Positions 1 to 35,491 of a stretch of DNA of 35,491 nt are shown here, piece after piece (the first letter of the stretch is position 1; every line of letters starts with the position of its first letter). The notes under the pieces were generated by a model. The model was not told where the DNA came from, ran no database searches, and worked only from the letters and a program-made list of their open reading frames with translations. The DNA is from Planctomycetaceae bacterium. GTDB taxonomy: Bacteria > Planctomycetota > Planctomycetia > Planctomycetales > Planctomycetaceae. The position numbers and the translations under genes were made by a program. The stretch covers positions 1 to 35,491 of the forward strand of contig JANQQW010000246.1 of NCBI GenBank assembly GCA_028284885.1, given 5' to 3'.

Positions 1-228
1 CGTCGTCAGGCAGGTGCTGGCGAACCGCTGGTAGCCGCGGGTCAGTTCGGCCGCCCTCACGCCGGCCCCGCCGTACTCCTCGGGGACCACCCAGCCGAGC
101 ACGCCGGCCTCGGCCAGCCAGTCGAACTGCGGACCGGGCCAGTCGCCCGACGCGTCGAGCCGCGCCGTCCCCTCACGCAGGCGGGCCAGCAGGTCGTCGA
201 ACTCGGGGGTCTCGAAGAAGGCGGGCAC
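1..228 (-). CDS. Acyl-CoA dehydrogenase, N-terminal fragment cut by the window edge
   Basis: The minus-strand frame opens with GTG at 228-226 and runs off the left edge after 76 codons. A GGAGA ribosome site lies 5 nt before the GTG. Around residues 40-70 it reads AEAGVLGWVVPEEYGGAG followed by ELTRGYQRFAS. This matches the N-terminal helical domain of acyl-CoA dehydrogenases, where a G-x-x-x-P-E-x-Y-G-G-x-G stretch is highly conserved. These are FAD flavoproteins that oxidise acyl-CoA thioesters at the alpha-beta bond, mostly in fatty-acid or branched-chain amino-acid breakdown. The FAD-binding and catalytic parts are outside the window, so the substrate cannot be judged. The frame is too short and has too weak a start codon to stand out on length alone; the motif carries the call. 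Confidence 0.8.
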   Translation of the reverse strand, partial: MPAFFETPEFDDLLARLREGTARLDASGDWPGPQFDWLAEAGVLGWVVPEEYGGAGVRAAELTRGYQRFASTCLTT

Positions 229-307
229 GGGGTCTCCTCGTCGGCGGTCGGTCTCTCCAACGTAGAAACCGGCACACGCGTTCGCCAGCGTCGTCGCTGG
301 CTGACAG

Positions 308-460
308 GCCCCCTCTCCCGCGCTGTCGGCTTGGTCCTCGGTGTACGACGTGATCGCGGGGGAGGGGCCAAGGAGACGCGTTGACTCTGCCCCCTCTCCC
401 CGACCCTCTCCCCGCATCAACAAACCAACCAGTCGAACACGGCAAGCGGGGAGAGGGGGC
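308..460. repeat. Pyrimidine/purine inverted repeats in the spacer between two minus-strand genes
   Basis: This spacer holds four related CCCCTCTCCC-type tracts. A perfect 14-bp inverted repeat pairs 389-402 (GCCCCCTCTCCCCG) with 447-460. A nested second tract at 403-414 could compete for the same right arm. A less perfect pair links 308-322 with 355-369. The elements sit downstream of the gene ending at 473 and upstream of the acyl-CoA dehydrogenase start at 228. They could act as a terminator or be dispersed intergenic repeats. The sequence alone does not decide. Confidence 0.6.
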
Positions 461-472
461 CAGACTTGGCCC

Positions 473-778
473 TCAGAGGACGTCGACGTCGCGTTCGACG
501 ATCAGGATCTCCCGCTGGTCGAGGTCCCGTTCGAGTTCGTCCTTCAACTCGCGGAGGAAGGCGCGGGCGTCCTCGACGAGGGGCGAGATGACGCGGTAGA
601 TCACGATCTCGTCGCGGTAGGTGTGCTCGCCAGACCGCCAGAACCCGTGGTTCGGTTCCGGGAAGAAGGTCATCCCGTCGAACGCCTCGAGCCTTCGCTG
701 CACCTCGTCCAACTTCGCCGGCTCGATCGGCCGCCCGTCGTTGTAGTACAGCGGCACGAAGACGTCGTACTCCTTCAC
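473..778 (-). CDS. Small conserved hypothetical protein (101 aa)
   Basis: GTG start at 778-776, with GGGAAGG about 7 nt upstream. The longer open frame back to 862 overlaps the neighbouring gene and has no family-like sequence, so I reject it. The product begins KEYDVFVPLYYNDGRPIEP, continues with an amphipathic helix (about residues 20-33), then FFPEPNHGFWRSG and TYRDEIVIYRV, and ends in a charged helix and a beta-like tail. It has no signal peptide or membrane segment, so it is probably a small cytoplasmic alpha/beta protein. The look is of a conserved family of unknown function; I cannot name a reaction. It starts 23 nt after the GrpB-family gene stops, so the two are probably co-transcribed. 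Confidence 0.7.
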   Translation of the reverse strand: MKEYDVFVPLYYNDGRPIEPAKLDEVQRRLEAFDGMTFFPEPNHGFWRSGEHTYRDEIVIYRVISPLVEDARAFLRELKDELERDLDQREILIVERDVDVL

Positions 779-800
779 GGCGGACCTTCCCGATTGAGCG

Positions 801-1286
801 TCAGCGGTGGTCGGCGAGGACACGCTCGACGAACGGAGTCTTGGCGTTCGTGTACGCGTCACGCTCGTGACGGTGTTTCCTGGCCAGTCTCAGTTTGAGT
901 TCAGCATACTCGGCGGCGAAGTCCGAATTGGCTCGCAGGGCGTCGCGGAAGACCAGGCGGTCGTGCCACAGCGGGCTCTCGTACGGAACGAGATGCAGGT
1001 GGCGTGGGGTCTTGTCACCGACGTACTTGCAGTGCCAGTGCATCACGTCGGCCCGGTACGGATGGTACTCGTAACCGACGGACACCGCGGCGGCGATGGC
1101 CGGCTTCGACTCCTCGAGACCCGCAACCGGAGCCATGACGTCGATCACCGGTTTCGCAGCCAAACCGGGAACTGCCGTGCTGCCCACGTGCTCGATCTCG
1201 GCAACGATCCACTCGCCGAGGGTCTCCGCGAGCAGCAGTCGCTCGCGGTGGAACTCATCGGGCCAGGACGCGTCGTAAGCGACCAC
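801..1286 (-). CDS. GrpB/UPF0157 family protein (nucleotidyltransferase-like fold)
   Basis: The hallmark motifs are VVAYDASWPDEF near the start, EIEHVGSTAVPGLAAKPVIDVM (the GST-VPGL-KP-D signature of the GrpB/UPF0157 family) and a C-terminal block RHLHLVPY..HDRLVFRDALRAN..AAEYAELK. The family is related by fold to nucleotidyltransferases; its substrate is not established. The start is uncertain. The frame stays open to a TTG at 1466, but its first 55 or so residues run through intergenic repeats and look unlike the family. I chose GTG at 1286-1284, which leaves about 161 aa. A GTG at 1364-1362 is the alternative and would give about 187 aa, closer to the usual 170-190 aa. The family-like sequence begins near PPPIEVVAYD. 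No good ribosome site is visible at either start, so the native 5' end may have been altered by the repeats. Confidence 0.72.
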   Translation of the reverse strand: MVAYDASWPDEFHRERLLLAETLGEWIVAEIEHVGSTAVPGLAAKPVIDVMAPVAGLEESKPAIAAAVSVGYEYHPYRADVMHWHCKYVGDKTPRHLHLVPYESPLWHDRLVFRDALRANSDFAAEYAELKLRLARKHRHERDAYTNAKTPFVERVLADHR

Positions 1287-1327
1287 TTCGATTGGTGGCG
1301 GATCGATGGTGACGTCTCTCGTTGCCT

Positions 1328-1352
1328 GCGGAACTCGATGCTCACGCCGTGA
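1328..1352. repeat. 25-bp direct repeat, copy 1
   Basis: Identical over 25 bases to positions 1534-1558. The copies are 206 bp apart and bracket the hairpin-rich stretch 1394-1532. The repeat ends in a small palindrome: GCTCAC and GTGAGC around a GCC loop in this copy. It lies in the probable 5' region of the GrpB-family gene. Confidence 0.9.
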
Positions 1353-1393
1353 GCAGTTGACCACATCCCAAGCGATCGACCTCACCGGTTCCA

Positions 1394-1532
1394 GGGTGCC
1401 ACTGGCCTCTGGCCAGTGTTCTTCGACTACTGAGGCTTGTTCGTTCGCAGTGGCTCCGCCTTCCAAGTCGATCGATCACTCGACGTGCAAGCCGCGCGTG
1501 TCCGAGGCACTGGCGAAACGCCAGTGGCACCC
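1394..1532. repeat. Pair of hairpins sharing a 13-bp inverted repeat
   Basis: GGGTGCCACTGGC at 1394-1406 is repeated in inverted orientation at 1520-1532. Each copy also sits in its own perfect hairpin: CACTGGCC/TCT/GGCCAGTG at 1400-1418 and CACTGGCG/AAA/CGCCAGTG at 1508-1526. The whole arrangement lies between the two 25-bp direct repeats. It resembles REP/BIME- or MITE-type intergenic elements. There is no open frame for a transposase. Confidence 0.8.
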
Positions 1533-1533
1533 G

Positions 1534-1558
1534 GCGGAACTCGATGCTCACGCCGTGA
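1534..1558. repeat. 25-bp direct repeat, copy 2
   Basis: Exact copy of 1328-1352. It is followed by different sequence (AAATGTCG instead of GCAGTTGA), which places the right-hand boundary of the repeat at 1558. Confidence 0.9.
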
Positions 1559-1597
1559 AATGTCGACATTGTTCCAGGCGACCAGCCCCGCAGGCCC

Positions 1598-2173
1598 TCA
1601 AGCGTCCATAGGACGCCAGGCACCGCTCTCGAAAGATAGAAGCAGGTAGTCCTCTGGTTCGCATCCATCATGGATGGGTTCGAGATAGACGATGTCGGCC
1701 TCGATTGTGTCTTTCTCGAGATAGCCGAACTTCACTTCGCAGGGATACGAGAGCATTCGGAACGAGTCAGAGCGTGGTCGTCCGCCATCGGCATGGAAGG
1801 TCGATACGAGGAATCCATGGTCTTCGGCGTGTGACAAACGGACCGCGAACTGACAACCGAACGACTCGATCGCCGAATCGAATTCCTCTCGCTTAACGGT
1901 GCCAAACAGTTCCGAGTAGAGCGACTCGCCCTCGTAGCACTCCAAGTTTCGGCGGAGTAGGAACTCAGAATCGCTGATCGAGCCAACGTCGAACAGCAGT
2001 TGGCAGAGACGAAGAAACTGCTCCGTCGACTCCTCGCCGAGGTTCATCAAGCCGTCAAGGTATGCGATCTCCTTTGCAGCGGCTGGGTTGGTCCGCGCGA
2101 GAGCGTGCAAGTCGATGTCACCGATGCTCGCGGCCGGAATCATGTGGCCATCGTCGTCATCCACTCCAGCCAC
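1598..2173 (-). CDS. Hypothetical protein (191 aa), coupled to the Gfo/Idh oxidoreductase
   Basis: GTG start at 2173-2171, with GGAG 8 nt upstream, only 4 nt after the stop of the oxidoreductase gene at 2178; the spacing implies translational coupling. The protein is acidic and soluble, with no signal peptide or membrane segment. It opens with an Asp-rich stretch (VDDDD), followed by helices containing ARTNPAAAKEIAYLDGL and EQFLRLCQLLFDVGS, then a mixed beta region with GCQFAVRLSHAEDHGF and EVKFGYLEKDTIEADIVYLEP. I do not recognise a family. Base composition is clearly lower in GC than its right-hand neighbours and codon use is less strict, a pattern that fits acquired DNA. A role with the oxidoreductase is only a guess from position. 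Confidence 0.7.
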   Translation of the reverse strand: MAGVDDDDGHMIPAASIGDIDLHALARTNPAAAKEIAYLDGLMNLGEESTEQFLRLCQLLFDVGSISDSEFLLRRNLECYEGESLYSELFGTVKREEFDSAIESFGCQFAVRLSHAEDHGFLVSTFHADGGRPRSDSFRMLSYPCEVKFGYLEKDTIEADIVYLEPIHDGCEPEDYLLLSFESGAWRPMDA

Positions 2174-2177
2174 GAGA

Positions 2178-3377
2178 TCAGCTCCGCGCCTTCTCGTACT
2201 TCATCGGCAGCCACGCGCCGTTCTCGGCGCTGCTGGCGACGCACTGTTGGATGAAGTACATGCCCTCGGCGCCGTCGTAGACGTTGGGGTAGATCGTGTT
2301 GGTCTTCTCGAACGACTCGCCGGTGGCGCGGGCGATCATGGCGTCGAAGGCGTTGCGGTAGACGTTGCCGAAGGCTTCGAGGTAGCCCTCCGGGTGGCCG
2401 GCCGGGATGCGGCAGGCGGCGGCGTGGTTCTCGGTGGCGAAAGGGGCGTTCGGGTCGCGGAAGTAGATCTTGTGCGGCTCGCCGTTCGTGCGGACGGTCA
2501 TGTAGTTCGGGTTCTCCTGCCGCCACTGCAGGGCCCCCTCGGTGCCGTCGATCTCGATGAAGACGTCGTTCTCGCGGCCGTGGGAGATCTGGCTGGCGGT
2601 GACGGTGCCGAGTCCGCCGTTCTCGAAGCGGATGATGGCCGTGCCGTAGTCGTCGAGCTGTCGGCCGGAGACGAACGTCCGCAGGTGGCAGCTGATCTCG
2701 GCCGGGATGAGGCCCGTGATGTAGCGGGCCAGGTTGTAGGCGTGGGTGCCGATGTCGCCGAAGCAGCCGGCGGCCCCGGACTTCGTGGGGTCGGTCCGCC
2801 AGGCGGACTGCTTCTGGCCGGAGTCCTCGAGCTTCGACCGCAGCCAGCCCTGCATGTAGTTGCTGCGGAAGGCCTGAATCTCGCCGAGCTCGCCGGCCTT
2901 GATCATGTCGCGGGCCTGCCGGACGAGCGGGTGGCCGGTGTAGTTGTGCGTGAGGGCGAAGACGACGTCCGAGCTCTCGACGATTCCGACGAGTTCCTCG
3001 GCCTGCTCGAAGTCGAACGTCATCGGCTTGTCGCAGACGACGTTGAACCCGGCCTCGACGGCCGCCTTCGCGATCTCGAAGTGGGTGTGGTTGGGCGTGG
3101 CGACGCTGACGAAGTCGATCCGCTGGTCCTCGGGGAGGGCGAGCTCCTTCTCCAGGAGTTCCTGGTAGGAGCCGTAGGCGCGGTCCTCGGGGATGGCGTA
3201 ACTGGGGGCGGACTCCTTGGCCTTCACGGGGTCGGAGGAGAGGGCCCCGGCGACGATCTCGGCCCGGTTGTCGATGACGGCAGCGGTGGCGTGGACGCGG
3301 CCGATGAAGGCCCCCTTGCCGCCGCCGACGAGCCCCATCCGCAGTTTCCGGTTCAGTTTGCCGTTCGTGGTGTCCAT
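2178..3377 (-). CDS. Gfo/Idh/MocA family NAD(P)-dependent oxidoreductase
   Basis: ATG start at 3377-3375 with GAGGA 5 nt upstream; upstream extension of the frame is not family-like. The 399-aa product starts with a Rossmann fold: GLVGGGKGAFIGRVHA, residues 15-30, is the dinucleotide-binding loop. It then has VATPNHTHFEIAKAAVEAG (92-110) and CDKPMTF (115-121), in which Lys117 is the usual catalytic lysine of the EKP/DKP motif. GDIGTHAYNL (207-216) supplies the conserved Asp208 and His212 of the C-terminal catalytic domain. The family oxidises or reduces sugars, inositols and related polyols. The substrate is unknown here. There is no Tat or Sec signal, so it should be cytoplasmic. Its 3' neighbour begins 4 nt later, suggesting a two-gene operon. 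The GC level is typical of the window. Confidence 0.92.
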   Translation of the reverse strand: MDTTNGKLNRKLRMGLVGGGKGAFIGRVHATAAVIDNRAEIVAGALSSDPVKAKESAPSYAIPEDRAYGSYQELLEKELALPEDQRIDFVSVATPNHTHFEIAKAAVEAGFNVVCDKPMTFDFEQAEELVGIVESSDVVFALTHNYTGHPLVRQARDMIKAGELGEIQAFRSNYMQGWLRSKLEDSGQKQSAWRTDPTKSGAAGCFGDIGTHAYNLARYITGLIPAEISCHLRTFVSGRQLDDYGTAIIRFENGGLGTVTASQISHGRENDVFIEIDGTEGALQWRQENPNYMTVRTNGEPHKIYFRDPNAPFATENHAAACRIPAGHPEGYLEAFGNVYRNAFDAMIARATGESFEKTNTIYPNVYDGAEGMYFIQQCVASSAENGAWLPMKYEKARS

Positions 3378-3573
3378 GGGGTCCTCGCGGTGCTCTGCGC
3401 CGTTGTGATTCGGGTGGAAGCCGCAAGTTACCCGTGGTCCGGGCGTCCGGCAACCAAGCCCGCGAGCCGTCCGACGGCCGGGAACGTCTCTGGCCGTACT
3501 GATCCGTTCACGATAGGATGCCGATACGAAAGACGGGCACGAACGCACTCCCCTTCGACGGAAGGACGCCACC

Positions 3574-4074
3574 GTGAAACAGCAGAAGATCGTCTGGTTG
3601 CTCACCGGTCTCGTCGCGGGCCTGGGGCTCGCGCGGTTCTGGCCTCACGAGCCGGTCGCGGCCGGCACCGCGGACCGAAACGCGAAGTTCGGCATGGCCA
3701 CCTGCCCCGTCTCGTTCACGGACGGGTCGGAGGGGGTGTTCGTGATCGACTACCTGACCGGTGAACTGAAGGGGGCGATGGTGAACCCCCGCCTCGGCAA
3801 GTTCACGAACTTCTACTACCGCAGCCTCGCGGCCGACTTCAACGTCGATCCGAAGGCCGAGCCGCACTACGCGCTGGTGACCGGCATCCGTGGCCAGAAC
3901 ATCGGCACGGCGGGTGTCTCCGCGGCGGCCGGCACGGTCTACGTGGGCGAGTTGTCGTCCGGTAAGGTGATCGCCTACAGCTTCCCGTACCGCGAACTCC
4001 GGGCCCCGGCCCCGCCGATCCAGATGACGCCGACGGACCTGTTCCAGTTCCGTGAGCCGGTCATCCGCGACTGA
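3574..4074 (+). CDS. Membrane-anchored or secreted hypothetical protein (166 aa)
   Basis: GTG start at 3574-3576 after a GAAGGA ribosome site. The N-terminus is KQQKIVWLLTGLVAGLGLARFW, a basic end followed by one hydrophobic segment (about residues 6-22) with the shape of a signal anchor or uncleaved signal peptide. The exported part contains VDYLTGELKGAMVNP-like strands (IDYLTGELKG is clearest) and short beta repeats such as VYVGELSSGKVIAYSFPY. The pattern is reminiscent of a few blades of a propeller-type protein but too short for a full propeller. I know no function for it. It is divergent from the Gfo/Idh gene across a 196-bp spacer in which I see no convincing promoter pair, and it ends facing the groES-like gene. 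Confidence 0.75.
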   Translation: MKQQKIVWLLTGLVAGLGLARFWPHEPVAAGTADRNAKFGMATCPVSFTDGSEGVFVIDYLTGELKGAMVNPRLGKFTNFYYRSLAADFNVDPKAEPHYALVTGIRGQNIGTAGVSAAAGTVYVGELSSGKVIAYSFPYRELRAPAPPIQMTPTDLFQFREPVIRD

Positions 4075-4102
4075 CGCCGCGACTCGGCACGACACGACGA
4101 GA

Positions 4103-4132
4103 ACGGGCCGGTGACGCGAGTCACCGGGCCGT
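4103..4132. terminator. Hairpin between convergent genes, likely bidirectional terminator
   Basis: A 13-bp stem with one mismatch pairs 4103-4115 with 4120-4132 around a GCGA loop. It sits between the stop of the small exported protein at 4074 and the stop of the convergent groES-like gene at 4161. No strong T-run follows, which is common in GC-rich genomes. Confidence 0.65.
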
Positions 4133-4160
4133 CTGTCGTCGGTCTTCGCGGAAGGTGCGG

Positions 4161-4517
4161 TCAGTCGTCGTCGAGTTCCCCGTAGTCGTCCGAGTCCTCG
4201 CCGGCGGCGATCCCGCTCTCCGGCTGGGGCGTCCGCCGGAAGACGGCGACGATGTCCTCCAGCGGGACGACGAACAGCAGGTTGTCGGACTCGAAGTCGA
4301 CCGGGATCGCCTGCTTCGGGTTGAACAGGATCTTGTCGTACTTCCGAATCGGGAAGTCGACGTCGTGCTCGACCTGGGCGCTGATCTCGACGATGCGGCC
4401 GGTGATGTTGGGGATCTCGGCGTCGTCGGGGAGCACGATGCCCCCCTTCGTCTGCTGTCGGGCCTCGTCCTTGCGGACGAGCACGCGCATGCCGAGCGGT
4501 TCGACGTATTCGGTCAA
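4161..4517 (-). CDS. groES: GroES-like co-chaperonin (orphan, acidic C-terminal tail)
   Basis: The product matches Hsp10/GroES along its length: VEPLGMRVLVRKDEARQQTKGGIVLPDDAE (the conserved LxxRVLV...KGGIxLP block), followed by GRIVEI and a YDKILFNPKQA.PVDF stretch corresponding to the GxxVLF...G.EV region. GroES forms the heptameric lid of the GroEL chamber. I chose the TTG at 4517-4515 because GGAG lies 7 nt upstream and it gives 118 aa; the open frame continues to 4616 without family-like sequence. Oddities: no groEL is adjacent, and the last 15 or so residues are very acidic (GEDSDDYGELDDD). The mobile loop reads TKGGIVLPD, so partner binding is plausible. No CIRCE element is visible upstream. 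Confidence 0.85.
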   Translation of the reverse strand: MTEYVEPLGMRVLVRKDEARQQTKGGIVLPDDAEIPNITGRIVEISAQVEHDVDFPIRKYDKILFNPKQAIPVDFESDNLLFVVPLEDIVAVFRRTPQPESGIAAGEDSDDYGELDDD

Positions 4518-4566
4518 GGGAAGACTCCGAGTCTTCGGTGAGCGTTCGGTGACGGGCCAACCGTCG

Positions 4567-4572
4567 ATTATA
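4567..4572 (-). promoter_or_regulatory. Perfect TATAAT -10 box upstream of the groES-like gene
   Basis: Read on the minus strand, 4572-4567 is TATAAT, about 50 nt before the TTG start at 4517. It stands out against the GC-rich surroundings. No clear -35 hexamer is found 16-18 nt upstream, so the assignment rests on the -10 box and position only. Confidence 0.45.
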
Positions 4573-4669
4573 GAAGCGACGGGGGGAACGTACAGAGGGC
4601 GGTCTCCGCGTGGCAATCCGGCCGACGCGACACTAGGATCGCCGCCCGTTCGATCCGAAGGAGAGTCCC

Positions 4670-6238
<1,569 letters not shown>

Positions 6239-6352
6239 CGCCCGCCCTCCGCACACGTCGAATCTTCACACTCGCCCGGTGCCGCGGCGACCCGTTTCGG
6301 GTAGAACTCGGGCGAGGCCCCCTCGTCTTCAGCCGTTCGCAGGATCGCCCGC

Positions 6353-6733
6353 GTGGCCACGGTCGCCGAAACGAAGCTCAACCGCATCTTCCTCACGGAA
6401 CGGGAAGGCCGCGTGCTGGTCGTGATCCCGCACGGCGACTCCGTGGGCTACAAGAACGAGGACATCCCGCGCGAGATCGCCCGCGTCGAACAGGCGATCG
6501 AGAACAACGAGGTCGAGCACCTCGTGTTCGACCTCGGCCAGTCTTCGTACTTCGGGACGGTCGTCATCGGGGCGATGCACGCCCTGACGAAGGTGGTCGA
6601 ACGGCACGACGGCCAGGCCGTGCTGTGCAAGGTCTCCGAGGACATGAGCCGCATCCTCTCGGCCATGAACCTGGACACGATCTGGATGGCGTTCGACACA
6701 AGGAAGGTGGCGCTCAAGGCGCTCGCACGCTGA
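6353..6733 (+). CDS. STAS-domain protein, anti-sigma-factor-antagonist type, atypical phospho-site
   Basis: GTG start at 6353; 126 aa. The fold pattern fits a single STAS domain: an opening beta pair (RVLVVIPHGD), helix IAR VEQAIENNEV, strand VEHLVFDLGQSSYF, then GAMHALTKVVERHDGQAVLCKVSEDMSRILSAMNLDTIW. STAS proteins such as SpoIIAA bind anti-sigma factors or kinases and are switched by phosphorylation of a Ser in a D-S-S-G loop. Here that loop reads FGTVVIG, so the usual Asp-Ser-Ser is absent and only a Thr lies nearby. It may therefore be a constitutive binding module or use another regulator. No partner kinase, phosphatase or sigma factor lies in the window. No membrane segment is present. 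Confidence 0.82.
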   Translation: MATVAETKLNRIFLTEREGRVLVVIPHGDSVGYKNEDIPREIARVEQAIENNEVEHLVFDLGQSSYFGTVVIGAMHALTKVVERHDGQAVLCKVSEDMSRILSAMNLDTIWMAFDTRKVALKALAR

Positions 6734-6800
6734 CGGGCCGTTTGCCGGGGACGCGGCGGGTCGGTATCGTCGTGCCGAACCCAGTCCCACGGAGAGCACG

Positions 6801-7010
6801 ATGTCGGTCGAGATCAGCATTCGTCCCAACGGTCCGTTCCTCGTCACCGGTCCCGTCACGCTGACGGACACGCAGGGGGCGACCTACGACCTCGCCGGCA
6901 AGGAGACCTTCGCCCTCTGCCGCTGCGGTGCGTCGAAGAACCGTCCTTTCTGCGACGGAACCCACAAGGACTGCGGTTTCGAGTCCGCCGACGTCGTCCC
7001 GTCCGAGTGA
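6801..7010 (+). CDS. CDGSH iron-sulfur domain protein
   Basis: ATG start at 6801; 69 aa. The sequence CRCGASKNRPFCDGTH at residues 40-55 is the CDGSH signature (C-x-C-x2-S-x3-P-x-C-D-G-T-H). It supplies Cys40, Cys42, Cys51 and His55 as ligands of a [2Fe-2S] cluster of the mitoNEET type. The preceding part is a short beta-rich strand set (VEISIRPNGPFLVTGPVTLTD) as in bacterial single-domain members. No membrane anchor is present, so it should be cytoplasmic. Roles proposed for the family are redox or cluster transfer. Its redox partner here is unknown. It lies 68 nt after the STAS gene and 45 nt before the hydrolase gene. Confidence 0.93.
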   Translation: MSVEISIRPNGPFLVTGPVTLTDTQGATYDLAGKETFALCRCGASKNRPFCDGTHKDCGFESADVVPSE

Positions 7011-7054
7011 CGGCCTCGTTCGCCCCTTCCGTTCCACCCGCTCGGAGCGTCCCC

Positions 7055-8893
7055 ATGCGCCGGCTCGTCGCACTGTCCCTCGCCGCCCTCGTTCTCTCCG
7101 TCTGTTCGGCCGACACGCCTGCAGTGGCCCAGGACGTCTTCGCCAAGGCGCTGGAGTGGTCGGAGAAGCACGAAGGCGAACTGCGGAAGCCGGCCTCGAT
7201 CGAAAAGCTCGAGCGCGCCCGGGCGACGACCGAGGAACGGCTGAACGGGCCCGGCACGACGATCCGCGGGTACGTCTCGAAGGTCGACGGGTCGGTCCAG
7301 CCGTACGCCCTCACGCTGCCCAAGGGGTTCGACCCGAAGCGGTCGAAGCGGTGGCCGCTCGTCGTGAAGCTGCACGGCCGGGCCAACACGATGAACGAGC
7401 TGGAGTTCGTCGCCCGACACGACGGCCGTCCGCCGGAGAAGGGGCAGGACTGGATCCAGCTGGAACCGTACGGTCGCGGCAACAACGCGTTCCGCTGGGC
7501 CGGCGAGACGGACGTCTTCGAGGCGATCGAGGACGTCGCGAAGCAGTTCCGGATCGACCGTCGCCGCATCACGCTGTGGGGTTTCTCCATGGGGGGCGCC
7601 GGGGCCTGGCATCTCGGCATGCACCACCCGTCCAAGTGGGTCTCCGTCGGCGCCGGGGCCGGGTTCGTCGACTTCTACGAGTATCAGAACCAGAAGGAAC
7701 GGCGGCCGCCGTGGCAGCACGCCACGCTCGGCATCTACGACGCGAAGGACTACGCCCTCAACGCCTTCAACGTGCCGACCGTCGGCTACGGCGGCGAGAA
7801 GGACAAGCAGCTCGCGGCGGCGAAGACGATGGTCGCCGAGGCCGAGAAGCTCGACGTGCCGGTCAAGCTGATCGTCGGCGCGGGGGCCGGGCACAAGTTC
7901 ACGCCGGAGGCGTCGGCCGAGTTCCAGGCGTTCCTCGCGAAGCCGCGCGAGAAAGGCCAGCGGGCCTACCCGGGGAACCCGGAGATTCGCTTCACCACGC
8001 GAACGCTGAAGTACAACCAGTGCCACTGGCTGACGATCGAGGAGCTGGTCAAGCAGTACGAACCGGCCACGGTCGAGTCGAAGTTCGACTCGTCGGGTGA
8101 GTTGCAGATCACGACGAAGAACGTCGCCATCCTGCAGATCGCCCGGGACCTCGCCGACCGCGTGGTCATCGACGGCGACCTCGTCCCGCTCTCCGGTGCG
8201 GCCGACGGCCTGCTGCCCGGCGTGTACTACGAGCACAACGGCAACGCGTGGTTCCCGCTGACCTACGAGGACTCCAAGGACTTCTACCAGAACCAGAGCG
8301 GCCGGAAGCGGCCCGGCGTGCAGGGGCCCATCGACGACGCCTTCACCGGCCCGTTCGTCTGCGTTCGCGGCACGGGCGAACCGTGGTCGAAGTCGCACCA
8401 GGCGTGGTCCGACTGGACACTGAACCGCTTCGAGAACGAGTGGTCGAAGTGGATGCGAGGCGAGCTGCCGGTGATCGACGACGAGCCGGTCGAGGTCGTC
8501 GAGGACGACGAGGGACGCCGGTACCTCGAGGACCAGCGGAACCTGATCCTGTTCGGCGACCCCGGCTCCAACAAGGTGATCGCCCAACTCCTGAAGGACC
8601 TGCCGATCGAGTGGACGCCGGAGAAGCTCGTGGCGAACGGCGAGACGTACGACCCGAACGACCACGCCGTCTCGCTCATCTTCCCGAACCCGCTCGACAA
8701 GCGGTTCTACGTCGTCCTCAACTCGGGTCACACGTTCCACGAGAAGGACTTCCGGGCGAGCAACTCGTGGCTGTTCCCGCGGCTGGGGGACATCGCCGTG
8801 CAGCGGTTCGAGAAGACCGACGACGGCTTCGCCGAGGAGACGGTCTGGGCGGACATCTTCAACGGCGCCTGGCGGCTGCCGCCGAAGAAATGA
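7055..8893 (+). CDS. Secreted alpha/beta hydrolase (esterase/PHB-depolymerase-like)
   Basis: ATG start at 7055 with GGAG 8 nt upstream; a GTG at 7007 in the same frame is less likely because the signal peptide begins at the ATG. 612 aa. Residues 1-25 form a signal peptide (RRLVALSLAALVLSV..., likely cleaved after AVA). Then comes an alpha/beta-hydrolase domain: PLVVKLHGRANT (101-112) is the oxyanion region and GFSMGG (176-181) is the nucleophile elbow with Ser178. A His in GAGAGHKF (about 280) fits the third triad member. The C-terminal 300 residues are a separate region with beta-rich sequence (ITTKNVAILQIARDLADRVVIDG and NLILFGDPGSNKVIAQLL). I do not recognise that region as a known catalytic domain. 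Envelope or extracellular ester hydrolysis is likely; the substrate is unknown. Confidence 0.87.
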   Translation: MRRLVALSLAALVLSVCSADTPAVAQDVFAKALEWSEKHEGELRKPASIEKLERARATTEERLNGPGTTIRGYVSKVDGSVQPYALTLPKGFDPKRSKRWPLVVKLHGRANTMNELEFVARHDGRPPEKGQDWIQLEPYGRGNNAFRWAGETDVFEAIEDVAKQFRIDRRRITLWGFSMGGAGAWHLGMHHPSKWVSVGAGAGFVDFYEYQNQKERRPPWQHATLGIYDAKDYALNAFNVPTVGYGGEKDKQLAAAKTMVAEAEKLDVPVKLIVGAGAGHKFTPEASAEFQAFLAKPREKGQRAYPGNPEIRFTTRTLKYNQCHWLTIEELVKQYEPATVESKFDSSGELQITTKNVAILQIARDLADRVVIDGDLVPLSGAADGLLPGVYYEHNGNAWFPLTYEDSKDFYQNQSGRKRPGVQGPIDDAFTGPFVCVRGTGEPWSKSHQAWSDWTLNRFENEWSKWMRGELPVIDDEPVEVVEDDEGRRYLEDQRNLILFGDPGSNKVIAQLLKDLPIEWTPEKLVANGETYDPNDHAVSLIFPNPLDKRFYVVLNSGHTFHEKDFRASNSWLFPRLGDIAVQRFEKTDDGFAEETVWADIFNGAWRLPPKK

Positions 8894-8928
8894 CGCACTG
8901 ACGGTCGCGAGCCCCGCAGCACTTCAGC

Positions 8929-8945
8929 GCCTCGCGCAACGAGGC
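8929..8945 (+). terminator. Short hairpin downstream of the hydrolase gene
   Basis: GCCTCG at 8929-8934 pairs with CGAGGC at 8940-8945 around a 5-nt loop, about 35 nt after the hydrolase stop. There is no T-run, so terminator function is only plausible. Confidence 0.4.
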
Positions 8946-9074
8946 TCGGGAGTCGTCGCGATTTCCGCGGTCGGCTGACGCGGTGGTGGATTTGCGGTCA
9001 GGTCAGCGGTAGCGTGGTCCGCACGTTCGTCCCTCACCTCGATCGTCGTCACTCCCGTCGGAGATGCTCCCGTC

Positions 9075-11033
9075 ATGGCCACGGAACACGGGTTTCGCGA
9101 AAAGCTGCGGTACCGCGTCGACAACTTCCTCGGACGCGGCAGCGGGGCGCTCTTCCTCGCGCTGCTCGTCGCGTTCTTCGCGTCGCTCGGCCTGATCGTC
9201 GCCGTGCGGTTCGTCTTCACCTTCGTGACACCCGACCCGGAGACGCCGTTCAAGCAGCAGATCTGGTTCACCTACCTCCAGATCACCGACCCGGGCAACA
9301 TGGCCCAGGACAACGGCACCCCGATGATCTACAAGCTGACGGCCATCGCCTCCGGCATGACGGGCGTGGTCATCTTCTCGGCCCTCATCGCCTTCCTCAC
9401 CACGGCGCTCGACCAGTCGATCGAGCACCTGAAGAAGGGGCACAGCCGGGTGCTCGAGTCCGGGCACACCATCATCCTCGGCTGGGGGCCCCGCGTGATC
9501 GAGATCCTCCGTGAGCTCGTCGAGGCGAACGAGAGCGAGGACGACCCCGTCGTCACCATTCTCGCCGAGGAGGAGAAGGAGGAGATGGACGAGTACCTCC
9601 GCACGAACTTCCGCGACCGCCGCAACACGCGGATCGTCACCCGGAGCGGCTCGACCGCGTCGCTGAACATGCTGGAACGGGTGATGGCGAAGGACGCGAA
9701 GAGCGCGATCGTCCTCGCCGGCTGCGGCCCGGCCTCGACGACGTCCGAGAAGCTCGCCAGCGACGCCCGCGTGGTGAAGTCCGTCCTCGCCCTCGACGCC
9801 CAGACCGCCGACGCCGAGGAGTTCAGCATCGTCGCCGAGCTGTTCGACGAGCGGAACCGGCAGGTCGTCCGCGACATCTCGCCCGGCCACGTCGTCGTCG
9901 TCGACGCGGAGGAGATTCTCGCCAAGATCATGGTCCAGACCTCGCGGACGAGCGGCCTGTCCGTCGTGTACGCGGAGCTCCTCAGCTTCGAGGGCTGCGA
10001 GATGTACTTCCACCAGGACGACTGGGGCGGCATCCCGTTCGGCAAGCTGCAGTACCACTTCCCGGACGGCGTGCCGGTCGGGCTCCGCCGCGCGGACGGC
10101 AGCCTGCTCGTCCGGCCGCCGGTCGACATGCCGCTCGCGGACGACGACGAGATCCTGATCGTCGCCGACGACGACTCGACGATCGAGTTCCGCAAGGAGC
10201 CGGTCGCGACCCCCCGGGACGAGCCGGTCCCGGACGTGAAAGCGGACCGGCGGCAGGAGAAGATGATCATCCTCGGCTGGCGGCCGAAGGCCTCGATCAT
10301 CGTCTCCGAGTACGCCGACTACGTGCTCGACGGGTCGACGGTCGATGTCGTCGTGAACGGGTACTCGGAGAAGACCCGCGCCGAACTGGAGGGTCTGAAC
10401 GACGAGCTCGACTCCGTCGACGTCGCGCTGCACGACAAGAACCCGCTCGACAGCGACGACCTCGAGTCGCTCGACCCGTTCTCGTACGACACGATCATCG
10501 TGCTGCCGCAGCGGCCGGACGACGAGATCGACGCGGACCGGACCGACTCCGAGACGATCGTGGTGCTGCTCCACCTGCGGCGGATGTCGCGGGAGCTGAC
10601 GGACCAGGGACGGCCGCCGCAGTCGAAGATCATCACGGAGGTGCTCGACTCGGACAACCAGGATCTGATCAGCCGGGCGGGGGTGAACGACTTTCTGATC
10701 TCGAACCGCATCGTGTCGATGGTCTTCTCGCAGCTGAGCGAAGAGCCGCGGATCCTGCAGGTGTACGACGACCTGTTCCAGGAGGAGGGGTCGGAGATCT
10801 ACGTGAAGCCGGCCGCTTTGTACTTCGAGAACCTGCCGGTCACGCGGACGTTCGCCGACCTGATGGCGGTCGCGCAGAAACGGGACGACGAGGTCTGCAT
10901 CGGCTACAAGCTGAAGAGCCTGGAGGGGGACGCGGACGAGAACTTCGGCGTGAAGCTGATCCCGCTGAAGGACTCCGAGGTGACGCTGACCGCCGAGGAC
11001 TGCCTCGTGGTGGTCGCGGAGGACGACCTCTGA
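9075..11033 (+). CDS. CASTOR/POLLUX-type ion channel with two RCK-like cytoplasmic domains
   Basis: ATG start at 9075; 652 aa. The membrane part has TM1 (about residues 24-48), a pore loop with WFTYLQITDPGNMAQD (filter-like TDPGNMA, 71-77) and TM2 (about 86-111). This layout matches the CASTOR/POLLUX (DMI1) family, whose plant members have an ADAGNHA-type filter in the same place. Two Rossmann-type RCK domains follow: GHTIILGWGPRVIEIL (130-145) and KMIILGWRPKASIIV (about 396). Each is followed by nucleotide-fold strands and acidic stretches that could bind ligands. Plant members are nuclear-envelope cation channels of symbiotic calcium signalling; bacterial members are barely characterised and probably sit in the inner membrane. 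The next gene is a CaCA exchanger. The ion selectivity cannot be read from sequence. Confidence 0.88.
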   Translation: MATEHGFREKLRYRVDNFLGRGSGALFLALLVAFFASLGLIVAVRFVFTFVTPDPETPFKQQIWFTYLQITDPGNMAQDNGTPMIYKLTAIASGMTGVVIFSALIAFLTTALDQSIEHLKKGHSRVLESGHTIILGWGPRVIEILRELVEANESEDDPVVTILAEEEKEEMDEYLRTNFRDRRNTRIVTRSGSTASLNMLERVMAKDAKSAIVLAGCGPASTTSEKLASDARVVKSVLALDAQTADAEEFSIVAELFDERNRQVVRDISPGHVVVVDAEEILAKIMVQTSRTSGLSVVYAELLSFEGCEMYFHQDDWGGIPFGKLQYHFPDGVPVGLRRADGSLLVRPPVDMPLADDDEILIVADDDSTIEFRKEPVATPRDEPVPDVKADRRQEKMIILGWRPKASIIVSEYADYVLDGSTVDVVVNGYSEKTRAELEGLNDELDSVDVALHDKNPLDSDDLESLDPFSYDTIIVLPQRPDDEIDADRTDSETIVVLLHLRRMSRELTDQGRPPQSKIITEVLDSDNQDLISRAGVNDFLISNRIVSMVFSQLSEEPRILQVYDDLFQEEGSEIYVKPAALYFENLPVTRTFADLMAVAQKRDDEVCIGYKLKSLEGDADENFGVKLIPLKDSEVTLTAEDCLVVVAEDDL

Positions 11034-11167
11034 GGGCCTGTTCGGAAAGTCGCCGGAGTGTGGTAGGTCGGGCACTCTTGCCCGTCCACGCCGTCCGTTT
11101 CGGGGCCGAGACGCCTTGGCGACGGGCAGGAGTGCCCGTCGTACGGACTTCTCGGACGACCTCTGAG
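11021..11167. repeat. Hairpin element with inverted 20-mers, flanked by an exact 14-bp direct repeat
   Basis: GGACGACCTCTGAG occurs at 11021-11034, where it holds the channel gene's stop codon, and again at 11154-11167. The 119 bp between them (11035-11153) carry two inverted copies of one palindrome. The imperfect copy is at 11067-11086 and GACGGGCAGGAGTGCCCGTC is at 11121-11140; each can also fold on itself with an 8-bp stem. The exact flanking duplication is what an insertion with target-site duplication would leave. The same palindromes recur at 26234-26307. Confidence 0.8.
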
Positions 11168-11340
11168 ATCGGCGGGCGATCCGGTCGAGTTCGTTGCGAC
11201 GCGCGACCGCACTACGGTAAATGGTGTTCTCAACCTTCCGCGGTCGCGCACCGGCGGGTCCTCCGGCCCGGTCGTCCGCCCGCGAAGTCCAGCCGCACGA
11301 GAGGCGACTCCGTCGCTCGCACGGGGTTCAGGAGTAGTCG
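11168..11340 (+). other. Spacer between the hairpin element and the exchanger gene
   Basis: The full gap between the channel stop (11033) and the exchanger start (11341) is 307 bp. Its first half is the repeat element. The rest holds no open frame I would support and no convincing promoter hexamer pair. A TACGGTAAAT stretch near 11213 is the only AT-rich patch. A GTTCAGGAGTAGTCG segment just before 11341 contains the ribosome site (CAGGAG) of the exchanger gene. Confidence 0.5.
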
Positions 11341-12699
11341 ATGAGCGATGACGCGCCGGCATCGTCCGATTCCGATTCCGACGACGGGATCGACGTGAAG
11401 GGGCTGGGTGTGGCGGTCGTCGCCGTCGCCTGCCTCGGCCTGTTCTGGATGCTGGGGCCGGCGTGGAAGCTGGCCTACCTGTTCGCCGAGGTGGTCGTCA
11501 TCTCGATCGTGATCTGGCAGGCGTGCGACCCGTTCGCCGACGCCGCCCAGTGGATCGGCGAGACGTTCAAGCTGCCCGGCTCGGTCCGCGGGGCCACGCT
11601 CGACGCGATCGCGAGCTCCATGCCGGAACTGTTCAGCGGCATCTTCTTCGTGCTGATCGCGGTGACGGCCGTCGGCGAAGGAGGGACGCAGCAGGCCCTC
11701 GAGGCGGCCGGGGCCGAGGGGTACGGGGCGACCATCGCCACCTGCGCCGGCAGCGCGGTCTACAACATGATGTTGATCCCGGCCGTCTGCGCACTCGTCA
11801 TCTCCTTCTACCGCACGTCGCGGCCGGTCATCGACGTGGAGGACGACGTGATCGCCCGCGACGGACTGTGGTTCGTCTGCTGCGAGATCCTGCTCATCCT
11901 GTTCCTGTTCCAGGACCAGATGTACTGGTGGATGGGCCTCGTCTTCATCGGGCTGTACGTCGTCTACATCGTCCAGCTCTCGCGAGACGCCGGGAAGTTC
12001 CGAGGCAAGATGGCGAAGGTCCGCGAGCACCTGGAGGGACCGGGGGCCGAGGCGGACGAGGACACGGTCGTCCGCGACCTGAAGGAGAGCGGCGTCCGCG
12101 TCTCGCGGGCGCACGTCATCAAGGCCCGGGAGGGGGACGGGGAGGAAGAGGACGACGACTCGGCCGGCATCCTGTTCGGCGTCGCCGACGTCCCGCTCAA
12201 CATGGTGACCGCCTGGACGGTGATCGTCGTCTCGACCGCGTTCGCCGCCGGGGCCTGCTACTTCCTCGTGGACGCGACCCGCGCGGCGGCCACGGAACTG
12301 GGCGTGCCGACGTTCTTCGTGGCGGTCATCGTCGCGGCGGCGGCCTCGTCGGTGCCGGACACGTTCCTCTCGATCGGCTCGGCGATGCGGGGAGACGACT
12401 CTGGGGCCGTCTCGAACGCGTTCGGGTCGAACATCTTCGACATCTGCATCTGCCTGTCGATCCCGCTGCTCGTCAACTCGTACCTCACCGGATGGCAGCC
12501 GGTCAGCCTGCTGCAGGACGGGGAGCCGATCCCGGGCCTGGTCGGGCTCCGGATTCTGCTGGTGGTCCTCACGATCGTCACGCTGGCGATCATCTGGCAC
12601 AACCGGCAGCTCACACGGACCAAGGCGTTCGTGCTGTGCGGCTTGTACGGTGTGTTCATCGCCTACGCAGTGCTCGGCTCGCTGGGCGTGCTGTTCTGA
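11341..12699 (+). CDS. CaCA-family sodium/calcium-type exchanger, inner membrane
   Basis: ATG start at 11341 with CAGGAG 5-10 nt upstream; 452 aa with around ten hydrophobic segments. The two alpha repeats are clear. GATLDAIASSMPELFSG (84-100) carries the S-x-P-E motif of alpha-1. ASSVPDTFLSIGSAM (about 333-347) with NAFGSNIFDICI (about 360-371) carries the S-x-P-D and GSNxFD motifs of alpha-2. These acidic residues bind the cation in CaCA exchangers. Between the two halves is a long charged cytoplasmic loop with an acidic run (EGDGEEEDDD, about residues 262-272), which might sense cations. The family usually extrudes Ca2+ against Na+ or H+ influx. The coupling ion here is unknown. It lies just after the CASTOR/POLLUX channel gene. 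Confidence 0.92.
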   Translation: MSDDAPASSDSDSDDGIDVKGLGVAVVAVACLGLFWMLGPAWKLAYLFAEVVVISIVIWQACDPFADAAQWIGETFKLPGSVRGATLDAIASSMPELFSGIFFVLIAVTAVGEGGTQQALEAAGAEGYGATIATCAGSAVYNMMLIPAVCALVISFYRTSRPVIDVEDDVIARDGLWFVCCEILLILFLFQDQMYWWMGLVFIGLYVVYIVQLSRDAGKFRGKMAKVREHLEGPGAEADEDTVVRDLKESGVRVSRAHVIKAREGDGEEEDDDSAGILFGVADVPLNMVTAWTVIVVSTAFAAGACYFLVDATRAAATELGVPTFFVAVIVAAAASSVPDTFLSIGSAMRGDDSGAVSNAFGSNIFDICICLSIPLLVNSYLTGWQPVSLLQDGEPIPGLVGLRILLVVLTIVTLAIIWHNRQLTRTKAFVLCGLYGVFIAYAVLGSLGVLF

Positions 12700-12730
12700 G
12701 GGGCCTCGGCGACTCCCGTCCGGGGGAGCG

Positions 12731-12749
12731 TGCGGAAACGGCTTCCGCA
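12731..12749 (+). terminator. Perfect hairpin after the exchanger gene
   Basis: TGCGGAA at 12731-12737 pairs with TTCCGCA at 12743-12749 around ACGGC, about 30 nt after the exchanger stop and directly before the rplM promoter candidate. There is no T-run. Plausible as a terminator. Confidence 0.45.
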
Positions 12750-12752
12750 GCG

Positions 12753-12781
12753 TTGAACCGACGGGCCGACATCGCTATTCT
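12753..12781 (+). promoter_or_regulatory. Candidate sigma70-type promoter of rplM-rpsI
   Basis: TTGAAC at 12753-12758 and TATTCT at 12776-12781 are separated by 17 nt. Each matches its consensus at four of six bases. It lies about 105 nt before the rplM start and just after a hairpin that separates it from the upstream gene. Confidence 0.5.
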
Positions 12782-12885
12782 TCGACGTTTCCACGCCCCC
12801 GGACGTGCTGCGCCGGGGGTGTCGCCGTTCTTCTCGTTCGGCGAGTTTCGAGGAAACCGCGTTCCGCTGCTGTGAAGGTGACGTG

Positions 12886-13371
12886 ATGTCCACCACGATG
12901 GCCAAGAAGGAAACCGTCGTCCCGAAGTGGTACGTCGTCGACGGCGACGCCCAGATCGTCGGGCGGCTGGCGACCAAGCTCGCCACCGTGCTGATGGGCA
13001 AGCACAAGGCCACCTACACGCCGCACGTGGACACCGGCGACTACGTCATCGTGTTGAACGCCGAGCGTGTTCGGTTCACGGGCGACGACGTGTCCCACCC
13101 GCGGCACCCCTACTACACGGCGAAGATGGACGCCCGGACGCACGAGCGGTACTCGGGTTACCCGAGCGGCCGCAAGGTGATGACGCTCGGGCAGGTCTGG
13201 GAGCGGCACCCCGAGCGAATCCTGCGCGAAGCCGTCCGGCGAATGCTCCCCAAGAACAAGCTCGGCCGGCAGATGCTGAAGAAGTTGAAGCTGTACGTCG
13301 GGACCGAGCACCCGCACCAGGCCCAGCAGCCGGTGGAGATGCCCGAGTACCTGCTGCCGAAGACCAAGTGA
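12886..13371 (+). CDS. rplM: 50S ribosomal protein L13
   Basis: I chose the ATG at 12886, which follows GAAGGTGA at a normal distance. An ATG 12 nt later would also work, while upstream extension to 12805 is not L13-like. 161 aa. Core motifs are KWYVVDGDAQIVGRLATKLATVLMGK, then YTPHVDTGDYVIVLNAE, YRTKMD-like YTAKMD and LREAVRRMLPKNKLGRQMLKKLKLYVGTEHPHQAQQP, which is the conserved L13 C-terminal block. L13 is an early-assembly protein of the large subunit. The gene is followed 50 nt later by rpsI, the usual rplM-rpsI pair. Confidence 0.98.
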   Translation: MSTTMAKKETVVPKWYVVDGDAQIVGRLATKLATVLMGKHKATYTPHVDTGDYVIVLNAERVRFTGDDVSHPRHPYYTAKMDARTHERYSGYPSGRKVMTLGQVWERHPERILREAVRRMLPKNKLGRQMLKKLKLYVGTEHPHQAQQPVEMPEYLLPKTK

Positions 13372-13421
13372 CGTAGACACCCGGCGCACTGCTGCCGTCG
13401 TCCTCCAGAACGAGTGACTCC

Positions 13422-14129
13422 ATGGCCGACGAGACGAAACCCGAGAACGCCGAAGAGCCGACCGACGCCCCCGCGAGCGAAGAGGCTCCGGCGACGGAGG
13501 AGACGGTAGCGGAGGAGGCGGCTGCCGAGCCGACGCCCGCGGAGCCCGCGGCCGAGCCGACTCCGGACGTGCCGGCTCCGGTCGCCTCCGACGAGCCCAC
13601 TCCCGACGTGCCCGCTCCGGCGGCCGAGGGGGAAGGCGACGGCGAGGAGGAACCGGTTCTCGACATCGGCAGCGAGGCGGTCATCGAGACGCACGTCGAG
13701 GGGGTGAGCGTCGCTCCCCTCATTCGTGGCGGGATCGACCGCTTCGGCGTGGCGATGGGGACGGGCCGTCGGAAGACGAGCGTCGCCCGCGTCCGCGTGA
13801 AGTCGGGCGACGGAGCCCTGCAGATCAACGGCCGTTCGCTCGAGGACTACCTCTGCCGCGAACGCGACCAGAAGATGGTGATGGCTCCGATCGTCGCGAC
13901 CGGGCAGGAGGGCAAGGTGGACGTGTGGGTCCGCGTGAACGGCGGCGGAACGACCGGACAGACCGGGGCGATCGTCCTCGGCGTCGCCCGGGCCCTGCAG
14001 GCCATGAACCCCGACCTGCACGAGGCGCTCGCCGACGGCGGGTTCCTCACGCGTGACGAGCGGATGGTCGAGCGGAAGAAGTACGGCCTCGCCAAGGCCC
14101 GCCGCAGCTTCCAGTTTTCCAAGCGCTGA
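13422..14129 (+). CDS. rpsI: 30S ribosomal protein S9 with a long acidic N-terminal extension
   Basis: ATG start at 13422; 235 aa against about 130 in most bacteria. The C-terminal 130 residues are a normal S9: [15 protein letters not shown], then [30 protein letters not shown] and a terminal FQFSKR. In other S9 proteins that basic tail reaches the tRNA in the ribosomal P site. Residues 1-105 are rich in Glu, Ala and Pro and contain EPTPDVPAP twice (45-53 and 58-66). The extension is in frame, lacks stops and has no alternative start with a better ribosome site near the core, so I accept it, though initiation nearer GIDRFGV cannot be excluded. It is likely disordered and may project from the 30S head. 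Confidence 0.94.
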
Positions 14130-14165
14130 TCCGGCTGCCCGGATCGTCTGCCGAATTCGAACACG

Positions 14166-14196
14166 CCCCCGCCGACCTCTGGACGGCGGGGGTTTC
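14166..14196 (+). terminator. Rho-independent terminator after rpsI
   Basis: A perfect 9-bp stem (CCCCCGCCG at 14166-14174 with CGGCGGGGG at 14184-14192, 9-nt loop) is followed directly by TTTCT. It lies about 40 nt after the rpsI stop and ends the rplM-rpsI transcript. Confidence 0.8.
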
Positions 14197-14256
14197 TCGT
14201 GGACTGCCCCGGACGCCGACGCGGCTCCACGAACTCGAACGTGACCGGAGGCCGAC

Positions 14257-15624
14257 GTGTACAAGCAACTGCTCCAGCCCGACCTGTGGCAGATGCTGCA
14301 GGACGAGGACGAGGCCGGCATGGCGGCCTTCTGCGACGTGCTGCACCCGGCCGCGACCGCGGAGATCCTCGACGGTCTCGAGACGGAACAGATCTGGCGG
14401 ATCCTCTCCTCCTGCCCGCTCGAGCGGCGACGGGAGATCTTCGAGTTCCTCGATCTCCCGCTGCAGGTGGAACTCGTCGACCGGGCCGACCGGACGGAGT
14501 TCTCCAAGCTGCTGGAGGTGATGTCCTCGGACGACCGGGCCGACCTGCTGGCGAAGCTCGACACGGAGCACGTCGAGGCGCTGCTGCCGCTGGTGGCCGC
14601 GGCCGAGCGGAACGACATCCGGAAGCTGCTGTCGTTCCCGGACGACTCGGCCGGCGCGATCATGACGACCGAGTACGCGTCGCTTCCCGAGGAGGTCTCG
14701 GTCGGCGAGGCGCTCGACCGGCTGCGGAAGCAGGCCCCGGAACGGGAGACGATCTACTACGTGTACATCCTCGGGCACGGGCGTCGGCTCGACGGAGTGG
14801 TCTCGCTGCGGGAGTTGATCCTCGCGAAGCCGGAGGCGAGCGTCGCCGACCTGATGAACCGCGACGTGATCTCGGTCCGGGTCGACGACGATCCCGAGGA
14901 GGTCGCCCAGGTCATCGCCCGGTACGACTTCATCGCCGTGCCCGTCGTCGACGAACGGAACCAGTTAGTCGGCATCGTCACGCACGACGACGTGTACGAC
15001 GTGGTCGCCGAGGAGATCGAGGAGGACGTGCAGCGGTTCGCGGCCATCGAACCGCTGGAGGACGACTACCTGCTCACACCGCTGCGGATCGTCGCCTGGA
15101 AGCGGGGCGGATGGCTGATGTTCCTCGCGTTCGTGGCCCTCGTGACGGCTCAGATCCTGCAGTACTACGAGGGAGGCGGAGGGCCCGACGAGGCCGGCAA
15201 CGCGACCGGTTGGATGATCATGTTCCTGCCGCTCGTCCTCGCCAGCGGCGGGAACGCGGGGTCGCAGTCGGCGACGCTCGTCATCCGGTCCCTCGCGACG
15301 ACCGACCGCGGACGGTTCGGCTACGGCCGAATGGTCCTCCGCGAGTTCAACGTCGGACTCGTGCTCGGCGGCGTGTTGGCCGCGACCGGATTCGGGGCGG
15401 CGCTCGTCTGGTTTCAGCTGACCGGGATGCAGTCGCTCGTCGTCGGCTCGACGGTCTACCTCGTCGTGCTGATGGGGACGGTGATCGGGGCGATCTTCCC
15501 GATCACGTTCGAGCGGCAGGGGATGGACCCGGCGATCATGTCGACCCCGCTGATCGCGGCGCTCGTCGACGTGATGGGCGTCGTGATCTACTACAGCGTG
15601 GCGGCCGTCGCCGTGGGGACCTGA
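14257..15624 (+). CDS. mgtE: MgtE-family magnesium transporter
   Basis: GTG start at 14257 with GGAGG 5 nt upstream; 455 aa, normal length. The domain order is as in MgtE: an N-terminal helical domain (1-130, with repeats such as EILDGLETEQIWRIL and DLLAKLDTEHVEALLPL), two CBS domains (about 140-260; AGAIMTTEYASLPEEVSVGEAL and VPVVDERNQLVGIVTHDDV) and five transmembrane helices (about 285-455). The pore-lining LASGGNAGSQSATLVIR and the conserved Asp in PLIAALVDVMG, needed for ion passage in the Thermus protein, are present. The CBS and N domains act as the Mg2+ sensor that closes the channel when magnesium is sufficient. It is separated from rpsI by a terminator, so it probably has its own promoter. 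Confidence 0.97.
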   Translation: MYKQLLQPDLWQMLQDEDEAGMAAFCDVLHPAATAEILDGLETEQIWRILSSCPLERRREIFEFLDLPLQVELVDRADRTEFSKLLEVMSSDDRADLLAKLDTEHVEALLPLVAAAERNDIRKLLSFPDDSAGAIMTTEYASLPEEVSVGEALDRLRKQAPERETIYYVYILGHGRRLDGVVSLRELILAKPEASVADLMNRDVISVRVDDDPEEVAQVIARYDFIAVPVVDERNQLVGIVTHDDVYDVVAEEIEEDVQRFAAIEPLEDDYLLTPLRIVAWKRGGWLMFLAFVALVTAQILQYYEGGGGPDEAGNATGWMIMFLPLVLASGGNAGSQSATLVIRSLATTDRGRFGYGRMVLREFNVGLVLGGVLAATGFGAALVWFQLTGMQSLVVGSTVYLVVLMGTVIGAIFPITFERQGMDPAIMSTPLIAALVDVMGVVIYYSVAAVAVGT

Positions 15625-15630
15625 GCCGGC

Positions 15631-16719
15631 TCAGAAGTCGTCCGGGTTGAGCAGCCCCTCGCCGTTCTGCTGTCCGTTCGACGTGAGGAGCTTCAGGTAG
15701 ACGATCGCGTTCACGTCCTCCGAGACGGCCCGGACGGAGCCGTCGCAGAGGAGGAAGTGGACGGTTCCGCTGTGATTGGACGAGGGCCGTTGGGCGTCGA
15801 GGTTGCCGATGTCGGCGTTGATGGCCGAGTTCCCGATGCTGGTGACGCCGGCGGTGGCGTAGTCGAGCGAGTCGAGACCGTTGAGGACCGAGGTCGAACT
15901 GCCGTCGACGACATGCGGTGCGTAGACGCCGAACAGGAAGTCCTCGAGCGTGACGCCGTTGTCGAGAGCGTCGAGGTTGCCGGCGCTGAGACTCTCGGTG
16001 AGCAGAGCGGTGTTCGTCAGACCGTCACCCTGCGAGATGAAGTCGAGCGTCATCTGCGGGTTGACGTCGAGGTTGAACCGTGCGGGCCAGAGGACGCCGG
16101 TCGAGAAGCCGACCTGAATGTCCGCCGGGTCCGTCCCCGTGATCGTGTTCGAGTTGACACCCGCGATGTAGTTGCCCGTGTTGAGCGGATGGTGGTGCGT
16201 CGTTCCCCCCATGGCCAACTCCCAACGGCCGTCGTCGACGAAGCCGCTGTTGCCCATGTAGCTGAGGCCGAGCGGGACCCCGGCCGCGTTGGGATCGTCC
16301 GGGCACTGGAAGACCGGGATGCTGACCTGAAGGGCCGCGGGGTAGACGTCGGCCGAGGAACTGCAGGTCAACCCCTGCACCCGGTCGACGACCTCCCGCG
16401 AGACCGCCGCCGAGTCGAGCGACGGCAGCAGCTGCGTCATCCAGGCCGAAGCGTACCGCTTCGGAGTGCAGTCGATCTTGCCGTTGTAGCCGTAGGGGAG
16501 TCGGCCGCGTGCCGAGGCGAAGTTGTGGAACGCGATTCCCAGGTTGTGCATGTTGTTCAGGCACTGCGCTCGCCGGGCGGCGGAACGGGCACTCTGGACG
16601 GCTGGGGTGATCAGTGAGATCAGCGTCGCGATGATCGAGATCACCACCAACAGTTCGATGAGGGTGAACCCTGCAGTCGAACGTGTCGAGGACTTTGGCG
16701 GACGGCGGACTGGCAACAC
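15631..16719 (-). CDS. DUF1559 protein with type IV prepilin-like N-terminus
   Basis: GTG start at 16719-16717 with GGGAG 8 nt upstream; 362 aa. After a basic leader, G17-FTLIELLVVISIIATLISL is the class III prepilin signal: cleavage after Gly17, Glu22 as the +5 residue, then the hydrophobic helix. It is followed by ARRAQCLNNMHNLGIAFHNF and ends with a SNHSGTVHFLLCDGSVRAVSEDV block, the two hallmarks of the DUF1559 (SBP_bac_10-like) family, which is greatly expanded in planctomycetes. It is probably a pilin- or pseudopilin-like surface protein; its exact function is not established. It converges on mgtE, with stops only 6 bp apart. Confidence 0.95.
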   Translation of the reverse strand: MLPVRRPPKSSTRSTAGFTLIELLVVISIIATLISLITPAVQSARSAARRAQCLNNMHNLGIAFHNFASARGRLPYGYNGKIDCTPKRYASAWMTQLLPSLDSAAVSREVVDRVQGLTCSSSADVYPAALQVSIPVFQCPDDPNAAGVPLGLSYMGNSGFVDDGRWELAMGGTTHHHPLNTGNYIAGVNSNTITGTDPADIQVGFSTGVLWPARFNLDVNPQMTLDFISQGDGLTNTALLTESLSAGNLDALDNGVTLEDFLFGVYAPHVVDGSSTSVLNGLDSLDYATAGVTSIGNSAINADIGNLDAQRPSSNHSGTVHFLLCDGSVRAVSEDVNAIVYLKLLTSNGQQNGEGLLNPDDF

Positions 16720-16918
16720 GGATCGGCTCCCGATGACGGTTGGGGGAAAACTGCATCCTCGACTTCCAAACGTGAATCGACAAGATCGCCCACTCGGGTT
16801 TCACACGATGTTCACGTGCAGGGCCTCGCGTTGCGACTCGGCGGCCGACTCGCGACGATACGCAGGCTGGCCAATGCGGAGAGACGGGCACGTTCCCAGT
16901 CAGGAAGGTGGAAACGAC

Positions 16919-19021
16919 GTGAGTGAGACGACCCCCAGCGAAGGCAACCCCCTGCTCGTCTCGGACGGGCTGCCCCGGTACGACGAGATCGTCGCGGACC
17001 ACGTCGGGCCGGGGGTGGAGACGCTCCTCGCCGAGGGCGAGACCCAGCTCGCCGCGTTGGAGTCGCGTGTCGAACCGACCTGGGAGGGGTTGGTCGAGCC
17101 GCTCGACGCAATGGGGCGGGCGTTCGAGTACGGCTGGGCTCCGGTGTCGCACCTGTGCAGCGTGATGAACTCGACGGAACTTCGCGAGGCCCACGAGGCG
17201 GTGCAGCCGAAGGTCGTCGCGTTCGGGCTGCGGTCGAGCCAGAGCAAGCCGTTGTACGAGGCGGCCAAGCAGCTCCGCGAGGGGCCGAACTGGGAGTCGC
17301 TGGACGAGGCCCAGCAGCGAATCGTCGAGGAACGGCTTCGTGACGCCGAGCTCGCCGGCATCGGGCTCGAGGGGGCCGACCGCGAGCGGTTCAACGAGAT
17401 CGCCAGCGAGCTCGCCCGGTTGAGCACGACGTTCTCCAACCACGTCCTCGACGCGACGAAGGAGTACGCGCTCGACCTGGCGGACACGGCCGACGCCGAA
17501 GGGCTGCCGGACAGCCTGCGGCAGCTGGCGGCGGACAGCTGGAGCAAGGCCCACCCGGACGAGTCGCCGGCGACGCCGGACGCCGGCCCGTGGCGGATCA
17601 CGCTGGCGATCCCCTGCTTCATGCCGTTCATGCAGCACTGCCGGGACCGGTCTCTCCGCGAGGAGGTCTACCGGGCGTTCGTCACACGGGCGTCGTTCGG
17701 CGAGCACGACAACTCGCCGCTGATCCCCGAGATTCTGCGACTGCGTCGCGAGAAGGCGAAGCTCCTCGGCTTCGAGGACTACGCGTCGCTGAGCCTCGCG
17801 ACGAAGATGGCCCCGAGTCCGGCGGCCGTGCGGGAGATGCTCGAGGAGCTGCGGGTCGCCTCCTGGGAGCCAGCCGAGGCGGACCTCGCGGACGTGACGG
17901 CACTCGCCGCGGAGAACGGGGCGCCGACGCCGCTCGCCCACTGGGACCTCGCGTTCTGGTCCGAACGGCTCCGCGAGTCGCGGTTCCAGTTCACCGACGA
18001 GGAGCTGCGACCCTACTTCTCGCTGGAGCGCGTGCTGGACGGCCTGTTCGCCCTGTGCGGCCGGCTGTTCGGCATCACGGTGCGGCCCGCCGACGCGCCG
18101 TTGTGGCACGAGGACGTCCGCTTCTACGACGTGCTGGACGAGTCCGGCACGCACGTCGCATCGTTCTACCTCGACCCCTACGTCCGCCCGGGACTGAAGC
18201 GGGACGGGGCGTGGATGAACACCTGCGTCTCGCGACGGTGGCTGAGCGGCGAGAACGGCGAGCGGACGCTGCAGGTGCCGGTGGCCCACCTCGTCTGTAA
18301 CTCGACCCCACCGGTCGGCGACCGCCCCTCGCTGATGACGTTCCGCGAGGTCGAGACGCTGTTCCACGAGTTCGGCCACGGCCTGCAGCACATGATGACG
18401 ACCGTGGACTACCCGGACGCCGCCGGGATCAGCGGGGTCGAGTGGGACGCTGTCGAGCTGCCGTCGCAGTTCATGGAGAACTGGTGCTACCACCGGCCGA
18501 CGCTGCTGGGGATGACGGCCCACTGGGAGACGGGGGAGCCGTTGCCGGAGGCGCTGTTCGAGAAGATCGTCGCGGCCCGGACGTTCCAGTCGGGTACGTT
18601 GATGCTGCGGCAGCTGCTCTTCGGCCTGACCGACATCGAGTTGCACGAACGGTTCGACCCGGACGGCGACGAGTCGGCGTTCGACGCCCAGCGGCGGATT
18701 GCGGAGAAGACGTCCGTGCTGCCGATGCTGCCGGAGAACCGCAGCCTGTGTGCGTTCCAGCACATCTTCGCCGGCGGGTACGCGGCCGGGTACTACAGCT
18801 ACAAGTGGGCGGAGGTGCTCTCCGCCGACGCGTTCGCCGCCTTCGAGGAGGCCGGGCTCGACGACGAGTCGGCCGTCGCCGAGACCGGCCGGCGGTTCCG
18901 GGACACGGTGCTTGCCCTCGGCGGCGGGCGACACCCGATGGACGTCTTCAAGGACTTCCGCGGCCGCGAGCCCTCGACCGAGGCGTTGCTCCGTCACACG
19001 GGACTGAAGTCGGGTGCGTGA
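16919..19021 (+). CDS. M3-family metallopeptidase (oligopeptidase A type)
   Basis: GTG start at 16919 after AGGAAGG; the frame is open to 16523 but the extra residues run through the spacer and into the opposing gene. 700 aa, typical of PrlC/OpdA. The zinc site HEFGH is at 483-487 and the third ligand is expected to be Glu513 in GVEWDAVELPSQFMENW; both match oligopeptidase A closely. The C-terminal LCAFQHIFAGGYAAGYYSYKWAEVLSAD block completes the substrate channel. Oligopeptidases of this family degrade short peptides, including cleaved signal peptides, in the cytoplasm; no signal peptide is present here. The stop overlaps the next gene by 8 nt. Confidence 0.95.
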   Translation: MSETTPSEGNPLLVSDGLPRYDEIVADHVGPGVETLLAEGETQLAALESRVEPTWEGLVEPLDAMGRAFEYGWAPVSHLCSVMNSTELREAHEAVQPKVVAFGLRSSQSKPLYEAAKQLREGPNWESLDEAQQRIVEERLRDAELAGIGLEGADRERFNEIASELARLSTTFSNHVLDATKEYALDLADTADAEGLPDSLRQLAADSWSKAHPDESPATPDAGPWRITLAIPCFMPFMQHCRDRSLREEVYRAFVTRASFGEHDNSPLIPEILRLRREKAKLLGFEDYASLSLATKMAPSPAAVREMLEELRVASWEPAEADLADVTALAAENGAPTPLAHWDLAFWSERLRESRFQFTDEELRPYFSLERVLDGLFALCGRLFGITVRPADAPLWHEDVRFYDVLDESGTHVASFYLDPYVRPGLKRDGAWMNTCVSRRWLSGENGERTLQVPVAHLVCNSTPPVGDRPSLMTFREVETLFHEFGHGLQHMMTTVDYPDAAGISGVEWDAVELPSQFMENWCYHRPTLLGMTAHWETGEPLPEALFEKIVAARTFQSGTLMLRQLLFGLTDIELHERFDPDGDESAFDAQRRIAEKTSVLPMLPENRSLCAFQHIFAGGYAAGYYSYKWAEVLSADAFAAFEEAGLDDESAVAETGRRFRDTVLALGGGRHPMDVFKDFRGREPSTEALLRHTGLKSGA

Positions 19022-20588
19022 GGGGCCGGCGTCCACGGGGGCCGACGTCCCGACCGGAAGGTCCCGGTCGCTGGCACGGGCGGGGGGGCTGCTCGTCCTG
19101 GCGTCCGCGCTGACGCGGTTGGTGTCGCTCGGCAAGGAGGTCTACGTCGCCGGGGTGATGGGAACCGGCACGGCCGTCGACGCGTACTCGCTCGCCGTGC
19201 TCGTCCCCTGGGTCGGGATGGCGTTGTTCGTCAACGGCCTGCGACCCGCGTTCCAGAACCGCTACGCCCTCTACGAGCGAGAAGGGCCCGACGCCGCGAC
19301 ACGATTCGCGAATCTCTACGTGACCCACTCGTTGGCGGTCGGGACGGTCGGAGCGGTGATCGCCGTCCTCGTGCTGCCCGGGCTGCTGCCGCTGGCGTCG
19401 CGGGGCAACGCAGGATTGTCGGCAGCGATGTCGGCCCTCGTCGTTCCAGCCGCCGCGACCTTGCCGCCGATGATCGCGACCACCTGCCTGACGGCCCTCC
19501 TCAACGTTCGGAGACGGTTCGCCTGGCCTCAGCTCACGGCCATGCTGCCGGCCGTCGTGGTCGCCGGGATGGTCGCGACCACGCCCGACGTCGACGCGAC
19601 GACGCTCGTCTGGGGCATGGCCTACGGCTTCGTTGTGCAGTCTCTCGTGTTGCTCGCGATGACGGTCGCGATCGGACATCGCTGGGGGCTCGCCTGGTTC
19701 GGACCGGGCACGCGAGTCCTGTGGACGGTCGGCGGGTCGCTGGTCGCCGTCAGCCTGTTCGACGTCGGCCTGTCCCTGACGGACCGCACGATGTCGTCGG
19801 GGCTGCCGGAAGGGAGCCTCAGCGTGCTGCACTGGAGCTCGATGCTCCGGGACTTCTTCGTCGCGACCGTCGTCGCGTCGGTCTCGGCGGTGCTGATCCC
19901 CGAACTCGGCCGGCAGGCGGCGGACCGGTCGGACGAGTCGCTGCGACGAACGTGCAGCCGGCTGCTGCGACTCGGAACGCTCCTCGTGCTGCCGATCTCG
20001 TCGTGGTTGGTGGTCGCGGGGCCACTCGTCCTGTCGCTCGCCGGTTACGGAGCACTCGAGAACGCGGACGGCCGACGAATCGGCCTCTGCCTCGCCGGGT
20101 ACGCGTACTCGTTGCCCGGAGCACTGCTGTTCCCGCTGTTGCTGCAGGTACTCGTGGCACGGGGGCGAACGCGGACGGTCGTGTTGCTCGCGTCGCTTGG
20201 AAGCCTCGTTCCGAACGTCATTCTGAACGCCCTGCTGATCGGGCCGTACGGGGTGGTCGGGGTCGCGGTGGCGACGTCCCTCACGTCGACCGTCGCCGCC
20301 CTCCTGGCGACCGTCGCCGTCCGTCGAGTCGTCGGGCTCGAAGACGAGCCGCAGGTGGTCGCAACGGTCGCGACGGCGCTCGTCGCCTCGACCCTGGCAA
20401 CCGTCGTCGGAGCCCTGCTTCCCGGCCCGACGGTTTCCGACGGATCGGTCGTCCTCGCGATCCTCGCCCGCACGGCCGTCGTGGTCCTCGCCTACGCGAC
20501 GGTGGTGTTCGCCGGCCCCTCCCGCCGTGATGCAGTCGCGATGCTCGCACTGTTCCGTGTGGCCGTCGCTCGAAGGGGGGCCACGTGA
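19014..20588 (+). CDS. MurJ/MVIN-type lipid-linked oligosaccharide flippase
   Basis: GTG start at 19014, overlapping the end of the peptidase gene by 8 nt, though translation could also begin a little later. 524 aa with about 12-14 hydrophobic helices. The opening LASALTRLVSLGKEVYVAGVMGTGTAVDAYSLAVLVPW corresponds to the first MurJ helices (R-x(3-4)-G-x-x-R/K-E...G-x-G-x-x-x-D-A). RPAFQNRYALYEREG and later ELGRQAADRSDESLRRTCSRLL fit the cytoplasmic loops of the MVIN family. MurJ flips lipid II. Because a GT4 glycosyltransferase follows directly, this copy may instead move a lipid-linked polysaccharide precursor. The divergence from textbook MurJ is considerable, so I do not give a gene name. 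Confidence 0.82.
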   Translation: MREGPASTGADVPTGRSRSLARAGGLLVLASALTRLVSLGKEVYVAGVMGTGTAVDAYSLAVLVPWVGMALFVNGLRPAFQNRYALYEREGPDAATRFANLYVTHSLAVGTVGAVIAVLVLPGLLPLASRGNAGLSAAMSALVVPAAATLPPMIATTCLTALLNVRRRFAWPQLTAMLPAVVVAGMVATTPDVDATTLVWGMAYGFVVQSLVLLAMTVAIGHRWGLAWFGPGTRVLWTVGGSLVAVSLFDVGLSLTDRTMSSGLPEGSLSVLHWSSMLRDFFVATVVASVSAVLIPELGRQAADRSDESLRRTCSRLLRLGTLLVLPISSWLVVAGPLVLSLAGYGALENADGRRIGLCLAGYAYSLPGALLFPLLLQVLVARGRTRTVVLLASLGSLVPNVILNALLIGPYGVVGVAVATSLTSTVAALLATVAVRRVVGLEDEPQVVATVATALVASTLATVVGALLPGPTVSDGSVVLAILARTAVVVLAYATVVFAGPSRRDAVAMLALFRVAVARRGAT

Positions 20589-21796
20589 CGACCGACGAGA
20601 GTCCTCCGAAAGCGGAACCGGTTCGGCTGCAAATCGTGATTCCCTCGCTGCACGGCGCCGGCGCGGAGCGGTTCTTCAGTTCGCTCAGCCACGCGCTCGT
20701 CGAACGGGGCGTGGTCGTCGAGTGGCTGCTGCTCGAAGACGAGGTTCGTTTCGACTTCGCCGGCGAGAAGGTCGTGTGCGACGCCTATCGACCGACCGAC
20801 TCCGAGGACGGCACCTCGCGGGGCCTCCGCGGCCGCTGGCGGATGCTGACGAACCTGTTCCGCATCGTCCGCTTCGTTCGCCGGGCCAACCGCCGCTTCC
20901 GGCCGCAAGCGACGATCGTCGTTCCGGTCGTCGGAGAACTGCACTACGCAACCACCCTGCTCTGCTGGCTGCGGTCGCTGGTGGGAGTGTGGAGCGGGTC
21001 GATCCTGCTCTACGAGGGGACGATGCAGAGCCTCGCCTTCCCGGGGGCGACGTGGCGAGGTCGGCTCGTTCGCCGCCTCCGCTTCCACTGCCTGCGAACG
21101 GTCGACCAGGTCGTGGCGATCTCGCGGGCCGTCCACGACGACCTCGTCGCAGGGTTCCCCGTCCGGACCGATCGACTCCGCGTGATCCCGCAGGGGCTCG
21201 ATCTCGAGCACGTCCGCCGGCAGGCGACCGCCGACCTGCCGAGCGGCTGGCCGTCGGGCGTCCCCGTCGTCCTCGCGGTCGGGCGGCTGATACCGTTGAA
21301 GCGACACGACCTGTTGATCGAGGCGTTCGAGCGAATCGACGTCGCGCAGCCCCCGCATCTCGTCCTCGCCGGCGTCGGCCCGCTTCAGGAGGAGTTGCAG
21401 AAGCGCAAGCGGAACAGTCCGGCTCGGGACCGGATCCACCTCGTCGGTTGGGTGTCGAATCCGTTTCCGATGATGCGCGCGGCTGACGTGTTCGTGCTGA
21501 CGTCGGAGCAAGAGGCGTTCGGGAACGTGCTCGTCGAGGCGATGACCTGCGGCTGTCCCGTCGTCTGTTTCGACGGTTTCGGTGCCCCGGCGGAGATCAC
21601 CGTCGACGGATCGGTCGGGACGCTCGTGCCGATGGGCGACGTCGAGGCACTCGGGCAGGCCGTGCGGCGGTGGCTCACCGAGCCCCCCCATGCCGAAGCG
21701 CTCGCTGAACGTGGGGAACGCCGGGCGGCCGAGTTCGCCATCGACCACATCGCCGGTCGGTACCTGCGGCTCTTCGACGAACTGGGCGACCCTTAA
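20585..21796 (+). CDS. Family 4 glycosyltransferase (GT-B fold)
   Basis: GTG start at 20585 in a GTGA overlap with the flippase stop, so translation is coupled. 403 aa. The N-terminal Rossmann domain begins QIVIPSLHGAGAERFFSSLSHALVERG, the GAER signature of GT4 enzymes. The C-terminal domain has VVLAVGRLIPLKRHDLLIEAF, LVLAGVGPL, HLVGWVSNPF and EAFGNVLVE (about 309-317). The last of these is the E-x7-E retaining-transferase motif that contacts the nucleotide-sugar donor. It should be a cytoplasmic or membrane-associated enzyme adding a sugar in envelope or exopolysaccharide synthesis together with the preceding flippase. Donor and acceptor are unknown. Confidence 0.93.
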   Translation: MTTDESPPKAEPVRLQIVIPSLHGAGAERFFSSLSHALVERGVVVEWLLLEDEVRFDFAGEKVVCDAYRPTDSEDGTSRGLRGRWRMLTNLFRIVRFVRRANRRFRPQATIVVPVVGELHYATTLLCWLRSLVGVWSGSILLYEGTMQSLAFPGATWRGRLVRRLRFHCLRTVDQVVAISRAVHDDLVAGFPVRTDRLRVIPQGLDLEHVRRQATADLPSGWPSGVPVVLAVGRLIPLKRHDLLIEAFERIDVAQPPHLVLAGVGPLQEELQKRKRNSPARDRIHLVGWVSNPFPMMRAADVFVLTSEQEAFGNVLVEAMTCGCPVVCFDGFGAPAEITVDGSVGTLVPMGDVEALGQAVRRWLTEPPHAEALAERGERRAAEFAIDHIAGRYLRLFDELGDP

Positions 21797-21877
21797 GGCA
21801 TTTTACAGCATGCGCTTGCGGCAGAACGCAACAGGCGGCCGTAACGCCGAGCGGGGTGGGGACCCATCCACAATCAA

Positions 21878-21907
21878 TTGGATTCCGATGGGCTTCCGTG
21901 GTAGAAT
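21878..21907 (+). promoter_or_regulatory. Candidate sigma70-type promoter of the DUF1592-DUF1552 pair
   Basis: TTGGAT at 21878-21883 and TAGAAT at 21902-21907 with an 18-nt spacer, about 100 nt before the ATG at 22010. It lies in a relatively AT-rich part of the 213-bp spacer after the glycosyltransferase gene. Confidence 0.55.
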
Positions 21908-22009
21908 CCCGCACCGGCCAAACGGGACGACTGGCCGTCCCGCCTAGTTTCCCTCCATCCCCCTCGGCCAAACCCAAGGCCCGCGGGTCTCCTCCCTTGA
22001 GACTCGAAC

Positions 22010-24853
22010 ATGCTGATCACCGTCACCTGCCCCACCTGCGGTTTCCGCTTCAAAGTGGAGGGACGGTACGCCGGTCGGCAGGGGCGATGTCCCGAGGCCG
22101 GCTGCAACGCGACCTACAAGGTCCCGCGGGTGGAGTCGGCGGCTCCTGTGGCCGCAACGCGAACCGGGGCGGTCAGCCCGGAGGTGGTCGAGCAGCGACC
22201 GCAGCCGCGAGCCGAGGCCGTCGCAGTCGTCGAAGCGGGACCGGTTCCGGAACGCGTGTCTCGCCCAGCCCCCCTGGCGGCCGAACGCGTCACCGGTCCG
22301 TCGATCGCCGCGACAAGACCAGTCGAGTCCACGCGGACGCGTCCGCGTTCACGCCCGGTCCAGCGTGCGGCCACGCCGTCCGTTCGACCAGCACCGACGG
22401 CGGCGGCCCCGCGGTCGAACGAGGCACCGTCCCCAGCGCCGACGTCTCCGCAGTCGTGGAAGCGTTGGGTGTACCCGGGCGGTGTCGCGATGGCCTTGCT
22501 GTCGCTCGTCGTACTGGGGGCGACGTTCCTGCAGGACGGCTCGGACGAGGCGGCCGCCGACGCCGAAACGCAACCCGTCGATCCCGCCGTTCGTCAGGCG
22601 GCGATCGAGGCCCGGGACGCCGACCTCTCGACGCGGTTCGGCCAGCACGTGGGGCCGTTCCTGACGAAGTACTGCAACGACTGCCACGGCGACGCGTTGG
22701 CCGAGGGAGGTCTCGACTTCACGAAGTACCGCGACGTCGAGTCCGTGCGGGGCGACCGCGAGAAGTGGGAGCACGTGGAGGCGATGCTCGCCATCCGCGC
22801 CATGCCCCCCGCCGACCACGACCCGCTGCCGACCGAGCCCGAGCGGAAGCAGATGCTGGCCTGGCTCGACGAGGCGCTCGGCGTGGACTGCTCGCTCGAG
22901 CGGGATCCGGGCCGCGTCACGATCCGACGCCTGAACCGCAAAGAGTACTCGAACACGGTCCGCGACCTCGTCGGCATCGACTTCGACCCGGCGAAGGACT
23001 TCCCGTCGGACGACGTCGGGTACGGCTTCGACAACATCGGCGACGTCCTCTCCCTGCCGCCGCTGCTCCTCGAGAAGTACGTCGACGCCGCCGAGCGGAT
23101 CACGGAGGCGGCGATCGACGTGGACGCCTTCGAGCCGTTCGAGAAGTCCTACTCCGACCGGCAGCTGCTGGTCGACGGACGCCCGAACGCGCGGGGCGGC
23201 CAGTTCGTCACGCTCGCGTCGTCGGGCGAGGTGCAGGCCGACGTCGACTGGCCGCGGGACGGCAGGTACGAGGTGCGGATCGAGGCGTCGGCGGACCAGG
23301 CGGGTGACGAGCCGGCGCGCATGGAGTTCAAACTGGCCGGTCGCTCGGTCAAGACGTTCGACGTGACGGGCCGCCGGAAGACCAAGGTGTACGTGGCGAC
23401 GGTCGAGGCGAAGAAGGGCCGCGGCCGCGTCGCCGCCCGTTTCGTCAACGACTACTACAACCCGGGGGCCCCGAACCCGAACGAGCGCGACCGCAACCTG
23501 CACGTCGGCTCGTTCGAGGTCCGCAGTCTCGACGGTCCCGGTCGGGACGCGCTGGCGGCAACGCATCGAAAGCTGATACCGGTTCGACCCGGCGACGGGA
23601 CGAGTACTCGGGAGGCAGCGTTACGGGCACTGCGACCGTTCGCGAAGCGGGCGTTCCGCCGACCGGTCGACGACGCCGAACTCGACAAGTACGTGGCGCT
23701 CGTCGAGATGGTCGTCGAGAACGGCGACTCGTTCGAGCGAGCGATGCAGATCGCGATGCAGGGCGTTCTCGTCTCGCCCCACTTCCTGTTCCGGCTGGAG
23801 GGCGACCCGGCGGCCGCGAGCGAACGGGAACTGGACGACTGGGAGCTCGCCACGCGGCTCTCGTACTTCCTCTGGAGCACGATGCCCGACGACGAACTGT
23901 TCCAACTCGCGGAGGCCGGCCGCCTGCACGAACCGGACGTGTTGGACGCCCAGGTGCGGCGGATGCTCCGCGACGGACGCTCGCGGGCCCTCGTCGAGAA
24001 CTTCGGCGGGCAGTGGCTCAACCTCGGTCAGCTGGACGAGATTCGCCCGGACACGAAGACGTTCAAGGGCTTCGACGAGCAGCTGAAGCAGGACATGAAG
24101 CGGGAGACGCTCGCGTTCTTCGAGTGGGTGATGCGGCAGGACCGAAGCGTGCTCGACTTCCTCGGTGCGAAGAAGACGTTCGTGAACGAACGGCTCGCCG
24201 AGCACTACGGAATCGAGGGCGTTCGCGGCGAGACGCTGCGGGAGGTCTCGCTGGACGGGCTGCCGCGAGCCGGCGTGCTGACGCAGGGGAGCGTGCTGCT
24301 TCTCACCAGCAACCCGAATCGCACGTCGCCGGTCAAGCGGGGCAAGTGGATCATGGAGAACCTGCTGGGCACGCCCCCGCCCGAGGCCCCGCCGAACGTC
24401 CCCACGCTCGAGGAGGCCGCCGAGGCGAACCCCGGCGCGACCCTCCGCGAGCAACTCGAACTGCACCGCGAGGACCCGGTCTGCCGATCCTGTCACGAGC
24501 AGATGGACACGCTCGGGTTCGGGTTCGAGACGTTCGACGCCGTCGGCCGGTTCCGGACGATGGACGGCGGGCACGCGATCGACGCCTCGGGCGTGCTGCC
24601 CTCCGGAAAGAAGTTCAACGGCCCGGTCGACCTGATCACGCTGCTGCAGTCTGAGCCGGAGCCGTTCGTGCGGAACCTGTCCGCCAAGATGCTGACCTAC
24701 GCACTCGGCCGTGGCCTCGAGTACTACGACGAGTGCGCCGTCGACGAGATCGCCGAGAACGTCGCGAAGGGCGACCACCGCTTCTCGCGGATGGTGCTCG
24801 AGGTCGTTCGCAGTGACCCGTTCCTCAAACGCAGGGGAGTCGAGAAACCATGA
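22010..24853 (+). CDS. Zinc-ribbon / transmembrane / DUF1592-family cytochrome-like fusion protein
   Basis: ATG start at 22010; 947 aa. Residues 1-40 form a short zinc-ribbon-like module with Cys7, Cys10, Cys27 and Cys32, similar to MJ0042-type fingers. Residues 45-150 are low complexity (Pro, Ala, Arg). A single transmembrane helix follows (about 155-173, WVYPGGVAMALLSLVVLGATFL). The outer part has a haem-binding-like CNDCH at 222-226. After it come the conserved DUF1587, DUF1595, DUF1592, DUF1588 and DUF1585 blocks, including RRLNRKEYSNTVRDL, AFRRPVDDAELDKYV, ATRLSYFLWSTMPDDEL, LLTSNPNRTSPVKRGKW and LSAKMLTYALGRGLEY. A second CRSCH is at 825-829. The predicted arrangement is finger inside, cytochrome-like domains outside. 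Usual members have a signal peptide instead of a zinc ribbon. The function of the family is unknown. It is coupled to the DUF1552 gene by a 4-nt overlap. Confidence 0.93.
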   Translation: MLITVTCPTCGFRFKVEGRYAGRQGRCPEAGCNATYKVPRVESAAPVAATRTGAVSPEVVEQRPQPRAEAVAVVEAGPVPERVSRPAPLAAERVTGPSIAATRPVESTRTRPRSRPVQRAATPSVRPAPTAAAPRSNEAPSPAPTSPQSWKRWVYPGGVAMALLSLVVLGATFLQDGSDEAAADAETQPVDPAVRQAAIEARDADLSTRFGQHVGPFLTKYCNDCHGDALAEGGLDFTKYRDVESVRGDREKWEHVEAMLAIRAMPPADHDPLPTEPERKQMLAWLDEALGVDCSLERDPGRVTIRRLNRKEYSNTVRDLVGIDFDPAKDFPSDDVGYGFDNIGDVLSLPPLLLEKYVDAAERITEAAIDVDAFEPFEKSYSDRQLLVDGRPNARGGQFVTLASSGEVQADVDWPRDGRYEVRIEASADQAGDEPARMEFKLAGRSVKTFDVTGRRKTKVYVATVEAKKGRGRVAARFVNDYYNPGAPNPNERDRNLHVGSFEVRSLDGPGRDALAATHRKLIPVRPGDGTSTREAALRALRPFAKRAFRRPVDDAELDKYVALVEMVVENGDSFERAMQIAMQGVLVSPHFLFRLEGDPAAASERELDDWELATRLSYFLWSTMPDDELFQLAEAGRLHEPDVLDAQVRRMLRDGRSRALVENFGGQWLNLGQLDEIRPDTKTFKGFDEQLKQDMKRETLAFFEWVMRQDRSVLDFLGAKKTFVNERLAEHYGIEGVRGETLREVSLDGLPRAGVLTQGSVLLLTSNPNRTSPVKRGKWIMENLLGTPPPEAPPNVPTLEEAAEANPGATLREQLELHREDPVCRSCHEQMDTLGFGFETFDAVGRFRTMDGGHAIDASGVLPSGKKFNGPVDLITLLQSEPEPFVRNLSAKMLTYALGRGLEYYDECAVDEIAENVAKGDHRFSRMVLEVVRSDPFLKRRGVEKP

Positions 24854-26199
24854 CACGCTTCCGCCAAGTCGACCGCCGAACCGTCCTCAAGGGTGTGGGC
24901 ACCGCGATGGCGTTGCCGCTGCTGGAGGTGATGTCGCCGACCCGGTCGGCGTTCGCCGCCAAGGCTCCCTCCGGCCCGGTGCGCATGGGGTTCGTCTTCT
25001 TCCCGAACGGGGCCATCATGCGGGACTGGCGGCCGTCCGGCGACGCGTCGAGCCTGTCGCTCGACTCCAAGACGCTGAAGCCGCTCGCCGGCTTCTCGGA
25101 CGACGTTCTCGCCCTCGAGGGTCTGACGCAGCACCACGCCCGCGCGAACGGCGACGGCGGCGGTGACCACGCCCGCAACGCGAGTGCGTTCCTCACCGGC
25201 GCACAGCCCTTCAAGACGAGCGGTGCCGACATCCGTGTCGGCGTCTCGGTCGACCAGGCCGCGGCGGCCGATGTCGGCGACCGGACGCGGCTGCCTTCCC
25301 TGGAGCTCGGCACCGTCCGCGGGCGGAACGCGGGCGGCTGCGACTCCGGCTACAGCTGTGCGTACTCCTCGAACATCTCCTGGAAGACGCCCAGCACGCC
25401 GATGGCGAAGGAGATCAACCCGCGGCTCGTGTTCGAGCGGATGTTCGGAAGCGCCTCCGACCGGGCGGCCGAGAAGGACCGTGCCCGCCGTGCACTGTAC
25501 CGTCAGAGCGTGCTCGACCTCGTCTCCGAGGACGCAGCCGACCTGCGGAAGAAGCTGGGCGGCTCCGACCGTCGCAAGCTCGACGAGTACTTCACCAGCG
25601 TCCGCGAACTCGAGGAGCGGATCGCCCGAGCGGCCGACGCCGATCCGGTCGAGGTTCCGAAGGTCGATCTCCCGGGCGGCGTGCCGCGCGAGCACGCGGA
25701 GCACGTCGACCTGATGTACGACCTGATGGCTCTGGCGTTCCAGACCGACAGCACGCGGATCTGCTCGTTCATGCTGGAGAACGCCGGGGCGAACCGCAGC
25801 TACCCGGAGATCGGGGTGGGAGCCGGCTGGCACTCGCTGTCGCACCACCAGAACAAGGAGGACAAGATGGTCGCGATCCAGAAGATCGACCAGTTCTACG
25901 CCGAGCGGTTCGCTCGCTTCCTCGGGAAGCTGAAGTCGATCCGCGAGGGGGACGGGACGCTTCTGGACAACTCGATGATCCTCTACGGGTCGGCGATCAG
26001 CGACGCCAACCGCCACAACCACGACGACCTGCCGATCCTCCTTGCCGGTCGCGGCGGCGGGACGATCCGCTCGGGACGGTACCTGAAGTACGCCGACGAG
26101 ACCCCGCTCAACAACCTGTTCGTCAGCATGACGGACCGGATGGGCTGTTCGATCGAGGTGCTCGGCGACAGCAAGGCCCGCCTGAACGACCTCGCCTGA
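24850..26199 (+). CDS. DUF1552 protein with Tat-type leader
   Basis: ATG at 24850 overlaps the preceding stop (ATGA). 449 aa. The N-terminus has DRRTVLKGVGTAMALPLLEVM (residues 8-28), a twin-arginine leader of the planctomycete pattern, with probable cleavage after AFA near residue 36. The mature part starts GPVRMGFVFFPNGAIMRDWRP and contains LTGAQPF, SIDQ-like GVSVDQAAA, LPSLELGTVRGRNAGGCDSGYSCAYSSNISW and GWHSLSHHQNK, all characteristic DUF1552 blocks. Family members almost always pair with DUF1592 proteins, as here. Their biochemical role is not established. An envelope complex of the two proteins is a reasonable inference. Confidence 0.95.
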   Translation: MTRFRQVDRRTVLKGVGTAMALPLLEVMSPTRSAFAAKAPSGPVRMGFVFFPNGAIMRDWRPSGDASSLSLDSKTLKPLAGFSDDVLALEGLTQHHARANGDGGGDHARNASAFLTGAQPFKTSGADIRVGVSVDQAAAADVGDRTRLPSLELGTVRGRNAGGCDSGYSCAYSSNISWKTPSTPMAKEINPRLVFERMFGSASDRAAEKDRARRALYRQSVLDLVSEDAADLRKKLGGSDRRKLDEYFTSVRELEERIARAADADPVEVPKVDLPGGVPREHAEHVDLMYDLMALAFQTDSTRICSFMLENAGANRSYPEIGVGAGWHSLSHHQNKEDKMVAIQKIDQFYAERFARFLGKLKSIREGDGTLLDNSMILYGSAISDANRHNHDDLPILLAGRGGGTIRSGRYLKYADETPLNNLFVSMTDRMGCSIEVLGDSKARLNDLA

Positions 26200-26233
26200 C
26201 GAGCGATTCAGAGTCCGTCCGAGCAATCCGTAC

Positions 26234-26307
26234 GACGGGCACTCCTGCCCGTCGCGACCGCGTGTCGGACGCGAGATGGCCTGCATGGACGGGCAGGAGT
26301 GCCCGTC
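26234..26307. repeat. Second copy of the hairpin element, between convergent genes
   Basis: GACGGGCACTCCTGCCCGTC at 26234-26253 is the exact reverse complement of 26288-26307 and also of 11121-11140. The match to the first element extends to 27 bp (26227-26253 against 11121-11147 inverted). The 34-nt centre differs. It lies between the stops of the DUF1552 gene and dprA, where it could also act as a bidirectional terminator. No exact flanking direct repeat is apparent here. Confidence 0.85.
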
Positions 26308-26341
26308 CTACGGTTCAGTCACCCCCTTTTCGGACAGACAG

Positions 26342-27472
26342 TCAGTCGGGGCGGACGAGCAGGTTGCCCGGCAACCGGCGGATCATCCGCTTCATCTCCA
26401 GGACGGTCAGCGTCGCGAGCACTCGCGAGGGTTCGAGTGCCGTGCCGCGGATGACCTCGTCGACGTGCCTCGGCTCGGTGGCGACGAGGTTCAGGATCGC
26501 CCGTTCCTGGTCGGTCAGAGTCAGCTCGCGGGGGTCACGAACCGTCGCAGTGGTGTCACCGGCGGACGTGTCGGTCGGCGTCGGCAGTGGGCCGAGCGCT
26601 TCGAGGACGTCGTCCACGCCGCGGCAGAGAATCGCACCGTCGCGGACGAGGTCGTGGCAGCCCTCGCTGGCGAGACTGTCGATCGAGCCGGGCACGGCGA
26701 GGACGCTGCGGCCCTGCTCCATGGCGTGCCGGGCGGTGTGGAGCGTCCCGCTCGTCCGGGACGCCTCGACGACGATCACGCCGAGCGACAGCCCGGCGAT
26801 GAGGCGGTTCCGCTGGGGGAACATGCCGGGCAACGCGGCCTGATCGAGGGGGGACTCGCTCAGCAGCACGCCGTTCCCGACGACGTCCTCGGCGAGCTCC
26901 CCGTGTTCCGGCGGGTAGACGTTGTTGACCCCGGTGGCGAGCACGGGGACCGTTCGCCCCCCCGCGGCGAGGGCCGCGCGGTGGGCGACGCCGTCGATGC
27001 CCCGGGCGAGTCCGCTGACGACGGTCACCCCTGCCCGTGCGAGTCCGCCGGCGAGACGTTCGGCCACTCGGCGGCCGTAGACCGTGCACCGCCGCGCGCC
27101 GACGATTCCGACCGCGATCTCGTCACGCGGGGCGAACCGGCCGCGAGCGAACAGCAGCGGCGGCGGGTCGAAGATCTCGGCGAGGCGTCTGGGGTAGCCT
27201 TCGCCCGCCTCGGACAGCAGTTCGACGCCGAGCGATCGGCAGCGACCGACCATCCGGTCCGCGGCCTCTCGCGTGTCGGAGGCCGTGATGGCCGCGGCGA
27301 GTTTCGGTCCGATGCCGGCGACGGACCGCAGGTCGTTGACCGAGGCGTTCAGCACGGCCGTCGCGTCGCCGAAACGGTCGAGCAGCGCCCGTTGCATGCG
27401 GGGGCCGAGCCCGGGGACGAGTGTCAGACGGACGAGATCGACCGGGGTCTCGGCTCGGTCGGCAGTGGACAC
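26342..27472 (-). CDS. dprA: DNA-processing protein DprA
   Basis: GTG start at 27472-27470 with GGAG 8 nt upstream; 376 aa. Residues 10-65 form helix-hairpin-helix-like repeats (LTLVPGLGPRMQRALLDRFG and LRSVAGIGPKLAAAI). The central Rossmann SMF domain follows: VGIVGARRCTVYGRRVAERLA (121-141), VVSGLARGIDGVAHRAAL (151-168), ATGVNNVYPPEH, FPQRNRLIAGLS and VVEA. These are the DNA- and RecA-interaction blocks of DprA. The last 65 residues look like the C-terminal winged-helix domain. DprA binds incoming single-stranded DNA and loads RecA during transformation. No other competence gene lies nearby. It starts 25 nt after aroB, so the two are probably co-transcribed. Confidence 0.95.
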   Translation of the reverse strand: MSTADRAETPVDLVRLTLVPGLGPRMQRALLDRFGDATAVLNASVNDLRSVAGIGPKLAAAITASDTREAADRMVGRCRSLGVELLSEAGEGYPRRLAEIFDPPPLLFARGRFAPRDEIAVGIVGARRCTVYGRRVAERLAGGLARAGVTVVSGLARGIDGVAHRAALAAGGRTVPVLATGVNNVYPPEHGELAEDVVGNGVLLSESPLDQAALPGMFPQRNRLIAGLSLGVIVVEASRTSGTLHTARHAMEQGRSVLAVPGSIDSLASEGCHDLVRDGAILCRGVDDVLEALGPLPTPTDTSAGDTTATVRDPRELTLTDQERAILNLVATEPRHVDEVIRGTALEPSRVLATLTVLEMKRMIRRLPGNLLVRPD

Positions 27473-27497
27473 GTCGCGGGCTCCGAAGGAACGCGGT

Positions 27498-28625
27498 TCA
27501 CTCGGCGAGCACGGCCCGCACGTCCTCCTCGGGCACGTCGTCGAACGTTCGCACGTGGCCCATCCGGGTCGGGAGCACGAACCGAATCCGGCCCCCCACG
27601 TTCTTCTTGTCGAGCCGCATCCGGTCGAGGACGGCTTCCGTGGAGAGTTCGACGTTGTTCGGCAGTTCGGTCGACAGGCCGAACGCTCGCAGCAGCTCGA
27701 CCTGTCGCTCGGTGACCTTCGCGTCGACCAGGCCGCGTCGTTCGGCCAGTCGGCTTGCGCGGACCATTCCGACGGCCACCGCCTCGCCGTGCCGCAGGTC
27801 GTCGTATCCGGTCAACGCCTCGTAGGCGTGGGCGAAGGTGTGGCCGTAGTTGAGCACGGAACGGAGTCCGCCGCGTTCGTACTCGTCCTGTTCGACGATG
27901 TCGGCCTTCAGTCGGCAGCAACGCGCGACGACGGCCCGCAGCACGTCCGGCTTGCGGTCGTTGACCTCCTCGACGTGCTTCTCGAGGAACTCGAAGAAGC
28001 CGCCGTCGAGGATGACCCCGTACTTGACGACCTCGGCGAGACCGCAGCGGTACTCGCGGTCGGGCAGGGTGTCGAGCAGGCTGGTGTCGACGAAGACGCC
28101 GAGTGGTTGGTGGAAGGCGCCGACGAGGTTCTTGGCCTTGGAGAGGTTGATGCCGACCTTGCCGCCGACCGAGCTGTCGACGTCGGCGAGCAGCGTTGTC
28201 GGGACCTGGACGAACGGGACACCTCGGCCGTAGGTCGCGGCGACGAAGCCGGCCAGGTCCCCAACCACCCCGCCTCCCACGGCGACGACGACCGTGTTCC
28301 GGTCGGCCTTCAGCTCGACGAGTTCCTCGTAGCAGCGGGCGGCGGTCTCCAGGCACTTGGAACGCTCGCCCGGTTCGAGCGTCGTGCCCCCAACTGTCCA
28401 GCCTTGGGACTCGAGCGACTTGCGGACGGCGGCGGCATGGGGTTCGACGTTGCGGTCCGTGACGACGAACGCGGTTCCGCCGACGAGGCCGCCTCGCTCC
28501 CTTTCCTCCAGCCACGTCCGGAGATGCTGCACGAAGGACGGCGTGGCGGCCGTGTCGATGACGATCTCGTAGCTTCGCGGGCCGAGGTAGACCTGTACGG
28601 TCGTGGCCGACTGGGATTCGCTCAC
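27498..28625 (-). CDS. aroB: 3-dehydroquinate synthase
   Basis: GTG start at 28625-28623; 375 aa. The open frame extends far upstream to 31247 antisense to prkA, but only this part is AroB. The NAD site has VVAVGGGVVGDLAGFVAATYGRG and VPTTLLADVDSSVGGKVGIN, then KNLVGAFHQP. The zinc ligands of the family are in place: Glu198 in LAEVVKYG, His262 in NYGHTFAHA and His279 in RHGEAVAVGM. The enzyme converts DAHP to 3-dehydroquinate, the second step of the shikimate pathway, in the cytoplasm. The ribosome site is weak (GAG about 10 nt upstream). dprA follows on the same strand. Sequence is complete with no missing residue. Confidence 0.97.
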   Translation of the reverse strand: MSESQSATTVQVYLGPRSYEIVIDTAATPSFVQHLRTWLEERERGGLVGGTAFVVTDRNVEPHAAAVRKSLESQGWTVGGTTLEPGERSKCLETAARCYEELVELKADRNTVVVAVGGGVVGDLAGFVAATYGRGVPFVQVPTTLLADVDSSVGGKVGINLSKAKNLVGAFHQPLGVFVDTSLLDTLPDREYRCGLAEVVKYGVILDGGFFEFLEKHVEEVNDRKPDVLRAVVARCCRLKADIVEQDEYERGGLRSVLNYGHTFAHAYEALTGYDDLRHGEAVAVGMVRASRLAERRGLVDAKVTERQVELLRAFGLSTELPNNVELSTEAVLDRMRLDKKNVGGRIRFVLPTRMGHVRTFDDVPEEDVRAVLAE

Positions 28626-29153
28626 GGGAGAAGACTCGAGTGGTCGGGACGATTCGGAAACCCTGATTCTAAGCCGGTGTTCGGGCGGATCACACCCTGC
28701 CGAACCCGCGACCAAGTGCCGCTGCGGCACGAGGTGGAACGGCCGGCACGGGCGGAGTTGGTATTTACAGCCCGATTCGCGGTGCAATAATTCGAGGTGC
28801 TCGCCGGGTGCGGCGGTCTGCGGAGGCCGCCTCACCTCCGGTTCGGGACAACCCCGGACCGGCACGGTGTCCCAGTTTCCAGTTCTCAACTCGATGCCGA
28901 CCACGGACGGTCGATTCCCACGTCCTCCCGGGGCCCGCGGCCCCAGCGAGGGCGATGCGGCATGCGCGCCCCTCGGAACACCAAGCGAGAGGGCGGCTGT
29001 TCGGACGGAGAAACGACCAACACGATCGGATTCGACGAGGAACCTGACTGGGCACGCGTGGTCGCGAGAGGACAACCCGAGAGCACTCGGCTCGTGTCGG
29101 TCCGCCGGCAGAGTGCTCGTCCCGATCGACCCGAGAGGGTGAGGAGGGGGCTC
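28626..29153 (+). other. Spacer and long untranslated leader of the prkA operon
   Basis: A 528-bp gap between the divergent aroB and prkA starts. After the promoter at 28764-28791, about 355 nt precede the GTG of prkA. This leader has several stable hairpins, for example GGGGCC/CGC/GGCCCC at 28930-28944 and a GGCGG..CCGCC pairing around 28812-28833. The prkA frame stays open back to 28797, but the sequence there is not PrkA-like and has no good start, so I read it as untranslated leader. I see no known riboswitch. Confidence 0.55.
28764..28791 (+). promoter_or_regulatory. Strong sigma70-type promoter candidate of prkA
   Basis: TTTACA at 28764-28769 (five of six to consensus) and AATAAT at 28786-28791 (five of six) with a 16-nt spacer. 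It is the best hexamer pair I found in the window and sits in the only AT-rich patch of the aroB-prkA spacer. Confidence 0.65.
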
Positions 29154-31196
<2,043 letters not shown>

Positions 31197-31245
31197 AATC
31201 GGAGCGAGACGCACGAACGAAACGAGTCCTCGGGTGGAGAGAGCC

Positions 31246-31911
31246 ATGACAGGGAACGCGACCCCCGTCGAAGTCGAGTCGTCACAGGTGGTGACCGACG
31301 AGGGGGGGCTGCGGTCCCGCGACGGCGAGCCGACGTGGGAGATCGCCAGACTGTTTCCACTGCAGGGACGGTGGTCGGAGTCCGCCTATTTGAGTCTCGA
31401 CACGAGTCAACTGGTCGAGTACGTCCGCGGCCGTTTGGAATTCCTCCCCGTGCCGACCCGACTCCACCAGCGAATCGTTCAGTTCCTCTTCAAGCTTCTC
31501 GACGACTTGGCGAGCCGGACGGGCGTGGGCGAGGCATTCTTCGCACCGCTGCGCGTCCGCACGGTGGACAACGTGATTCGAGAGCCGGACGCCGTTCTGA
31601 TTCCGGTCGACGACGAGGACCCCACAGCTCTCGTGGAGTACATGCTGCTCGCGATCGAGGTCACGAGTCCGGGCATACGAAATCGGGAACGTGACTGCGA
31701 GGAGAAGAGAGACGAGTACGCCAGGGCTCGCGTCCCCGAGTACTGGATCGTGGACCCCGAGAGCGAACGAGTGACCGTCCACAGGCTCGACGGCGACGAG
31801 TACCGCGTTCACGGCGTGTTTCAGCCGGGTACCACGGCGACGTCCGTTCTCGTCCCCGAGTTCGAGGTGGACGTGTCGAGGATGTTCGCCGCGGGACATC
31901 GGAAGGCGTGA
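31246..31911 (+). CDS. Uma2-family (DUF820) protein with PD-(D/E)XK nuclease-like fold
   Basis: ATG start at 31246 after GGAGAG; 221 aa. The Uma2 pattern is present: QLVEYVRGRLEFLPVPTRLHQRIVQFL (57-81), then IREPDAVLIP (111-120) with Asp115, LLAIEVTSPG (134-143) with Glu138, and EEKRDEYARARVPEYWIVDPE (152-172) with Lys154. These are the expected acidic and Lys residues of a PD-(D/E)XK site, so catalytic competence is plausible. Uma2 proteins are abundant in cyanobacteria and planctomycetes; no biological role is firmly known. Its base composition is lower in GC than prkA and DUF444, and it interrupts a normally contiguous operon. The first 40 residues are not conserved-looking. Confidence 0.9.
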   Translation: MTGNATPVEVESSQVVTDEGGLRSRDGEPTWEIARLFPLQGRWSESAYLSLDTSQLVEYVRGRLEFLPVPTRLHQRIVQFLFKLLDDLASRTGVGEAFFAPLRVRTVDNVIREPDAVLIPVDDEDPTALVEYMLLAIEVTSPGIRNRERDCEEKRDEYARARVPEYWIVDPESERVTVHRLDGDEYRVHGVFQPGTTATSVLVPEFEVDVSRMFAAGHRKA

Positions 31912-31962
31912 TCGACAATCGTCCTCGTTCGTAGACGTCTCGCCTGAATCAGGTCTCACCTC

Positions 31963-33069
31963 ATGACCCGCCCCATCGACCAGAACCTCGACCGGTTCCG
32001 CAAGATCGTGAAGGGGAAGGTCCGTCAGAACCTCCGGAAGTACGTCAACCACGGCGAGATGCTCGGCCGTCGCGGCCGGGAGGTCGTCAGCATCCCCGTC
32101 CCCAACGTCGACATCCCCCGGTTCCGGCACGGCAACAAGGGGAGCGGCGGCGTCGGACAGGGGGAAGGGGAACTCGGGCAGCCGGTCGGCCGCGGCGGCG
32201 AGCAAGGGGACGGTCCCGGGCAGGCCGGCAGCGAGGCGGGCCGGCACATCCGCGAGGTCGAACTCACGCTCGACGAGCTGGCCGAGATCCTCAGCGAGGA
32301 GCTCGAACTCCCGAACATCGAGCCGAAGGGAAAGGACGCTATTCGCAGCGTGAAGGACCGCTACACGAGCATTCGGCAGCAGGGGCCGAACTCGCTGCGG
32401 CACTTCAAGCGGACGTTCAAGCGGGCCCTCAAACGGCAGATCGCCTCGAGCGAGTACGACCCGTCGAACCCGGTCATCGTCCCCGTGAAGGACGACGAGC
32501 GGTTTCGCAGTTGGAAAACCGTGCAAGAGCCGCAGGCGAACGCGGCCATCGTCTACATGATGGACGTCTCCGGCAGCATGACCGACGACCAGAAGGAGAT
32601 CGTCCGCATCGAGTCCTTCTGGATCGACACCTGGCTCCGCAAGCAGTACGACGGCATCGAACGACGCTACGTCGTGCACGACGCGGTCGCCCACGAGGTC
32701 GACGAGGACACCTTCTACCGCACCCGCGAGAGCGGCGGCACGCGGATCTCGTCCGCCTACAAGGCCTGCCGGCGGATCATCGAGCGGGACTTCCCGCCCG
32801 ACGAGTGGAACCTGTACTGCTTCCAGTTCTCCGACGGCGACAACTGGGGCGAGGACAACGACGACTGCCTCGGCCTGCTCGCCGAGAGCATCCTCCCGGT
32901 CTGCAACCTGTTCTGCTACGGCCAGGTGGAGTCACCCTACGGCAGCGGCGACTTCATCCGCGAACTCCAGCGCATCCAGGAGGACTGGGAGAACATCGTG
33001 CTCTCGGAGATCGAGAGCAAGGACGCGATCTACGACTCGATCAAGCAGTTCCTCGGAACGGGGAGATAG
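31963..33069 (+). CDS. yeaH: DUF444 family protein (YeaH/YhbH), VWA-like
   Basis: ATG start at 31963; 368 aa. The start [26 protein letters not shown], the Gly/Gln-rich linker (about 62-90) and the [23 protein letters not shown] block are typical of YeaH/YhbH. The C-terminal half is a von Willebrand A-like domain with the MIDAS sequence [10 protein letters not shown] (201-210), then [12 protein letters not shown] and [12 protein letters not shown]. Genes of this family are co-conserved with prkA and spoVR and are induced under stress in enterobacteria and during sporulation in Bacillus. It is thought to act as a partner of PrkA. No signal peptide, so cytoplasmic. It is 51 nt downstream of the Uma2 gene. 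Confidence 0.96.
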
Positions 33070-33071
33070 GT

Positions 33072-33125
33072 GTCAGGGAGCAGGTGCCAGGAGTCAGCGT
33101 GCGTGTCTGACCTCTGCCCCCTGAC
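33072..33125. repeat. Imperfect inverted repeat directly before spoVR
   Basis: GTCAGGGAGCAG at 33072-33083 pairs with CTGCCCCCTGAC at 33114-33125 with one mismatch. It is followed by further TGACC/CGACC repeats up to the spoVR ATG at 33141. The tract looks like a dispersed intergenic repeat and leaves no clear Shine-Dalgarno sequence before spoVR. Confidence 0.6.
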
Positions 33126-33140
33126 CCCCGACCACTGACC

Positions 33141-34667
33141 ATGTCCATCACCACCCACCGACCACTGCCAACGCAAATCCGCGAGATCCAGTTGGAGCTC
33201 GAGGAGGTCGCGGCGGGGTACGGGCTCGACTTCTTCGAGACCGTCTTCGAAATGGTCGATTACGAGGAGATGTCGATGCTCGCCGCGTTCGGCGGGTTTC
33301 CCATCCGCTACCCGCACTGGCGGTTCGGGGCGGAGTTCGACGAGCTGACGAAGGGGTACTCGTACGGTCTGCAGAAGATCTACGAGATGGTGATCAACAC
33401 CGACCCCTGCTACGCGTACCTGTTGAACGCGAACGAGTTGATCGACCAGAAGCTCGTCATCGCCCACGTCTACGGGCACTGCGACTTCTTCAAGTGCAAC
33501 GCGTGGTTCTCCAAGACGAACCGCCGCATGCTGGACCAGATGGCCAACCACGCCGCCCGCGTGAACCGGTACGTCGAGCGGTACGGCTACGAGACGGTCG
33601 AGCGGTTCGTCGACGCCTGCCTGTCGCTCGACGACCTGATCGACCCGTACCTGCCGCACATCCGCCGGCGACCCGCGGAGCAGACCCGTCCGGAGCGGTC
33701 GCTCGACCGTGACCGGGACGAGGACGGGAACGACGGTTCCGGCAAGTTCGCCGCCAAGGACTACCTGGACCCGTACGTCAACCCGCCCGACGTGCTGCGT
33801 GAGCAGTCGGAGAAGCGACGGGAGAAGCAGAAGCAGGCGGAGGAGTCCCGGTCGTTCCCCGAACGGCCCGAGCGCGACGTGCTGCTGTTCCTGCTGGAGC
33901 ACGCACCGCTGAAGGAGTGGCAGCGGGACGTGCTGGCCATCGTCCGGGACGAGGCGTACTACTTCGCACCGCAGGGACAGACGAAGATCATGAACGAGGG
34001 TTGGGCCAGCTACTGGCACAGCACGATCATGACGAAGCACGCCCTGACCGACGCCGAGATCATCGACTTCGCCGACCACCACTCCGGCACGATGGCGACG
34101 AGCCCGACCCGGCTGAACCCATACAAGCTGGGCATCGAGCTGTTCCGCGACATCGAGGAACGCTGGGACAAAGGGCAGTTCGGCCCCGAGTGGGAGGAGT
34201 GCGACGACCTCGAGACCAAGCGGAAGTGGGACAAGCAGCTCGGCCTCGGCCGCGAGAAGATCTTCGAGGTCCGCCGCGTCCACAACGACATCACGTTCAT
34301 CGACACGTTCCTCACGCCGGAGTTCTGCGCGAAGCACCAGATGTTCTCCTTCGCGTACAACGACGTGACCGACTACTACCAGATCGCCTCCCGGCAGTTC
34401 CCGGAGGTGAAGCGGCAGTTGCTCGACAACCTGACCAACCACGGCCGGCCGTTCATCTACGTGAAGGACGGCAACCACGCGAACCGCGGCGAGTTGTACC
34501 TGCTGCACGACTACTCGGGCGTCGAACTCCGGCAGGACTACGCCCGCGACTGCCTGATCAACCTGCAAGCCCTGTGGGGGCGACCCGTCCACATCGAGAC
34601 CGTCTCCGACGACATGCCGACCGTCCTCTCCTACGACGGCCACGCCCACGAGGTCGCCGTGAAGTAG
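33141..34667 (+). CDS. spoVR: SpoVR family protein (YcgB)
   Basis: ATG start at 33141; 508 aa, the family's normal length. The N-terminus has [40 protein letters not shown], then [32 protein letters not shown] (107-138). The centre has [16 protein letters not shown] (about 280-296), then [28 protein letters not shown] and a C-terminal SYDGHAHEV. These are the conserved SpoVR blocks. SpoVR is needed for spore cortex formation in Bacillus; in bacteria without spores the family is linked to the PrkA/YeaH stress set. The HVYGH and NEGW..YWH motifs resemble metal-site patterns, but a metal role is my inference. It closes the prkA operon. Confidence 0.96.
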
Positions 34668-34678
34668 CTTCTTCACGC

Positions 34679-34743
34679 CCGGTGCCGGGAAACGCCCGCA
34701 CCGGACGAGGTGTGGGCTCCGCCCACGAGCCGGCGAAAGCCGG
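34679..34743. repeat. Three consecutive hairpins after spoVR
   Basis: Three stem-loops follow each other: CCGGTGC/GCACCGG (34679-34685 with 34698-34704), GTGGGC/TCC/GCCCAC (34712-34726) and CCGGC/GAAA/GCCGG (34730-34743). They begin 12 nt after the spoVR stop. No T-run follows. They may form a composite terminator, an RNA 3' stabiliser or an intergenic repeat. Confidence 0.55.
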
Positions 34744-34778
34744 AGTACAATCGGGGGCGGTCTCCGGTCACGGCGTTG

Positions 34779-34800
34779 CTCTCGACTCTCGACTCTCGAC
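34779..34800 (+). repeat. Tandem CTCTCGA heptamer, three copies
   Basis: CTCTCGA is repeated three times at 34779-34799 and ends three bases before the ATG at 34803. It occupies the place of the ribosome-binding site of the next gene. Confidence 0.8.
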
Positions 34801-34802
34801 CC

Positions 34803-35306
34803 ATGCCACCCATCGCCCAGAAACTCCTCGACGAAGTCGGACAGCGGCTCGGAATGAGCGCGTCGAGCGGGCACGTCGTCACGGTTTCCGGCGACGACGG
34901 CGTCACGCTCTCGGTCGACTTCTCGCTGATCGACAGCCTCGGCTGTGCCTTTCGAGAACTGCGGCTGAACGTCCCGGCCCTCGTCGGTTGCGAGACCGGG
35001 ACGCTCGAGGCGTGGGCCGACGCGCTGTCGAAGCGGATCACCTATCTGCTGGAAGGCGTCGGGCCGGTCGAGATCGACGAGCAGGCGGGCAAGGTGCTCG
35101 TCCGTTCGCAGCCGCCGCTCTCCGACGACTCGGGCTCGGAGTACTACGAGGTGCTGCTCGAGTCGGACACGCAGGGCAACTTCACGCTTCGCCGCTACCG
35201 TTCCGACCGTGGCACGCCCGGCCGCCGGTGGGTCGACATCACGATCACGATCGACGTGCTCGGCCGTCTGGCGGGTGACCTCGTCGACACGATTCCGGAC
35301 CCGTAG
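34803..35306 (+). CDS. Hypothetical protein (167 aa), cytoplasmic
   Basis: ATG start at 34803; an in-frame GTG at 34710 would add 31 residues translated from the hairpin region, so I reject it. The protein starts PPIAQKLLDEVGQRLGM, then reads as a beta-rich domain: HVVTVSGDDGVTLSVDFSLIDSLGCAFRELRLNVPAL. A helix follows (LEAWADALSKRITYLL), then GPVEIDEQAGKVLVRSQPP and a YYEVLLESDTQGNFTLRRYRSD strand pair ending in a WVDITITIDVLGRL block. No signal peptide or membrane segment. I do not know a named family. It has no Shine-Dalgarno sequence. Confidence 0.75.
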   Translation: MPPIAQKLLDEVGQRLGMSASSGHVVTVSGDDGVTLSVDFSLIDSLGCAFRELRLNVPALVGCETGTLEAWADALSKRITYLLEGVGPVEIDEQAGKVLVRSQPPLSDDSGSEYYEVLLESDTQGNFTLRRYRSDRGTPGRRWVDITITIDVLGRLAGDLVDTIPDP

Positions 35307-35307
35307 G

Positions 35308-35491
35308 TCACTTCCCGTCGCGGAAGCAGTACAGCGTCTTCGTCGTCCGGACGAACAACGAGCCGTCCGCGACGGCCGGCGTCGCGTAGACACCCGCGTC
35401 GAGTGCGACCGACGAGAGGACCTCGAACTCCGGTTTCGCCGAGACGACGCTGAGGACGCCCTTGTCGTCGGCCACGAACAGTTTGCCGTCG
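35308..35491 (-). CDS. PQQ-like beta-propeller protein, C-terminal fragment cut by the window edge
   Basis: The minus-strand frame ends with TGA at 35310-35308, 1 nt past the convergent gene's stop. The 60 visible residues read DGKLFVADDKGVLSVVSAKP, then EVLSSVALDAGVYATPAVADGSLFVRTTKTLYCFRDGK. These are two W-docking-less PQQ-like blade repeats of the form ATPAVADGxLFVRTxxxLYCF. Planctomycetes have many secreted proteins of this kind, often quinoprotein or YncE-like. The rest of the gene lies outside the window, so function, length and signal peptide are unknown. Confidence 0.82.
   Translation of the reverse strand, partial: DGKLFVADDKGVLSVVSAKPEFEVLSSVALDAGVYATPAVADGSLFVRTTKTLYCFRDGK

Follow-up and report, generated by a model that had tools for sequence, protein, structure and literature searches.

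A dispersed 130-bp repeat with putative IS1031-like ends and a GTAG REP dimer core at gene 3′ ends of a Planctomycetaceae bacterium

Behind a channel gene in the window (the whole 35,491-nt stretch of Planctomycetaceae DNA that was analysed, from contig JANQQW010000246.1) lies a 130-bp repeat which, with a probability of about three in four, is a non-autonomous MITE with IS1031-like ends that carries a GTAG REP dimer as cargo and was inserted at CTGAG, duplicating the TGA stop codon of the gene. The composite is new, but the two kinds of bacterial repeat joined in it are known ones, so that it is not unprecedented. It belongs to a dispersed family with recognisable ends, and directly visible in the copies are a TNA duplication with a matching N, a location at gene 3′ ends, a register with stop codons, and palindromes that are the best conserved part of the sequence.

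The first-pass annotation had described an exact 14-bp direct repeat with two inverted 20-bp palindromes between its copies, and this was confirmed, GGACGACCTCTGAG being found at 11021-11034 and again at 11154-11167 with 0 mismatches, 133 bp from start to start and with 119 bp between. The left copy (plus strand, as are all features of this element) consists of host coding sequence, TGA and the first base of the element; it was said to take in the last 14 nt of the channel gene plus one, when it is in fact the last 13 nt plus one base, as the CDS ends at 11033. The right copy consists of the element terminus, TGA and a host G. The 119 bp had been taken as the element itself. An anchored alignment of 25 genomic copies, in which those matched on the minus strand were reoriented beforehand, gave instead an element of 130 bp at 11034-11163 (33 + 20 + 34 + 20 + 23 nt), and because the aligned copies place the element there, the right-hand GGACGACCTC is included as element terminus rather than host DNA.

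The left outer arm (11034-11062), common to the 7 long copies, has the terminus GGGCCTGTTC (family consensus GAGCCTGTCC) and is IS1031-like, comparable to the inverted repeat of ISLrh, GAACCTGTCT.... It is followed by the GTAG tag of the left REP (11063-11066), which shows 72-89% per-base conservation in the old copies and is found as GTAG/CTAC in other genomes of the family, and by the left palindrome GTCGGGCACTCTTGCCCGTC (11067-11086), with one mismatch against the family consensus. A 34-nt spacer (11087-11120), constant in length in nearly all copies, separates this from the right palindrome GACGGGCAGGAGTGCCCGTC (11121-11140), which is inverted relative to the left. The right arm GTACGGACTTCTCGGACGACCTC (11141-11163) has its last 10 bases within the 14-bp repeat, and the family consensus there is GGACRGACTC. 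In the orientation of the window copy the layout in the anchored alignment is CTNA / GAGCCTGTCCGGAAAGTCGCCGGAGTGTG-GTAG / GACGGGCACTCTTGCCCGTC / 34-nt spacer / GACGGGCAGGAGTGCCCGTC / GTACGGACTTCTCGGACAGACTC / TNAG. The termini across the aligned copies read GRGYCTGTCC...GGACRGACTC, with GAACCTGTCC as the terminus of the copy at locus L005, and terminal inverted repeats are present in imperfect form (GAGCCTGTCCGGAAAGTC against GAGTCTGTCCGAGAAGTC; GGAAAGTC against GAGAAGTC). The element is short, non-coding, dispersed and multi-copy, as a MITE is.

The first-pass annotation had proposed looking for the element elsewhere in the genome. The 147-bp stretch was used to search the genome to which the window belongs (6.47 Mb, 399 contigs), and about 25 separate, dispersed copies were found, 7 of them long (the window copy included) and 18 with mainly the core conserved. 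A pattern search for the palindrome in the same genome, allowing up to 2 mismatches, returned 55 forward sites against 6 in a reversed control, and these sites fell into about 25 pairs with hardly any singles. A second, older copy lies in the window itself on the minus strand (26211-26341), between a DUF1552 gene and dprA, which are convergent; its duplication on the dprA side is the dprA stop codon (TCA on the plus strand, from 26342). An open reading frame at 26276-27715 begins inside this second copy and is probably spurious. In ten or so old copies the outer arms have left no trace, and the REP dimer may have been spreading or persisting without them. Beyond this genome, the left outer arm at up to 2 mismatches had no match among 169 further genomes of the family, an outer-arm 20-mer had just two matches in genome_contigs (in Riflebacteria and Thiothrix, where the rest of the element is absent, and which are taken as chance), and the element was absent from the plasmid and phage collections searched. 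The element with its outer arms has so far been found in this genome alone. The gene content of the genome includes PSCyt1, PSD2-5 and DUF1559, which suggests a planctomycete-type setting.

The left TGA (11031-11033) is the stop codon at which the channel gene CDS (9075-11033) ends, and it recurs on the right at 11164-11166; a TNA flanks the other long copies in the same way. The left and right pentamers are CTGAG/CTGAG in the window copy and CTCAG/CTCAG, CTGAG/CTGAG, CTCAG/CTCAG, CTGAG/CCGAG, CTCAA/CTCAG and CTCAG/CTCAG in the remaining long copies; the second window copy has CTGAC/CTGAA. The copy with CTCAA/CTCAG has a deletion in its right arm, and the right-hand triplet of L005 is CGA rather than TNA. 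The N was identical left and right in 8 of 8 copies (the 7 long copies and the second window copy), C in some and G in others, and given that C and G alone are in use the chance of such agreement is 1 in 256. Since inverted ends would make the N complementary, and complementarity was seen in 0 copies, the TNA is a duplication and not a part of inverted ends, and the expectation that other copies would be flanked by duplications was borne out. As judged from the aligned copies, the target duplication is 3 bp (TNA) or at most 5 bp (CTNAG), in a CTNAG context, the two sizes being indistinguishable because C and G also suit inverted ends. The target-site duplication proposed in the first-pass annotation is therefore real, though its size according to the other copies is this one and not 14 bp.

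The channel gene is of Castor/Pollux type (PF06241, E=4e-23). Its sole ortholog found in the family, in genome G060, is 36% identical and aligns to residue 650 of 652, ending ...IIVLAED against ...LVVVAEDDL here; because of this alignment the channel gene is not considered truncated, and as the duplicated TGA keeps the stop codon, the earlier proposal of an insertion at the end of the coding region that left the gene intact holds. With neighbouring genes predicted by codon usage, 25 of 25 copies had the 3′ end of one or more predicted genes beside them; most lay between convergent gene pairs and 0 between divergent ones, and at L005 a distance of 67 bp separates the hairpin from the end of the gene upstream. 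The duplicated TNA coincides in register with the TGA stop of a neighbouring predicted gene in 6 of 7 long copies, and the second window copy likewise sits on the dprA stop codon. For comparison, 71 other CTSAG sites in the stretches of this genome that were read included 9 stop codons and 21 intergenic sites, which gives a binomial probability near 3e-5 for 6/7 against 9/71, and of about 0.004 against 9/30 when coding sites are left out. This excess may reflect survival rather than targeting, an insertion there restoring the stop. In a further copy, at locus L009 in C28, the left gene continues into the REP as far as the TAG contained in the GTAG tag, and its stop codon appears to come from the element.

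The inner core was compared with the GTAG REP superfamily, in which a head-to-head dimer has its palindromes inverted with GTAG directly outside each (Di Nocera et al. 2013; PMC3733652); the same source places the superfamily in Planctomycetes (R. baltica) among others, and describes REP dimers nested in larger palindromes in other bacteria. By its sequence the core is a GTAG-tagged REP head-to-head dimer of REPIN type. Its left tag is GTAG, and its right tag is GTAC in this genome and GTAG (CTAC on the plus strand) in relatives. A further 9-12 genomes of the family contain these palindromes flanked by GTAG left and right, with spacers that differ in length. One relative (G085:C452:1350-1485) has the palindrome not as dimers but in short arrays, repeated in tandem every 29 bp.

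The outer part was compared with the IS1031 group of the IS5 family, which exclusively generates 3-bp TNA repeats and in which ISLrh has inverted repeats that begin GAACCTGTCT and an insertion at TGA (PMC12016507). The assignment as IS1031-like is made because the ends and the TNA duplication match this group, and about 10 bases together with the duplication support the view that the outer part is an IS1031-like MITE. The annotation had placed the mobilising enzyme outside the window and proposed looking for a RAYT or other transposase. PF01609 and PF13586, which would mark an IS5-type transposase, had no match in this genome, a draft of 399 contigs in which an IS can be missed. PF07592 (ISAzo13 type) also had no match there, nor in any control genome, and is hence uninformative, and a search with the terminal inverted repeats for an autonomous partner gave no convincing non-MITE pair in the genome.

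Within the element, conservation is concentrated in the palindromes. In the 18 older copies the mean identity to the consensus is 94% and 99% for the palindromes, 71% for the spacer and 50-55% for the outer arms, and the GTAG/GTAC tags reach 72-100% per base, values to be read with the bias toward conserved palindromes that comes from finding copies by similarity. Almost no pair combines an intact palindrome with a decayed one, although the search could detect such pairs. The hairpin region (11063-11144) folds at z = -5.0 as DNA relative to shuffled sequence. Changes on both sides that preserve pairing occur in 4 cells within palindromes and in 0 across both; an identical change accounts for 3 of the 4, perhaps inherited from a single event. 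A single long hairpin spanning the two palindromes is disfavoured, as covarying cells are seen only in the local arrangement (4 vs 0); two local hairpins appear to fit the aligned copies better. The hairpins are perhaps kept at gene ends as terminators or as protectors of mRNA 3′ ends.

The exact 14-mer at 133 bp is more than chance, yet just its last 3-5 bp are duplicated in other copies. A 119-bp element with a true 14-bp target duplication, made in one event by a transposase of unspecified kind, would explain why both sides are identical and why the three bases that depart from the family right terminus are exactly those of the host. We nevertheless consider it very unlikely, as the exact flanking repeat is no longer than 5 bp (CTNAG) in all other long copies and the ten bases before the right TNA are GGACRGACTC or a near variant in every other long copy with a complete right end, so that a lost terminus would be required together with a chance host site resembling the terminus at 7/10 positions. 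Of 10 positions in the consensus terminus the host coding end has 7 in common, and at the other three the window copy carries the host's bases; the 14-bp identity in this copy is suggestive of a local conversion over a short tract, or of a template switch, involving two stretches that were already alike. Although the two sites are unrelated, the left flank of L005 (GAACGACCACTGAG) shares 12 of its 14 bases with that of the window copy (GGACGACCTCTGAG), which may be chance or a sign of a wider target preference.

Two further explanations dispense with the IS1031-like ends as the mobile part. An ordinary REPIN, moved by a RAYT (HUH Y1 transposase) without target duplication and with the TNA symmetry and outer arms incidental, would lead one to expect a RAYT gene flanked by GTAGGACGGGCA.... 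This explanation draws on the GTAG tags and inverted palindromes, a REPIN hallmark (PMC3733652), on the occurrence of the core elsewhere in the family with spacers that vary, on copies that are core only, and on four matches to a Y1 (RAYT-type) transposase in this genome, Y1 genes being present in relatives also. However, the palindrome was absent around the 4 own-genome Y1 matches and at 27 of 28 loci examined from relatives, which are a part of all Y1 matches there, and the exception (L132) is a single weak match with one mismatch, so that no examined Y1 gene is clearly flanked by the palindrome. The right tag in this genome is GTAC and not GTAG, and outer arms of 33 and 23 nt with a matching TNA in the long copies are not predicted by RAYT mobilisation, which leaves this explanation unlikely. 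At the Y1 locus L063 the RAYT-like domain lies between 103-bp direct repeats (1173-1275 and 1822-1924), 91% identical and unrelated to the palindrome, and its frame continues into an apparent lysyl-tRNA-synthetase-like gene. That the elements are bidirectional terminators or RNA 3′-end elements which arose in place, without transposition, would suit the location of all 25 copies at a gene 3′ end, mostly convergent and never divergent, and the folding of each palindrome at about -20 kcal/mol as RNA. It is, however, very improbable: the spacer and outer arms common to the copies already refute independent origin, the copies have flanking duplications, a search for intrinsic terminators (a GC-rich hairpin, then a T run) gave no terminator-like site and no T run in 10900-11400, and no Rfam family came near threshold as a known structured RNA.

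We thus favour the MITE with IS1031-like ends and a REP dimer as cargo. The pre-insertion site would have read ...GACCTCTGAGATCGG..., with ...GGACGACCTCTGAGATCGG... present once. Insertion would have taken place at a CTGAG site where the channel gene ends, the TNA there being TGA, so that the stop codon was duplicated; the gene would keep the same last codon and two strong hairpins would be placed behind it. Movement would have been in trans, by a DDE transposase of IS5/IS1031 type that is now presumably absent from the genome or unassembled. Insertions at stop codons would survive because the duplication restores the stop, and the palindromes may then be retained as 3′-end hairpins that would terminate transcription in both directions or protect the 3′ ends of mRNA. 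A bolder version, that the composite fuses two unrelated transposition systems, prefers C-TGA-G stops and had its hairpins kept by selection later, as the mobile ends decayed, is possible and is offered only tentatively; if true, each insertion would bring a two-way hairpin module to the end of a gene and leave that gene undamaged. The window copy illustrates a harmless way for a mobile element to settle in densely coding DNA: its target being a stop codon, the gene keeps its end and gains a hairpin. It also offers a specific example of a REP dimer carried within DDE-type ends, which bears on how REPs spread where no matching RAYT is found.

In comparison with known systems, the element makes a 3-bp TNA duplication like the IS1031 group, TGA both here and in ISLrh, and its terminus GRGYCTGTCC resembles the GAACCTGTCT of ISLrh; unlike these insertion sequences it carries a REP dimer in place of an internal transposase gene, and an autonomous partner was not found. 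With GTAG REP dimers, REPINs and BIMEs (PMC3733652) it shares GTAG directly outside a palindrome with an 8-bp stem, two inverted copies with the tags outside, heterodimer loops (CTCT vs CTCC), a spacing of 20-100 bp and a position near stop codons between convergent or co-directional genes. It differs from them in its right tag GTAC, in the enclosure of the dimer by outer arms with TNA duplications, in its few copies, and in that no RAYT flanked by its REP was found. The first-pass description as MITE- or REPIN-like was accordingly right in that both kinds are present, but they are nested and not alternatives, the IS1031-like ends lying outside and the GTAG-type REP dimer inside. Such nesting recalls GTAG-15 of A. 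variabilis and the REP/TIR composites of Pseudomonas, in which a larger inverted-repeat structure likewise encloses, or is joined to, a REP dimer or unit; the sequences differ, and the cited part of PMC3733652 mentions neither a 3-bp TNA duplication nor a stop-codon register for them.
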